Part shown: in pieces, positions 1 through 47,759 of the stretch
How positions within the stretch are numbered: position 1 is the stretch's first letter
Layout of the letters: the number at the start of each line of letters is the position of its first letter
DNA from: a virus
Virus record (IMG/VR): IMGVR_UViG_3300050821_005333
Coordinates: 1-47,759 of that record
Reading direction: 5' to 3' (one strand)
Length of the DNA: 47,759 nucleotides
Position numbers and translations under genes: made by a program
The notes under the pieces: model-generated
Told to the model about the DNA's origin: nothing
Databases searched by the model: none
The model's input: only the letters and a program-made list of their open reading frames with translations

Positions 1-1
1 A

Positions 2-139
2 CTAAATAGGATTTCACAACGAGACAAAAATTTTAGGATCGATGACATCCTTAAAACTCCTGAATTTTACTCTAGGGAAGAAATTCTAGAATATACCGAC
101 GATTCGAGGATTAAAGAGCTACTAGGGATAGACAAATGA
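2..139 (+). CDS. C-terminal fragment of an unknown protein, cut by the window edge
   Basis: An open frame runs from the first bases to a TGA that overlaps the ATG of the next gene in an ATGA junction, the same coupling used elsewhere in this module. It encodes about 45 residues, charged and mostly helical in character, ending in ELLGIDK. The 5' part and the start lie outside the window. The tail matches no family I recognise. It is probably the upstream member of the operon that continues with the sigma-like gene. Confidence 0.6.
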   Translation, partial: LNRISQRDKNFRIDDILKTPEFYSREEILEYTDDSRIKELLGIDK

Positions 140-558
140 AAGAAAAACGATACCGTCCAAAAAAAGGAAGGACTGTTAGTTGGAATTATCTAATGGCTCA
201 AAATTGGAGAGTCGGAAAGGACGATGACTGGAGCGCGTACTGGAATTGGGCGGGCCATAGAAGAGAAGAAAACGGAGAGATATTTGAGACTTCAAGGGCC
301 AATCCTGATTTGTCAGACGAGGTAACAGAAAATCGAGTAGAGAGAGAAGAAATTGCAGAGGCAAAAATACAGGTTATCATGGAGAATTCGGGAGATATTT
401 TAAGCCGACAAGAACATAAAGTCATGCATTTGTTAATGGCCGGATACTCGCTTATTAAAATTGCCGAAACTCTAAACATTTCGCAGCCATCTGTCTCTAT
501 CTACGTAAAGCGTGGCCGAAAGAAGCTCAAAAAACTATTACAAAATGAGGGTCTATAG
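136..558 (+). CDS. Sigma-70 region 4 / LuxR-like helix-turn-helix protein
   Basis: The protein has 140 residues. Its C-terminal 50 residues form a typical sigma region 4 or LuxR-type helix-turn-helix: LSRQEHKVMHLLMAGYS, then IAETLNISQPSVSIYVKR and a basic tail. The N-terminal half is basic and Trp-rich (KGRTVSWNYLMAQNW) and then acidic; no region 2 (core-binding) motif is visible. Phage proteins of this kind often act as transcription activators or small sigma factors for late genes; that role here is inference. ATG start overlaps the previous stop. Alternatives are a terminase-small-subunit-like HTH protein or a plain repressor. Confidence 0.75.
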   Translation: MKEKRYRPKKGRTVSWNYLMAQNWRVGKDDDWSAYWNWAGHRREENGEIFETSRANPDLSDEVTENRVEREEIAEAKIQVIMENSGDILSRQEHKVMHLLMAGYSLIKIAETLNISQPSVSIYVKRGRKKLKKLLQNEGL

Positions 559-615
559 AAAGGCTTAACGAGCAGTGTATATAGAAGGGAACCGAGATAC
601 GAAGGAAAGGAGCAT

Positions 616-849
616 ATGAAACATAAGTGGATAGCATGGAATGAGCTAGAGTGCCCGGTTGAAGGAGTGTTAACAGTCTATATAGAAGGGGATCAAATTG
701 TCTATGACATGGGAGGAACACAGGTTCTTGTAACAGATGGCCGGTGTCCGGAATGTGGCGAAAAGATAAATTACGAAGCTCAAGTGAACTTTAGGAACGA
801 GGACTTAGAAGATTTTAAGTTACAGTTGCTAAAGGAAGGAGAAGACTAA
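616..849 (+). CDS. Small protein with one CPEC zinc-knuckle-like motif
   Basis: The protein has 77 residues, preceded by a strong AAGGAG ribosome binding site about 5 bases before the ATG. The N-terminal half looks beta-rich; a single CPECGEKI motif lies near residue 50. Only one CxxC pair is present, so zinc binding would need dimerisation or a partner. No family is recognised. The next gene starts at its stop codon, so the two are probably translated together. Confidence 0.7.
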   Translation: MKHKWIAWNELECPVEGVLTVYIEGDQIVYDMGGTQVLVTDGRCPECGEKINYEAQVNFRNEDLEDFKLQLLKEGED

Positions 850-1008
850 ATGAAAGCGTTGTATAAGAAGCGGTTACTTAAACTCGCCAATCATCCTAGG
901 AAAGGAAAATTAGGACATAAAGTATTTGCGGCGGTAAAGTATTTATTTAGCCCTGCGCCTAGAACGCGCAAGCAAGAAGCAAAAGTGATAGAAGATTTTG
1001 TGAAGTAA
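850..1008 (+). CDS. Small basic protein, unknown
   Basis: The ATG overlaps the preceding stop (TAAATGA) and the frame gives 52 residues, very rich in Lys and Arg (MKALYKKRLLKL, then HPRKGKLGHK) and ending IEDFVK. High basicity would suit nucleic-acid or membrane-surface binding, but no family is recognised. It fills exactly the space between two well supported genes, which is the main reason to accept it. Confidence 0.6.
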   Translation: MKALYKKRLLKLANHPRKGKLGHKVFAAVKYLFSPAPRTRKQEAKVIEDFVK

Positions 1009-1032
1009 TTGAAACAACGAGGAGAAATAGAA

Positions 1033-1503
1033 ATGGCAAACATTACACAAGATGAAATTACAGTGGATTTTGTAAATACAAAAACTAAGTTTCCTAAGTT
1101 TTCCAGTGGATCTCTTAAGCTGACAAACGGAGAATGGCTCACTGTTTCAAAAGATGTGGACATTGAATTTTTTAAAAAAGGAAGCTCGTATCAAGTCGAA
1201 ATTGAGACTAATGAAAAGGGCTATCAGTCTTTAGTTAAAGTTCTTGGAGGAGGACGGCCCGAGGTAAATGATCCTGCGCCAACTGAAGATAAAATAACGA
1301 CGAAGCCGGTCCGTGTTACCAAAGAATACAAAGAGAGGGATTTTGATGCGGAAGCTAGAGGGAAAAGTCGGTTCGGATTATTTGCTGCTGCTCTTCAATC
1401 ACCTGCGCTTGCGGGCATGAAATTTGATACCCTAGAGGAGTTTCTTGAATTGGTGAAGAAAGCCGCCGATGCTGGATTAGTATATACATTTGAGGGGAAA
1501 TAG
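1033..1503 (+). CDS. Possible single-stranded DNA-binding (OB-fold-like) protein
   Basis: The ATG at 1033 is chosen over an in-frame TTG 24 bases upstream because GAGGAG sits 9 bases before it. The protein has 156 residues. The N-terminal 75 residues are predicted beta-strand (FVNTKTKFPKFSSGSLKL, WLTVSKDVDIEFF, YQVEIETN), a pattern seen in small OB-fold proteins that bind single-stranded DNA. A basic linker follows, then a helical C-terminus (FDTLEEFLELVKKAADAGL). Its place among replication genes fits ssDNA binding; no diagnostic motif proves it. Confidence 0.55.
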   Translation: MANITQDEITVDFVNTKTKFPKFSSGSLKLTNGEWLTVSKDVDIEFFKKGSSYQVEIETNEKGYQSLVKVLGGGRPEVNDPAPTEDKITTKPVRVTKEYKERDFDAEARGKSRFGLFAAALQSPALAGMKFDTLEEFLELVKKAADAGLVYTFEGK

Positions 1504-1508
1504 TTTCG

Positions 1509-1582
1509 GCACTAATCGTCTAATGGCAGGACATATTTGCTGAAAAGCTTATAAAATGCCGGTTCAAGTCCGGCTTAGGGCC
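1509..1582 (+). tRNA. tRNA-like element lacking a canonical anticodon loop
   Basis: A canonical D-arm (GTCT-AATGGCA-GGAC, 1518-1532) and a perfect T-arm (GCCGG-TTCAAGT-CCGGC, 1558-1574) are present. The acceptor strands 1509-1515 and 1575-1581 pair at six of seven positions (one A/G mismatch); one more pair, G1508-C1582, could extend them. The middle arm is wrong for a tRNA: 24 bases lie between position 26 and the T-stem, and no register gives a 5-bp stem closing a 7-base loop with T33. What folds instead is GCT-GAAA-AGC (1539-1548), a GNRA tetraloop hairpin, inside a weak ATA/TAT pair. No CCA is encoded. It is a degenerate tRNA gene or a deliberate tRNA mimic. Confidence 0.5.
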
Positions 1583-1595
1583 AATTTAAATAGAT

Positions 1596-1654
1596 TCCCG
1601 ACAAAAAGGCCAGATTCGTTGGTAAATCAACGATGAAGCCAAAACAAATCGGGA
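1596..1654 (+). ncRNA. Nested hairpin RNA element downstream of the tRNA-like gene
   Basis: Three colinear helices nest without conflict: TCCCGA 1596-1601 with TCGGGA 1649-1654, GGC 1608-1610 with GCC 1638-1640, and CGTTG 1617-1621 with CAACG 1628-1632 around a GTAAAT loop. The spacers are A-rich. No open reading frame with a usable start occupies this stretch. A second small hairpin (GCGG 1673-1676 with CCGC 1687-1690) lies between it and the next ribosome binding site. Function is unknown; a processed RNA, leader or recognition element is possible. Confidence 0.4.
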
Positions 1655-1710
1655 GCCTTGTATACAGGGAACGCGGTATAAATGATCCGCCATGAAAATC
1701 TAGGAGACTT

Positions 1711-1830
1711 ATGAAGAAATCAAAGAAGCTAAAACGGAAACTTGCAGGCCGAGTAGCAGATTGGGAAAGCACCATTGCTCGTAATTCTAGCGAGAAGAAG
1801 GCTTACCGTAAGCCAGGAAGCAACAAGTGA
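1711..1830 (+). CDS. Very small basic peptide
   Basis: The ATG is preceded by TAGGAGAC, a good ribosome binding site 5-6 bases upstream. The 39-residue product starts MKKSKKLKRKLAGRV and is overwhelmingly basic, ending in KPGSNK. Such peptides in phage often bind nucleic acid, but nothing specific can be recognised. It is the first coding element after the 207-bp noncoding interval. Confidence 0.5.
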   Translation: MKKSKKLKRKLAGRVADWESTIARNSSEKKAYRKPGSNK

Positions 1831-1902
1831 GCAGTATAACGAAGGATTGCGATCAGAAATGAAACAAGCTAAGAAGAAGGCTAAAATAAAAGAGGAATTA
1901 TC

Positions 1903-2112
1903 ATGAATGAGCATATGATCGAAGGAAATATGTATGAAAAGGATAAACAAGTTGTTTTAGAATATTTACCAGAGCTTTTAAAAGACATAACAGAAGAAGC
2001 ATACTGCCACCATACTCTTTATAAAGTTCTTGAAATTGCAGAGTTTCTTAGACGGGTTTTGCAATGTGAAGAAATAGCAGAGGAAGAAGCGCAAACAGAG
2101 ACAATAAATTGA
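1903..2112 (+). CDS. Small acidic helical protein, unknown
   Basis: The protein has 69 residues and an AGAGG sequence upstream of the ATG. It looks wholly helical (VVLEYLPELLKDITEEAY, LYKVLEIAEFLRRVLQ) with an acidic C-terminal tail. A possible 15-codon leader ORF (1859-1906, MKQAKKKAKIKEELS) overlaps its start and could couple translation. The next gene, an HNH endonuclease, starts inside its stop codon. No family is recognised. Confidence 0.6.
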   Translation: MNEHMIEGNMYEKDKQVVLEYLPELLKDITEEAYCHHTLYKVLEIAEFLRRVLQCEEIAEEEAQTETIN

Positions 2113-2633
2113 AAGATATCGTAGGAAAAAACTTTGGTCAATTATTCGTGTTGAAAAATGTTCCGCCTATATTTTCTGGCGGGGTTAAAAAACTTATGGT
2201 ATTGTGTCGGTGTGCTTGTGGTACAAAAAAGATTCTTAGAAAAGAATCAATTACAAGAAAAATTGCACCTGTTTTAACTTGTGGATGTTTGCAAAGGAAA
2301 GTTGTTAGTCTTCTTAAAGCTAGAAACACGATACACGGAGAAGGGGGAAAAACTACAGAATACTTTGTATGGCGTGGCATGAAAGCTAGATGCTATAATC
2401 CTAATGATCCAAGTTATAAAGACTACGGCGGCAGGGGTATTAGGGTATACAAACCATGGCGAAAATCCTATGTAGTATTTTTAAAATATATTTTAAAAAC
2501 AATCGGTCGGAAACCGGCTTTTGAATATTCAATAGATAGAATTGACAATAACGGGAATTATGAACCTGGAAATATTAGATGGGCCACTAAAAAACAACAA
2601 ATACATAATCGGAGAAAAAGAAAGTGTCGTTAA
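2109..2633 (+). CDS. Free-standing HNH homing-type endonuclease with N-terminal zinc ribbon
   Basis: The 174-residue protein starts at a TTG that overlaps the TGA of the upstream gene. It matches a widespread phage HNH family: an N-terminal Cys cluster (CRCACG, later TCGCL) for zinc, then HGEGGKTTEYFVWRGMKARC, YKDYGGRGIRV, and the conserved C-terminal block SIDRIDNNGNYEPGNIRWAT with a basic end. Such proteins nick DNA and spread by homing. The gene is squeezed between two genes with overlaps at both ends and looks more A/T-rich than its neighbours, consistent with a recently mobile insertion. Both flanking genes appear intact. Confidence 0.85.
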   Translation: MKDIVGKNFGQLFVLKNVPPIFSGGVKKLMVLCRCACGTKKILRKESITRKIAPVLTCGCLQRKVVSLLKARNTIHGEGGKTTEYFVWRGMKARCYNPNDPSYKDYGGRGIRVYKPWRKSYVVFLKYILKTIGRKPAFEYSIDRIDNNGNYEPGNIRWATKKQQIHNRRKRKCR

Positions 2634-3430
2634 TTAAAAGCCAAAGTGGCTCTAATATTTTAGTCTTTAATGATATAACTCACCGCTATCACCTAAATGG
2701 TAACGCAGTTCCTGGTGCGACGACATTTACGAAAGGCGGGTACCCAACAGGTGAGGGGCTCATCTCTTGGATGAAAGGAGAGAGCGCAAAATACGCGCTT
2801 GACATTGGCTTCCAACTAGGCCAAGTTGGTGAGCCCCTATCGGAGACCAGGAAGAAAGAAATTATTAAAGAGGCAAAAGGCAAGGATAAAGAAGCAGCAG
2901 AAACCGCCGCTGCCATTGGTACCCTGGTCCACGATTACGCGTATCACTCTGAACTAGGTCACGGTGAAGAAGTTCGGGAGATTCTCGCCGTAGCAGGAGA
3001 TCACCCCGACTGGCAAAAGATTAAAAACGGAATTGATAAGTTTGAAGCCTGGAATAAAGAGAACAAGGACGAGCTTTTAATGTCCGAGACCATTGTTGGC
3101 TCCGCCGTTCATCAATTCGGCGGAAAGTTCGATAGGTTATCGAAAGGGTTTATTCTCGATGATTTTAAGACCTCTAACAGCATTTACATAGACCACTTTA
3201 ATCAGCTTGGAGCGTATGCCGTTGCCCTAGAGGAATGGATGGGCATATCTGTAAAAGGTCTCCGGGTACTTCGATTTGGGAAAGAGGACGGGGAGTTTCA
3301 GCCGTTGTTAATTAGTGATCCAGAAGAAATAAAGGCCTTTAAATATCAAGCCATTCTTTGCAGACAGACCTATAAGTTTCGGTTGAAGTGGGAAGCAGAC
3401 AAACGTTTTGATTGGAAGAGGAAGAAATGA
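2624..3430 (+). CDS. PD-(D/E)XK superfamily exonuclease (RecB/Cas4-like)
   Basis: The start is GTG at 2624 with GGAGA upstream; it overlaps the end of the HNH gene. The 268-residue protein shows the RecB/Cas4-type nuclease layout: IGTLVHDYAY (His motif, about residue 99), GGKFDRL (motif II Asp, about 166-172), ILDDFKTS (motif III D-x-K, about 176-183), and a following helix DHFNQLGAYAVALEEW. Phage members process DNA ends in replication or recombination. The position beside the primase-helicase supports a role in phage DNA metabolism. Confidence 0.85.
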   Translation: MSLIKSQSGSNILVFNDITHRYHLNGNAVPGATTFTKGGYPTGEGLISWMKGESAKYALDIGFQLGQVGEPLSETRKKEIIKEAKGKDKEAAETAAAIGTLVHDYAYHSELGHGEEVREILAVAGDHPDWQKIKNGIDKFEAWNKENKDELLMSETIVGSAVHQFGGKFDRLSKGFILDDFKTSNSIYIDHFNQLGAYAVALEEWMGISVKGLRVLRFGKEDGEFQPLLISDPEEIKAFKYQAILCRQTYKFRLKWEADKRFDWKRKK

Positions 3431-3534
3431 AACTTTATTGTAGGCGCTGTGATAGGGTTGTTAAATGCCTAGAGAAATTGTACTGTTGGATTTGTTCAAG
3501 ATGCTATCTTGTCTTAAAGGACAAAAATGTATAA
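3427..3534 (+). CDS. 35-residue multi-cysteine zinc-ribbon peptide
   Basis: The ATG overlaps the preceding stop (ATGA) and the stop overlaps the following ATG, so the gene fits exactly in the gap. The product is MKLYCRRCDRVVKC followed by YCWICSRCYLVL: six cysteines in 35 residues, including CRRC, CWIC and CSRC pairs. It should bind at least one zinc ion. Small zinc-ribbon peptides are common in phage operons; partner and role are unknown. Confidence 0.65.
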   Translation: MKLYCRRCDRVVKCLEKLYCWICSRCYLVLKDKNV

Positions 3535-5017
3535 ATTACCAAACTGGTTCAATGTAATTCCAGTTCAAGATAAGCGCCCACTTGTGAAGTGGGAGCAATA
3601 CATTGACAGGAAACAAACCCTAGAAGAAAAGGCCGAGCTTATGAAGCTGAATCCTAATGGCAAGGTCGGGGTAATATGTGGGCCAGTGAGCCAATTATTC
3701 GTCCTAGATGATGACGGAGGTTTCGATGAGAAAAAGTACTCCGTTCCAAAAACAAGGACAGTTAAAACACCTCGTGGAGGTAAGCACTATTATTTCAGAT
3801 GGATCCCGCAGTTGGATGGTAAGATTACCACTTGCACGGGAATCTTGCCGGGCGTTGACGTTAGAGGTCAGGGGGGATTCGTTGTCCATTACGAGTGGGA
3901 AAAGCACTCTAGCCTCTATCAATTTGCCGAGCCCCCTCAGTGGCTGATTGACCTATTACCAGATAAAGGGACTCATAGTACCTCAATGGTCGCACAAACT
4001 AAACAAAAGGCAGATGATCCATGGATTAAACAGCAATTTGATGAGATGAAGGAGGGAAATAGAAATGCCACCTTTACTAGCATTGCAGGAAGTCTACGTT
4101 CGAGAGGGTACAGCCCTGACGAAATATTTGTATTATTGCAAGGGAAGGCGAAGGAAGTTGATTTCAGTGATCACGAACTTCGAACAATTTGTGCGTCAAT
4201 TGGCCGATATGAACCAAGAGGGGCGGTATCAGGAAACGCATCATCTATCGAGTCATTGCTCGAAGACGATAGTCTAGAGGCCTTTTTACAGGAAGTCAAA
4301 CCACGCCAATGGGTTATACCTGGTTTGATAGCGAAAGAATCGATTACGTTTTTAGCGGGTTTACCGAAATGTTATAAGTCTTGGTTACTGATCGATCTTG
4401 CCCTAGAGGCTTCAAAGAATGACGGGAAGTGGCTAAATAAATTCCCTGTAAATAAGTGTAAGGTTTTGTATATAGACCAAGAACGTTCCAAAGAAGAGAG
4501 CCAAAGACGGTTTTTATCCCTAATGTCCGAGAAAAATATATCTTATAAAGACTTAAGTTTGCGAGTGAAGACCAAAACAAGAATCAAAATAGATTTAGAC
4601 GCGTCATTTGAAGCATTTAAACGGGAACTAAAGGAAAAACAGCCGGATTTAGTTTTGGTCGATAGTTTTATTAGGTTCCATACTAAAAACGTCATGGATC
4701 AAAGCGCCATCCAACCTGTACTAGAGAGGCTTACCGAATTACGAAATGAGTTTAAATGCTCGTTTGTGTTTATTTATCATGATAGAAAAACGACCTACAA
4801 CACTGAAACGAAACAACCACCGTCTTTCGAGGACATGGTGGGAAGTATTTTCATCTCTTCAGTGGCGGACCACTGTTTTTCTGTGCGGAAACAAGATGCA
4901 GAAACTTCTTTAGTTTATAATACGGCGAATAATTTAGGGGCCACTGTTGATCCATTTATGGTTAGAGTCATTGACCGGGACGAAGAAAAAACCAAAATCA
5001 GTGTGGAGGCTTTTTAA
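3527..5017 (+). CDS. Bifunctional primase-polymerase / RepA-like helicase
   Basis: The protein has 496 residues. The N-terminal half is an archaeo-eukaryotic-type primase-polymerase: FVLDDD (58-63) holds catalytic acidic residues, GGKHYYF (84-90) the conserved His, and VDVRGQGG (110-117) the third motif. Residues 178-232 (GNRNATFTSIAGSL through CASIGRY) resemble the primase C-terminal helical domain. The C-terminal half is a RecA-fold ATPase of the RepA/AAA_25 kind, with Walker A GLPKCYKS (278-285) and Walker B LVLVDS (375-380). Known relatives prime DNA and unwind the fork, so this is probably the replication initiator/primase-helicase working with the family A polymerase encoded downstream. 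Confidence 0.9.
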   Translation: MYKLPNWFNVIPVQDKRPLVKWEQYIDRKQTLEEKAELMKLNPNGKVGVICGPVSQLFVLDDDGGFDEKKYSVPKTRTVKTPRGGKHYYFRWIPQLDGKITTCTGILPGVDVRGQGGFVVHYEWEKHSSLYQFAEPPQWLIDLLPDKGTHSTSMVAQTKQKADDPWIKQQFDEMKEGNRNATFTSIAGSLRSRGYSPDEIFVLLQGKAKEVDFSDHELRTICASIGRYEPRGAVSGNASSIESLLEDDSLEAFLQEVKPRQWVIPGLIAKESITFLAGLPKCYKSWLLIDLALEASKNDGKWLNKFPVNKCKVLYIDQERSKEESQRRFLSLMSEKNISYKDLSLRVKTKTRIKIDLDASFEAFKRELKEKQPDLVLVDSFIRFHTKNVMDQSAIQPVLERLTELRNEFKCSFVFIYHDRKTTYNTETKQPPSFEDMVGSIFISSVADHCFSVRKQDAETSLVYNTANNLGATVDPFMVRVIDRDEEKTKISVEAF

Positions 5018-5539
5018 ATGCGAAAACCCATTTGTTATGTTGCCAGAGCAATGACAGGGTTAGTTGCTGCTGATGTTGTAGCGCAAGCAAGACTTGATAA
5101 ATGTTTTCTCGAATCAAAAGGCTTTAAAGTTCTTTGTCCAGTTTCCGAGGAAGGAGTGATTTCTGCCGTTCATAAGATTCAGGCGACCAAAGACCAGATG
5201 GATACCTACTGGCGACGAGACAAGCAAATGATCGAAGAGGCGGATGTTCTTTTTAATATGTCTCCACATATGGCATCCTTAGGTGTTATCCGAGAGCATG
5301 GATACGCAAGGTTCTTTCTTTACCGTAAAGTTATAAGCGTGTTCCCTAAAAGGTCTTTACCAGGAGAAGGGGCGGTTTGCTATTACGAGGATGATTTTGT
5401 TACTGATTCCCTTGAAGACGCCGCACATGAGGCATTAAGGACCCATGGTACGCTGGTCAAGAGGCTGAAATGGCGGCTTTGTCTCTATATAAGATGCATT
5501 CCTAAAATGATCCGATGCTTTTTTGGAGGATGGAAATGA
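5018..5539 (+). CDS. Nucleoside 2-deoxyribosyltransferase-like protein
   Basis: It starts directly after the preceding stop. The N-terminal 120 residues follow the deoxyribosyltransferase fold pattern: YVARAMTGL at the start, GFKVLCPVSEEGV, then YWRRDKQMIEEADVLFNM and SLGVIREHGYARF, where Asp and Glu would supply the active site. Known enzymes exchange bases on deoxynucleosides or hydrolyse nucleotides. In phage they serve nucleotide salvage or base modification. The C-terminal 50 residues are basic and hydrophobic (RLCLYIRCIPKMIRCFFGG) and could touch the membrane. Substrate unknown. Confidence 0.7.
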   Translation: MRKPICYVARAMTGLVAADVVAQARLDKCFLESKGFKVLCPVSEEGVISAVHKIQATKDQMDTYWRRDKQMIEEADVLFNMSPHMASLGVIREHGYARFFLYRKVISVFPKRSLPGEGAVCYYEDDFVTDSLEDAAHEALRTHGTLVKRLKWRLCLYIRCIPKMIRCFFGGWK

Positions 5540-6009
5540 GAAAATTGTTGACTTGTTTATCTACAATCTTGCTAAGCGTATCAGTGTTCGCAGGATGGGG
5601 CCATAATGACTATGAGGACCACCGTCCGTTCTATCCCCCTATGTACGGTCCTGTTTATTCTCCGGTTACGCCTCCAGTCGCGCAACCAAGAAACGGGGTG
5701 GATGGAAGAGATGGCAAAGACAGTACGGTTCCTGGACCCAAAGGTGCCCAAGGGTCGGTGGGTCTACCAGGACAGAACGGTAGAAATGGACAAGACGCTC
5801 CCACAGACCTACAACATACCGGTAGGCTGTCTATCCGATTATTGGATTTAAAGTATCTTAGCATTGGATTGTACGATACCTATAATCTTGGGGCCGGACA
5901 TAATCAGGACCTAGGCGTTGATGTCATGTTTAAGCTTGGGGAATCGTATGAGTCCCGGCAGTTAAAAGCCCTAGAAAAACGTCTAGCTATTTTGGAGCAA
6001 TCCCGATGA
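5536..6009 (+). CDS. Exported protein with collagen-like Gly-X-Y repeats
   Basis: The ATG at 5536 is chosen because GGAGG lies 6-10 bases before it. The 157-residue product begins with a textbook Sec signal peptide (MRKLLTCLSTILLSVSVFA, cleavage expected near VFA/GW). A Pro- and Tyr-rich stretch follows (PFYPPMYGPVYSPV), then interrupted collagen-like triplets (GVDGRDGKD, GPKGAQGSVGLPGQNGRNG) and a C-terminal domain ending in a short helix (RQLKALEKRLAILEQ) that could trimerise. Collagen-like segments are known in tail fibres, but fibres do not carry signal peptides and this gene sits among replication genes. An envelope-acting or host-surface protein is more likely. The ATG overlaps the previous stop. 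Confidence 0.75.
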   Translation: MRKLLTCLSTILLSVSVFAGWGHNDYEDHRPFYPPMYGPVYSPVTPPVAQPRNGVDGRDGKDSTVPGPKGAQGSVGLPGQNGRNGQDAPTDLQHTGRLSIRLLDLKYLSIGLYDTYNLGAGHNQDLGVDVMFKLGESYESRQLKALEKRLAILEQSR

Positions 6010-6167
6010 AGAGAATACCTAGAAAAGTTAAAGCGGCTGTAAAACTCCTAGAAAAGAACGTGCGCTATCCCGTAAATACGGGTTCTCTGGATAATTTCTA
6101 CTTTTCTCATGCCTTATACATACTTCTGGAATACATACGAAAACAAGAGGAAAAACAAGATGCGTAA
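6006..6167 (+). CDS. Small protein, unknown
   Basis: The ATG overlaps the preceding TGA and the frame gives 53 residues: a basic N-terminus (MKRIPRKVKAAVKLLEKN) then a helical stretch (FYFSHALYILLEYIRKQ). The stop overlaps the start of the following membrane protein. It fills the gap with no other candidate frame. No homologue is recognised. Confidence 0.6.
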   Translation: MKRIPRKVKAAVKLLEKNVRYPVNTGSLDNFYFSHALYILLEYIRKQEEKQDA

Positions 6168-6348
6168 GTCTACTATTGCCAGATTAATGTTGTTTTGTTA
6201 TGGACTCAATTTTGCTATGGGAATATTGTCCCTACTAATACACAACTGGTTCGGGATAGTATGGAGCGGCCTATTCATCACCTATTGTTCTTGGTGGCTG
6301 GAAAAAACGTATTTCGATGCGGGAGATAAAAATGAAACCGAAGATTAG
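6160..6348 (+). CDS. Small membrane protein with two hydrophobic segments
   Basis: The ATG at 6160, inside the previous stop, is preferred to an in-frame upstream ATG at 6109 because of AGAGG upstream and the usual overlapping junction. The 62 residues contain two hydrophobic stretches, roughly residues 7-27 (ARLMLFCYGLNFAMGILSLL) and 30-45 (FGIVWSGLFITYCSWW), and a charged tail. An inner-membrane location is likely; function is not recognisable. Confidence 0.6.
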   Translation: MRKSTIARLMLFCYGLNFAMGILSLLIHNWFGIVWSGLFITYCSWWLEKTYFDAGDKNETED

Positions 6349-6565
6349 GCGAAAGAAGCTTATACGAGAAGATCTTGAGAACCAACTTGCTAAGGCGGAA
6401 AGAAGGATTCAGAAAATAGCAGAAAACGCCTACATGATTCGGCAACAAATAGAGTTGTTCGACCGAGTTACAAAACAAGCACAAGTTGTAGCTGAAGCGA
6501 AAACGATTGAGGGAGGGGTGTATGCCCTATATAAAAAAAGGAAGGCAAAAGGAGCTACTTTGTGA
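6332..6565 (+). CDS. Basic coiled-coil protein, unknown
   Basis: The ATG at 6332 is preferred over the one at 6317 because GGGAG lies 7 bases upstream. The product has 77 residues: a strongly basic N-terminus (MKPKIRRKKLIRED), then a heptad-like helix (LENQLAKAERRIQKIAENAY), ending in KKRKAKG. Basic plus coiled-coil suggests a nucleic-acid-associated dimer, but this is inference. It overlaps the genes on both sides. Confidence 0.6.
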   Translation: MKPKIRRKKLIREDLENQLAKAERRIQKIAENAYMIRQQIELFDRVTKQAQVVAEAKTIEGGVYALYKKRKAKGATL

Positions 6566-6917
6566 ACCACAGCGAGCCAACAATGATGGTGACTGGAATT
6601 TTTTATACACGCGAGAGTATTTGAAGGCCTTTATTGCGGAGCCGGGTTATAAAACCATTGCTCTAATTCGTAAAGCCTCTTTGACTCCGTCTAAGCTAGA
6701 AGGGGTCAAGAAAGTAGAGGATTTGCTCACGGTGCAAGGAGTGAATCAGTTAGATAGGATCGTCGCTAGAGATTTGGCGTTCGCTGAATTCTATCGTCGC
6801 GTGGGTGCTATTTACGAAGAAGGAGCGAAGAATATTAATGGGGATCTTGAAGCTTATGAGGACGCGTTGAGAGCTTGCAGAGAAAAGCACATGGAATTTC
6901 ATACGGAGAAACAATAA
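6522..6917 (+). CDS. Conserved phage protein with MPYI N-terminus (DUF6899-like)
   Basis: The ATG at 6522 is preceded by GGGAGGGG and gives the MPYIKKGRQKEL opening typical of a widespread small phage protein family, followed by the usual Gly-Asp-aromatic-Asn pattern (here GDWNFLYTREYLKAFI). The rest is helical and the protein is longer (131 residues) than the shortest relatives. Function of the family is not known to me. Its position next to the nucleotide pyrophosphohydrolase and DNA polymerase is common for such genes. Confidence 0.6.
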   Translation: MPYIKKGRQKELLCEPQRANNDGDWNFLYTREYLKAFIAEPGYKTIALIRKASLTPSKLEGVKKVEDLLTVQGVNQLDRIVARDLAFAEFYRRVGAIYEEGAKNINGDLEAYEDALRACREKHMEFHTEKQ

Positions 6918-7252
6918 TGGAAGAACAACCCGATAAACTCAGCGGGAAAAAGAACGACGGTGGGAAGCCCCCTTTGGCCCTCCTTTCCGGCGTCGCTCTT
7001 ATAGAAGTTGCCAAAGTCCTTGAATTCGGCAGCAGAAAGTACACTGCTTGGAATTGGAAAGGCGGGTTTAAATGGAGCAGGTTGGGGAGCGCGGCTCTCC
7101 GCCACGTTTTTTCATGGTTAAGTGGGGAAGACAAAGATTCTGAAACTGGATTGTCTCATCTCGCCCATGCGATGTGCTGTTTAATGTTTCTTCTTGATTT
7201 CGAAGTGAATAAACTAGGGGAGGATGACAGATATGTACATCCGAGAAATTAA
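6917..7252 (+). CDS. dATP/dGTP pyrophosphohydrolase-like protein (DUF5664, MazZ-related)
   Basis: The ATG shares a base with the preceding TAA. The 111-residue protein carries the family signature: KNDGGKPPLALLSGVAL near the N-terminus, VLEFGSRKYTAWNW, then the helical block LRHVFSWLSGEDKDSETG and LSHLAHAMCCLMFLLDF. The acidic E-D-x-E residues would bind Mg. Members are all-alpha nucleotide pyrophosphohydrolases that convert dATP/dGTP to monophosphates; MazZ acts in the 2-aminoadenine (Z) genome pathway of some phages. No purZ or datZ is seen in this window, so nucleotide-pool control is the safer reading. Confidence 0.75.
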   Translation: MEEQPDKLSGKKNDGGKPPLALLSGVALIEVAKVLEFGSRKYTAWNWKGGFKWSRLGSAALRHVFSWLSGEDKDSETGLSHLAHAMCCLMFLLDFEVNKLGEDDRYVHPRN

Positions 7253-7400
7253 AGTCAACGTTCTTGGACTTGTAGGGGACTGGATGGCCATCATTTGCTC
7301 GTACAAGATGTGGGGAAAGATGGGGTTGTTGTTCACCGTTGGTTTGCTTTTATCTAACGGAAAGTTGCTAAAACTGGAACCTACCTTCAGAATAAAATGA
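7233..7400 (+). CDS. Small membrane-associated protein, unknown
   Basis: The frame overlaps the previous gene by 20 bases and joins the polymerase through an ATGA overlap, which supports it being translated. The 55 residues hold two hydrophobic patches (VNVLGLVGDWMAIICSY and MGLLFTVGLLL). AGGGGAGGATGA before the ATG serves as ribosome binding site. No family is recognised. Confidence 0.6.
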   Translation: MYIREIKVNVLGLVGDWMAIICSYKMWGKMGLLFTVGLLLSNGKLLKLEPTFRIK

Positions 7401-9235
7401 AATTATTTATAGACTTCGAGAGCTATTGGGCTACTAAAGCCAAATACGATCTTAAAAGTATATCTACGGTCGAATATATACGAGACCCCAGATTCCATGC
7501 TTTCGGACTGGGCATATGCGGGGAAACAGGCGAGCCCGAATGGATTAGCCATAATAGTATTTCGGCGTATCTTACGGCAATAGCGGAACAAGTGGGTTGG
7601 CCTAATGTAGAGATGGTATCTCATAGCGTAAAATTCGATGCGTTCATTTTGCACCATGTGTACGAGACTATTCCTGGGTCTTTTGTCTGTACCAAAAGTA
7701 TGTCTCGCGCAGTATTAGCAAAGTCAATCAAGAATCATTCCTTGTCCACGTTAGCCGAACATTTTCAGTTAGAGTCAAAGGGCATAATGAAAACAGACGG
7801 TCTAGAAACCTTAACCCCAGAACAGGAGGAAGAACTTGCTATCTATTGCAAACATGATGTATGGCTTTGTCGGGAGATATACAACCGATTAGCCGAAGAT
7901 TTCCCGATAAGTCAGTATACAGTGATGGACCAAACAATCAAGATGTTTGTAAATCCTAGACTGGTATTGAATGTTCCTTTGCTTGAGAAGGCAGCTAAAG
8001 AGGAGTCGGAAAGGCGCGAAAATATATTCAAAGAAATTGGAATCGAAAAAAAAGAATTCGCCTCAAACGTTAAATTCCCTGCCCTACTCGCGGCGAGAGG
8101 TTATGAGGTGCCTAGAAAACCTTCGCCAAAAAATAGAGATGAGGAAGGTAAGGCGGTATTCATTCCTGCCCTAGCTTTGGGTGATCCTGAATTCCTGGAA
8201 CTGTTGGAGAGCGAAGATGAAAACCTACGAAGATTATGCGAGGCAAGAGTCGCGGCTAAAAGCACATTGCTTGAAACGCGTTCGAAAAAACTTGCGGCGA
8301 TTGGAAAAACAGGTTATTGGCCTTTTGATGTGGAATTTAGCGGAGCCGACCAAACACATAGGTTCAGTGGAGGATCGGGCGCTGGGGGGAACGGACAAAA
8401 TTTTATAAGAGATTCTGTACTTAGAGAAGCCGTCGAAGCCCCGCAAGGTTATTCATTAATTGTCGGAGATTTCGCAAATATTGAAATGCGATTAGTTGCC
8501 TATTTATCCAAAGATCCCGGGCTTATCCATGCTATTGAAACAAATCTTGACTTGTATTGCGACTTTGCTTCGGCTTTTTTTAGAAGAAAAATCACCGGAG
8601 AAAATAAAGCCGAAAGGAATTATGGCAAGTGCGCTATTTTAGGGCTCGGATACAATATGGGGGCTGAGAAATTTGCCAAGACAGTAAAAATAAAGACTAA
8701 ACAGGCTATCTCTAAGGAAGAAGCCTGGAATACTGTGAACCTTTATCGTACTCGCTATCCTCTAGTCCCTGCTCTTTGGAAGAAACTCGACGACATGATA
8801 CCACGTCTGCAGAAACATGGATTTTCTATTTGTTGCAGCAGACCCGAACAACCGGGCCGCATTAATTTACCGTCAGGTTTGCAAATCCAGTATCCTAGTC
8901 TTCGGTCTTTTATTAACAAGAAAGGAAAAGCGTCTTGGCAATACGACGCCTATCGGAAAGGACATTTAGAAACCAGCGAATTGTATGGGGGTAAAATCCT
9001 GGAGAACATTTGCCAAGCGCTCGCTGGCGAATTATGTAAAGGGGCCATGTTAGAAATGGGCGAGCAAGTAGTTGGACAGGTTCATGACGAGATATTGGTC
9101 CTATGCAAGAAAGGTACTGAGCTTATCGCCAAACAAAAGTTACAAAGAGTCATGAGCAAGAGTCCTGAATGGTTTAAAGAGATTAAGTTAGCAGCTGAAG
9201 TAGGACATGGTAGAAACTGGAAAGAGGCAAAATAA
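7397..9235 (+). CDS. Family A DNA polymerase with 3'-5' exonuclease
   Basis: The 612-residue replicative polymerase has both domains. Proofreading exonuclease: DFE 6-8 (Exo I), HSVKFDAF 76-83 (Exo II), YCKHD 150-154 (Exo III). Polymerase: motif A VGDFANIEMRLVAYL 356-370 (catalytic D358), motif B R407-x3-K411-x3-L415-G-x2-Y419, motif C QVHDEI 561-566 (catalytic D564). The residue matching E. coli Pol I Phe762 is Leu415, and the Gly after the motif B Tyr is Asn. No 5'-3' nuclease domain is present, as usual for phage. HRFSGGSGAGGNGQNF resembles the TGRxS...QN template-binding block. It joins the upstream gene by an ATGA overlap. Confidence 0.95.
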   Translation: MKLFIDFESYWATKAKYDLKSISTVEYIRDPRFHAFGLGICGETGEPEWISHNSISAYLTAIAEQVGWPNVEMVSHSVKFDAFILHHVYETIPGSFVCTKSMSRAVLAKSIKNHSLSTLAEHFQLESKGIMKTDGLETLTPEQEEELAIYCKHDVWLCREIYNRLAEDFPISQYTVMDQTIKMFVNPRLVLNVPLLEKAAKEESERRENIFKEIGIEKKEFASNVKFPALLAARGYEVPRKPSPKNRDEEGKAVFIPALALGDPEFLELLESEDENLRRLCEARVAAKSTLLETRSKKLAAIGKTGYWPFDVEFSGADQTHRFSGGSGAGGNGQNFIRDSVLREAVEAPQGYSLIVGDFANIEMRLVAYLSKDPGLIHAIETNLDLYCDFASAFFRRKITGENKAERNYGKCAILGLGYNMGAEKFAKTVKIKTKQAISKEEAWNTVNLYRTRYPLVPALWKKLDDMIPRLQKHGFSICCSRPEQPGRINLPSGLQIQYPSLRSFINKKGKASWQYDAYRKGHLETSELYGGKILENICQALAGELCKGAMLEMGEQVVGQVHDEILVLCKKGTELIAKQKLQRVMSKSPEWFKEIKLAAEVGHGRNWKEAK

Positions 9236-9237
9236 CT

Positions 9238-9492
9238 ATGATAAATGAACACGAACTGTTTTTAGAAGGACATAAACAATTGATAGGTATAATGAAATGG
9301 ATTTCGACACCACTAATATACGTTACCAAAGGTTCTATTGATCCCGCTACTCTGCAAGACATAGACTTTGGTTCTATTATTTTTGGTAATAAACCAACTG
9401 GACAAGGAATGGAAGTTTTGCATCAATTTCCTAAAGAAGATGTAACTTTTATTTTGAAAACCTTTTGTGAAAGCCATTTGAGGCTGAAATGA
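9238..9492 (+). CDS. Unknown protein of 84 residues
   Basis: It starts two bases after the polymerase stop and ends overlapping the ATG of the HNH gene. The N-terminus is helical and amphipathic (HELFLEGHKQLIGIMKWI), the rest mixed. No motif or family is recognised. Base composition looks slightly more A/T-rich than the polymerase, like the HNH gene that follows, so the two may have come in together; this is speculative. Confidence 0.6.
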   Translation: MINEHELFLEGHKQLIGIMKWISTPLIYVTKGSIDPATLQDIDFGSIIFGNKPTGQGMEVLHQFPKEDVTFILKTFCESHLRLK

Positions 9493-9794
9493 AAAAACCT
9501 AAAACATTAGAGCGGAAATTAGAATCTGCGCTCCGACTTATTTGGTCGAGAAGTTCAGAACGCCGCCAAATTATTAAAGATTCTTTAAATGAAAAGAAAG
9601 AATTTAAATGTCCTGTTTGTGGGGTAATGTGGGGTGCATGGGCTGCAGATGTTGATCACGAACCACCTTTAGGGGGCCTACAAAGTTGGAAAGACATTAA
9701 AGATTATATCCAACGCTTATTTTGGGGGCCGCAACGCCCTATGTGCAAACCATGTCATAAAGGAAAAACAGCAAAACAAAGGAAAAAGAAATGA
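9489..9794 (+). CDS. HNH endonuclease (small, zinc-stabilised)
   Basis: The 101-residue protein has the HNH nuclease pattern: CPVCGVMWG (first zinc pair), VDHEPPLGG (catalytic DH), and MCKPCHKGKTAKQRKKK (second zinc pair with the final His and a basic tail). The N-terminal 45 residues are helical and basic. It is one of several HNH proteins in the genome. It may be a homing nuclease or a DNA-processing nuclease linked to the polymerase just upstream. It is not next to terminase, so a packaging role is less likely. Confidence 0.85.
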   Translation: MKKPKTLERKLESALRLIWSRSSERRQIIKDSLNEKKEFKCPVCGVMWGAWAADVDHEPPLGGLQSWKDIKDYIQRLFWGPQRPMCKPCHKGKTAKQRKKK

Positions 9795-9952
9795 GCGATG
9801 GTGGTGCTTCTCCAAAAATAAAAATCGAGCCTATAGGATCAGTTTGTGTCAGCTGTCATAGAATAATTTATCCAAATGAATTGTATGGATATAACGGAAT
9901 GTGCAGCCAATGTTGCGAATTAGAAGGCCACGGAGAACATAATGGAGGATAG
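9791..9952 (+). CDS. Small zinc-ribbon protein
   Basis: The ATG overlaps the previous TGA. The 53 residues contain two cysteine pairs, CVSC (19-22) and CSQC (38-41), with the spacing of a compact zinc ribbon, then a His-rich end (ELEGHGEHNGG). Function unknown. The gene fills the space before the RNA ligase. Confidence 0.6.
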   Translation: MSDGGASPKIKIEPIGSVCVSCHRIIYPNELYGYNGMCSQCCELEGHGEHNGG

Positions 9953-9958
9953 TCAGCC

Positions 9959-10864
9959 ATGATTCTATCAAGCTATGGCAAAATTTATTCGCTAGGGCAT
10001 AGATACCTTGAGAATTTATTTTCATCGGATGTATTAGTGGAGGAGAAAGTCGATGGATCACAATTTAGTTTTTGTAGACGAGGTGACCAATTATCCTTTC
10101 GATCAAGAGGAGCCCAAATATATCCTGAAACGGCTGATAAGTTATTCAAAGTGGCCGTGGATTATATATGTTCGATCAAGGACAGGTTGGAGGAAGGTTA
10201 CACCTATCGAGGCGAAGTGTTACATGCTCCTCGACATAATACGCTCACTTATGCGCGAGTTCCTAAACATAATGTGGTAATTTTTGACATTGAGACGGCG
10301 GAAGGGCAACATTTCATGGCCCCAGAAGGCAAAGCCATCGAAGCAATGAAGTTGGACCTGGAAGTAGTACCGGTCTTTTATCAGGGGCCTATAACAGATG
10401 CGCAGGGTTTGAAAAGCCTTTTGGAAGAGGATTCTTTTCTAGGAGGGTGTAAACTTGAGGGTATTGTCATCAAGAATTATAATCAGTTTGGAAAAGATGG
10501 GAAAGCGTTGATGGGGAAGTATGTGAATGAATCCTTCAAGGAAAAACATAATAAGGAATGGAAAAAAGGTAATCCGTCTAAGGGTGATGTGATTGAATCC
10601 TTAGTACAGGAATACAAAACCACAGCAAGATGGGAAAAAAGCATCATGCACGCTCGCGAAGAAGGCCGATTACAAGATGCACCGAACGATATAGGTATGT
10701 TAATGAAAGATATACAAGAAGATATAAAGGCAGAATGTTCTGTCGAGATTAAAGAGCGGTTATTCGAATATATACTGCCTAAAATACTGCGGGGAGCGAC
10801 GGCTGGTTTTGCAGAGTTTTACAAGAACAAATTAGTAGAGAAGCAATTTGCCAAAGAGGTATAA
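9959..10864 (+). CDS. RNA ligase, Rnl2-like family
   Basis: The 301-residue protein has the nucleotidyltransferase motifs in order: motif I EEKVDGS with catalytic Lys30, motif III YRGEVL near residue 83-88, VIFDIE, motif IV LEGIVIKNY near residue 175, and motif V MGKYV. It would seal RNA nicks using ATP through a ligase-AMP intermediate; related phage enzymes repair tRNA cut by host anticodon nucleases. No polynucleotide kinase is visible in the window. The C-terminal 90 residues form a helical extension. GGAGG precedes the ATG. Confidence 0.85.
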   Translation: MILSSYGKIYSLGHRYLENLFSSDVLVEEKVDGSQFSFCRRGDQLSFRSRGAQIYPETADKLFKVAVDYICSIKDRLEEGYTYRGEVLHAPRHNTLTYARVPKHNVVIFDIETAEGQHFMAPEGKAIEAMKLDLEVVPVFYQGPITDAQGLKSLLEEDSFLGGCKLEGIVIKNYNQFGKDGKALMGKYVNESFKEKHNKEWKKGNPSKGDVIESLVQEYKTTARWEKSIMHAREEGRLQDAPNDIGMLMKDIQEDIKAECSVEIKERLFEYILPKILRGATAGFAEFYKNKLVEKQFAKEV

Positions 10865-10866
10865 AA

Positions 10867-11547
10867 ATGATTGAAAAACCACGCGTACTATCATACGATA
10901 TCGAGGCCACGAACCTGTCTGCATCAATGGGTTATGTCCTCGCTATTGGCTATAAATGGCTAGACGAAGAAAAAGTGACTGTCCTTTCCATTGCCGATTA
11001 CCCCGGCAAGAAGCCTACAGATGATGGTCCGCTATTGGAAGCGTTTCGGAAAGTGCATGATTCAGCCGATATAGTTATTTTTCATTTCGGTGAATACTAC
11101 GACCAGCCTTTTTTAAACACCCGTCTATTGATTCATAAACGACCCCCTTTAGCAAAAGTGGCCATCGTAGACACTTGGCGTATCGCTCGTAAGCGTTTAA
11201 AGTTCCATTCGAACAGATTGGATGCCGTTGCAAAGGCCCTCGGATGTCCGTTTGTTAAAACAGCCCTAAATGGTAATATGTGGATTGATGCAAGCGCAGG
11301 TGATAAAAAAGCCCTAAAGTATATTGTTCACCACTGTAAAATGGACGTATTGGTCCTAGAATGGTGCTACAATAGAATTAAATGCATGTGGGATAATCAT
11401 CCTGCCGTTTATGGCCGAGAGAATTGCGTAAGTTGCGGCGGGTTAAAGTTTAGGAGTTTAGGTAGGCGTGTTTGCGCCAAAAACATATATCGTCGGCTTG
11501 TCTGCAAAAAGTGCGGTTTAGCAACGAAAGGAGAAATTATCCAATGA
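10867..11547 (+). CDS. DnaQ-fold 3'-5' exonuclease with C-terminal zinc ribbon
   Basis: The N-terminal 170 residues have the RNase H/DnaQ layout: YDIEATNL (Exo I D-x-E near residue 10), VIFHFGEYYDQPFLNTR (Exo II), LKFHSNRLDAVAKALG, and a final Asp in HHCKMDVLVL (Exo III). This resembles YprB-like ribonuclease H-type proteins. The C-terminal 50 residues form a zinc ribbon (CVSCGG and CKKCG). The substrate may be RNA or DNA. The gene starts two bases after the RNA ligase stop, which suggests shared RNA or DNA end processing. Confidence 0.75.
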   Translation: MIEKPRVLSYDIEATNLSASMGYVLAIGYKWLDEEKVTVLSIADYPGKKPTDDGPLLEAFRKVHDSADIVIFHFGEYYDQPFLNTRLLIHKRPPLAKVAIVDTWRIARKRLKFHSNRLDAVAKALGCPFVKTALNGNMWIDASAGDKKALKYIVHHCKMDVLVLEWCYNRIKCMWDNHPAVYGRENCVSCGGLKFRSLGRRVCAKNIYRRLVCKKCGLATKGEIIQ

Positions 11548-12269
11548 AGAAATTAACACTTTTTGCACTGGTATCTGTCTTTCTTACCTCGTATATAGGC
11601 ACACGGGCGTATATTTCTCGACTACCCGCTGAGAGATATACCACGGTCGTGTCTAAAGTTCTCCCGACTACCGTGACAATATATGTGAGGGTTAGCCGGA
11701 TTGATCCTAAGACGAAAAAGAAAGAGTTTGGTACAATTAGTGGGTCTGGGGTGTTTATCTCCCCTACAGGTCACATTCTTACTTGCGCTCATTTGTTTTG
11801 GGTGGGCCAAGCTGAGAGCCTAAGCGTAGAAACCGTAAACGGATGGGTTCTTCCGGCAGAGCTTCTTTATAAAGAGGACGGGCGGGACTTGTCCTTGCTT
11901 AAGGTGGAATACATTCCTTCGCCATATGCCCGTATTGTGAAACCAGGGGGGTATCAAGTGGGGCAAGAGGTCATAGCTATTGGGTCGCCACTTGGTTTGA
12001 ATAGCACCGTAACAACCGGTGTTATTAGTGCAATAGGTCGGGATGTTATCCGCTACGATCAAATCCAAATGTCTGCTCCCATCAACCCCGGTAATTCGGG
12101 CGGCCCCTTGTTCAATCTTACCGGGGAAGTCGTAGGAATCAATACGAACATAATTACCACGGACATTCTTTTCGCCACTTGGTCAGGTTTGGGTTTTTCT
12201 GTCTCTGCTTCAGAAATCAATAAATTTCTTTGGAAGTTTCACGGTATCGAAAAAGCCTTGCGGAGGTAA
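11544..12269 (+). CDS. Exported HtrA/DegP-like trypsin-family serine protease
   Basis: The ATG at 11544 has GGAG 8-11 bases upstream and overlaps the preceding stop; longer in-frame starts would lose the signal sequence. The 241-residue protein begins with a signal peptide or anchor (MKKLTLFALVSVFLTSYIG), then a chymotrypsin-fold protease domain with a full triad: His83 in TCAHLF, Asp115 in GRDLSLLKV, Ser185 in NPGNSGGPL. Residues 143-160 (VIAIGSPLGLNSTVTTGV) are typical HtrA. There is no PDZ domain, so it is shorter than host DegP. It should act outside the cytoplasm; substrate unknown. Confidence 0.9.
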   Translation: MKKLTLFALVSVFLTSYIGTRAYISRLPAERYTTVVSKVLPTTVTIYVRVSRIDPKTKKKEFGTISGSGVFISPTGHILTCAHLFWVGQAESLSVETVNGWVLPAELLYKEDGRDLSLLKVEYIPSPYARIVKPGGYQVGQEVIAIGSPLGLNSTVTTGVISAIGRDVIRYDQIQMSAPINPGNSGGPLFNLTGEVVGINTNIITTDILFATWSGLGFSVSASEINKFLWKFHGIEKALRR

Positions 12270-12271
12270 TT

Positions 12272-12400
12272 ATGGATGATGCTGAGAAGACGTTGGATGC
12301 AGTTTGGATCATTGATTCGGAGACAGGAGAAGAGCTGCTTATAAATAGACAGACCAATGAAGTTCTTGCTCGGCGGGATAGGGAGGGAATAAAGCCATGA
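12272..12400 (+). CDS. Small acidic protein, unknown
   Basis: GGAGG lies 6 bases before the ATG. The 42 residues (MDDAEKTLDAVWIIDSETGE and on) contain a beta-hairpin-like ETGEELLINRQTNEVLARR. The stop overlaps the next start (ATGA). No family is recognised. Confidence 0.6.
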   Translation: MDDAEKTLDAVWIIDSETGEELLINRQTNEVLARRDREGIKP

Positions 12401-12570
12401 ATGATGAAGACTTCTCTCATACGGTAGATTGGCAAGATGGGTATGATGAAGGCTATCAAATCGCGGAAGGCGAGTACCAAACGGTTATTCAGGACCTAGA
12501 ACAGGAAATTGTTATGCTCCAAGATAGAGTCCAGAAGCTTATGCAATCTTTATGCAAAACGAACCAGTAG
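12397..12570 (+). CDS. Small acidic coiled-coil protein
   Basis: The ATG overlaps the previous stop. The 57-residue product has an acidic, aromatic N-terminus (VDWQDGYDEGYQIAEGEY) and a leucine-heptad helix (VIQDLEQEIVMLQDRVQKLMQ), so it probably oligomerises. GGGAGG is a good ribosome binding site. Function unknown. Confidence 0.6.
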   Translation: MNDEDFSHTVDWQDGYDEGYQIAEGEYQTVIQDLEQEIVMLQDRVQKLMQSLCKTNQ

Positions 12571-12752
12571 ACTTTTGTAAATGGATGGCCGAGATAGAGC
12601 AAGATCCGTCAAAGAAGGCCCCTACCATGACCGTTCGCCAATTCCTGCAGCTAAGGGACCATGTCATGGGTTGTGACAGTTGCTTTATGAGAATGAATCA
12701 TGTGTTGTCTAGGGCACCTCGGGAGACCTTCCCTAAAAGGAGTGAAAACTAA
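12552..12752 (+). CDS. Small protein with an H-x3-C-x2-C (anti-sigma zinc-finger-like) motif
   Basis: The 66-residue product overlaps the previous gene by 19 bases. Around residue 37 it has LRDHVMGCDSCFMRMNHVL. The H-x3-C-x2-C spacing inside a helical context is the signature of zinc-binding anti-sigma domains (ZAS, zf-HC2). Those domains bind sigma factors, so control of host sigma or of the phage sigma-like protein near position 136 is conceivable. The motif is short, so this is only a pointer. Confidence 0.6.
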   Translation: MQNEPVDFCKWMAEIEQDPSKKAPTMTVRQFLQLRDHVMGCDSCFMRMNHVLSRAPRETFPKRSEN

Positions 12753-13072
12753 TGAAGAAATTCTGCGTGTTGTATAATACAACAACTTCCTATGATACGG
12801 TGGTAGTAGCTGAAAACGAGAAGGAAGCCAGAGTTAAGGTGAAAGAAGTTATAGGCGAACCTGTGAATATAGAAAGCGTATGGGAGATTGGAATGGAAAC
12901 TCAGAAAGAAATGATTCGAGAAGCGATGGAAGCGATCGCGGCTCGAAAACCAGGACGTAGCAAGCTTGTGTATGACAAGCAGAGACGAACAATAGTCGCG
13001 GTTTCAGATACGGATCAGACCGGACAAGGCCTCAATATTTCCGCGGAAGACGCAGATAGGTTTTTTCGATGA
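12752..13072 (+). CDS. Unknown protein of 106 residues
   Basis: It starts in a TAATG overlap with the previous stop, with AGGAG upstream. The N-terminus (FCVLYNTTTSYDTVVVAENEKEARVKV) looks like a small alpha/beta domain, followed by a helix and a C-terminal beta segment. No catalytic motif or family is recognised. Confidence 0.6.
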   Translation: MKKFCVLYNTTTSYDTVVVAENEKEARVKVKEVIGEPVNIESVWEIGMETQKEMIREAMEAIAARKPGRSKLVYDKQRRTIVAVSDTDQTGQGLNISAEDADRFFR

Positions 13073-13188
13073 TCACAATTACTGCGGAATTCCTAGATAG
13101 CAGGTGGAGTGATATTGAGTCGGGCCCCTATTCTTTTTCTTGTGGATGGTGGGGCAATGAAACGAATTGCATTGAATGGCAAGTCTAA
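13069..13188 (+). CDS. Short ORF of 39 residues, uncertain
   Basis: The ATG overlaps the preceding TGA in the ATGA style used across this module. The peptide MITITAEFLDSRWSDIES continues to SCGWWGNETNCIEWQV. Two cysteines and several Trp give it an unusual composition. It overlaps the next small frame, so one of the two may be non-coding. Accept with caution. Confidence 0.4.
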   Translation: MITITAEFLDSRWSDIESGPYSFSCGWWGNETNCIEWQV

Positions 13189-13252
13189 ATGTTTAGGGTA
13201 TTTTAATACAGAACAAAAAGCACATCAGGCTTATATGGAGGCTTGCTTATGA
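13157..13252 (+). pseudogene. Remnant of an AP2-type DNA-binding domain from an HNH homing endonuclease
   Basis: The 31-residue product is MKRIALNGKSKCLGYFNTEQ followed by KAHQAYMEACL. The pattern NGKxxxLGYFxTxxxAHxAYxEA is the end of the AP2-like DNA-binding domain found at the C-terminus of many phage HNH endonucleases, but here no HNH core precedes it. Open reading upstream soon meets stop codons. It looks like the tail of a degraded homing endonuclease, though a short expressed peptide cannot be excluded. Its TGA overlaps the next ATG. Confidence 0.55.
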
Positions 13253-13542
13253 GAGTTCCAATTATTCTTTTAGCATGTATTTTAGGACCGGTGCGAGTAG
13301 AATACGATCAAAATCAAGTAGTTATTTCACATTTACAAAAATATTCTCGATGTGGTTTTCTTATAACTTACCCGTTTTGCGTTCACTTTTGGTTATTCTG
13401 GCGCAAGCAACAACAAGACATAAATGGTGGATGGATACCAGGGACGGAACAAGGCATTTATATGAGGACACCGGGATGGCGGTATACTGCTGGTGAGGGA
13501 ATGACCTGGACTAATGGATATATCGGTGGAGTTTGGGATTAA
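13249..13542 (+). CDS. Probable exported or membrane-anchored protein, Trp-rich
   Basis: The ATG at 13249 has GGAG 9-12 bases upstream. The 97-residue product opens MRVPIILLACILGPV, a signal-like hydrophobic stretch, and has a second hydrophobic patch at FLITYPFCVHFWLFW. The C-terminus is rich in Gly and Trp (GGWIPGTEQGIYMR, TPGWRYTAGEGMTW). An envelope location is likely; no family is recognised. Confidence 0.55.
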   Translation: MRVPIILLACILGPVRVEYDQNQVVISHLQKYSRCGFLITYPFCVHFWLFWRKQQQDINGGWIPGTEQGIYMRTPGWRYTAGEGMTWTNGYIGGVWD

Positions 13543-13544
13543 TA

Positions 13545-13787
13545 ATGAAAAAGAAATTCGAGTTGGACTATCACGAGGGTTTGTCCGCAAACCAAGTTAA
13601 AGTTATTTTACATGAGCTTGGATTGGAATATTCATCTTTTGAAAAGTGGCTTTACGGTCAAACTTGCCCGGTAATTAGTAGATACAGAGCCAAGGGTAAA
13701 TCCGTAGAAACCTTAGGGGTTTATGAGTACGACCTTTTTCGCTGGATCAAAAATAAAACTAGGGGCATACCGCTAATGTGGGATTAA
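13545..13787 (+). CDS. Unknown protein of 80 residues
   Basis: The ATG at 13545 is chosen over an upstream in-frame TTG, which has no better ribosome binding site. Residues 11-40 look helical (GLSANQVKVILHELGLEYSS) and could be an HTH-like fold. FEKWLYGQTCPVI and GVYEYDLFRWIK follow. It might be a small DNA-binding protein; no firm family assignment. Confidence 0.6.
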   Translation: MKKKFELDYHEGLSANQVKVILHELGLEYSSFEKWLYGQTCPVISRYRAKGKSVETLGVYEYDLFRWIKNKTRGIPLMWD

Positions 13788-13797
13788 GGAGCCAGAC

Positions 13798-14205
13798 ATG
13801 GACGAATTAGAACTTTGTTTTAGTTGTAATGGGCCTGTAGAAGTGCATCGTCTACCATTTTGTGAGCCAGAAGAATGGTTCATTAAATGCGATAAGTGTC
13901 CCTCCACTTCCACTCTTGCCTATTTACGCCGAGAAGATGCGGTCAAAGAATGGAACACCCGATGGGGATACCAAGAAATTAAACGCCTGCAAGCGACCAT
14001 AGGCGAAATGAAGAAAATAGGACTAGACGCTTATAACAGACTAACCGAAGATGAACGAACCCTCAAGCATAGATTCGAGCAACTTTTCAACGCCTTTGTG
14101 AAAATGAAGCTGGAAAATTCAGGATCATGGGGCAACCTCAGTAAAGAAGACCAACGCCAGAAGATTGTCAATGAGATTATGTATGATCTTGGATGGACCA
14201 AATAA
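13798..14205 (+). CDS. Lar-like zinc-ribbon protein with helical C-terminus
   Basis: The N-terminal 55 residues match the pattern of Lar-type (restriction alleviation) zinc ribbons: CFSCNGPVEV, then WFIKCDKCP, ending in REDAVKEWNTRWG. Many phages encode such ribbons; true Lar modulates type I restriction, but most relatives are uncharacterised. The remaining 75 residues are helical (IKRLQATIGEMKKIGLDAY). AAGGAG lies upstream of the ATG. It is the last rightward gene before the convergent terminator. Confidence 0.7.
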   Translation: MDELELCFSCNGPVEVHRLPFCEPEEWFIKCDKCPSTSTLAYLRREDAVKEWNTRWGYQEIKRLQATIGEMKKIGLDAYNRLTEDERTLKHRFEQLFNAFVKMKLENSGSWGNLSKEDQRQKIVNEIMYDLGWTK

Positions 14206-14207
14206 AA

Positions 14208-14239
14208 AGCCCCTTCTCAACTTTCGCTGAGAAGGGGCT
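14208..14239. terminator. Strong intrinsic terminator between convergent modules
   Basis: A perfect 12-bp stem (AGCCCCTTCTCA with TGAGAAGGGGCT) encloses an 8-base loop. On the minus strand it is followed by TTTTTATTT, the classic form, so it ends the leftward virion/lysis transcript just after the gene at 14263. On the plus strand the stem is followed only by AATTAAAATT, so it is a weaker terminator for the rightward arm. Confidence 0.9.
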
Positions 14240-14262
14240 AATTAAAATTGTGAATCTAAGCT

Positions 14263-15453
14263 TTAAGTATTTTTTATTGAGACAGCACTAACTTGAACAC
14301 CACCTGTATCTGCTGTTCCCAAAGTAATTGTCCAATTATTGTTGGCCGTTGCCTGTGGCATAGGAATTGGAAAATAAATGGTTTGCATATTTCCTGTAGT
14401 GGCTGTAAGGGCGACAATAAGACGCGTAGTTCCACCAGTAGAGTCTTTTAGTGTAACCGTTGTTGCTGTTGATCCAAGCTGCACGAAAGTAATCGACGAT
14501 ATGTCATTAAATACCCCTGCACCACCCGCTGCGATAAACGTTACTTCCGAAGTTGTTGCAAAGTTCGTACTTGTAACGGTTGTTAGATCTCGCACGTGAC
14601 CAGAAGTAGTTACAAGCCTTCCTGCCTTGTCCGCCATTAATCCAACAAGATTTCCTGCCGTAGCATTTGTAGGATTGGCCGTAGTCGCTAAGGCCCCTGG
14701 AAAGTTAGCCCTTGCTGGAACTGCAGAACCCGTAGCTCCGGTTTCGTCACTACGGACATTTAGATTAGCTGCCGTAGCTTGTGATACCGCCACATTCCCC
14801 TGATCGGAAGCTATAACAACAGGAATACTATTGGCAGATGTTTTTGACCCGAGAGTAAGAGAAACCGCGCTAATTTGGTTTAAATTTACCGTGACGGCTT
14901 GATCTGAAGCAATAACAACGGGTATCGAACTTGCAGAAAGTTTTGATCCCAGTGATGTATTTACTCCTCCGAACTGAGCAATATTTTCATTCCATGGAGT
15001 GGCGTTTGCTGTACCTTGATTAGATGTAACTGTCCCGCTAACTGGTTGGGTAACTGCGCTGCTATCGGTTTTAAGAGCATTGGAAGCTGTTACAGTGGCT
15101 GAATTCCCGCCTTGGTTGATCGTGGTTAACCAAGGGGTTGTATTAGCCGTATTGCCCGGTTGAACAGTCCAAGTACCAGATTGAGATACAGGAATCACTG
15201 TTTGATCTGAAGATAAAGCAACAGGAATAGACGAGGCCATTACTTTTTGGCCGAGAGTCACTGCGGTGCCACCATACTCCCCAATGTTAACCTTTGCCGC
15301 ATTAGCGGCGTCTATAAGAAGTTTGTTCAGAGAACCTGCGGTACCGTCAACAAGTTTTATGAGCTGATAATCTTCTAATTGTCCTCCATTGTTGATTTGG
15401 TCAGTTGCTACAAGTCTCCCTGAACCTGGAGTGATCGGTATGTCATTGGCCAT
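14263..15453 (-). CDS. Probable virion fibre or decoration protein with SIPVVIASDQ repeats
   Basis: The 396-residue protein is rich in Thr, Ser, Ala and Val and almost free of Cys, typical of extracellular beta-structured virion proteins. The motif LGSKxxAxSIPVVIASDQ occurs three times (LGQKVMASSIPVALSSDQ, LGSKLSASSIPVVIASDQ, LGSKTSANSIPVVIASDQ); TPW repeats lie between. Proteins with this phrase are common among phage structural genes. It is the last leftward gene before the terminator, downstream of the lysis genes. It may be a capsid fibre or tail appendage. Confidence 0.65.
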   Translation of the reverse strand: MANDIPITPGSGRLVATDQINNGGQLEDYQLIKLVDGTAGSLNKLLIDAANAAKVNIGEYGGTAVTLGQKVMASSIPVALSSDQTVIPVSQSGTWTVQPGNTANTTPWLTTINQGGNSATVTASNALKTDSSAVTQPVSGTVTSNQGTANATPWNENIAQFGGVNTSLGSKLSASSIPVVIASDQAVTVNLNQISAVSLTLGSKTSANSIPVVIASDQGNVAVSQATAANLNVRSDETGATGSAVPARANFPGALATTANPTNATAGNLVGLMADKAGRLVTTSGHVRDLTTVTSTNFATTSEVTFIAAGGAGVFNDISSITFVQLGSTATTVTLKDSTGGTTRLIVALTATTGNMQTIYFPIPMPQATANNNWTITLGTADTGGVQVSAVSIKNT

Positions 15454-15463
15454 ATTTTTTCCT

Positions 15464-15940
15464 CTAACTTTGCGTTATAGTTACTGTGACTATGATAGAA
15501 ACTGCGCTTGTTTTATTAAACGGACCTATAGGCGCGATGCGATTTAACATAGTGCTTGTATTATTTACATTGCCGTTAAATAACCCAAGTTCTTGCCAGT
15601 TAAAATTTGCGACGCCAGTACCAAAGGTTGATTTTATTGTAACTACTTCGGCTGAACGAGATGTTCCTGCATCTGCTGTTTGAATAAGAACGTTTGTGGT
15701 TCCTTTTAGGCCCGTGTCACCGACAGCGGCTGCAGTTGCATTATCTCCAACACCCACACTTCCTATCGCTGCAGGTGGTCCGTTTAAAGCGAAAAGTCTA
15801 TCAAGAAGAAGGTCTTTCCCTGCTGTGACAATGAGGTTGTCACCTTCTATGGTCTGAAGAAGTTTTTCTTTCGAATCTCCTTCATAAACGTCCAATTTCC
15901 AGTGCCCTTTTGGGCTTTTTAATGTATCTTGAAATTCCAT
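15464..15940 (-). CDS. Probable virion structural protein
   Basis: The 158-residue protein begins GHWKLDVYEGDSKEKL, followed by NLIVTAGKDLLLDRLF and SVGVGDNATAAAVGDTGL. This order (a Val/Tyr strand, a NLIVTAGK block, a VGVGD Gly turn) recurs in phage tail and baseplate-adjacent proteins. It is likely an external beta-rich component; its exact position in the particle cannot be told. The gene lies in the late run of small virion-like genes. Confidence 0.6.
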   Translation of the reverse strand: MEFQDTLKSPKGHWKLDVYEGDSKEKLLQTIEGDNLIVTAGKDLLLDRLFALNGPPAAIGSVGVGDNATAAAVGDTGLKGTTNVLIQTADAGTSRSAEVVTIKSTFGTGVANFNWQELGLFNGNVNNTSTMLNRIAPIGPFNKTSAVSIIVTVTITQS

Positions 15941-15948
15941 AATATCCT

Positions 15949-16146
15949 TTAGGTTAGAGGCGTAGTTGTCGTCATAGTTTTAGTAGCAAAAACTGATCCG
16001 GCTGAATGAAAAGCCCCCGCGCTATCAAACCAATAACCATTGGTCGATAAAAAATTGGCGTCAGCATTTGCGTCTTGCTGTGTTGCATAATTTTGTTTGT
16101 ATATTTCCCAACGACCGTTTTGTATTCTTTGAAATTGAACTTCCAT
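15949..16146 (-). CDS. Small virion-associated protein, unknown
   Basis: The start at 16146 (MEVQFQRIQNGRWEI) is preferred over the longer frame because it clears the upstream stop; the ribosome binding site is weak and A-rich, so the start is uncertain. The 65 residues form two strand-like parts (FQRIQNGRWEIYKQNYAT, NGYWFDSAGAFHSAG). It might be an accessory to the neighbouring structural proteins. Confidence 0.5.
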   Translation of the reverse strand: MEVQFQRIQNGRWEIYKQNYATQQDANADANFLSTNGYWFDSAGAFHSAGSVFATKTMTTTTPLT

Positions 16147-16153
16147 TTTTATT

Positions 16154-16894
16154 TTAAATAGCGACGACAGCATCAATGGCCCACGCATCTATTTGCAACA
16201 TCGTAGTAGGAGTAGCAACAACCGCCGCTGAATAACTTCCCACCAGTTGAAGATTATTAAGTTGCGTTACTGTTAATGAACTAATATTAAAAGTGAAAGA
16301 AGTAGCTTCCGAAGAAAAATCAACGCCTGGCCACCCAATCGTCGTTGTAGGGGGACTGTCCCAAATATGCTGATTAAAACCACCGGTGGAATTGGCGCTT
16401 ATGAACAAAGTATCGGCTAAGGCTAAAGTTACTCCCGGCACCTTAAAGAAGACCCGAATAAGGGCTGAAATGACCGTACTTCCGGGCCAATTCATGCTGC
16501 CAGTCGTTAGAGTTACAGGATTTGTAAGATCGCCAAGGGCGTTATTCGTTTTAACATTACAAAATGCCCCATCATTCTGTCCGTTTGCGTTACCTGGATT
16601 TGCTAAATTCGCGTCATTTGAAGCGCATCCTGTTGCCCAAGACCTGATATGGAATAAACGACTTTCGCTCGGTGCCGCATTTGAGTCCCCAAAATCCCCG
16701 GAAGGGAACGTTAAAGTAGCCGTTTCGCTAGGAGTTGGGTTTGTTTCCGCTTGAGATAAAGCTATGGCAAAGGTCGAGGCATCAGTTGGAGTATTATTAG
16801 AATCGTTTGCCTGAATGTTTAGTGTGAAACTATCAGTGAGTCCTGCACCACTTTTAATGATAACCGTCTGTGATGGAAAAAGCTTAAGGCCCAT
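16154..16894 (-). CDS. Probable virion structural protein, beta-rich
   Basis: The ATG at 16894 overlaps the upstream stop (TAATG), so the shorter start is chosen. The 246-residue product begins MGLKLFPSQTVIIKSGAG and is Thr/Ser/Asn-rich with many predicted strands (DSFTLNIQANDSN, VTLALADTLFISANS, SFTFNISSLTVTQLNNL). This pattern resembles jelly-roll or adhesin modules in phage appendages. No conserved family is recognised. Confidence 0.55.
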   Translation of the reverse strand: MGLKLFPSQTVIIKSGAGLTDSFTLNIQANDSNNTPTDASTFAIALSQAETNPTPSETATLTFPSGDFGDSNAAPSESRLFHIRSWATGCASNDANLANPGNANGQNDGAFCNVKTNNALGDLTNPVTLTTGSMNWPGSTVISALIRVFFKVPGVTLALADTLFISANSTGGFNQHIWDSPPTTTIGWPGVDFSSEATSFTFNISSLTVTQLNNLQLVGSYSAAVVATPTTMLQIDAWAIDAVVAI

Positions 16895-17274
16895 TAAAAC
16901 CAACCCGTGACACAAATCTGAGAGGTACCGGCGCTTCGTAGATGAATAGTAGTTGTTGTGTAGGGGAAGAAATCAGAAGTAGGAAGATTAGCTACAGGGG
17001 CCACACCGACCCAGTCGCTATTTGCGTCAGTGTTTGATGCAATAGCACCGTTTTTCACAAGAACTACATTGGATACATCGAAGTTTTTAACCCGAATAAG
17101 GCGAACTGGTTGAGAAAAGGTAATTGTTGTATCCGTAGATGCTACAAGACTCTGTTCAAACGATTGAAAAGATGTGAACTCTGTAGATACTTCAGAAACA
17201 ACTACCGCACCAGCGGAAGTAACAGATGCTTTATTTGCCCCTGCTGGATCAACTATTGTTGTCGTAAAGCCCAT
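16894..17274 (-). CDS. Probable virion structural protein
   Basis: The 126-residue product has repeating beta-strand segments (SAGAVVVSEVSTEF, STDTTITFSQPVRLIRV, NFDVSNVVLVKNGA, TTTIHLRSAGTSQICVTGW). Similar short, beta-only proteins form decoration or fibre-tip modules in phage. The stop overlaps the next start, so it is co-translated with its neighbour. Confidence 0.55.
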   Translation of the reverse strand: MGFTTTIVDPAGANKASVTSAGAVVVSEVSTEFTSFQSFEQSLVASTDTTITFSQPVRLIRVKNFDVSNVVLVKNGAIASNTDANSDWVGVAPVANLPTSDFFPYTTTTIHLRSAGTSQICVTGWF

Positions 17275-17276
17275 AA

Positions 17277-17879
17277 TTATGGTCCTAGTCTTGTAATAGC
17301 CAAAAGAAGCCCAAGAGGTGTACCTGTTTGAGTAGGCTGGTTTGTTTCTGTAGCGGTTTGTTCAAACCAGTACATAGTAAAGCTAGTTGTTTGGGCATTT
17401 GCATAAACGGTATCAAGCCCAATCGTTGCTCCTTGCTCCAAGATCAAAGTGGTTGCATCTATTTTGCTGTTTTCTCCACCAATATGAATAAGCGATGTAT
17501 TTTGTTCGCCACCAGTAAAACCAGACGAAGAAACATCCCAAGAAAAACTTATAATAGAAAGATCCGTATCACCCGCCGCGTCTATTAAAAGGTTTTGTGC
17601 GATGGGCTTATTTGCTAACTTTGGTAGTGGTGTTTGCGGATCAATATAAAGTTTTGTTGTTTGAAGGCCAAGAGAATCGTCTGCATTGACGATGGAGTAA
17701 ATATTAATATTTACTCCGCTTGCATAAGGATTTTGAATCAGAATACGGCGATGTTGATTAGCCGTAATAGATACAAGACCCGTTGTTATAGTATAGCTAA
17801 TACCCGCAGCAGCTTGTTGAAGAAAACCGCTACTACCAGGGTTGGTTGTGGTGACTAAGATTGGTGTGACATTTGGCAT
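17277..17879 (-). CDS. Probable virion structural protein, MPNxTPILVT family member 1
   Basis: The 200-residue product starts MPNVTPILVTTTNPGSSGFL. The first ten residues nearly match the N-terminus of the gene at 18435 (MPNITPILVT), so the two share a module, possibly a common particle anchor. The rest is beta-rich with INIYSIVNADDSLGLQTTKL and QTTSFTMYWFEQ. A fibre or capsid-decoration role is inferred from composition and place. Confidence 0.6.
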   Translation of the reverse strand: MPNVTPILVTTTNPGSSGFLQQAAAGISYTITTGLVSITANQHRRILIQNPYASGVNINIYSIVNADDSLGLQTTKLYIDPQTPLPKLANKPIAQNLLIDAAGDTDLSIISFSWDVSSSGFTGGEQNTSLIHIGGENSKIDATTLILEQGATIGLDTVYANAQTTSFTMYWFEQTATETNQPTQTGTPLGLLLAITRLGP

Positions 17880-18026
17880 TTAGGTATACAGTATTAAAAG
17901 ATCAAGACCATTTGGCATAATTTCCACAATAGTGCATGGATAATTAGCGTCTATCCATGCTTGAAGCGTTGCAGTATCGGATGCACTCGTCAATTTGACA
18001 TGCGCAACATGATAAGGATCAGCCAT
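17880..18026 (-). CDS. 48-residue protein, unknown
   Basis: A complete frame from ATG 18026 to a TAA next to the following ATG gives MADPYHVAHVKLTSASDTAT and on to LDLLILYT. It fills exactly the gap between two structural-like genes. The alternation of strand and helix (HVKLTSASDTATLQAWIDA, TIVEIMPNG) suggests a small alpha/beta fold. No family is recognised. Confidence 0.6.
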   Translation of the reverse strand: MADPYHVAHVKLTSASDTATLQAWIDANYPCTIVEIMPNGLDLLILYT

Positions 18027-18028
18027 GA

Positions 18029-18430
18029 TTAAAAGTCTGAAACTTGAACTGAAGAAGCACCGGCAGATTTAATAGCGGATACAACACCGGTATAACCAGA
18101 AATATCCAGCTCCATATTTGCAGTAAGACGCCAGGTATAATTGGTGGCTGTAGCGCCTGCTCCGGCCAAAACAAATAGGATCCCCGATTCATTAAAAATA
18201 ACGGCTTGTTGACGAGCTGGACGCGCTGCAAGAAGAGTGGCAACCGTAGTACTTACAGCTACTCGCGTTACTGTTGCTGAAGAAACGCTACCAGGAGAAA
18301 CAGGAAGAGGGGTACCACCGGTGATACCTTGAACAGAAAATACGTCTGCACCCGGAGTACCGGCAACACCAGATCCAGTTACAGGAAGAGTTGTATTATC
18401 AATTAAAACTTCATTTGTAGACACGGACAT
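18029..18430 (-). CDS. Probable virion structural protein
   Basis: The 133-residue product is Val/Thr/Ala-rich. Its second half (TVATLLAARPARQQAVIFNE, GILFVLAGAGATATNYTWRL) matches a pattern common in small phage decoration proteins: a segment that binds via R-x-x-R-x-x-V-I-F-N-x-S and then ILFV.AGAGA. It is likely a surface component. The next gene starts three bases after its stop. Confidence 0.6.
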   Translation of the reverse strand: MSVSTNEVLIDNTTLPVTGSGVAGTPGADVFSVQGITGGTPLPVSPGSVSSATVTRVAVSTTVATLLAARPARQQAVIFNESGILFVLAGAGATATNYTWRLTANMELDISGYTGVVSAIKSAGASSVQVSDF

Positions 18431-18434
18431 AATT

Positions 18435-18725
18435 TCACCATCCTAATGTTCTATTATCCCATGCAATATTAGCTTGAAATTGTTCACGGGTTTTTCTACT
18501 TAAATTATTAAAAGAGGTTCTTGCCACTTGCCAAACAGTTGCACTAGTAGGGCTACCTGCTGGAGCTATTCCTTTATAGGTAAATCCGTTAACGTAAGAT
18601 GCTGGTATATCCCATCGTACTTCTTCGGTCGATAAAACGTAATCGAGTTGTAGTCTCGTAAAAGCGTCTAAAGATGCAATTGATGTAACATTGCCCGTTA
18701 CAAGTATTGGTGTTATATTTGGCAT
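18435..18725 (-). CDS. Probable virion protein, MPNxTPILVT family member 2
   Basis: The 96-residue product shares its N-terminus (MPNITPILVTGNVTS) with the gene at 17277. After it come LDAFTRLQLDYVLSTEEVRW and SFNNLSRKTREQFQANIAW, which differ from the longer relative. The shared opening suggests a common docking strand or a duplication followed by divergence. Confidence 0.55.
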   Translation of the reverse strand: MPNITPILVTGNVTSIASLDAFTRLQLDYVLSTEEVRWDIPASYVNGFTYKGIAPAGSPTSATVWQVARTSFNNLSRKTREQFQANIAWDNRTLGW

Positions 18726-18741
18726 ATATAGCTTCCTCTAG

Positions 18742-19086
18742 CTATAACTGTTCTACTAAGATCGTGCTCCTTACTATATGTGAATTAACTAAATCCGATG
18801 TCGTCACTTGCACTGTAAGGACATCCCCGTTCATGATATCGTAAGGGGACGAATGAAAGTCAAGAAAAAGAGTTTGAACAGCCCCGTTAATTCTTCCACC
18901 GCCAATCACTGTAACATTCCTAGTCACTGTTACATCACAATCTATCTCGCTCCAAATATACAGCCCTTTAAAACGATAGGCAGCTCTATTGAAATTAGTT
19001 CCAGCAGGAGGCACAGGGCCATTAACACTATTGACGACCGTAGGAGTGTTACCTGGGACAGAAATGGAATTATAAACATTATTCAT
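18742..19086 (-). CDS. Probable virion structural protein
   Basis: The 114-residue product is beta-rich (YNSISVPGNTPTVVNSVNGP, DVTVTRNVTVIGGGRI, GDVLTVQVTTSDLVN). It is the first gene of the small structural-like series downstream of the lysis cassette. No specific family is recognised. Confidence 0.55.
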   Translation of the reverse strand: MNNVYNSISVPGNTPTVVNSVNGPVPPAGTNFNRAAYRFKGLYIWSEIDCDVTVTRNVTVIGGGRINGAVQTLFLDFHSSPYDIMNGDVLTVQVTTSDLVNSHIVRSTILVEQL

Positions 19087-19092
19087 TTTTCC

Positions 19093-19299
19093 TCATGGAC
19101 TACATCGACCGCAGTTACACAGGTCTGGTTTGTCCTTGTCTAAAAGAACAGACGGTTTAACGGCTTTTGACCGCCATGTAAATGTCGCTTTACATTCATC
19201 GCAATGCGCTATAAAAACTTGTATATGGTTTCGTCTACCTAGTATCGCCCGACAAACCGGACAAACCATTGATTCATTGGATTCTTGTAGGTTCCACAC
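19093..19299 (-). CDS. Small zinc-ribbon protein
   Basis: The 68-residue product has three cysteine pairs: CPVC near residue 13, HCDEC near residue 33, and CNCGRC at the end. The start used is GTG at 19299; an internal ATG at 19269 is possible. A zinc-ribbon fold is nearly certain; the role is unknown. It sits between the XhlA-like gene and the small structural genes. Confidence 0.6.
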   Translation of the reverse strand: MWNLQESNESMVCPVCRAILGRRNHIQVFIAHCDECKATFTWRSKAVKPSVLLDKDKPDLCNCGRCSP

Positions 19300-19312
19300 A
19301 TCATACTCTGTT

Positions 19313-19516
19313 TTACCGATGAGGCATGGCTGCGCTAATAATAATGGCCGCTACGCTCCCTATAAAAGAATGGAGTTTAGATTGGGCTTTATGTCTAGCA
19401 ACAAGTACAGCAACATCCGTTTTAACTGTTGGTAGGTCTTCAGTGCGCACCCTATCCACCTTGTCTTCGAGCCTATCGAATCTTGCCAATAACTGCTCTA
19501 ACTGAGTCGAGTCCAT
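19313..19516 (-). CDS. XhlA-like holin-accessory membrane protein
   Basis: The start at 19516 is chosen because AAGGA lies 8-12 bases upstream. The 67 residues have an amphipathic coiled coil (MDSTQLEQLLARFDRLEDKV and VKTDVAVLVARHKA) followed by one transmembrane helix (SFIGSVAAIIISAAM). This architecture matches haemolysin XhlA-type proteins that work with holins to permeabilise the membrane. Its place beside a 3-TM holin candidate supports the call. Confidence 0.65.
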   Translation of the reverse strand: MDSTQLEQLLARFDRLEDKVDRVRTEDLPTVKTDVAVLVARHKAQSKLHSFIGSVAAIIISAAMPHR

Positions 19517-19609
19517 GTGTTTATCCTTGTTTTTGTCTTGCAAATTGCGCCGGGAGGTTTTTTGAGGAGACGGATATTAACCCGGCAATCGAACCGCCTA
19601 ACCTTGAAT

Positions 19610-20158
19610 TTATGCTTTCGGTTTTGATGTGTTTCTGGAGCCGAACCACCAAAGGACCACGGATGTGGTCAAATAAAGAATCGTATTGACGAGTCTTTCA
19701 AGAAGTCCAAAGGAATCCATAGAATTATTTGCTAGGAGGCTTCTAGTTTGGTGATAGATCAAAGTGGTAATGGCGCAAAGATAGACAGTGAGACCGGGGC
19801 GAATTATAGCCCTAAAAGCATCAAGAAAGACGAGAATCCAGTTCTGAGCATGGGTCAGGAGCGATTTTTCTGAATACTGGACTGGCTCTGTTTTGTAGGA
19901 CTCTGCTAGAGCTTCTGCATCAGCTTTATCAGTTTCGCCTTGGGTTGTAATCTGCGCTATTTGAGTACGAGAGGCCCATTCTTGGGCTTGCATTTGTATA
20001 TCAAGTTTTCGTTGCTCTAGTTCATTCAACCCTTTCTGTTTTTCTAGATCAATTTCTAACTGCTTCGTTTTATATTGGTAAATGGATTGTAAAGCAGTTC
20101 CAATAAGACCAGTGATGCCGCCGCCAAAAATAGAAGTTACCATATCGAGAACATTCAT
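19610..20158 (-). CDS. Holin-like membrane protein
   Basis: The 182-residue product starts with a hydrophobic glycine-rich helix (VTSIFGGGITGLIGTAL), then a long charged helix (KQLEIDLEKQKGLNELEQRK), then several membrane segments (NWILVFLDAFRAIIRPGL, TVYLCAITTLIYHQ, ILYLTTSVVLWWFG). The DAFRAIIRPGLT phrase is typical of the three-TM phage holin-like family. It would control lysis timing. It overlaps the DUF5675 gene upstream by four bases. Confidence 0.7.
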   Translation of the reverse strand: MNVLDMVTSIFGGGITGLIGTALQSIYQYKTKQLEIDLEKQKGLNELEQRKLDIQMQAQEWASRTQIAQITTQGETDKADAEALAESYKTEPVQYSEKSLLTHAQNWILVFLDAFRAIIRPGLTVYLCAITTLIYHQTRSLLANNSMDSFGLLERLVNTILYLTTSVVLWWFGSRNTSKPKA

Positions 20159-20544
20159 CGTATTTCCAGTAAAAATGGTTCTTTGTTGAAGGTTGAATTA
20201 AACAACCGTACTGCTGACGTAGACAAAAGTATGGCAGGTTTTCCGTCCATGGTTCCTCGCTTCTCCCCAAGAGCCACACATCCTAAAACTTGGCTTGTAA
20301 AATTAGCCGAGTGTATTCGAATGCCGGATCTTTTTGGGACTCCTGTAATCTCATAAGTAAACTTTTTAAGCCGGGGGGATAAGGACCATATGCATTTATA
20401 TGTACCAATTGGAATACACGAAACATTATTCTGATTGTCTTCCCATGGCCGTTCTATAGTAAACCACTGTTGAAGCCCTGTAGTTATCAGGCCGAAAGTT
20501 CCAAGTTTACCAGACATTTGTCGTATGAGAGTGGCTCGTTTCAT
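20155..20544 (-). CDS. DUF5675-family lysis-region protein
   Basis: The 129-residue protein follows the DUF5675 signature: FTIERPWEDNQNNVSCIPIG, then GTYKC, FTYEITGVPKRSGIRIHSAN, and a conserved GCVALGEKRG with DGKPAILLST. The conserved His, Cys and Arg residues resemble a cysteine active site of the L,D-transpeptidase type, but activity is unproven to my knowledge. Its place next to holin-like genes makes a cell-wall role plausible; no other endolysin is seen in the window. Confidence 0.75.
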   Translation of the reverse strand: MKRATLIRQMSGKLGTFGLITTGLQQWFTIERPWEDNQNNVSCIPIGTYKCIWSLSPRLKKFTYEITGVPKRSGIRIHSANFTSQVLGCVALGEKRGTMDGKPAILLSTSAVRLFNSTFNKEPFLLEIR

Positions 20545-20696
20545 TTCGATTGGTTTTTCTTTAAGTAATCGTGCAAATGAGTTGGACTTTTGTACTTAGG
20601 TAGCTTTTTCTTGGGGGTTTCCTTTTCCCATCTTTTTGCAATATCTGGATGAACGGCCCATAAAAACTTTCTTTGTTGTTGGCTTTGTATCGGCAT
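20541..20696 (-). CDS. Small conserved phage protein with SQQQRKFLWAVHP motif
   Basis: The 51-residue frame begins MPIQSQQQRKFLWAVHPDIA and continues KRWEKETPKKKLPKYK. This matches a very common tiny phage protein (polar start, Q-x-R-x-x-W/F-x-x-x-x-P, then A-x-x-W/F-x-x-E-T-P and L-P-x-x). Its function is unknown, although it often sits next to virion or lysis genes. Both ends overlap neighbours, confirming the frame. Confidence 0.7.
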   Translation of the reverse strand: MPIQSQQQRKFLWAVHPDIAKRWEKETPKKKLPKYKSPTHLHDYLKKNQSK

Positions 20697-22342
20697 TATG
20701 GTTGTCCGTTTGTTTGCACGTGATCCACAAGAGTCTGATATTCCGGGTTACTCGTCGCTAAAACAAAGTGAGTAGCAGCAAGTTGGTTTCCCCCGACCTT
20801 CGCAGCTTTTACCAGAATAGGGCCGAATTTATCGACTATCGGTTTTAAAGCCGTATTACCATAGGATTCTGACGCGCTCATATACATGTCCAAAATCCCT
20901 TTAGCGACTTGTCCGCCATTCACAGCCCCACCCGCTGCGTGTCCGAGACCCGCTCCTGCTATTCCGCCTAAAGGAAGGCCGGTCGTTCTACCAATTGCAT
21001 ATCCCAAAGAAGGAAGAAGAGCCCGCATACCAAGTCCTGTACCAGGTTCATCGAAGTTCTCTTTGGTTTGGGCCTTTTCTATCATGTCTTTTAAATCTTG
21101 TCCCGTCGCATTTTTAATTCGGTCAAGGATTCCTTCTCCCTGGGGTTTACCTTCTTTTAAAACGTTCCCGATCTTAGTAGACGTAGTATCAGTTGGAGCT
21201 AAATCACCTTCTTCGTTTAATTTAAGGCCAAAATGAGTCTGGGCATCCTTAGATAATTTCACCAGGTCGGAAGAAGGGGCTATTTGTTCGGCATAAGCGG
21301 GATTAGAAGATCGAAGGATATCGTTAAGTTGCCCGCTTAAGTCTTTTAAGGCCCCTTGTTTCGCCCCCGCTTCTGGGTTCCCAAAGGTCGAGTCTTTCGT
21401 AGCTTTTTGTAAATCGTCAATTACTCCTCTTAGAAGGGTCTCATCTACTTGTCCGCCGTTTTGTTGAGCCATTCCATGAATCCTAATAAATTCTTTCTCT
21501 AAGGCGTCAACGGCTGGTTGCATCCCGGTTTTTATTTCACCGTTTCTATAATACTTATCAGCCGCAGCTTGGAATACATCCGCTACTTTACCAAGGGTAA
21601 TCTGGTTTTCACCCGGCTGTAATAATGATCTTGCTTGTTCACTTAACCCGCCAGAGGCTTTTCCGATATCTGTGACGGCACCTGTTACTTGTTCGGCAAG
21701 TTGGGATCGACTTAAAGCCTCTTGGACGGCTTTTGGGTTGCTTAAATAACTTTTAATATCATCCAAAGTAGTATTTTTGCCCATAGAGGCGACAACACGT
21801 TGGGCACCTTCAGGAACGGCTTCTAAGGCCTTTCCAGCGGCTCCAAGAACCCCACCAGTCACTCCACCAGTAATGGCCCCTTTAGCCACTTCTGGGAGCA
21901 TTTCTGAAGGTTTATTGGCCACATCTGCGCCTGAAAGGGCACCAATACCAGCGCCAGTAGCGGCAGCACCTAAAATACCTCCGCCAAGTACCTCAGGAGC
22001 AGCCAAACCCGTTCCAACCATTCCAGCTACTTTACCGGCCCCATAAGCGACGGGGTGGGCTTGCCATCCCGTCTCTTTACCTTTTTCCCATTCTCCATGA
22101 ACTTGTTCGTATGTTTTTGGGGTGACAGCCGATTCAATACCGGAAAGGGCCGTTTCTAGTCCCGGAACCCCAGAAACCGCCCCATAACCTGCTGATTTAA
22201 GAACCCCAGGTTGTTCAGGTTGTACCATGTCATTATATTCGGGATACTTTGCAAGCACTTTTTGCGCTAGCTCTGTATCATCTATATCATGATATTCAGG
22301 GTATTTCTGCTTTACGTGTTGACCAAATTCTGCTGGTGTCAT
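20696..22342 (-). CDS. Large internal virion (ejection) protein candidate
   Basis: The 548-residue protein has an N-terminal pair of short repeats (KQKYPEYHDIDDTELAQKV, then AKYPEYNDM). Next come long Gly/Ala-rich hydrophobic segments (GAGKVAGMVGTGLAAPEVLG and KGAITGGVTGGVLGAAGKAL) and a helical middle. A second Gly-rich segment is near the C-terminus (GYAIGRTTGLPLGGIAGAGL). This composition is typical of ejected core proteins of short-tailed phages that may form a channel across the envelope. It is part of a block of three such genes. The role is inferred. Confidence 0.65.
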   Translation of the reverse strand: MTPAEFGQHVKQKYPEYHDIDDTELAQKVLAKYPEYNDMVQPEQPGVLKSAGYGAVSGVPGLETALSGIESAVTPKTYEQVHGEWEKGKETGWQAHPVAYGAGKVAGMVGTGLAAPEVLGGGILGAAATGAGIGALSGADVANKPSEMLPEVAKGAITGGVTGGVLGAAGKALEAVPEGAQRVVASMGKNTTLDDIKSYLSNPKAVQEALSRSQLAEQVTGAVTDIGKASGGLSEQARSLLQPGENQITLGKVADVFQAAADKYYRNGEIKTGMQPAVDALEKEFIRIHGMAQQNGGQVDETLLRGVIDDLQKATKDSTFGNPEAGAKQGALKDLSGQLNDILRSSNPAYAEQIAPSSDLVKLSKDAQTHFGLKLNEEGDLAPTDTTSTKIGNVLKEGKPQGEGILDRIKNATGQDLKDMIEKAQTKENFDEPGTGLGMRALLPSLGYAIGRTTGLPLGGIAGAGLGHAAGGAVNGGQVAKGILDMYMSASESYGNTALKPIVDKFGPILVKAAKVGGNQLAATHFVLATSNPEYQTLVDHVQTNGQP

Positions 22343-23712
22343 TATCGAAGTCCTAGACGATCATTTTCTCCCACTTTATTAACGGGTTGTTCATTCTGAT
22401 GAGTTGCTTCCGCAAAACTAAGCCCACGTCCTGTTTTAATGATGGGTTGCCATCTTTCGTCTTCTAAACCGGAAGGCTTAATTAGATGTGAATTCATATA
22501 CCCTTGATGAAAAGCGTCGGCTTGTTTTCCCATGCTTTGAGCCATATTCATAAGACTATTGGTAATGTCTTGAGTCGTTGCAGGGGCTTGTTGACCCGTA
22601 ACAAAGGTATAGGCTTGATCGAGTTTGCCTTTCGCAGTGGCTTGTCGAATATTATGAAGGACTTCTTCACCGGGGGCCGCACCAGTTCGAGCTTTATAAA
22701 TTTGACCGAGGATATCTGTATAATCGACAGGATTCATTCCTTTACCACTAGCTTGGATTTCTTTAAGCCGGTTAACTGCAACAGCCGCAGCATCACGTTG
22801 TTCCTCTGCTCTTGCGAGGCTCTTATCACCGCGAAGATTGGCTACCATTTGTTTTGCGCCTTGCTCAAGTTTGTCTTGCTGTTGATCTTGGCGTAGGCCA
22901 ATATTCATATCTTTATAAGACTGGGACATAGCCATTTGAGCCTTACGGGAATCTTCAGATGCCTTTGCTTTCATCATTGTATCAATGAGAGGAAGTTTAT
23001 CTCCTATATCTTTGGCTGACATATTCTGAAAATTAGGGTCTTTTGAGAGACCAGGGGCAATTTGCAGCACCATATCCCGATAGCTTTTCGATACGTCAGA
23101 AGCGGGATCATTGTGTAGTTTTTCTTCGAATAGTCCTTTGCTTTCTTCAAAATTCTTTTTCGCTTGCTCGACAAGTTTGTCCTGGGTATCAGTTGGCACC
23201 TTCATATTAAAAGCAGCTAAGCCTTGTCCTATTGCATCACCGACCCCACCGATAACTTGCGGAACAACTGCCCGCTTTCTTGCCTCTGTAGCCTGTGCCA
23301 GCATGGCGTTACGAGCTTCATTATCATTAGGGGCGGATGTTTCTAGTGACGGAACTGGCGGTGTTGGAGGCGTGGCAACTGGAGTTGCAACCGGCTTAGC
23401 GGCGGGAGAAGTAGCCGTTGGAGGCGGAGACATGGGAGGAGCAGGAGGTGGGGTCTGAGAAACTGGTTCTTTTGCTGGGGGAAAGGCGGGAGGGGACTGG
23501 AAAGGAATAGACTCAGGTCTTCCATTTTGAGTAACCGTATTATCGGAAACATGAACATCATAATCAGAAGGATTACTCATAAACGGTTTAGCGACGTCCG
23601 CCGCATTTGGATGCTGGCTTAGCTCGCTTGCCTTTGCTTGTATTTCATCATCCGAATGATCTGGATTTGCCCCTCGTAGGAGGGCGGAGAATATAGATTT
23701 AAGGTCGGCCAT
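22342..23712 (-). CDS. Internal virion protein candidate with Pro-rich segment
   Basis: The 456-residue protein joins both neighbours by overlapping start and stop codons. Residues about 70-130 form a Pro/Ala/Thr-rich linker (PPAFPPAKEPVSQTPPPAPP, then ATSPAAKPVATPVATPPTPP). The rest is mostly helical and charged (RKAQMAMSQSYKDMNIGL). There is no membrane segment. It is likely a core or ejection protein, together with the genes on either side; no specific family is recognised. Confidence 0.6.
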   Translation of the reverse strand: MADLKSIFSALLRGANPDHSDDEIQAKASELSQHPNAADVAKPFMSNPSDYDVHVSDNTVTQNGRPESIPFQSPPAFPPAKEPVSQTPPPAPPMSPPPTATSPAAKPVATPVATPPTPPVPSLETSAPNDNEARNAMLAQATEARKRAVVPQVIGGVGDAIGQGLAAFNMKVPTDTQDKLVEQAKKNFEESKGLFEEKLHNDPASDVSKSYRDMVLQIAPGLSKDPNFQNMSAKDIGDKLPLIDTMMKAKASEDSRKAQMAMSQSYKDMNIGLRQDQQQDKLEQGAKQMVANLRGDKSLARAEEQRDAAAVAVNRLKEIQASGKGMNPVDYTDILGQIYKARTGAAPGEEVLHNIRQATAKGKLDQAYTFVTGQQAPATTQDITNSLMNMAQSMGKQADAFHQGYMNSHLIKPSGLEDERWQPIIKTGRGLSFAEATHQNEQPVNKVGENDRLGLR

Positions 23713-25295
23713 TAGATTTTACCCCCTTCAAGGCGTGAAACCCTCTGATGAAGATTTGATAAAGCCTGCACTTCCGGTGGTACGTGAGGCGGGGCCGCTA
23801 GTTTCTTGGGTGGCTTCATTTTCTTCATAAATTGCGAAAATTGGGTTGTATCATTTGTTGCAGCTAAAGGAACGGGGTTAGTAGTGGTGTCTTTAATTGT
23901 GTTCCTCATAGGATTGGTGTCTGCCACACGTGGGATAGCCATAGGTACCTGACCGCCTACAGCCATGCGGGGCTTTTGATGAGGATCAAACTTCGACATG
24001 AAATTATGAAACTCATCATCGTCGCTAGTTGCCGAACGCGGTATGACCACTTCTCCAGGGCTGAGTTTTGCATCAACCGTATCGTTTTTAGGAGAATCCC
24101 CTTGTACTTTAGCCTTTCCGGGAACATGTCCACCTTTTCTGAAATCCTTTTGCGGGGCAACCTTTCCTCCGCCCATATAGCAGTCTGGATGATGGGTGGC
24201 CTTGCCACCATAGGCATAACAATGAACATGTCCGCCAGCGGCCATATGATTGGGATGCTCGGGATCGGATACGTCTCCGCCATCTGCGTATCCAGGAAGT
24301 TGATCCTCGTTGGTAGGGGCATAGGATGGCGGGGCATGAGGAGTTGTGGCATTAGCAGCCATAGCACCTGCTGGTCCGGCGAAATAGGCACCGGCTCCTT
24401 TTGCCGCTAAATCAAAAGCCCCTTTCTCCAGGCCCGCGCTTGCGTTACGCTCTTCTTCAGATCGTTTCTGAGCGTCAGCCGCCCATTGAGTATCAATCCC
24501 TGCTTTTCCTTGGGCTTTCCTCATTTCGTCTTCATAAACTTGTTGGTTCATCTGTGCGTTACGTTCACGCTTCGCATTTTCTGTAGCGGTATTCGCATTT
24601 GCGATGGCCTGAGCATTCGATAGATTAGCGGCTTCGGCGGCATTTTTAGATTGCACATTATATAAATTTGTTTGGTTAAGGGCTTGCTTATTGAAGACAT
24701 CAATGGCGTTTTGGGCCTGTGCGCCCGTAGCCTTTTCTCCAAACTCCTGCCCACGAATCTGGCTACCAAGACTTCCTGCAGCTTGCATTGCCTGAAGGGC
24801 GCGTTGTTCGGCATTTGCAGCGACGTCCGTCCCTGCACGAGAAGCCCTATTCGCGGCTCCTTGTTCCCCAATTAACTGGTTGACAGTTGTAAGATCGCTT
24901 CCCCCAGTTCCTCGTTGTTGTGCCTGTTGCATGATGGAGGCATTCTGAGACTTATTCTCTTGTTCAAGCCGATCCGTTATATCCTGCATCCGTGCTTTAT
25001 CAATGGCGGTCATTCCACCTTGGTCTGCAACGGATTGGAGCTTCAAAAGGGCTTGTTTTTGGGCCGCAGTATTTGTAGGGTCAGTAGTTACGGCATTAAA
25101 GGCGTTTGAACTAAGTAGAGATGCTTCTGCTTGAGCAGGAGTAAGCTTCCCCGCATTGACGTATTTGGTTAGCTCAACCTGAAGAGCAGAAAGTTCAGGA
25201 GTTTTTACGGAATTAAAGGCGTCTAAGGCTTGTTGCCTTAAACGATCCGCTTGATCTGATTCTGAGGTACCAAAAAGTTGACTAAAAAGACCCAT
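23712..25295 (-). CDS. Internal virion protein candidate, Gln/Ala-rich
   Basis: The 527-residue protein has a long helical Gln/Ala/Asn-rich first half (coiled-coil-like, for example LRQQALDAFNSVKTPELSAL) and a Gly/His-rich middle (MAAGGHVHCYAYGGKATHHP) that could bind metal. Near the C-terminus is the phage-typical phrase AKLSPGEVVIPRS, found in several large virion proteins. It is probably a particle-core or tail-associated component. Confidence 0.6.
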   Translation of the reverse strand: MGLFSQLFGTSESDQADRLRQQALDAFNSVKTPELSALQVELTKYVNAGKLTPAQAEASLLSSNAFNAVTTDPTNTAAQKQALLKLQSVADQGGMTAIDKARMQDITDRLEQENKSQNASIMQQAQQRGTGGSDLTTVNQLIGEQGAANRASRAGTDVAANAEQRALQAMQAAGSLGSQIRGQEFGEKATGAQAQNAIDVFNKQALNQTNLYNVQSKNAAEAANLSNAQAIANANTATENAKRERNAQMNQQVYEDEMRKAQGKAGIDTQWAADAQKRSEEERNASAGLEKGAFDLAAKGAGAYFAGPAGAMAANATTPHAPPSYAPTNEDQLPGYADGGDVSDPEHPNHMAAGGHVHCYAYGGKATHHPDCYMGGGKVAPQKDFRKGGHVPGKAKVQGDSPKNDTVDAKLSPGEVVIPRSATSDDDEFHNFMSKFDPHQKPRMAVGGQVPMAIPRVADTNPMRNTIKDTTTNPVPLAATNDTTQFSQFMKKMKPPKKLAAPPHVPPEVQALSNLHQRVSRLEGGKI

Positions 25296-25305
25296 AGTTT
25301 TTTCC

Positions 25306-26391
25306 TTACCTTTGCGAAGCTAAAACTTGTTTTTGTAAATTTTGCATGGCTAAATATTTCTCTAAGTCAGATTTGTATTGGGGATTTTGTTCGTACAGAG
25401 GGTTGCTAATATTTGGATTTGTAGACTTCGCGGGAATCGTCTTAAGAATACCCTCATACTCTCCCCGAGTCATTCCTGCTTGCGCTAAATCTGAATCCGT
25501 TGGATTGGGAGGGAGCCGGGAAAGAAAATTAGATCCCACATTATCAGTAGCATTTGCTCCAGTTGTCTTAATAGTTTGTTGTTCTTGTTCCAATTGCTTG
25601 CCGAAATCTGCGAGGCCTTTATTAAAATCTCCTCTAGTCTGTGCTTGAGTTTGAGCCGCATTAACTTTGGCCTGCGGAATGGCTGCGTTAACGTCTTGAG
25701 ATTGCTTCGTTAGATAATCCTGCATTGTTCCGAATTGTTTCTGTTGCTCTTGTAGTTTGGGATACCAAGAGGAATTTTGTAAGATGGCTTGATCCAAGCC
25801 CTTATTCCCTTGACCATATACATTAAATTGGTCTTGGAGAAGCTGTTGTTGCCCGCCAGTCGTTGCAAGTTCTTGCGCCTTTGTATTAGCCTCACTTGCG
25901 GCAGTGGCGGCAGGTGTATATCTCGCGGAAGTTTCGAAAGACTGCGGTCCGGTATATGTAGAATTCCATTGCTTTAAATAGTCTTGCAACTGGCCAGCAT
26001 TACCGGTTATTGCGGCGGGAGTTGTGGTTGCAGCATTAGAAAGAGCCGGATTATACGTAGGAGTACCAGCTGTTACGTCGCTTTTTGATTGCTGCCCCGC
26101 CGTGTCAATGGCGCTTTTTTCGCCCGTGTAAGAAGTATCAAGTCCTTGAACTACTTTAGAACCAAGACCTTCACCTTGCTGTTTATTTGCGCCGAGATAG
26201 TCTTGTACTGAAGCGAATTGTTGATTAGGCTGGTTTGATTGAACCGGACTTATGGTGGAAGGATTACCACCGGTACCAGTATGGCCGTTAGGGGTCGCGC
26301 CAACTCCTCCGCCCGCTCCTACAGAAACGTCTGTCGGTTGTGGATTTGTGCGCCCGTATGGGTCTCTAGGATCTTCGTTTTCAAGCCACAT
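25306..26391 (-). CDS. Virion-associated protein, Gln/Asn/Thr-rich
   Basis: The 361-residue product has a low-complexity, Gly/Pro/Gln-rich N-terminus (GGGVGATPNGHTGTGGNP) and helical Gln-rich segments later (LQEQQKQFGTMQDYLTKQ, TRGDFNKGLADFGKQLEQEQ). The position between the tail proteins and the core proteins suggests an internal or tail-associated virion role. No family is recognised. Confidence 0.55.
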   Translation of the reverse strand: MWLENEDPRDPYGRTNPQPTDVSVGAGGGVGATPNGHTGTGGNPSTISPVQSNQPNQQFASVQDYLGANKQQGEGLGSKVVQGLDTSYTGEKSAIDTAGQQSKSDVTAGTPTYNPALSNAATTTPAAITGNAGQLQDYLKQWNSTYTGPQSFETSARYTPAATAASEANTKAQELATTGGQQQLLQDQFNVYGQGNKGLDQAILQNSSWYPKLQEQQKQFGTMQDYLTKQSQDVNAAIPQAKVNAAQTQAQTRGDFNKGLADFGKQLEQEQQTIKTTGANATDNVGSNFLSRLPPNPTDSDLAQAGMTRGEYEGILKTIPAKSTNPNISNPLYEQNPQYKSDLEKYLAMQNLQKQVLASQR

Positions 26392-26392
26392 T

Positions 26393-26788
26393 TTATATTA
26401 CCACCGTAACTATATTGTATTGTATACCGTTTGTTAAGCCCTGAATTCCTTGCACCTGTATACTTCCCCCGATTAAAGTCCAACTAGGAACCGGATAAAT
26501 TGTGGGGGTACTTCCGTCTGTTCTAGTCACATGCATAGTAAGCTGAATTGGTTGCCGAGTATATGGCCAAAGGAAAGAAAAAGTATTTAAGTCTTGAGAA
26601 GCTCCTGCAACAAAAGTTCTTTGGTTGATCGCTCCGGAAAAGTTATCTTGGATTGTCAAATTATTTGTTAAAGCCCCTATAACCGTGGTCATAAATAACT
26701 GTAGGGGATAAAGAAGTTTCGAAATCCAAGCTGGAGCTTCTGGAAAGTCCTGTCTTTGCAACTGTTGAACTACCGGGATGCGTGCCAT
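26393..26788 (-). CDS. Conserved podovirus-type virion protein
   Basis: The 131-residue product starts MARIPVVQQLQRQDFPEAPA followed by WISKLLYPLQLFMTTVIGAL. The arrangement P-x-W-x-x-(K/R)-L-L-x-P-L-x-x-F-M is typical of a small virion protein encoded next to the tail-tube B gene in short-tailed phages. The C-terminal half is beta-rich. It may help attach tail appendages. Confidence 0.6.
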   Translation of the reverse strand: MARIPVVQQLQRQDFPEAPAWISKLLYPLQLFMTTVIGALTNNLTIQDNFSGAINQRTFVAGASQDLNTFSFLWPYTRQPIQLTMHVTRTDGSTPTIYPVPSWTLIGGSIQVQGIQGLTNGIQYNIVTVVI

Positions 26789-26790
26789 GA

Positions 26791-29334
26791 TTAATGGAAC
26801 TTCTGAGAGCTTGATTGGTAAAAAAGAATAAAACCATCAAAAGCAAAATTGGTAAGGGCATCTGAATAGTTAATCACCATGTTCAACCAGTGACCCCTTC
26901 TTTGGTTTAAAGGCACCCATCCACGAATTACTTGGGCTTGTGGTACTCCGCCACCCCACGGAAACAGCCCCCATTGTCCACTACCCCATCCACTTGAATT
27001 TGCTGTCTTCGGCACGAGAGTGGCGCTATCTATATTATCATAGAAATCGGTGAAAAAGCCAAGTTTGAAAGAAGTAAAATCTGCGTTAGAGAAAATTGAA
27101 TGGCATTCTTTGAAATGCTTAACCAAGCCTGGATTACCGGCGTGTTCTGGTACAAACTGCAGGGAAATGGCTATCGGGGTATAAACAAGAGCCGCGCCTG
27201 CTGTCCAAGCTAGGTTATCTGTAACTGTCAAATGGGTACTATCGGGAATGGCCGTAATAATGGACTTTCTGTCCGCTTGTTGGAGCTTCCACCCAACTTG
27301 TAGACCAGCGGTGCTGTTTACAACAACGCTTAATCCACTTGAGCTGCTGATTGTAACAGGATAGGAGTTGTCTCCGAAGTCTGCAGAAGTGTAGTTCTTT
27401 CGTTCCTGGTAAAGAAACCTTGAACCAGCATCCGCAGAACCAAAATACAATTTATTATCTGTTGGATTAACGAAACCTGTATTAAAGAGGAAAGGGTATT
27501 GCCAATTGGTCCAATTGTCTGTCAGATAATTGTATACATAATACTGACTGGCAATGGTGTCGGTTGTGTTAGAAACGGTGCCAAAAATGTAGGAGTTTTC
27601 AGACTCGTAGGCTATACCGTAGCTCGCCGTATCAAAATTAGGGTAAAGAGGGGAAGCAAGTATAAGAAGCTCTGCTTTGACCGGTAAGGCCTTCAAAACG
27701 GCCCCCTCACTGAACGTCATCGAGCATATTGTCGGATTGGAGAAAAAATAAACCTTGTTATTCAAAACAACGGCAGTTTCTATACCGCGAAGAATCATTG
27801 TCACATCAACTTCTTGCACAGCAAATGAACCGATATCCGATCCTACAATTTGATAAACACCATCTTGCTTGAATATGAGAATGTAATCACGCAGGGCGAG
27901 AATACGAAGGATGCTTTTGTCCGCTGATCCTGCGCGTAGAACTTGTCCAAGGGGAAAGGCTTCTGGTTGTTGGAATTTAGAAACACTAATTCCATTCGGT
28001 AAATTATTGGTAGAAGATGTGGCTGTGGTCGTACCTATATCAGGTACAAACGCACCCGCTCTAGAAGAAGCACTGGTAAACGAACCAGCTCCAATTCCTC
28101 GTTCTTGGAGAGTGATTTTTCCCGGAAGATCGGCGTAACCAGAAGAATAGTAGGCGTAAATTGAGGTATTGGACGCGCTCCTATTAATCACCCGGACCAG
28201 ACTATTTGAGGTATTGGTTATGTTCTGGGAAGGAGTTCCAGCCGTAAAAATTTGAAATTGGTTTGTAGCTATATTCTCAGTGGCCTGACCAGTATAGGTC
28301 GTTCCTGAAAGTGTAACTGTATCGCCATTAACAAGACCAGCCCCTCCCACAGAAACCAAGGTTAATAATTGGGTTTGTTTGGATGTGGTGTTGGCGACAA
28401 AAGTGAATCCTTTGAAAACCGTCGTATCTGTGCCAATAGGAGATTGATAATTAGCCTGGGCAATTCCTTGCTGACTAGAAGCGGTGTAAATAAACGGCCC
28501 TTTTAGGGAATCATTTATAGAGTCCGTAAGGGTTATAGTTCCAGCAGATAGCTGACCAGAAGTAGGATTGCCAGTAAAAACCAAGGCACATTCATCATTA
28601 GGTTCCGTGTTTAGATCGACAGACATAGGGCTTCGATAAATTTGGTATTGCCAAGTGGTATCCATCCCGGACGGCAAAGTGAACGTTAGGGATACATTTG
28701 TCGCCCCACCTGAATTATTTGAAACCACTATTCGTTGAGAAGGTGCGCCAAGGATTAAATTGCTGTTTGCATCTGTGTACCCGAATAAAATCCTATAAGC
28801 GACTTGTGTGTTATTGGTAAACCAGCCGGAACCTGTGGTTGTTCCACTTCCGTCCAATCCAGCCGGGGCACCTGAACTCTTTATAGCGTTGGTTATCAGG
28901 TCTAGTTTTTTTACACCAGTACTAGTTAGAAAATAGATGTTTTTATTTGATTGTATTCCTCGAATGACAAGGGCGTTTGTAGGAGGGGCATAACTACCTG
29001 CGTAATCAGTACGGGTCGATAGATCTGAAGAATAGTACGATAGAGTCATACCGTGGTGCATTATAATTTGATTCTGATAGTTGTACAGCTTGTTAACGTT
29101 ATCCGCAAGCACCGGTCCAACCGGGGCTTCCCCTCTCCTTTGTTCAATGACAAACGGACGGGGCATCACCACATTTAAGGCTTGAGTGAGAGCACCCTGT
29201 GGTACGGCTGAAAAATTATTTGGATAGGTGTATTTTCCTCTGGGTTTGACTGAAACAACCTCTTGCTCTTGGAGAGCCTGGTAAGGGTAGTTCGGAGGAA
29301 GATATTGTGGGCCAGCGGCCTGTTGATCGGGCAT
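26791..29334 (-). CDS. Tail tube (nozzle) protein B-like
   Basis: The 847-residue protein has the shape of podovirus tail tubular protein B: an N-terminal YKPRGKYTYPNN-like region (here VSVKPRGKYTYPNNFSAVPQ), repeated beta-propeller-like strands, and the diagnostic phrase ILRILALRDYILIFKQDGVY with QIVGSDIG about two-thirds in. A later region reads YVYNYLTDNWTNWQYPF, followed by a C-terminal beta domain. It should form the tail nozzle. Its adaptor partner (29492) lies just upstream. Confidence 0.75.
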   Translation of the reverse strand: MPDQQAAGPQYLPPNYPYQALQEQEVVSVKPRGKYTYPNNFSAVPQGALTQALNVVMPRPFVIEQRRGEAPVGPVLADNVNKLYNYQNQIIMHHGMTLSYYSSDLSTRTDYAGSYAPPTNALVIRGIQSNKNIYFLTSTGVKKLDLITNAIKSSGAPAGLDGSGTTTGSGWFTNNTQVAYRILFGYTDANSNLILGAPSQRIVVSNNSGGATNVSLTFTLPSGMDTTWQYQIYRSPMSVDLNTEPNDECALVFTGNPTSGQLSAGTITLTDSINDSLKGPFIYTASSQQGIAQANYQSPIGTDTTVFKGFTFVANTTSKQTQLLTLVSVGGAGLVNGDTVTLSGTTYTGQATENIATNQFQIFTAGTPSQNITNTSNSLVRVINRSASNTSIYAYYSSGYADLPGKITLQERGIGAGSFTSASSRAGAFVPDIGTTTATSSTNNLPNGISVSKFQQPEAFPLGQVLRAGSADKSILRILALRDYILIFKQDGVYQIVGSDIGSFAVQEVDVTMILRGIETAVVLNNKVYFFSNPTICSMTFSEGAVLKALPVKAELLILASPLYPNFDTASYGIAYESENSYIFGTVSNTTDTIASQYYVYNYLTDNWTNWQYPFLFNTGFVNPTDNKLYFGSADAGSRFLYQERKNYTSADFGDNSYPVTISSSSGLSVVVNSTAGLQVGWKLQQADRKSIITAIPDSTHLTVTDNLAWTAGAALVYTPIAISLQFVPEHAGNPGLVKHFKECHSIFSNADFTSFKLGFFTDFYDNIDSATLVPKTANSSGWGSGQWGLFPWGGGVPQAQVIRGWVPLNQRRGHWLNMVINYSDALTNFAFDGFILFYQSSSQKFH

Positions 29335-29507
29335 TAAGGATGCCTCTCTCTGAATCTTTTTTGTATCTCTTTAGCGCACTCTTTACATGGAGTAGCGGTC
29401 TTATAATGACCGTTCTTGCATATTAATTTACAATAACCATATCCAATCACAGTATTTAAAATACGGTAGATACCTTGATTATGAATGCTTTTCACCAGGA
29501 CCCCCAT
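29334..29507 (-). CDS. Small cysteine-rich protein (zinc-finger-like)
   Basis: The 57-residue frame begins at an ATG 16 bases inside the end of the adaptor gene and stops at a TAA sharing a base with the next ATG. The sequence IGYGYCKLICKNGHYKTATP followed by CKECAKEIQ has two Cys pairs suitable for one zinc ion. It has a basic tail (KRFRERHP). Role unknown; its position between the two tail-tube genes is unusual. Confidence 0.55.
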   Translation of the reverse strand: MGVLVKSIHNQGIYRILNTVIGYGYCKLICKNGHYKTATPCKECAKEIQKRFRERHP

Positions 29508-30412
29508 AATGTATTGTGAATTGGAAGTTTACGAGGGCTTCCATCAACACGAGGATTAAGGATTTGAAAAAGTTCTTTCTTTTGGGCTTCAGCCATTCCT
29601 TGCATTGCCTGGAAAGCAGGGTCTCCCATATACTGCAACATTCGGGCAGCAGTGAGCATTTCTAAGAGGCGATGACACTCCACAGGTATCTGAGGAATAG
29701 AAGAGAAATTCGCTTCACTAACCACGTCGCCAACAGCGAGATTAGCAGGAAGGGCATTAGTGAAAGTAAGCACAGCGCCAGAAATATTTGTAATTGCAAG
29801 TTGATCCCCCCGGCTATCAAAAGGCGGAAGAGAATTTATAATATCGAACTGAGTAGTATTAGACCAAGTTGTTGGAGCAATGTCAACGGTTATCGTTTGT
29901 GCCCCTGGGTTAAAAGAAACAACACTGGCGGCATTACCACTTGCCCCTGTTAAAGCGAGAGTATTTGGGCGACGGAAATACATGAAACGAACGGTCTTAT
30001 AATTACCAGAACCAAGAAGGTTTCCGAGTACAAGAATGGCGTTGTTATCCTGCATATAGAAACCAAATTGATAGGGAGCATAAGCCCATGCACTTTTCAG
30101 GTCTTCTGGATTAATGTACCGGAGTAGGACTTTATTATTGCTTTGGTCTAGAAGCATGATATCCCGAAGTTTAGAACCCGTCGCCCTTTGTGGAATGGCA
30201 TAAACGGTAGTACCAGAAACAAAGGGAGTATCTGAAGACGTAACAAAATATTCCCCTTTCACAGACTCTATGAATGGGAGAATTATGGCTTGTAACTCTT
30301 CAGAAGCAATACGAACGATGTCAGCATCCTGGAATAAGTTTTGATTGGATGCGTTCATAGCCCGTTGTTTAACAGATGTAAGAAGTGCATTCACGCTGTA
30401 ATCAATCGACAT
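29492..30412 (-). CDS. Head-tail adaptor / tail tubular protein A-like
   Basis: The 306-residue product has a helical start (MSIDYSVNALLTSVKQRAMN), FQDADIVRIASEELQAIILP near residue 27, then alternating strands and a helical C-terminal region (VECHRLLEMLTAARMLQYMG). The pattern and its place next to tail-tube B match tail tubular A/adaptor proteins of short-tailed phages, which connect portal and nozzle. Start ATG follows AAAGGAAAAG. Confidence 0.65.
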   Translation of the reverse strand: MSIDYSVNALLTSVKQRAMNASNQNLFQDADIVRIASEELQAIILPFIESVKGEYFVTSSDTPFVSGTTVYAIPQRATGSKLRDIMLLDQSNNKVLLRYINPEDLKSAWAYAPYQFGFYMQDNNAILVLGNLLGSGNYKTVRFMYFRRPNTLALTGASGNAASVVSFNPGAQTITVDIAPTTWSNTTQFDIINSLPPFDSRGDQLAITNISGAVLTFTNALPANLAVGDVVSEANFSSIPQIPVECHRLLEMLTAARMLQYMGDPAFQAMQGMAEAQKKELFQILNPRVDGSPRKLPIHNTLWGSW

Positions 30413-30450
30413 AGTTTACTTTTCCTTTTGAAACTTGACTCTAAGTCGAC

Positions 30451-31248
30451 TTATCGGGTTTCTTTCAAACTCTGACCAACCTTTCTTTTCTTGCTAACTG
30501 CGCTTCTGATTTCTTCTGGTAGTTCTTCTTCCAAATCTTCAGAAGTAGATCCATCTGGGTGAGCAGAACCGGCTTTGTTCAAAAGATCGCCAAGTACTTT
30601 AGGATTCAAGTCGTGTTGATTCTCTGAATTCTCTGGTTCAGCTTCGTCGAAGGTTTCACCTTTATCGGCAGTGGGATTCTTGACACCTTCGTGTTCTGGA
30701 TGAATCGGATGGATACGGGCAGCTTCAACACCGTGCATATCATCGACCATCTTGCGAAGAACATCTTTAGCAAGACGGGCATCTTCGTCTCGATCCATAG
30801 CAACGGGTCCACCTTTCGCATATTGCTGCAGTGTCGGTTTATAACGTAGGTTCATCTCAGGACGATAATCTGTAATATCTTCCCGACTCGGCAATGCAAA
30901 ATCAGGTTCAGGAATCCATCCACCTTTGGAATATTGTTTCATTTTAGGAGAACCGGAATCTTTCATTTCAGGTCGATAACCTTCGGTATCATCGGTCACA
31001 GGAACTGGACCAACAGGGCCACCCATAGCATATTGCTTTAGAGTCGGTTTATAACGGAGATCCATTTCTGGTTTGTATTCGCTAATATCTTCTTTACTAG
31101 AAAGACGACCAGAAGGAGGAGTACCGTCCATTTGAGGGCTATATTCTGCATCCCCCTTTAGATGTTCACCAGTTGGTTCATCATGTTGGTAGTCTTTTTC
31201 GCCGTGCTTGTGTCCGTATTCTTCTCTGTCTTTCTTGTCTTTGCTCAT
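30451..31248 (-). CDS. Hydrophilic repeat protein with YKPEM/YKPTL repeats, unknown
   Basis: The 265-residue protein is highly charged and probably disordered. A 27-residue unit occurs twice: EDISEYKPEMDLRYKPTLKQ then YAMGGPV, and EDITDYRPEMNLRYKPTLQQ then YAKGGPV. A third degenerate copy is DTEGYRPEMKDSGSPKMKQYSKGGW. Shorter start-up copy DAEYSPQMDG precedes them. No enzyme motif is seen. It could be a flexible virion or scaffolding-type protein; it lies between the tail fibre and adaptor genes. Confidence 0.6.
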   Translation of the reverse strand: MSKDKKDREEYGHKHGEKDYQHDEPTGEHLKGDAEYSPQMDGTPPSGRLSSKEDISEYKPEMDLRYKPTLKQYAMGGPVGPVPVTDDTEGYRPEMKDSGSPKMKQYSKGGWIPEPDFALPSREDITDYRPEMNLRYKPTLQQYAKGGPVAMDRDEDARLAKDVLRKMVDDMHGVEAARIHPIHPEHEGVKNPTADKGETFDEAEPENSENQHDLNPKVLGDLLNKAGSAHPDGSTSEDLEEELPEEIRSAVSKKRKVGQSLKETR

Positions 31249-31282
31249 TGTTTTCTCCTTAAATTTTCAGTTTGCAAATTGA

Positions 31283-33520
31283 TTATTGGGCTACTTCTGT
31301 TAGAACCATAATTTGTGCAGTATTTGACCAACCAAAACTAGCTTGACTCCTCACATTACTTGTCTTTAACTTTATAGAATAAACTGTAGCACTGGTTGTG
31401 GCAGGAGAATCATAGTAAACAATACTAACCGGAAAGATAGTTTGCCCATTTACCTGAATAGCGGTAGAAAAACCACTACCAGCCGATAGTTCTAGATTTG
31501 TCGCCCCACGAAAAATACTTATGGTTGAGCTATCAGCATTTACTCCTGATGCTACTGCAATATTTCCAGAAACCTGAATAAGAATTTTACTCGTATTAAA
31601 TTTAGGAGTAATTGTAGCTGTAAGGTTGGTAGTTACGTATGTCGTAGAAGTTGTATCAAATTCTGTGGTAGAAGTTCCTTGAATGATTTGAACAATTGGA
31701 AAATTCTGATTTCCTCCTGTCTGGGCCTTCGTATTAGGTATGTTTACATTCTGACTTGTGTCAATCGTAAGAGCCGCAGCAGCATTGTTTGTCGTGAGGG
31801 ACAAAGCATTATTAGTGTTTGTCTGTATAAAACACGTAGTGCCCGGTAAAAATCGTATAACTGCACTGCTTGTGGAGTCTTGGAAACGAATGTCTGGACC
31901 AGGAGCTTGAACATGTAGCGTGACCGCAGGAGCGACACCAATACCAACCCGATGGTTAGTAGAATCTACAATGAAATCCGGTGAATTGATTGTAAAAGCT
32001 GTAGTTCCTACCTTGCTAATGGCAATATTGTTCGAAAGAGTCCAAGCACCCGCTACGGTATAAGAATTTGTATCTGAATCCAAAAGAACGTTGGCGGTTG
32101 TTACCGCGTTACCTGGATTGGGGAGAGTAATAGCTAAAGCGGCACTTCTAGACGCTTGTGCAGCGATGGCGAGCGTTATGTTCTGCGCGTTTTGAACATA
32201 TGTGTCACTAACAGCATTTGTAGAGGTGTTGTAAAGAGAGAGACGACCAGCAGTTCCGCTATTTACCGTACCTGTCCCTGAAACGTTTTGAAAGGTGGGA
32301 AGGGCACCTGCGCCATTGCTTGTTAAAACTTGGCCACTACTTCCAACACTAGCAATAGATTGAAGAGGATTTGTGGAAGTTGTTCCGCCGCAAATAACAG
32401 CGTATGCTGTAGTGGATTGTAAACCTGTTCCACCATTGGCTACAGTGAGAGCGGCTGTAAGGGTAAGAGCGGCAAAAGTAGGGCTTGAAGAGGTAGCAAT
32501 GCTTTGCGGAGTGGAAAGAGTTATGGTTCCCGCCCCATTTGTTACAATGACTTGACTCGTTGTCCCAGTTAAGGTTGCAGCAACAGGGGCAGCACCAGTA
32601 GAACCTACAAGAAGTTGGCCATTCGTTGGAGCTGCTGTTGCGGTTAGAAGACTAGATGTTCCAGAGTAGATGAAAGTATTCGCCGCTAAACCGGTATCCG
32701 TTAAACCGGCAAATGTAGGAGTGGCTGCTGTATGAATGTTTTGAGGAAGAGAAAGCATGATACTACCAGCACCGTTGGAAACAATCACTTGGTTCGTAGT
32801 ACCAGTTATTGTTGATTTAACGGGCAGCGCACCGGTCGAACCAATTAAAAGTTCCCCGTTATTAGCTGAAGCCGTTGAACCAAAAGCCCCGCTTGCGCCA
32901 ATTGTTAGGAAAGAATTAATAGAAAGAGCAGAAAGAGTTAGGTTTGAAAATATAGGAGTTGCAGCGGCATGGATATTTTGCGGAAGAGACAACGTAATTG
33001 AACCCGCACCGGTCGTAACATTTACTTGGTTCGTGGTACCAGTAAGAGTGGCGACGGCTGGGATGGCCCCTGTTGAACCAATTAATAGTTGGCCGTTTGT
33101 AGGATTGGAAGTGGAGCCTAAATTACCAGAAGCATCTCCGTAAACGAAACTATTTGGCGTAATGGCGGCGCTTCCACTTGCAATGACGTTTCCATTAAAC
33201 GTAAGTTTGTCACTGGCATTAATGGCTAGGGCGAGGTTGGCATTGTTCGCGTTGTTTCGCCAACTTACCGTATCGTTTTTTGTTGCCCTAAGCAAACCCG
33301 CATTGGCCGCATTAGCAGATATAGAAGTGAAATATCCGCCTAGTAAACCAAAACTAGGTCCAAAATTAACATCAGCGGCAAGGGTAAAACTTCCACCTGA
33401 TTTTTGCAGACAACCAGCAGCAATCCCGACAAAGAAATTGTCAAGATTGGTTCCCCATCCCGTTTCCGAAGGGGTAGGTATAATGTAATTAACTGAATTT
33501 AGTGTAACTAATAAGGACAT
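31283..33520 (-). CDS. Tail fibre/spike protein with tandem repeats
   Basis: The 745-residue protein begins MSLLVTLNSVNYIIPTPSET, typical of a virion-binding fibre N-terminus. The middle has three near-tandem units of about 78 residues, each containing NGQLLIGSTGA, LTGTTNQVxVTNGAGSITLS, and LPQNIHTAATPTF; a degenerate unit may follow. The C-terminus (FNTSKILIQVSGNIAVASGV and TSATVYSIKLKTSNVRSQAS) resembles receptor-binding tip domains. It probably binds the host surface. The repeats could vary by recombination. Confidence 0.7.
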   Translation of the reverse strand: MSLLVTLNSVNYIIPTPSETGWGTNLDNFFVGIAAGCLQKSGGSFTLAADVNFGPSFGLLGGYFTSISANAANAGLLRATKNDTVSWRNNANNANLALAINASDKLTFNGNVIASGSAAITPNSFVYGDASGNLGSTSNPTNGQLLIGSTGAIPAVATLTGTTNQVNVTTGAGSITLSLPQNIHAAATPIFSNLTLSALSINSFLTIGASGAFGSTASANNGELLIGSTGALPVKSTITGTTNQVIVSNGAGSIMLSLPQNIHTAATPTFAGLTDTGLAANTFIYSGTSSLLTATAAPTNGQLLVGSTGAAPVAATLTGTTSQVIVTNGAGTITLSTPQSIATSSSPTFAALTLTAALTVANGGTGLQSTTAYAVICGGTTSTNPLQSIASVGSSGQVLTSNGAGALPTFQNVSGTGTVNSGTAGRLSLYNTSTNAVSDTYVQNAQNITLAIAAQASRSAALAITLPNPGNAVTTANVLLDSDTNSYTVAGAWTLSNNIAISKVGTTAFTINSPDFIVDSTNHRVGIGVAPAVTLHVQAPGPDIRFQDSTSSAVIRFLPGTTCFIQTNTNNALSLTTNNAAAALTIDTSQNVNIPNTKAQTGGNQNFPIVQIIQGTSTTEFDTTSTTYVTTNLTATITPKFNTSKILIQVSGNIAVASGVNADSSTISIFRGATNLELSAGSGFSTAIQVNGQTIFPVSIVYYDSPATTSATVYSIKLKTSNVRSQASFGWSNTAQIMVLTEVAQ

Positions 33521-33542
33521 TTTGAAGCCCCCTACGACTTAA

Positions 33543-34082
33543 TTATGAGATAGCGACTCCAAAGTTTCTGCTAGCGACAGTTCCATCAGTTCCGCCGGTC
33601 AGATTGGCCCCACTTACTGAACCATGAGCAGAAATAGCCAAAGTGAAAAGATTCCCAATGGCAGCGGCAGGCATAGCAGTAATGGTAACCACGTTGGTCG
33701 CAGAAGAAGCGCGAACGGCGTTAACAATTTTAGCAGAAGTAGAAGCGTTCACAGCAGCAGCAAGATTAGTGGCTGTAACCGTATCGCTCCCACCGACATT
33801 AAATTGATTTCCAGTGGCACCAGATGCAACACAAGTAAACACCACACCATTGATAGTGACAGTATCGGTAGCAACCATTGAGGAAATCGTAACGGTTCCC
33901 GTAGCTTGTACGCCGTTTGTGAAAACGGTAACATAACCAGCACGTGTACCGGCAAACAATCCTTCGAACTCATCAATGACTTGTTGTGCATCAAAATCAT
34001 TCGCAGAGGCGTTCACATTCAATAGACTAGCCATTGTTTGTCCACCGTCAGCAAGATTGCAACGGACAGTAAAAATAGACAT
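33543..34082 (-). CDS. Capsid-associated decoration protein candidate
   Basis: The 179-residue protein has a small N-terminal domain (SIFTVRCNLADGGQTMASLL) and a C-terminal beta domain with a phage-typical pattern: VATDTVTINGVVFTCVASGA, TGNQFNVGGSDTVTATNLAA, then NVVTITAMPAAAIGNLFTLA and GANLTGGTDG. That domain recurs in phage capsid and tail decoration proteins. Being directly downstream of the major capsid gene supports a head role. Confidence 0.65.
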   Translation of the reverse strand: MSIFTVRCNLADGGQTMASLLNVNASANDFDAQQVIDEFEGLFAGTRAGYVTVFTNGVQATGTVTISSMVATDTVTINGVVFTCVASGATGNQFNVGGSDTVTATNLAAAVNASTSAKIVNAVRASSATNVVTITAMPAAAIGNLFTLAISAHGSVSGANLTGGTDGTVASRNFGVAIS

Positions 34083-34154
34083 TTATTTTTCTCCTTTAAA
34101 TCAAGGCTATTGAAAACCCACTTGGGAAAAACTCTAAGCCGAAGTTTCTTTGAA

Positions 34155-34173
34155 CTAAATTAGACTAATTTAG
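34155..34173 (-). other. Hairpin across the capsid stop codon
   Basis: CTAAATTA and TAATTTAG form a perfect 8-bp stem around a 3-base loop, overlapping the capsid stop. A further weak hairpin (CCC-AAGT-GGG) followed by TTTTC lies at 34117-34126. Together they may slow or partly end transcription after the capsid gene, or protect the capsid message from 3' decay. The A/T-rich stem makes a strong terminator unlikely. Confidence 0.35.
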
Positions 34174-35305
34174 GTTAGACTGATATTTTTAATTTTGACA
34201 CAGCGAGCAGGAAGCAAAACAAAGATCTGTTGATTTGTCCAAAGACGAAGTTCATAGGCATTAAACCCAGGAACATATTGGAAGAACTCATCAGAACCCA
34301 TAACCTGCGGCATGAACTCGATGTCCATTGAGCCAATGCGTTGCAGATGCTCATAAGGAAGAATGAACGCATCCCCTTCTTTGCAGAACAAGGCCGGGGT
34401 GATATTCATCGTACCATTTTGAGAGTAGAACGTCAGTTTCGTAGCTCCGTTCTCCATAAGAGTTTTCTTATAGGAACTGTCAAGCATACGAGCACCCGCT
34501 TGAGAGGTGATAAGGTTCGCCCATACTTTCGGGTTCACCAACACGTCAACTTCGGTATCCAAACCACGACCAACAGCCGCAGCAACAGCGTTCTGAAGAG
34601 ACAAGAACGTCAATTTGCCAGCAAGGTTGTCAATCACGTTTGATTTCCATAAGTCATACGTCGCAGCACTGATGTTGAACAGCGTACCAGTATTGGTAAG
34701 GATCTGGTCAACTCCGGTCATTTCGTTACCGAAAGCAGAGTTGAAGAACACATCCAACACAGTACCATTGGTCACAACAGCCGTATTAAGGGCGGCGATA
34801 CCAACAGAGGTACCAGAAACCGTAAGAGCGCGAGTCGTCGGATTAACCGCCGTGATCGTGAATACAGAGTCTGCACCGGACGAAATCAACGTACCGGCAT
34901 TATAGAACTGGATCTGGGCATTAACCGTCCCGGCCCAAATACCGTCGCTCCAGGTAATTTGAGAGAACGCAATGATTTCATGTGTGGAGTCAACGCTGGA
35001 AGAACCGCTTTGCTGGGTCTTTCCGAGCCCACTTCCACCATAAAGAGCGGCAATTTCCACACGTTTGGACATGGAATCGATCATTCTTTTGGTGATGAGC
35101 TTCGTAGCAGAAAGAAACGCAGCCCCTGATCCAAGGGATTGGGACAGCGCGTCATAAGCAATTTGAGACACGAGGGTGATCTGAGCAGGTTTAACCTGAG
35201 CATCAGGCACGTTCAAGCTGATAGGCCCATTTAGAGCATAGTTACCAGCGTTGTTCGCAGCGTACGTAAAACCGGCTTCATCTGAAAGTATAACGGGAGT
35301 ATGAA
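34170..35305 (-). CDS. Major capsid protein, exon 2 (C-terminal part)
   Basis: This is the larger part of a split capsid gene. Without exon 1 there is no normal start; only a TTG near 35216 exists. The exon begins with HTPVILSDEAGFTYAANNAG and runs to KIKNISLT. It has the features of an HK97-like/P22-like capsid family: LITKRMIDSMSKRVEIAALY, a beta-rich insertion, TEVDVLVNPKVWANLITSQA, and a C-terminal FNAYELRLWTNQQIFV. Joining to exon 1 gives 425 residues (142 + 1136 bases = 426 codons with stop). The predicted junction is ...GNA-F-HTPV. Confidence 0.85.
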
Positions 35306-35945
35306 CAAATATGTTATCGGCGAGTTCTTTATCTCGCCATCTACCAATTACTCAGTAGTTCGGAGTACATCTTCAAGAAGTTTTGTAACTTCTTGTTGGG
35401 TATTCTTGGGAGAATTATTTTCTAAATACTGGAATAGTTTTTTAGCTCGTTCTTTATCTTCCTTAAGTAGACCGAGTGCAGTGTTACAAGAAACACAAAG
35501 CAATCCGCGTATCTTTCCAGTTATATGACAATGATCAACATCTAGTTGACGAGATAATAGCTTCTGCGAAACATTACATGCCGCACAACTATAATTTTGC
35601 TTTTCAAGTATAGTCTGGTATTCTTCTACAGTTAGTCCGTACAGTCTTCGTAGTTCGTACTTCCGGCTTCTGTTTTGCATCTTCTTTTTACCTTCTGAAG
35701 ATGCCCACATCGCTTTTGTTCGTTTCGAGTTGCAGGATTTACACCGATAATCATAACCACTCGGTGTAGTACGGTCTTTATTAAATTCCCGTTCTATTTT
35801 AAACTCTTTGCAAATCGAACATTGTCTCATTTTAGTTTCATCTCCTACTCTCTACAGTGTCCGAAGGTATTATCCTTCGTCTTACCACGGAATTGCCCCG
35901 AAGGGTTTTTCCCGTTTTTACCCAATTTTAAATGCCCATCATTCT
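35306..35945 (-). mobile_element. Group I self-splicing intron in the major capsid gene
   Basis: The capsid frame ends at a TAG at 35944-35946 and resumes 640 bases later. In the transcript, exon end AATGCCT pairs with internal GGGCATT (35931-35937) to form P1 with the required U-G pair at the 5' splice site; the P1 loop is 8 bases. The core follows: P4 ACGG/CCGT, P5 CCC-TTCG-GGG (35896-35905), P6 GAAGG/CCTTC (35863-35878), P7 GAGTA (35846-35850) with TACTC (35363-35367), and P9 GGCGAG/CTCGCC (35319-35338). The intron ends in G (35306). Exon bases UCAU can pair with intron AUGA as P10. The endonuclease gene lies inside, between the two P7 strands. Confidence 0.85.
35348..35830 (-). CDS. Intron-encoded endonuclease VII-type HNH homing endonuclease
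   Basis: The 160-residue protein has an N-terminal zinc ribbon (CSICKEF, then CKSCNSKR) and the endonuclease VII/HNH core at the C-terminus: CAACN, LDVDHCHITGKIRGLLC, VSCNTALGLL. The catalytic DH is in VDHCH. As an intron ORF it should cleave an intronless capsid gene and drive homing. Its last codons (LEDVLRTTE) overlap the 3' strand of P7, so coding and ribozyme sequence are constrained together. Confidence 0.85.
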   Translation of the reverse strand: MRQCSICKEFKIEREFNKDRTTPSGYDYRCKSCNSKRTKAMWASSEGKKKMQNRSRKYELRRLYGLTVEEYQTILEKQNYSCAACNVSQKLLSRQLDVDHCHITGKIRGLLCVSCNTALGLLKEDKERAKKLFQYLENNSPKNTQQEVTKLLEDVLRTTE

Positions 35946-36087
35946 AGGCATTACCGACAAGAGTAGCTTTGTCAAACTCGACATTTTTCAACAGGACGCG
36001 GGACTCAGGAATTGCATCCTGAATACCACGAGTATTGTATCGTTCTTTAAAGTCTCCGATAATAGACGAGGGAATTGTAGCGGCCAT
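35946..36087 (-). CDS. Major capsid protein, exon 1 (N-terminal part)
   Basis: The ATG at 36087 has AGGAG 9-13 bases upstream. The 47 complete codons read MAATIPSSIIGDFKERYNTR, then GIQDAIPESRVLLKNVEFDK and ATLVGNA, plus one base of codon 48. Without splicing, translation would stop at the TAG directly after the junction. The helical N-terminal arm followed by a strand suits a capsid protein, and exon 2 continues directly in phase. Confidence 0.8.
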
Positions 36088-36322
36088 GGTTTTTTAATCT
36101 CCTAAATTTTTAATTTGGTTCTAAAGCAGGAACTACAGTAGGGGGATTTGGGTGGGTCTTAAGGTTACACCGTTCCGACATACTTCGAAGACGCCGTCAT
36201 CCTTTCGGGTAGATTCGGACTTTAAATTGTGCCAGTTTAAGGAGAGCTGGCTTCCTGTTCTAATTTAACGGGATTAGCGATCAACCTAACACCGAGGCGT
36301 TTAACCCTCACCCACAGTAGAT
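36088..36322 (-). other. 235-nt noncoding leader upstream of the capsid gene
   Basis: No open frame with a ribosome binding site is seen on either strand. The minus strand can form several hairpins, including GCCAG/CTGGC near 36235-36255 and the CTTCGAAG palindrome near 36183-36190, enclosed by CCGA/TCGG-type pairs. A long structured 5' leader before the capsid gene may hold a promoter, an RNase processing site or a translation enhancer for the most abundant protein. No clear -35/-10 pair stands out. Confidence 0.4.
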
Positions 36323-36532
36323 CTATGCGAAATTTCTGCTCAGTTCTCGTTCCAGCAAGGTTATAACTTGTTCCCATCCGTCTGGGCTGCTGACTTTATC
36401 TCGTTTGACAAAATTACCTTTTTCGTCTAGCGTAATCTGGTAGAGTTGAAAACCCCCATCTTTTTCGTCAACTTGATAGGCCACGGAGGGTACGATACGT
36501 TTTTTTGGCATGAAGGGTATGATATTTTCCAT
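36323..36532 (-). CDS. Small protein between scaffold and capsid genes, unknown
   Basis: The 69-residue product (MENIIPFMPKKRIVPSVAYQ, then FQLYQITLDEKGNFVKRDKV and a helix GWEQVITLLERELSR) looks like a small alpha/beta protein. It follows the scaffold gene by two bases, so it is in the head-assembly operon. An assembly or capsid-stabilising role is possible; no family is recognised. Confidence 0.6.
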   Translation of the reverse strand: MENIIPFMPKKRIVPSVAYQVDEKDGGFQLYQITLDEKGNFVKRDKVSSPDGWEQVITLLERELSRNFA

Positions 36533-36534
36533 GA

Positions 36535-37467
36535 TTATCTACCTTCTTTCTCGGCTCTAGCAGCCTGGTCGATGGTCTTCCAGAAATCGTGTGAGTTATT
36601 ACCCCATTTCTTAGGAGCGGGTTTGCTGTCGCCGTTTCCAACCGCGCCTTTACCATCTTTCAAAGGGTCTTTAATTTTACTTAGAAGATATTTACGAATA
36701 ACTTCCACGCCTTCCTCACCGATTAGCTGTACCAATTGATCTGCAGAAGCACCTTTTGTTAGGCCAGCCACTTCTGATCGTATGTCTTTTTCTATAACTC
36801 CAGCCACTTCTTCGAAAGACAGAAGAACTCCAGTTTTTTCTTGTACGGTTTCAATATATTTAGCCATTCTAGCTACCGAAAAACCATTCCTCGGAATAGC
36901 CGGATGCTTTTCTAGGGCAGATATGGCCTCTTGGTGGAATCTCTCTTCTACAGCCTTGGCCTTATTAGCCATGCGTTGCTCTTCAAATTGCTGACGAGCC
37001 GCCTCCTCTTTGGCTTCATACTCCTTTAACCTGGCTTGTGCTTTTTCGAGTTCAACTTCTTTCGGATCACGAAGTTTTTCTTGTATGTCCTTCGCTACTT
37101 CATCGTAGGCAAATTTCTTTGGATCAAGACCAGTCTTCTCTAAAAACTCTCGTGGGTTCTCTTTGGCCATCTTAAAGAACCGAATGGCCTCTTTTCGGGC
37201 TTGAGCTGCTTCTAGAAATCTTTTATCCGCCCCTTTAGACTTCTCAATCATGTTCTTTAAAGTGGTTTCATCATATTCCATGTCTCCCACTTTAATTTTT
37301 TGAATGACGGAGGCTTCCGCTTTCGTCTCTGTTTTAATATTATCTGCCGTACCTTTATCAATTGGAGTTGTCGGTGCGACTTTTACATCGGTTGGAGCTG
37401 CCTTTAAAGCATCTCCCATGGCCGCAGTTGCGGCGGGTGCGACTGGCGTGGCTGGTACATTATCCAT
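36535..37467 (-). CDS. Scaffolding protein
   Basis: The 310-residue protein has the composition of a phage scaffold: a Pro/Ala-rich N-terminal stretch (VPATPVAPAATAAMGDALKA), then long charged helices (RDPKEVELEKAQARLKEYEA, then KEEAARQQFEEQRMANKAKA) and a basic, helical C-terminus (WKTIDQAARAEKEG) that would bind capsid subunits. It precedes the major capsid gene, the usual order. RBS AAGGAG precedes ATG. Confidence 0.75.
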   Translation of the reverse strand: MDNVPATPVAPAATAAMGDALKAAPTDVKVAPTTPIDKGTADNIKTETKAEASVIQKIKVGDMEYDETTLKNMIEKSKGADKRFLEAAQARKEAIRFFKMAKENPREFLEKTGLDPKKFAYDEVAKDIQEKLRDPKEVELEKAQARLKEYEAKEEAARQQFEEQRMANKAKAVEERFHQEAISALEKHPAIPRNGFSVARMAKYIETVQEKTGVLLSFEEVAGVIEKDIRSEVAGLTKGASADQLVQLIGEEGVEVIRKYLLSKIKDPLKDGKGAVGNGDSKPAPKKWGNNSHDFWKTIDQAARAEKEGR

Positions 37468-37561
37468 TTTTATCTCCTTTTAACGCTCCTTCTTTTGACA
37501 GCGAAGGGTACGTGGGTCCCTCTATATCTAATGAAAAGTATTCAACACAAAAAACTTAACT

Positions 37562-37912
37562 TTAAAGCCAACTAATATTCACAATGGTATCGTTTGACGG
37601 GGCACCGTTGTCGTTATCAGCAACACCTGTCGTGGCGCGAATAGCGATGCCAGTTAAAAATTCAACCCCATCCCAAGTAGGGACGACAAGGTTCGTTCCA
37701 GCAAATACAACATAGGTACGAATCGGAGTGAAAGTACTGTCGGGTGTAGAAGCCGTGTCATAAAGTTTAACATAGCGCGTCGAGGCGGCGGTATTTCCAA
37801 AGACCATCTCAAAAATTTGACCTTTACCGGCTTTAATCACAACACCGGTGTTAACCGTGTTTAGATTTCTGTACGTTTTGTAAGGGAAATTTCCCGTGAG
37901 TAAATTTGACAT
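37562..37912 (-). CDS. Probable virion protein between portal and scaffold
   Basis: The 116-residue beta-rich product includes VNTGVVIKAGKGQIFEMVFG, RYVKLYDTASTPDSTFTPI and TGIAIRATTGVADNDNGAP. The KLYD...TP...FxxGIAxxxTxxxxDND pattern is a common phage structural module. Head decoration or head completion is plausible. The gene lies 11 bases after the portal gene. Confidence 0.6.
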   Translation of the reverse strand: MSNLLTGNFPYKTYRNLNTVNTGVVIKAGKGQIFEMVFGNTAASTRYVKLYDTASTPDSTFTPIRTYVVFAGTNLVVPTWDGVEFLTGIAIRATTGVADNDNGAPSNDTIVNISWL

Positions 37913-37923
37913 TGCTTCTCCTA

Positions 37924-40023
37924 TTAGACCGGCATTTGGGGCTGTGCGGGAATCATAGCTTTCATTTTCGCCGCTGCGTCCTGATTTATAGCTGGACTAC
38001 CTTTTGGTAAATTTGGTAAACCTGGATGATGAATGGGAGGTGGACTACCTGGTGGTGTATTCTTTACCATTCCCGGAATATTCGGAGCCCCCGGCATTTT
38101 TGCCCCGTTCGGATTCTCTTTTCCCGTATTCTCGGCTGGAGGTTGGCCACCCGAAGGGGGCATCCCTGGCATCATTCCGGGAGGGGGAGGGGCGGGAGGA
38201 ATCCCAAGAGCCGCCCCAAAACGAGGGTCCATGCTGCTCCACATATTCGCATGTTCCAGAAGATGTTGGGTTACCACAGACGCCACCGTTTGATCCGGGT
38301 TATCTCGTACTTCCGGTGAATTCAAAAGAACCGTATGCTCCCGAAGGTGAAGTGGGTGATTATCCGTAGCCATTGTTTTGACGACCTTGCCAGCCTGCAA
38401 CATTTCATTCTCTTCTTTTATCTGCATAACCACGGCGTTCTCGTATTGGTAAACCGGTTCAAGCTGCCCTGTTTGTAATACATTTAAGTATTCCTCTTTT
38501 GTTGCGAGGCCAGCCTGAACTAAATCTTGTGCCACTTGAATACGACCGGCTAAGGTCTGAGTGAGAGGATTTCCTTCCTCGATAATCACCCGATCTATGT
38601 CCTCTATATCTTTTGAAACGAATTGTGTTGCTTGGGCTTTATTTGACACACCGGAAATTATAATCATTCGGGGGGTCGTCGCATATGCCTTTAAGATATC
38701 TATAATACCGGTCCAAGTATCCTCGATGAGCCCATTATATGATCGTGAAAGTGGGGAAATGAACGTGAGGGCCTGGGACGCTACAAACGCCAATGCCGTC
38801 CCACTTTTAAGATTTGCTTCTGGGTTTCCTTGTATAGTATCATTCACTCCCGAAATTTGGGCCATCTTCTTCTCTAGATATTCTATCCAATTGAATACCT
38901 CTTGTTTATTCATGAGAAGATTAAGTGGTTCTGGCTTCGCCCCACCTGTAATCATCGGGTCGTAATAAATGGCATTAAGACCTTCCGTTAATTGTGTCAA
39001 CGAAATAGCCGCTTCTCTAGGTATAAGAATATTCTGTACACCAAAAGCAGCTTGGTTAGTACAGACAGCAGAACAAAGGGCATTATAAACCTTTTGTATC
39101 GGTAATAGATCCATTGCCACCGTGTAGGCAAAAGGGCTATCAATCTGATCATCAGCAGCAATCCTCGCTACAGGTGCGTCTTTATAAGGCAAGTCTCCAT
39201 CAAATAGACAGACGTTGCTGTCAAGGAATAAAGTGGTCCGTCCATTCGGTAGAGCTGGCGTTTTGTCGTGATAGAAGGTATAAAGCGGGATTAAGTCTTC
39301 GTTATTCTCATTAATCAAATGGCCAAGTCTATGTCTTTTGGTTTCGGGTGTTATGGACATGCCTTTAATTTGATCAGCATACATAGGAAACTTCGCAACC
39401 AGATCCCAACGATTGACGTATTTACGAAGAACCCGCCATTTCGTTTCCTGATATCCGCCTTGGGCAAAATCAAAGATAACGTCGAGCCAATAATAGACGC
39501 CCGTAACAATGTCGCCTTTCTTTTGAACCAACCCTGTTTCGTCGTTCGTATATGGTTCACCAAGGGAGGCGTCCCATTCTCTAGCAACAAAGGCCGCGCC
39601 AAGAAGTATAGCTATTTCAGTCGATAGTTCGAATTTCTTATCTATATCCTGATCTCGACCAACAGCTTTCAGTATGTTTTTACAAAAATTAACTTGGGCT
39701 TGAGATTTATAGTCAGTGTTCGTAGCGATGGGTTCAGGAGTAACTCGTTGGGCCGTAACCAAAGAAAGCAAGTGCTTGAGGATTGCCCGGAAATGATTTA
39801 TGTTAAGCCGCTTATATCCGTCTGATCCATAATTCGGATAGATATAGTTTTGCTCGTTCACCAAATAATAATTGTAATAAAGATCACGGGCCTTCAACCA
39901 ACGACCCGTCATGTCAATATGGCGATCAAAATCAAAAACTTTCTGAGTTAATTTTGATATGAGGGAAAGGGTGTCAGGGTTAGAAGCCCAGTACATATCG
40001 GCTACCTTGTTATCGACTGGCAT
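37924..40023 (-). CDS. Portal protein
   Basis: The 699-residue protein is of the long P22-type portal class. Features are the N-terminal LNINHFRAILKHLLSLVTAQ, FCKNILKAVGRDQDIDKKFE, VTGVYYWLDVIFDFAQGGYQ (portal-typical), a stem region with PLTQTLAGRIQVAQDLVQAG, and a C-terminal helical barrel with a Pro/Gly-rich tail (GIPPAPPPPGMMPGMPPSGG). It sits directly downstream of terminase. The dodecameric portal is the DNA gate through which the genome is packaged. Confidence 0.9.
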   Translation of the reverse strand: MPVDNKVADMYWASNPDTLSLISKLTQKVFDFDRHIDMTGRWLKARDLYYNYYLVNEQNYIYPNYGSDGYKRLNINHFRAILKHLLSLVTAQRVTPEPIATNTDYKSQAQVNFCKNILKAVGRDQDIDKKFELSTEIAILLGAAFVAREWDASLGEPYTNDETGLVQKKGDIVTGVYYWLDVIFDFAQGGYQETKWRVLRKYVNRWDLVAKFPMYADQIKGMSITPETKRHRLGHLINENNEDLIPLYTFYHDKTPALPNGRTTLFLDSNVCLFDGDLPYKDAPVARIAADDQIDSPFAYTVAMDLLPIQKVYNALCSAVCTNQAAFGVQNILIPREAAISLTQLTEGLNAIYYDPMITGGAKPEPLNLLMNKQEVFNWIEYLEKKMAQISGVNDTIQGNPEANLKSGTALAFVASQALTFISPLSRSYNGLIEDTWTGIIDILKAYATTPRMIIISGVSNKAQATQFVSKDIEDIDRVIIEEGNPLTQTLAGRIQVAQDLVQAGLATKEEYLNVLQTGQLEPVYQYENAVVMQIKEENEMLQAGKVVKTMATDNHPLHLREHTVLLNSPEVRDNPDQTVASVVTQHLLEHANMWSSMDPRFGAALGIPPAPPPPGMMPGMPPSGGQPPAENTGKENPNGAKMPGAPNIPGMVKNTPPGSPPPIHHPGLPNLPKGSPAINQDAAAKMKAMIPAQPQMPV

Positions 40024-40033
40024 ATCTCTCCTT

Positions 40034-41488
40034 TTAAAATTTATTCCGGAACAATTTCTTCAATTCGTCGTCCTGCGGATTTGGATGATGAACAGGTATC
40101 TGGTTGTCGGGAAACATGGTTGTTGCTAAATCAAGTTTGTATAACGGAGGAATTGGGTTTATATTTTGGATAACCGGCAAAAGACCGGCAACTAGATAAA
40201 TGAAAGCATCGACAAAATCATAATGACCGAGTTTTTCGCTTCTTGCGAATTCGGAGTGGCCTTGTTTCCAAATACCAAACTCCAATGACGCTATAAGCAT
40301 CTTGCAGCGCGGGTGGATAATGACTTTTCCATCTTTTACCAGTTTTCGAACCTGTGCGACCATCCATTCTTTTGCTCCTTGACCCCGTTCTTGGCTCTTT
40401 TTAATAATCGGTACAAAAGGTAACTTATGGAGCCTGGACAGATCAGCAAGAAGATTGAGATTGTTATTATCCGCAATGCGACGAATCCTAGTCTTGTTGA
40501 TTCGCTGATAGTCTGATTCAAGTTCTTTAATTCCAGCAGCCAATGCTTCACTTGTGAAATCATTTTCTTTTAGCGAGAACTCATATTCAATTATCAACTG
40601 TTGGTGAGTCCAATCCCAATATCCGAGTATCCAGGCCGTAAAATCTCTGTAGCCAATATCCAGTCCTTCAACAATCGAGTAAAACTGAAAGAAATCATCT
40701 TTCTCTATTTCTTTGACGTTCTTCAGACTATCCCATTCAGGAACTATATGGAGGGTAGAATCAACAACAAACTGCGCTAGAAACTCTCTTTTCCAAGTCG
40801 TGCTGTCTTTTCCTCCGACTTTCTTAGCGAGCCTTTCGATCTCTTCTGTAGGATAATCGGTATCGTAAATTGTAAAATGAGAGTAGGCCCCATCTGCTTG
40901 TGCGCTCTCAGCATACTTCTTAAAAGGATGATCTGGGGTCGTTGGAGGTGTTGAAGGAAGAATGATCCTTTTATGCGGATTGGTAGAACTTAAAAGCTGA
41001 GGGAGAGCTACACTATTTATAACGTCTTCGAGATCGTCAATCTGGGCAGCTTCATCTAAAATGAACAAATCTGACTTATTACCGCGAAGATTATCGAACT
41101 GTCCATTATTGGCCCCGCAAAGTTTTATATAGCTACCGTTTGGAAACACCCATTTGCTTTCGAGTTGCCGCCATGTCGGTCTCATGGCCAGAGGACAATC
41201 CTGTATGATTTGATTGAATATGGGGAGAAGAAAATCTCTTAAAGCGTTCTGATATGGGGCACCAAAGTGGATCTGGAAAGAAGGGTTCTGGATGGCCGTT
41301 TCTATGGCAATTAAACCCATTGTGAAGGTTTTGCCTAACCGCCTGGAACAATTTACAACATAGACAAGTTCTTTACTCTGCTTGATACTCTGATATATCT
41401 TCAGTTGAGCTGGTTTGAGCTTATAAAGGAGCCTGCCTTCCCGCCATGCTGTTTGTATCACTGTCGGCGAGAGCTTGGGTTTGTCCAT
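40034..41488 (-). CDS. Terminase large subunit
   Basis: The 484-residue packaging motor has an ATPase domain with Walker A CSRRLGKT (47-54) and Walker B LFILDE (141-146), a C-motif near STPPTT, then an RNase H-like nuclease domain (EGLDIGYRDFTAW with one catalytic Asp, and GHYDFVDAFIYLV with the last). The ATG overlaps the end of the terminase small subunit candidate by 68 bases. It packages DNA into the procapsid through the portal. Confidence 0.95.
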   Translation of the reverse strand: MDKPKLSPTVIQTAWREGRLLYKLKPAQLKIYQSIKQSKELVYVVNCSRRLGKTFTMGLIAIETAIQNPSFQIHFGAPYQNALRDFLLPIFNQIIQDCPLAMRPTWRQLESKWVFPNGSYIKLCGANNGQFDNLRGNKSDLFILDEAAQIDDLEDVINSVALPQLLSSTNPHKRIILPSTPPTTPDHPFKKYAESAQADGAYSHFTIYDTDYPTEEIERLAKKVGGKDSTTWKREFLAQFVVDSTLHIVPEWDSLKNVKEIEKDDFFQFYSIVEGLDIGYRDFTAWILGYWDWTHQQLIIEYEFSLKENDFTSEALAAGIKELESDYQRINKTRIRRIADNNNLNLLADLSRLHKLPFVPIIKKSQERGQGAKEWMVAQVRKLVKDGKVIIHPRCKMLIASLEFGIWKQGHSEFARSEKLGHYDFVDAFIYLVAGLLPVIQNINPIPPLYKLDLATTMFPDNQIPVHHPNPQDDELKKLFRNKF

Positions 41489-41828
41489 TTTCTATGTCCT
41501 CTAAAATTTTAAGGGCGTCTTTTTCGGAGAGAGTAACTTCTTCAGATTTATCAACGGGGGGTAAGAAGTCTTTCTTTTTTCGTTCCTCCAGCTCACATGA
41601 TTCTAAAAGTTTAATCCAAATCTTTGCCGCCATTTCAGGATTTGTCGCTTCAATGAAATTAGCAATCCTTACCAGCTTGTCAACCGGGTGGGTTCTCCAT
41701 TTGGCTAAAAGACGCCTCTTTGTATCTAGCGCGGTTTTTGTCGGGCCTTTAGGACGCCCGAGAGGGTTCGCAGAGGGCATCCCTTTTCCCCATTTAGGAT
41801 TACCCAACGGTTTGTAGTCTAGGCCCAT
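41421..41828 (-). CDS. Terminase small subunit candidate (GRPKG-type)
   Basis: The 135-residue protein has an N-terminal NPLGRPKGPTKTAL motif, a common opening of small terminase-like proteins, then a helical middle (LDTKRRLLAKWRTHPVDKLV and NPEMAAKIWIKLLESC). It overlaps the large subunit gene and directly precedes it. The motif also appears in unrelated proteins, so the assignment rests mostly on position. It would recognise the packaging site. Confidence 0.65.
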   Translation of the reverse strand: MGLDYKPLGNPKWGKGMPSANPLGRPKGPTKTALDTKRRLLAKWRTHPVDKLVRIANFIEATNPEMAAKIWIKLLESCELEERKKKDFLPPVDKSEEVTLSEKDALKILEDIENGQTQALADSDTNSMAGRQAPL

Positions 41829-42019
41829 TTTATACCTATACGATGCGGGTAATTCGACGGAGACTTACAAAGCGGACAACGGTTACAAATAGGGCAAGGT
41901 CGCAAATAAGGCTTTGGTTCTTTGGCTGCATTCCTAGAAAAATCTAGAAGCTCAGGCCGAGGATGGCAAGAAAGGCAAGGGTCCCCAACACAATTATGTA
42001 GTGGAACCACATCAGGCAT
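41819..42019 (-). CDS. Small cysteine-rich zinc protein
   Basis: The 66-residue product has CVGDPCLSCHPRPEL and a second cluster CPICNRCPLCKS. Together seven or more cysteines suggest two zinc sites. It overlaps both neighbours. No family or role is recognised; the location just ahead of the terminase genes suggests involvement in packaging or regulation. Confidence 0.6.
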   Translation of the reverse strand: MPDVVPLHNCVGDPCLSCHPRPELLDFSRNAAKEPKPYLRPCPICNRCPLCKSPSNYPHRIGIKWA

Positions 42020-42395
42020 TTGGCTTGTATTCTACAGGAGATTTTTGCTTTTGCATTTTAACGAATTCAAGTTCTATCTGTGCAAGCAGCATAAACAACT
42101 CTTGTCCTGTTTTAATTTCGATTAGTTCGTGCGGGTTTTGAACCAGGTAGAGCACCCCGAATAAACCGGCAGAAACATCGTTCAGAGAAACAGAAGCAGA
42201 TTTAGCGTCCGGACTAAGTATCAACTCCGCTAAGGTTGAAACCGCCTTCTTTTCGACCCATGCTCTAAGTCGAGGAATGAATCGCCGTTCTAGCCAAGAG
42301 GGGCGGTAGTGCATCTGGTAGTTGAAAAGGAAGGTGTGGAAACTTTTTAAAGCGAGAAGGTTGTTGATAGTGACCGACGTGCCGAAAGTCAACAC
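42012..42395 (-). CDS. Unknown protein of 127 residues
   Basis: It starts with a GTG (42395) preceded by AGGAGGGG, and that start overlaps the stop of the upstream gene. The product is helical with a basic middle (YRPSWLERRFIPRLRAWVEK) and a C-terminal helix (GQELFMLLAQIELEFVKMQK). No family is recognised; it belongs to a run of small genes ahead of terminase. Confidence 0.6.
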   Translation of the reverse strand: MLTFGTSVTINNLLALKSFHTFLFNYQMHYRPSWLERRFIPRLRAWVEKKAVSTLAELILSPDAKSASVSLNDVSAGLFGVLYLVQNPHELIEIKTGQELFMLLAQIELEFVKMQKQKSPVEYKPNA

Positions 42396-42706
42396 GGTTC
42401 CCCTCCTTTTTTTCTTTGGCTAGCGCTTATTTCCTCTTGCATAAAGTCGTCTAAATTTTTCTCGTTCAGTTTTGCCATACGGTACCCGTGTTTATATCCT
42501 CTAGTTTCTGCCTCATATATGAGCTTGGCAAAATAGTCTTGTTGTCCGAACCATTTCCAGGCGACCCACAGGCGGCGAAGATAATGGACAAAAACATTAA
42601 GGGGGATGGGGTAACAAACCGCCGCTAGGATATCGTACCTCATATAAGCAATCCCATAGCCTTTCGGCATTAGTTCCATGTCTCCTACCAATTTTTTTAA
42701 GGCCAT
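42389..42706 (-). CDS. Unknown aromatic-rich protein of 105 residues
   Basis: The product is rich in aromatic residues and partly hydrophobic (YGIAYMRYDILAAVCYPIPL, VFVHYLRRLWVAWKWFGQQD), then basic and helical. It may associate with membranes. It lies in the small-gene block before terminase; no family is recognised. Confidence 0.6.
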   Translation of the reverse strand: MALKKLVGDMELMPKGYGIAYMRYDILAAVCYPIPLNVFVHYLRRLWVAWKWFGQQDYFAKLIYEAETRGYKHGYRMAKLNEKNLDDFMQEEISASQRKKGGEPC

Positions 42707-42707
42707 A

Positions 42708-42959
42708 TCAGAACCCTCTTACACTAATTCCGTGCTCGATGGTGACGATTCTGGCATTGAGATCCTGTATCTGTCTCTTGGTTTCTTCTGGAATCCCCGG
42801 CTTCGCCGCCACGACAGATTTCATAGCAATGTATTCTTTCGCTGCAAGCACAATAAGAGAAGCAACCACGGCATAACTTAACGCCGCGCTACGTTGCCAG
42901 ATACTGAGCCCTAACAAAACGATGGTGACGGCATGACTGAAATATTTTTCAAGATTCAT
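42708..42959 (-). CDS. Small membrane protein
   Basis: GGAGG lies 7-11 bases before the ATG. The 83 residues have two hydrophobic segments (AVTIVLLGLSIWQ and ALSYAVVASLIVLAAK) and a C-terminal coiled-coil-like helix (EETKRQIQDLNARIVTIEHG). It could be a holin-accessory or superinfection-type protein; evidence is limited to topology. Confidence 0.6.
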   Translation of the reverse strand: MNLEKYFSHAVTIVLLGLSIWQRSAALSYAVVASLIVLAAKEYIAMKSVVAAKPGIPEETKRQIQDLNARIVTIEHGISVRGF

Positions 42960-42980
42960 TTTGACCTCCTCAAGTCGAAT

Positions 42981-43229
42981 TCAGAATGCTGAAACTTGTG
43001 TATAAGTGCCAATAGTAGACCCGCTAGGTACGCTTCTTTGGAACCCCAACATGGCGGGAGAAGTCTGTGCTCCTACAAGATTACCGGATGAGTCCACTTG
43101 ATCTAAGTCAGGATTGTCGAACACAACTAAATTTGCTGTGGTATCTCCGTTGATGGAAACTACAAGAGCTGGTCTGTCTTTGGCCGTGTCTACGTGGAGG
43201 GCGACAACCGAGCCGATTTGTATAGCCAT
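42981..43229 (-). CDS. Tandem paralogue 2 of a small beta-rich protein
   Basis: The 82-residue product MAIQIGSVVALHVDTAKDRP continues ALVVSINGDTTANLVVFDNP. It is very similar to the gene at 43246 over nearly its whole length; this copy has an extra VGAQTSPAM insertion near the centre. It looks like a small SH3-like barrel. Function unknown; probably a recent tandem duplication. Confidence 0.65.
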   Translation of the reverse strand: MAIQIGSVVALHVDTAKDRPALVVSINGDTTANLVVFDNPDLDQVDSSGNLVGAQTSPAMLGFQRSVPSGSTIGTYTQVSAF

Positions 43230-43245
43230 TAAAATGTCTCCTTAT

Positions 43246-43482
43246 TCAAAAACTAGAAATTTGTGTGAATTGACCAAGTCCGCTACCGGAGGCCACACTG
43301 CGCTGGAACCCCATTAGGACAGAACCCACCATACTCCCCCCAGCATCCACCCTATCCAAGTCTGGGTTCTCATAAACAATGAGGTTTGCGGTGGTGTCCC
43401 CATTAATGGAGACGACCAAAGCAGGACGGTCTTTACCGGTGTTCACATGATAGGCCACGACTGATCCTATTTGAATTGCCAT
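43246..43482 (-). CDS. Tandem paralogue 1 of a small beta-rich protein
   Basis: The 78-residue product MAIQIGSVVAYHVNTGKDRP continues ALVVSINGDTTANLIVYENP and ends FTQISSF. It is the upstream copy of the pair with 42981. DNA in the first two-thirds is still recognisably alike with mostly synonymous changes, showing that both copies are kept. Role unknown; a virion or DNA-associated barrel is possible. Confidence 0.65.
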   Translation of the reverse strand: MAIQIGSVVAYHVNTGKDRPALVVSINGDTTANLIVYENPDLDRVDAGGSMVGSVLMGFQRSVASGSGLGQFTQISSF

Positions 43483-43494
43483 TGAGGTGATCCT

Positions 43495-43686
43495 TTACTG
43501 TAAACTAACAACTGTAACTGATGCTACGGTATGGATAAACAGATTAATTAATGATATTATAATGCGCTTAAATAGATATAAGTCTTCGTGTGTCTGGGGG
43601 CACTGGTAGGGTTTTTCATCCCCCTCAAGGAATGGACCATACTGGGGGCCTACCATCCATTGATTCTCAATCATTTCCGTATGCAT
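43495..43686 (-). CDS. Possible small protein with C-terminal membrane helix
   Basis: The frame gives 63 residues (MHTEMIENQWMVGPQYGPFL) with a hydrophobic C-terminal segment (IIISLINLFIHTVASVTVVS). The ribosome binding site is weak, so both the start (43686 or the internal Met at 43671) and the gene itself are less certain. It lies 46 bases after the -10 of the promoter at 43732-43761. Confidence 0.45.
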   Translation of the reverse strand: MHTEMIENQWMVGPQYGPFLEGDEKPYQCPQTHEDLYLFKRIIISLINLFIHTVASVTVVSLQ

Positions 43687-43731
43687 CTTGCTCTAGGGCG
43701 AAATCTGGGGTATCTTACTATGGTCAACCCA

Positions 43732-43761
43732 ATTATGCTATTTTCGCTAATTGATTGTCAA
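43732..43761 (-). promoter_or_regulatory. Sigma-70-type promoter for the leftward module
   Basis: On the minus strand, a perfect TTGACA (43756-43761) is followed after 18 bases by CATAAT (43732-43737). It lies over the 3' end of the small basic gene 43733-43909, and would drive the tandem paralogues and the genes downstream. Confidence 0.65.
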
Positions 43762-43909
43762 CCACTTTCGTAGGTTTTAGACTCGTTCCGAACACCTTAC
43801 GCAAAAGCATATACCGTTTGATTTCTTTCCGTATTAAAAGACGGCCATTGATACTTGCCATCCTAAGTTTATGCCATTCCTTTAACCTAGATTGTCTGGA
43901 CGTTTTCAC
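43733..43909 (-). CDS. Small very basic protein with GTG start
   Basis: The GTG overlaps the TGA of the upstream gene, with GAGG about 8 bases upstream. The 58-residue product is strongly basic (VKTSRQSRLKEWHKLRMASI, then NGRLLIRKEIKRYMLLRKVF) and could bind nucleic acid. No family is recognised. The promoter for the genes downstream overlaps its 3' end. Confidence 0.6.
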   Translation of the reverse strand: MKTSRQSRLKEWHKLRMASINGRLLIRKEIKRYMLLRKVFGTSLKPTKVVDNQLAKIA

Positions 43910-44166
43910 TGAACAACCTCGGCTTCTATGGCCTTCGGCGCTTCCTTGGACGGCAAGGCAGCCTGTAAAACCTCTTTCTGGTTATGGACAGAAGCATCAA
44001 AGCCTTTCAGCCATCCTTGCACTTCAGCAACGGCACCAGCGTATTCGCCTTTAATGTTCGTCTCGTTTATGATGGAGAGACAATTGCCAATGAGCCTTGT
44101 AAGATTTGTAAGTTCTGTAAGTTTGGTTTGGAGCTCTGCGACGGCCTTCTCTGAGTCAATAGCCAT
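43906..44166 (-). CDS. First gene of the leftward module, helical unknown protein
   Basis: GAGGAGG is a strong ribosome binding site before the ATG. The 86-residue protein is helical (MAIDSEKAVAELQTKLTELT, NLTRLIGNCLSIINETNIKG) with a Pro/Glu-rich acidic tail. No family is recognised. It is the first gene downstream of the divergent control region, so it should be transcribed early in the leftward unit. Confidence 0.7.
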   Translation of the reverse strand: MAIDSEKAVAELQTKLTELTNLTRLIGNCLSIINETNIKGEYAGAVAEVQGWLKGFDASVHNQKEVLQAALPSKEAPKAIEAEVVQ

Positions 44167-44314
44167 TTTGTTATTTCCTCCTCAAGAAACAACTTCTGCC
44201 AATAAATTCTTTGTTATATTCATTCTTTCAAAAAGCTACTACGTTCGTTTAATTAACTAAGTAAGTGTTTACTAAGTTCGATAAAGTACCTTTACGGCTT
44301 ACTGCTTTACTTCT

Positions 44315-44329
44315 TTGCCAATTTGGCAA
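44315..44329. promoter_or_regulatory. Perfect 7-1-7 palindrome, candidate operator
   Basis: TTGCCAA-T-TTGGCAA is a perfect inverted repeat of 7 bp around one base, 150 bases upstream of the leftward start codon at 44166. Such dyads are typical of operators bound by small dimeric HTH proteins. A GAGTG/CACTC hairpin directly follows. No regulator for it is identified in the window. Confidence 0.45.
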
Positions 44330-44774
44330 GAGTGTTTTTTGCACTCCACAGTCTCTTAAAGGCACAGATCACCAATATTTAAAGTAAGCTGCTTATTTAA
44401 GCTTTAGATTCTAAGTGAGGGCCGCGAAGTTTCAAAACGTAGCGGACCGAATGCCTCTTAGCCTAACAGCCTTTACCAAAAAATACTTTGTCTTTCTTAG
44501 TATTTCTTTCTTTTTCTTTTAAATGCTTTTACTGCATCTTATTGTCTTAGGCTTTACCTTTAGGTTCATTCTTTTTGGCGCGAAAAGGGGTTAACAACCC
44601 GCTAAAGATTGATATCGAACGATTTTGCGTTCGCTAGGGCGCTTTTTACTCACTTGCCAAGAAAGACCGGCTTGCCGTGTTAGATAGCAGTTCCGCCGGT
44701 TCGAGTATCTTACATATTTCAGGGCCTTTGTAACAACAAAGCGCAATAGTGCAACATCGCCAAATAGTATGAAC

Positions 44775-44878
44775 TTCATTCTAGTCTTCTGACCAGGAGC
44801 TTGTTCTAGGCCTTTGTGAGCCGTGGGGAAGCCTGATGCAAAAGGCTAGAATGAAATCCACTTTGAGTGGGGGTTTTT
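44775..44878 (+). ncRNA. Candidate small RNA closed by a 10-bp helix, with intrinsic terminator
   Basis: TTCATTCTAG (44775-44784) and CTAGAATGAA (44846-44855) are perfect 10-bp inverted repeats with a 61-base interior that can fold further (AGGC/GCCT arms). Directly after comes CCACT-TTG-AGTGG (44858-44870) and GGGTTTTT, an intrinsic terminator on the plus strand. Nothing codes here, so a terminator at this place suggests a short untranslated transcript. No promoter could be fixed by eye. Confidence 0.45.
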
Positions 44879-45058
44879 ACAATGCCCCCTCTTTATATAC
44901 AGCTCATTAAGCCATTTTATAGACAAACTATTTACAAACTTGTTGGTAATCAACTGTTAAAATCTAGAATCCGTTGTAGCTTTGGTTTTTGTGTAAATTA
45001 TTTGTAACAGTGAAAGAAAGCCCTTGAAATTGGCAAGGACTGGAGGTAATTTTAAGCT

Positions 45059-45214
45059 ATGGAACAGCTCATTGAGAGGTTCAAAGAAGGGGCGTTAGAA
45101 GCAAGCCTTTCCCAGTTGCCTTTTAAATGGGTCCAGAACGCCCTAGAATCGTCTCAGATGGACGAAAGCACCACCATTGATCTCTTACTTAAAGAGAAAT
45201 TCAAGACCTTATAA
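45059..45214 (+). CDS. Small helical protein, first rightward gene
   Basis: GGAGG precedes the ATG by about 12 bases. The 51 residues (MEQLIERFKEGALEASLSQL, then WVQNALESSQMDESTTIDLL) look wholly helical. No family is recognised. It is the first gene of the rightward unit downstream of the divergent region. Confidence 0.6.
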   Translation: MEQLIERFKEGALEASLSQLPFKWVQNALESSQMDESTTIDLLLKEKFKTL

Positions 45215-45222
45215 GGGGCTTT

Positions 45223-45360
45223 ATGAAATTCATAAGAGAAATTGGTTTACCGAACATTACTGACCTAGAAATCAATAGGCTTGATCAATTCGGGTTTGTA
45301 TTGGTCTGGAAAGAAGATTCAATAGAAATATGGGTTGAAAAGAACCCGAGTGAAAAATAA
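45223..45360 (+). CDS. Small protein, unknown
   Basis: The 45-residue frame (MKFIREIGLPNITDLEINRL, then FGFVLVWKEDSIEIWVEK) starts 8 bases after the previous stop with AAGGGG upstream. It has a plausible helix then beta-hairpin. The next gene has its own promoter starting right after the stop. Confidence 0.55.
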   Translation: MKFIREIGLPNITDLEINRLDQFGFVLVWKEDSIEIWVEKNPSEK

Positions 45361-45363
45361 CCC

Positions 45364-45392
45364 TTGACAAAAGTAAAAAGTGGGGATATAAA
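45364..45392 (+). promoter_or_regulatory. Strong sigma-70-type promoter
   Basis: TTGACA (45364-45369), 17 bases, TATAAA (45387-45392). Both hexamers and the spacing are near consensus. It lies 36 bases before the ATG of the truncated MNLK-family gene and probably drives the early block that includes the gene at 45520. Confidence 0.8.
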
Positions 45393-45428
45393 AGGGAAGA
45401 ACGAAATTGCAGGAAAGGAGATATCACA

Positions 45429-45518
45429 ATGAACCTTAAACAAATCGGATCAAACATGACGGAAATTGAAGTCGGAGATAAATCGGTGCTCGACCATCTA
45501 CTCGACGGGGTGAAATAA
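45429..45518 (+). CDS. Internally deleted copy of the MNLKxIxxNMTE family
   Basis: The 29-residue product is MNLKQIGSNMTEIEVGDKSV followed by LDHLLDGVK. Its start matches the full-length gene at 47192 (MNLKPIKANMTELTVGDNRI) and its end (DHLLDGVK) matches the end of that gene (DNLVK), but about 50 central residues are missing. AAGGAG precedes the ATG. It may be a decayed copy, or kept as a short leader peptide for the gene 2 bases downstream. Confidence 0.6.
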   Translation: MNLKQIGSNMTEIEVGDKSVLDHLLDGVK

Positions 45519-45519
45519 C

Positions 45520-46146
45520 ATGAAAACGCTAATGAAAGTCGAAACATGGTTGCCGGTCTTCTCAGGATTCTACGGGACTGTTTGGGAAACCGACCGCGAT
45601 TGGGAAAACGAAATTGAATGGATCAATGAAAAACGTGCGAAAAAGAATCTAGCGCCGGTGACTCAGGATGATATCGAATGGGATTATAAAGGGTATCACG
45701 ACCAAGTAGCAAAGGGTGCAACGCGATGGATCGGTGAGATGTTAAAAACGGCCGGTTTCATTTCCGATTACGCCTTTCAAGATTTGCGCTCCCCCCGTGA
45801 ATACAATTTCACGAATGACGCGATAGACGTACAATTTACCTTAAGCGGTTCGGATTATGTACGCATTGCGCGATACCTAGCAGAGCATTCCGAAAAGTTC
45901 GCGAAGTATATCGCTGATAAATATACATCGGGTCCGGGTTTCATTTCGTCTTACTCAAATAATGCGGTGGAATGGATGGCGGACCTAACGGAGACGTTAG
46001 AACATGAGCACAAATTAGGATCGGTCCTTAACTTCATTCTCGAAAACGAGGATAAAGAAATTGAAATGACAATGTATGAAGACCTGCACGGTAACGGCGT
46101 GATACTTCAGGCAAAGAACTATGACGCATTGACGGAGGGTAAATAA
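45520..46146 (+). CDS. Conserved phage protein, possible antirestriction-type
   Basis: The 208-residue protein has the pattern of a widespread phage family: an N-terminal KVETWLPVFSGFYGTVWETD, then DDIEWDYKGYHDQVAKGATR, the conserved SPREYNFTNDAIDVQ and YTSGPGFISSYSNNAVEW. Relatives are sometimes labelled antirestriction proteins, but the basis is weak as far as I know. It is acidic, as DNA mimics often are. It has a strong promoter upstream, which fits an early-expressed function. Confidence 0.6.
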   Translation: MKTLMKVETWLPVFSGFYGTVWETDRDWENEIEWINEKRAKKNLAPVTQDDIEWDYKGYHDQVAKGATRWIGEMLKTAGFISDYAFQDLRSPREYNFTNDAIDVQFTLSGSDYVRIARYLAEHSEKFAKYIADKYTSGPGFISSYSNNAVEWMADLTETLEHEHKLGSVLNFILENEDKEIEMTMYEDLHGNGVILQAKNYDALTEGK

Positions 46147-46147
46147 C

Positions 46148-46222
46148 ATGAATAAACCAGAAAGACACGGATGGGAAGTAGTGAGACTCCCGAATGGTGA
46201 GTTTCAATGGGTGCTCCGATGA
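46148..46222 (+). CDS. 24-residue peptide, uncertain
   Basis: The frame MNKPERHGWEVVRLPNGEFQ ends WVLR and overlaps the ATG of the next small gene (ATGA). GAGGG lies upstream of the ATG. The beta-hairpin-like sequence (WEVVRLPNGEFQWVL) suggests a real, tiny product; similar short peptides occur in phage, but the size makes this tentative. Confidence 0.45.
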   Translation: MNKPERHGWEVVRLPNGEFQWVLR

Positions 46223-46356
46223 TTTATTTAGCGGCTTGCATAATCGTCGGATGGTTCATAATTAAAATTGTACTACCCTTTAGCTTAGGTTTCTTAATGG
46301 GCGTCGTTGATGCTGGAAGAGTAGCTAAAGGCAAACAACCCTTCGTGGGAAGGTAA
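46219..46356 (+). CDS. Small membrane peptide
   Basis: The ATG overlaps the previous stop. The 45 residues begin with a hydrophobic helix (MIYLAACIIVGWFIIKIVLP) that continues FSLGFLMGVVDAG, then a short basic tail (RVAKGKQPFVGR). One or two membrane passes are likely. Function unknown. Confidence 0.55.
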   Translation: MIYLAACIIVGWFIIKIVLPFSLGFLMGVVDAGRVAKGKQPFVGR

Positions 46357-46372
46357 CTTCTAGGAGGACAAT

Positions 46373-46612
46373 ATGGTTAATCAAGAGTCGGAATTTATCG
46401 GATTCCAGGAGTGCCCGGGGCTTAAACCGGTACCTCTCTTCAATATCACTAAAAAACTGCATCCTAGGTTTGGCAGTACAGTGTCGGCGTTGACCTTAGA
46501 AAAGGAAGGGCTGAAAATTCCGGCGTTCCTTCCCTTCGAAACTTGGAAGCATGAACAGGACAGCCGGGAGCATATATCAAAAAGCCATCGCCCAAGCGGA
46601 GGAAAAAAGTGA
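46373..46612 (+). CDS. Unknown protein of 79 residues
   Basis: AGGAGG lies 7 bases before the ATG. The product (FIGFQECPGLKPVPLFNITK, then EKEGLKIPAFLPFETWKHEQ) has a hydrophobic, Pro-rich centre and a polar basic C-terminus. It overlaps the next start. No family is recognised. Confidence 0.6.
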   Translation: MVNQESEFIGFQECPGLKPVPLFNITKKLHPRFGSTVSALTLEKEGLKIPAFLPFETWKHEQDSREHISKSHRPSGGKK

Positions 46613-46965
46613 ATAAATTTTTAGAACGGTTTAAACAAGTTTGTAAAGACATTGACAAGGGTCCTAAGCAAGAGATACCGAACATTGCGGACATTCCAAT
46701 GGTCCGTTATAACATCCATCGTCGGTCCTTACCGGTAGGGCTTGATAAACCAGTGGCGTTCTTTCTCACCAAGCCGGAAGCTTCTATGCTTGCTAGGTCA
46801 TTGAAGGCTCGGACACTGGATAACGGGTCCGTCATCTATTATGATGTGGTTGCGAATACAGGTAATGAGTCTGTGTACCCTCGGGGCGGGCAGATTGTGA
46901 TTGAACGAGGCTTTGGTGACCTAGTGGTGGAAGAAAAGCTGGTTGATGTTGCATGGGTGGGATGA
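46609..46965 (+). CDS. Unknown protein of 118 residues, GTG start
   Basis: GCGGAGGA precedes the GTG, which overlaps the preceding stop. The product has a basic helix (NKFLERFKQVCKDIDKG), then a beta-rich domain (GSVIYYDVVANTG, RGGQIVIERGFGDLVVEEKL). No family is recognised. Confidence 0.6.
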   Translation: MNKFLERFKQVCKDIDKGPKQEIPNIADIPMVRYNIHRRSLPVGLDKPVAFFLTKPEASMLARSLKARTLDNGSVIYYDVVANTGNESVYPRGGQIVIERGFGDLVVEEKLVDVAWVG

Positions 46966-46966
46966 C

Positions 46967-47158
46967 ATGCCGAAGATTTACCTAAGACATATTGATGTTT
47001 TTAGTGAGATAGAAAGAGCAAAGCTACGCTTGCAACTTAATGCTTTAGGTTTCTATGTTCTCACAGTTGCGGACGGTTTAGATGTGTATGCTGTTTGCGA
47101 ACGGTATTACTGGGAAAAAGAAGTCCTTGACTTTCTAGAGGGCAGTGATATACTGTAA
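46967..47158 (+). CDS. Unknown protein of 63 residues
   Basis: The ATG at 46967, one base after the previous stop, is preferred to the in-frame TTG at 46943. The product (MPKIYLRHIDVFSEIERAKL, then LQLNALGFYVLTVADGLDVY) has the strand-helix-strand feel of a small alpha/beta fold. The promoter for the next gene lies over its last codons. Confidence 0.6.
   Translation: MPKIYLRHIDVFSEIERAKLRLQLNALGFYVLTVADGLDVYAVCERYYWEKEVLDFLEGSDIL
47127..47154 (+). promoter_or_regulatory. Sigma-70-type promoter with extended -10
   Basis: TTGACT (47127-47132), 16 bases, TATACT (47149-47154), with TG one base before the -10 (extended -10 form). It overlaps the 3' end of the previous gene. It lies 37 bases before the ATG at 47192, nearly the same spacing as the promoter of the paralogue at 45429. 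Confidence 0.7.
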
Positions 47159-47191
47159 AGGTAGTAAGACAAAGGAAAAGGAGATGCCGCT

Positions 47192-47434
47192 ATGAACCTT
47201 AAACCAATAAAAGCAAACATGACTGAACTAACAGTGGGAGATAATCGAATTCTGTTTAGTTACAAAACACCAGTCGCTGTTCGAAACAGATTCGGATTAG
47301 TATATGTCACTGATAAATTTTGGAGTCGCACGACAACACGGCATATTAGTCAATGGATTAAAGAAGTCGGTACAAATCTTCCTCAAAGTAATGTTAAGCT
47401 GCCACAAATATATTTTGATAATTTAGTGAAGTAA
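47192..47434 (+). CDS. Conserved small phage protein, MNLKxIxxNMTE family (full length)
   Basis: The 80-residue product follows a family seen in many phages: MNLKPIKANMTELTVGDNRI, then LFSYKTPVAVR and a C-terminal region with TTTRHISQWIKEVG and IYFDNLVK. The order FSYxTPVA then TxxHI is conserved in the family. Function unknown to me; expression from its own strong promoter suggests an early role. It is the full-length counterpart of the truncated gene at 45429. AAGGAG precedes the ATG. Confidence 0.7.
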   Translation: MNLKPIKANMTELTVGDNRILFSYKTPVAVRNRFGLVYVTDKFWSRTTTRHISQWIKEVGTNLPQSNVKLPQIYFDNLVK

Positions 47435-47446
47435 TAGGAGTAAGTT

Positions 47447-47759
47447 ATGAATACAAAATATTCCATGATACTAGATGACAAAACAGGATTGTATAGAATT
47501 AAGTCCCTAAAAGACTTCGGAAATGTCCGTACTGGAGACGTTGGTGGTTTAATTCAATCGGAGAAGAGCCTATCCCACATTGGGAATTGTTGGGTGTCCG
47601 GCAATGCGCAGGTGTACGGCGAAGCGCTGGTGTCCGGCGAAGCGCGGGTGTACGGCAATGCGGAGGTGTACGGCGAAGCGCGGGTGTCCGGCGAAGCGCG
47701 GGTGTCCGGCGAAGCGCGGGTGTACGGCAATGCGCAGGTGTACGGCGAAGCGCGGGTGT
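47447..47759 (+). CDS. Left-handed beta-helix (hexapeptide-repeat) protein, 3' end cut by the window
   Basis: The frame opens MNTKYSMILDDKTGLYRIKS, then DFGNVRTGDVGGLIQSEKSL, a common start for such phage proteins. From about residue 50 it is made of six-residue units (V-Y/S-G-E/N-A-x), for example VSGNAQVYGEAL. These fold as a left-handed parallel beta-helix coil. At least 104 residues are visible; the end is outside the window. Function unknown. The stop may be in the sequence just beyond, possibly close to the left-edge gene if the map is circular. Confidence 0.65.
   Translation, partial: MNTKYSMILDDKTGLYRIKSLKDFGNVRTGDVGGLIQSEKSLSHIGNCWVSGNAQVYGEALVSGEARVYGNAEVYGEARVSGEARVSGEARVYGNAQVYGEARV
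47594..47759 (+). repeat. 18-bp tandem repeat inside the beta-helix gene, running to the window edge
   Basis: Nine full copies of an 18-bp unit (GTGTCCGGCGAAGCGCGG and variants with TAC for TCC or AAT for GAA) are present; a tenth begins at the window end. The unit encodes one hexapeptide of the beta-helix repeated twice per turn-equivalent. G/C content is clearly higher than the surroundings. The repeat could vary in copy number and may be the cause of the contig end. Confidence 0.85.

Follow-up and report, generated by a model that had tools for sequence, protein, structure and literature searches.

Is the major capsid gene of a podovirus still read as one gene when its frame is broken by 640 nt carrying an endonuclease gene, and is the break a group I intron? 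An earlier note had said so of the window, as we call the whole stretch of 47,759 nt analysed here (IMG/VR record IMGVR_UViG_3300050821_005333, positions 1 to 47,759), for which no DNA similarity to phage records was found. The explanation we regard as very probable is a mobile, self-splicing group I (IA-type) intron with an endonuclease VII (EndoVII)-type homing endonuclease in a podovirus major capsid gene.

Capsid gene and insert

On the minus strand, the capsid frame ends at a UAG across position 35945 and picks up again at 35305, interrupted exactly by the insert (35945-35306, minus strand, 640 nt; last base G, the omega-G of a group I intron). Exon 1 (35946-36087, minus strand, 142 nt) ends in GCC-T, the last U of which pairs with a G in P1; exon 2 (34170-35305, minus strand, 1136 nt) has no start codon at its beginning. 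The in-phase join to 425 residues predicted in the earlier note held: with the insert excised in silico, 142 + 1136 bases give one 425-codon frame open to its terminal stop, and the exon frames on both sides are open and conserved.

The joined 425-aa product is a major head protein (PHROG 14242, matched by 10 of 10 relatives, best 2.6e-12); its NCBIfam capsid_maj_Podo match (1.9e-7) lies below the family cut-off. The gene follows terL, portal, and a scaffold-like gene. An AlphaFold model of the intronless capsid alignment was uninformative (pLDDT 41). Capsid production would be under splicing control.

A conserved structured leader lies upstream of the capsid ATG (36090-36310, minus strand) and is present in 12/12 phages examined (window, L002-L009, L011-L013). 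Its elements are ATTTAAA-TCC, a hairpin with a YACC..GGAYG internal loop, a CGAAAG-type hairpin, and a GGTG..CACC hairpin; no Rfam match was found for it, and a simple MAFFT/RNAalifold run recovered the last helix only, with covariation. A tRNA-Met (CAT) gene stands directly before the leader in L004, L005, L013, and L015, with tRNA-Asn between in L005. Elsewhere in the window, Rfam calls a tRNA at 1509-1582 (plus strand; 38.8 bits) that ARAGORN missed.

Intronless relatives and sister introns

Searching viral contigs with the joined capsid protein returned 12 relatives. Eleven of them (81-97% protein identity) are intronless and read an uninterrupted KATLVGNA-F-HTPVILSD exactly at the predicted junction, so that both the 640-nt interruption and the join of GNA to HTPV proposed in the earlier note are matched by exact empty sites. 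The nearest, L002 (97% identity), is among these. The twelfth, L012, matched over residues 49-425 only because a homologous insert interrupts its capsid gene, splitting codon Phe48 at the same point.

A third copy, in a different phage (L015), was located with the core pattern TTGGGTAAAANCGG...TGTAGAGAG. Exon 2 of its host gene suffices for a match to the N4-gp56 major capsid family (78.8 bits, above the curated cut-off), and in two genes 96% identical to that host gene (L174, L175) the intron is absent, LG-Y-QAGLSLD being joined at the predicted point. The inserts of the window, L012, and L015 have the 5' core in common, hold their EndoVII-type ORF in one and the same loop, and share a P7 variant, GAGUA/UACUC. 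Within the set of introns that the 3' core pattern retrieved, this variant is confined to them, the other genuine introns having UAUAGUC. That the insert is an assembly artefact or chimera might be suspected of a single contig of a virus collection, and yet L012, an independent contig, is interrupted at this site by a homologous intron that has diverged, and L015 carries a third copy in another phage; we regard an artefact as extremely improbable.

Five ORF-less relatives of the intron were retrieved with the 3' core pattern only. In a pattern scan of genome contigs, most of the 40 matches were chance coding sequence without a core. A search with the alignment of the three endonucleases gave 80 relatives, around whose ORFs a matching P7 pair was sought: the scan was convincing only for the already known L012 contig, and three other loci were chance matches away from the ORF. 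A single-sequence endonuclease search of viral contigs gave no matches.

One further intron was seen in an N4-gp56-like capsid gene (L191, about 600-1500), at another site (QYG|NYVGF) and with a LAGLIDADG-type ORF; such capsid genes have been invaded at least twice.

Ribozyme core and covariation

All helices lie on the minus strand. The internal guide sequence GGGCATT (35931-35937) forms P1 with exon AATGCCT (35952-35946), and the U-G pair at the 5' splice site is formed within it. The P3 5' strand TTGGGT (35920-35925) pairs with ACCCAA (35401-35396); P4-P5-P4' (35885-35915) has a UUCG loop capping P5; P6a is a CGAAGG/CCTTCG hairpin (35862-35879). In P7, GAGTA (35846-35850) pairs with TACTC (35367-35363) and the G-binding G-C pair is kept; in P7.1, GGAGA (35841-35845) pairs with TCTCC (35413-35409), near the far end of the ORF. 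P8 (AAGAAGTT/AACTTCTT, 35375-35394) lies within the endonuclease ORF, the loop of P9 (35342-35357) holds the ORF stop codon, and a P9.2-like hairpin (GGCGAG/CTCGCC) occupies 35319-35338.

With the ORF loop removed, the unconstrained minimum free energy (MFE) fold contained P1, P3, P4, P5, P6a, P7.1, P8, P9, and the P9.2-like hairpin, at -73.9 kcal/mol against -50.7 +/- 3.9 for shuffles (z = -5.9; 0/200 as good). Covariation was assessed over eight sequences, the three ORF-bearing introns and the five ORF-less relatives. The group I structure of 48 pairs, with P3-P8 and P4-P6 domains and P7 in pseudoknot order, is paired in 94% of cells; 24 pairs are changed on both sides (14.4 +/- 2.0 in shuffles), and the covariation score is 0.517 against 0.187 in shuffles and at most 0.14 in slid controls (0/500 shuffles as high). 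No shuffle attains any of the measures, and sliding the partners lowers pairing to 32-49%. The core that the earlier note had drawn (P1, P4, UUCG-capped P5, P6, P7, P9) held up.

Within P4, the first pair changes from A-U to U-A, and the fifth is found as G-U, A-U, G-C, and U-A. The first, G-binding pair of P7 is G-C in 8/8, and its third pair, C-G in the relatives, is flipped to G-C in the three introns that bear an ORF. P7.1, an extra helix of the kind that marks subgroup IA, is 100% paired, with 4/5 pairs changed on both sides; P6a, P8, P9, and P9.2 also covary. P3 is invariant but for one U-A/U-G change, so its support is conservation rather than covariation; P5 was poorly aligned by MAFFT (67% paired), and P10 is short (3-4 bp). 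Exon and guide change together, AATGCCT/GGGCATT in the window, AATAAGT/GCTTATT in L012, and CTTGGCT/GGTCAAG in L015, which bears out the U-G splice pair of the earlier note; L012 has Lys instead of the otherwise invariant Ala47 because its exon changed with the guide. Each intron ends in omega-G (...ATATTTG|TTCAT, ...ATACTTG|TTCAT, ...ATATTG|ATCAG). A P7.1 (or P7.1/P7.2) between P7 and P3 is the mark of subgroup IA (PMC3984707), and on these sequence features the insert is classed as a group I (IA-type) intron, predicted to be self-splicing.

Phage EndoVII-type genes are often free-standing and Rfam calls no intron here, as would be expected had an endonuclease gene been inserted without a ribozyme and split the capsid into two genes. 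We give this reading next to no credence: the non-coding 115 nt preceding the ORF, the 42 nt following it, and the last 66 nt of the ORF itself together show the fold and the covariation of a group I core; the insert follows a U, ends in G, and lies exactly in phase; and exon 2 would have to be expressed from no start codon of its own. Somewhat less improbable, though still unlikely, is a group I intron dead for splicing, the capsid protein coming from a second gene or as a truncated product; splicing is here read from sequence, and the window is one metagenome-derived record of unknown completeness. Against a dead intron, three independent copies retain every core helix and show compensatory changes, and in each of them the guide matches the exon; the exon frames are open and conserved, with a sister capsid 97% identical; and a second capsid gene was not noticed among the listed ORFs of the window.

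Detection by Rfam RF00028

The earlier note had staked the intron on a match to the Rfam group I model, and in this its expectation failed: RF00028 gave no match on the whole window, at the gathering threshold and at E <= 10, none on the 5' half alone, and none on the L012 and L015 introns or on 19 further endonuclease-relative loci (0/19). The silence on the window intron is best explained by its 483-nt endonuclease gene, which sits in the P7.1 loop and separates P7 from P3. With the same model, 64-79 bits are reached by the ORF-less relatives, and the published DNA-polymerase intron of LUZ24, with an EndoVII gene, is also missed; by these controls, the negative result does not refute the window intron. 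A 400-500 nt ORF inside the core appears to defeat RF00028; introns with a core-internal endonuclease are silently missed, and phage intron counts from the model are therefore probably too low.

One viral contig (L044 1998-10055, minus strand) has three RF00028 group I introns in a span of about 8 kb, and an abiF RNA match (49.7 bits) was obtained on another (L108 255-291, plus strand). Sequences resembling tRNA stand in the P7.1 loop of group I introns in L034 (about 11200-11310) and L044 (about 3700-3900, minus strand), with a CAT anticodon arm in L034 and T-arm-like stretches in both; ARAGORN made no call on either. P7.1 may be a general cargo site.

Endonuclease and its overlap with the core

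The endonuclease ORF (35348-35830, minus strand; 160 aa, 483 nt) lies in the P7.1 loop, after the 5' strand of P7 and before the 3' strand of P3, which refines the position between the P7 strands given in the earlier note. Its EndoVII type is supported by PF02945 (E = 4e-23, residues 60-138 of 160, towards the C-terminus), by a PHROG endonuclease VII match (E = 4e-36), and by PDB matches to Hpy99I and T4 endonuclease VII. The catalytic and zinc motif CX2C-DHxH-R-CX2C-N is complete (C82-C85; D99, H100, H102; R108; C112-C115-N116), so that all residues listed for the DHHRN family (CX2-4C, DHxH, R, CX2C, N; PMC6083498) are present. Between the window and L012 endonucleases dN is 0.33 and dS 2.8 (saturated), which fits purifying selection; judged from its sequence, the endonuclease is intact. 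Two HNH endonuclease genes, apparently free-standing, are found elsewhere in the window (2109-2633 and 9489-9794, plus strand; PHROG 374 and PHROG 1985).

The last 66 nt of the ORF overlap P7.1', P3', P8, P7', and the start of P9; the overlap with P7 in the earlier note was correct, but takes in more than P7. The ORF extends furthest into the core in the window (66 nt), less far in L012 (42 nt), and least in L015 (27 nt), variation of the sort predicted by the 'core creep' hypothesis (PMC3073962). The NTQ tail residues, conserved in all three endonucleases, are encoded by the P3' strand.

Shortly before the ORF start, GGAGA of the P7.1 5' strand is Shine-Dalgarno-like (-7.8 kcal/mol in the window, -7.0 in L012, -9.0 in L015; other genes of the window phage -5.6 to -9.3, background mean -2.6). 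With this site in the 5' strand and the ORF end in the core, endonuclease translation and ribozyme folding are probably mutually exclusive on any one transcript. An equally good site occurs at the same place in the ORF-less relatives (-7.6 to -10.0), so the likeness may be a by-product of the helix, or a pre-adaptation, rather than a selected switch.

Proposed splicing and mobility

Each of the three introns has an in-frame stop, either across the junction (GCC-U|AG, AAG-U|AA) or two codons beyond it; group I introns usually have a stop near the 5' splice site (PMC3073962, PMC3984707). We propose that the UAG built across the exon-intron junction of the window would halt ribosomes arriving from exon 1 and so leave the core free to fold. 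P1 (exon AAUGCCU with guide GGGCAUU) would then present the 5' splice site, G would be bound in P7, and the exons would be joined after the terminal omega-G to give the 425-residue capsid protein.

In the capsid tree, the window and L002 form a clade (100/100) outside which L012 falls, and this requires a minimum of two gains or losses of the intron; absent from a sister at 97% identity and present in a distant relative, the intron appears to be mobile. This patchy distribution is consistent with the predicted cleavage of intronless alleles: the EndoVII-type enzyme would cut such capsid alleles near the site, and the intron would spread by gene conversion.

Discussion

The novelty that the earlier note implied for an intron in a capsid gene was overstated; such introns are known from mycobacteriophage LittleE and lactococcal phage Tuc2009, and splicing in LittleE was proven by RT-PCR and N-terminal protein sequencing, according to the passages of PMC3706429 dealing with them. 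As there described, the major capsid gene of LittleE (Cluster J) likewise has an insert that is probably a group I intron and that contains an endonuclease gene, exon 1 ending in U and the intron in G, and intronless relatives are known; LittleE differs in its 819-nt insert, its LAGLIDADG-like gene on the opposite strand, and its phage lineage. No covariation-supported structure is given in those passages, unlike here.

EndoVII-type intron endonucleases are known from DNA polymerase introns (PMC6083498), for example in LUZ24. Pseudomonas phage LUZ24 (NC_010325) is also a podovirus with a group I intron and EndoVII-type homing endonuclease (41% identity to that of the window over 81 aa) and has a similar terL-portal-scaffold-capsid order; the intron interrupts the DNA polymerase gene instead, with the ORF apparently in the P6a loop and not in P7.1, and no similarity was detectable between the two capsids. 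The F-CphI/DHHRN family shares the motif and the catalytic domain towards the C-terminus, whereas F-CphI is free-standing beside psbA and the window enzyme is intron-encoded in a capsid gene (PMC6083498). As in T4 td/I-TevI, the ORF overlaps core helices, a ribosome-binding site lies in an RNA helix, and an in-frame stop stands just past the 5' splice site; td has its ORF in the P6 loop, a GIY-YIG enzyme, and a 20-nt overlap, against P7.1, EndoVII, and 66 nt here (PMC3073962). P7.1 placement is absent from the examples in Table 1 of PMC3073962. To our knowledge, three things are new: the P7.1 placement, the occurrence of a single intron subfamily in two capsid families that are unrelated, and an overlap with the core that is graded from intron to intron. 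Only tentatively, and as something we rather doubt, do we raise the possibility of a mobile intron subfamily specialised for capsid genes (flipped P7 pair, EndoVII in P7.1), present in at least two unrelated capsid families, with P7.1, at once ribozyme helix and ribosome-binding site of the endonuclease, acting as a built-in switch that would allow a transcript either splicing, and with it capsid production, or endonuclease translation, but not both.

The range of capsid-gene introns now takes in this podovirus group and two families of capsid, and P7.1 joins the sites at which the ORF of an EndoVII-type endonuclease is found. The ORFs of the three sister introns reach to different depths into the same core, a natural series that makes the 'core creep' hypothesis testable.
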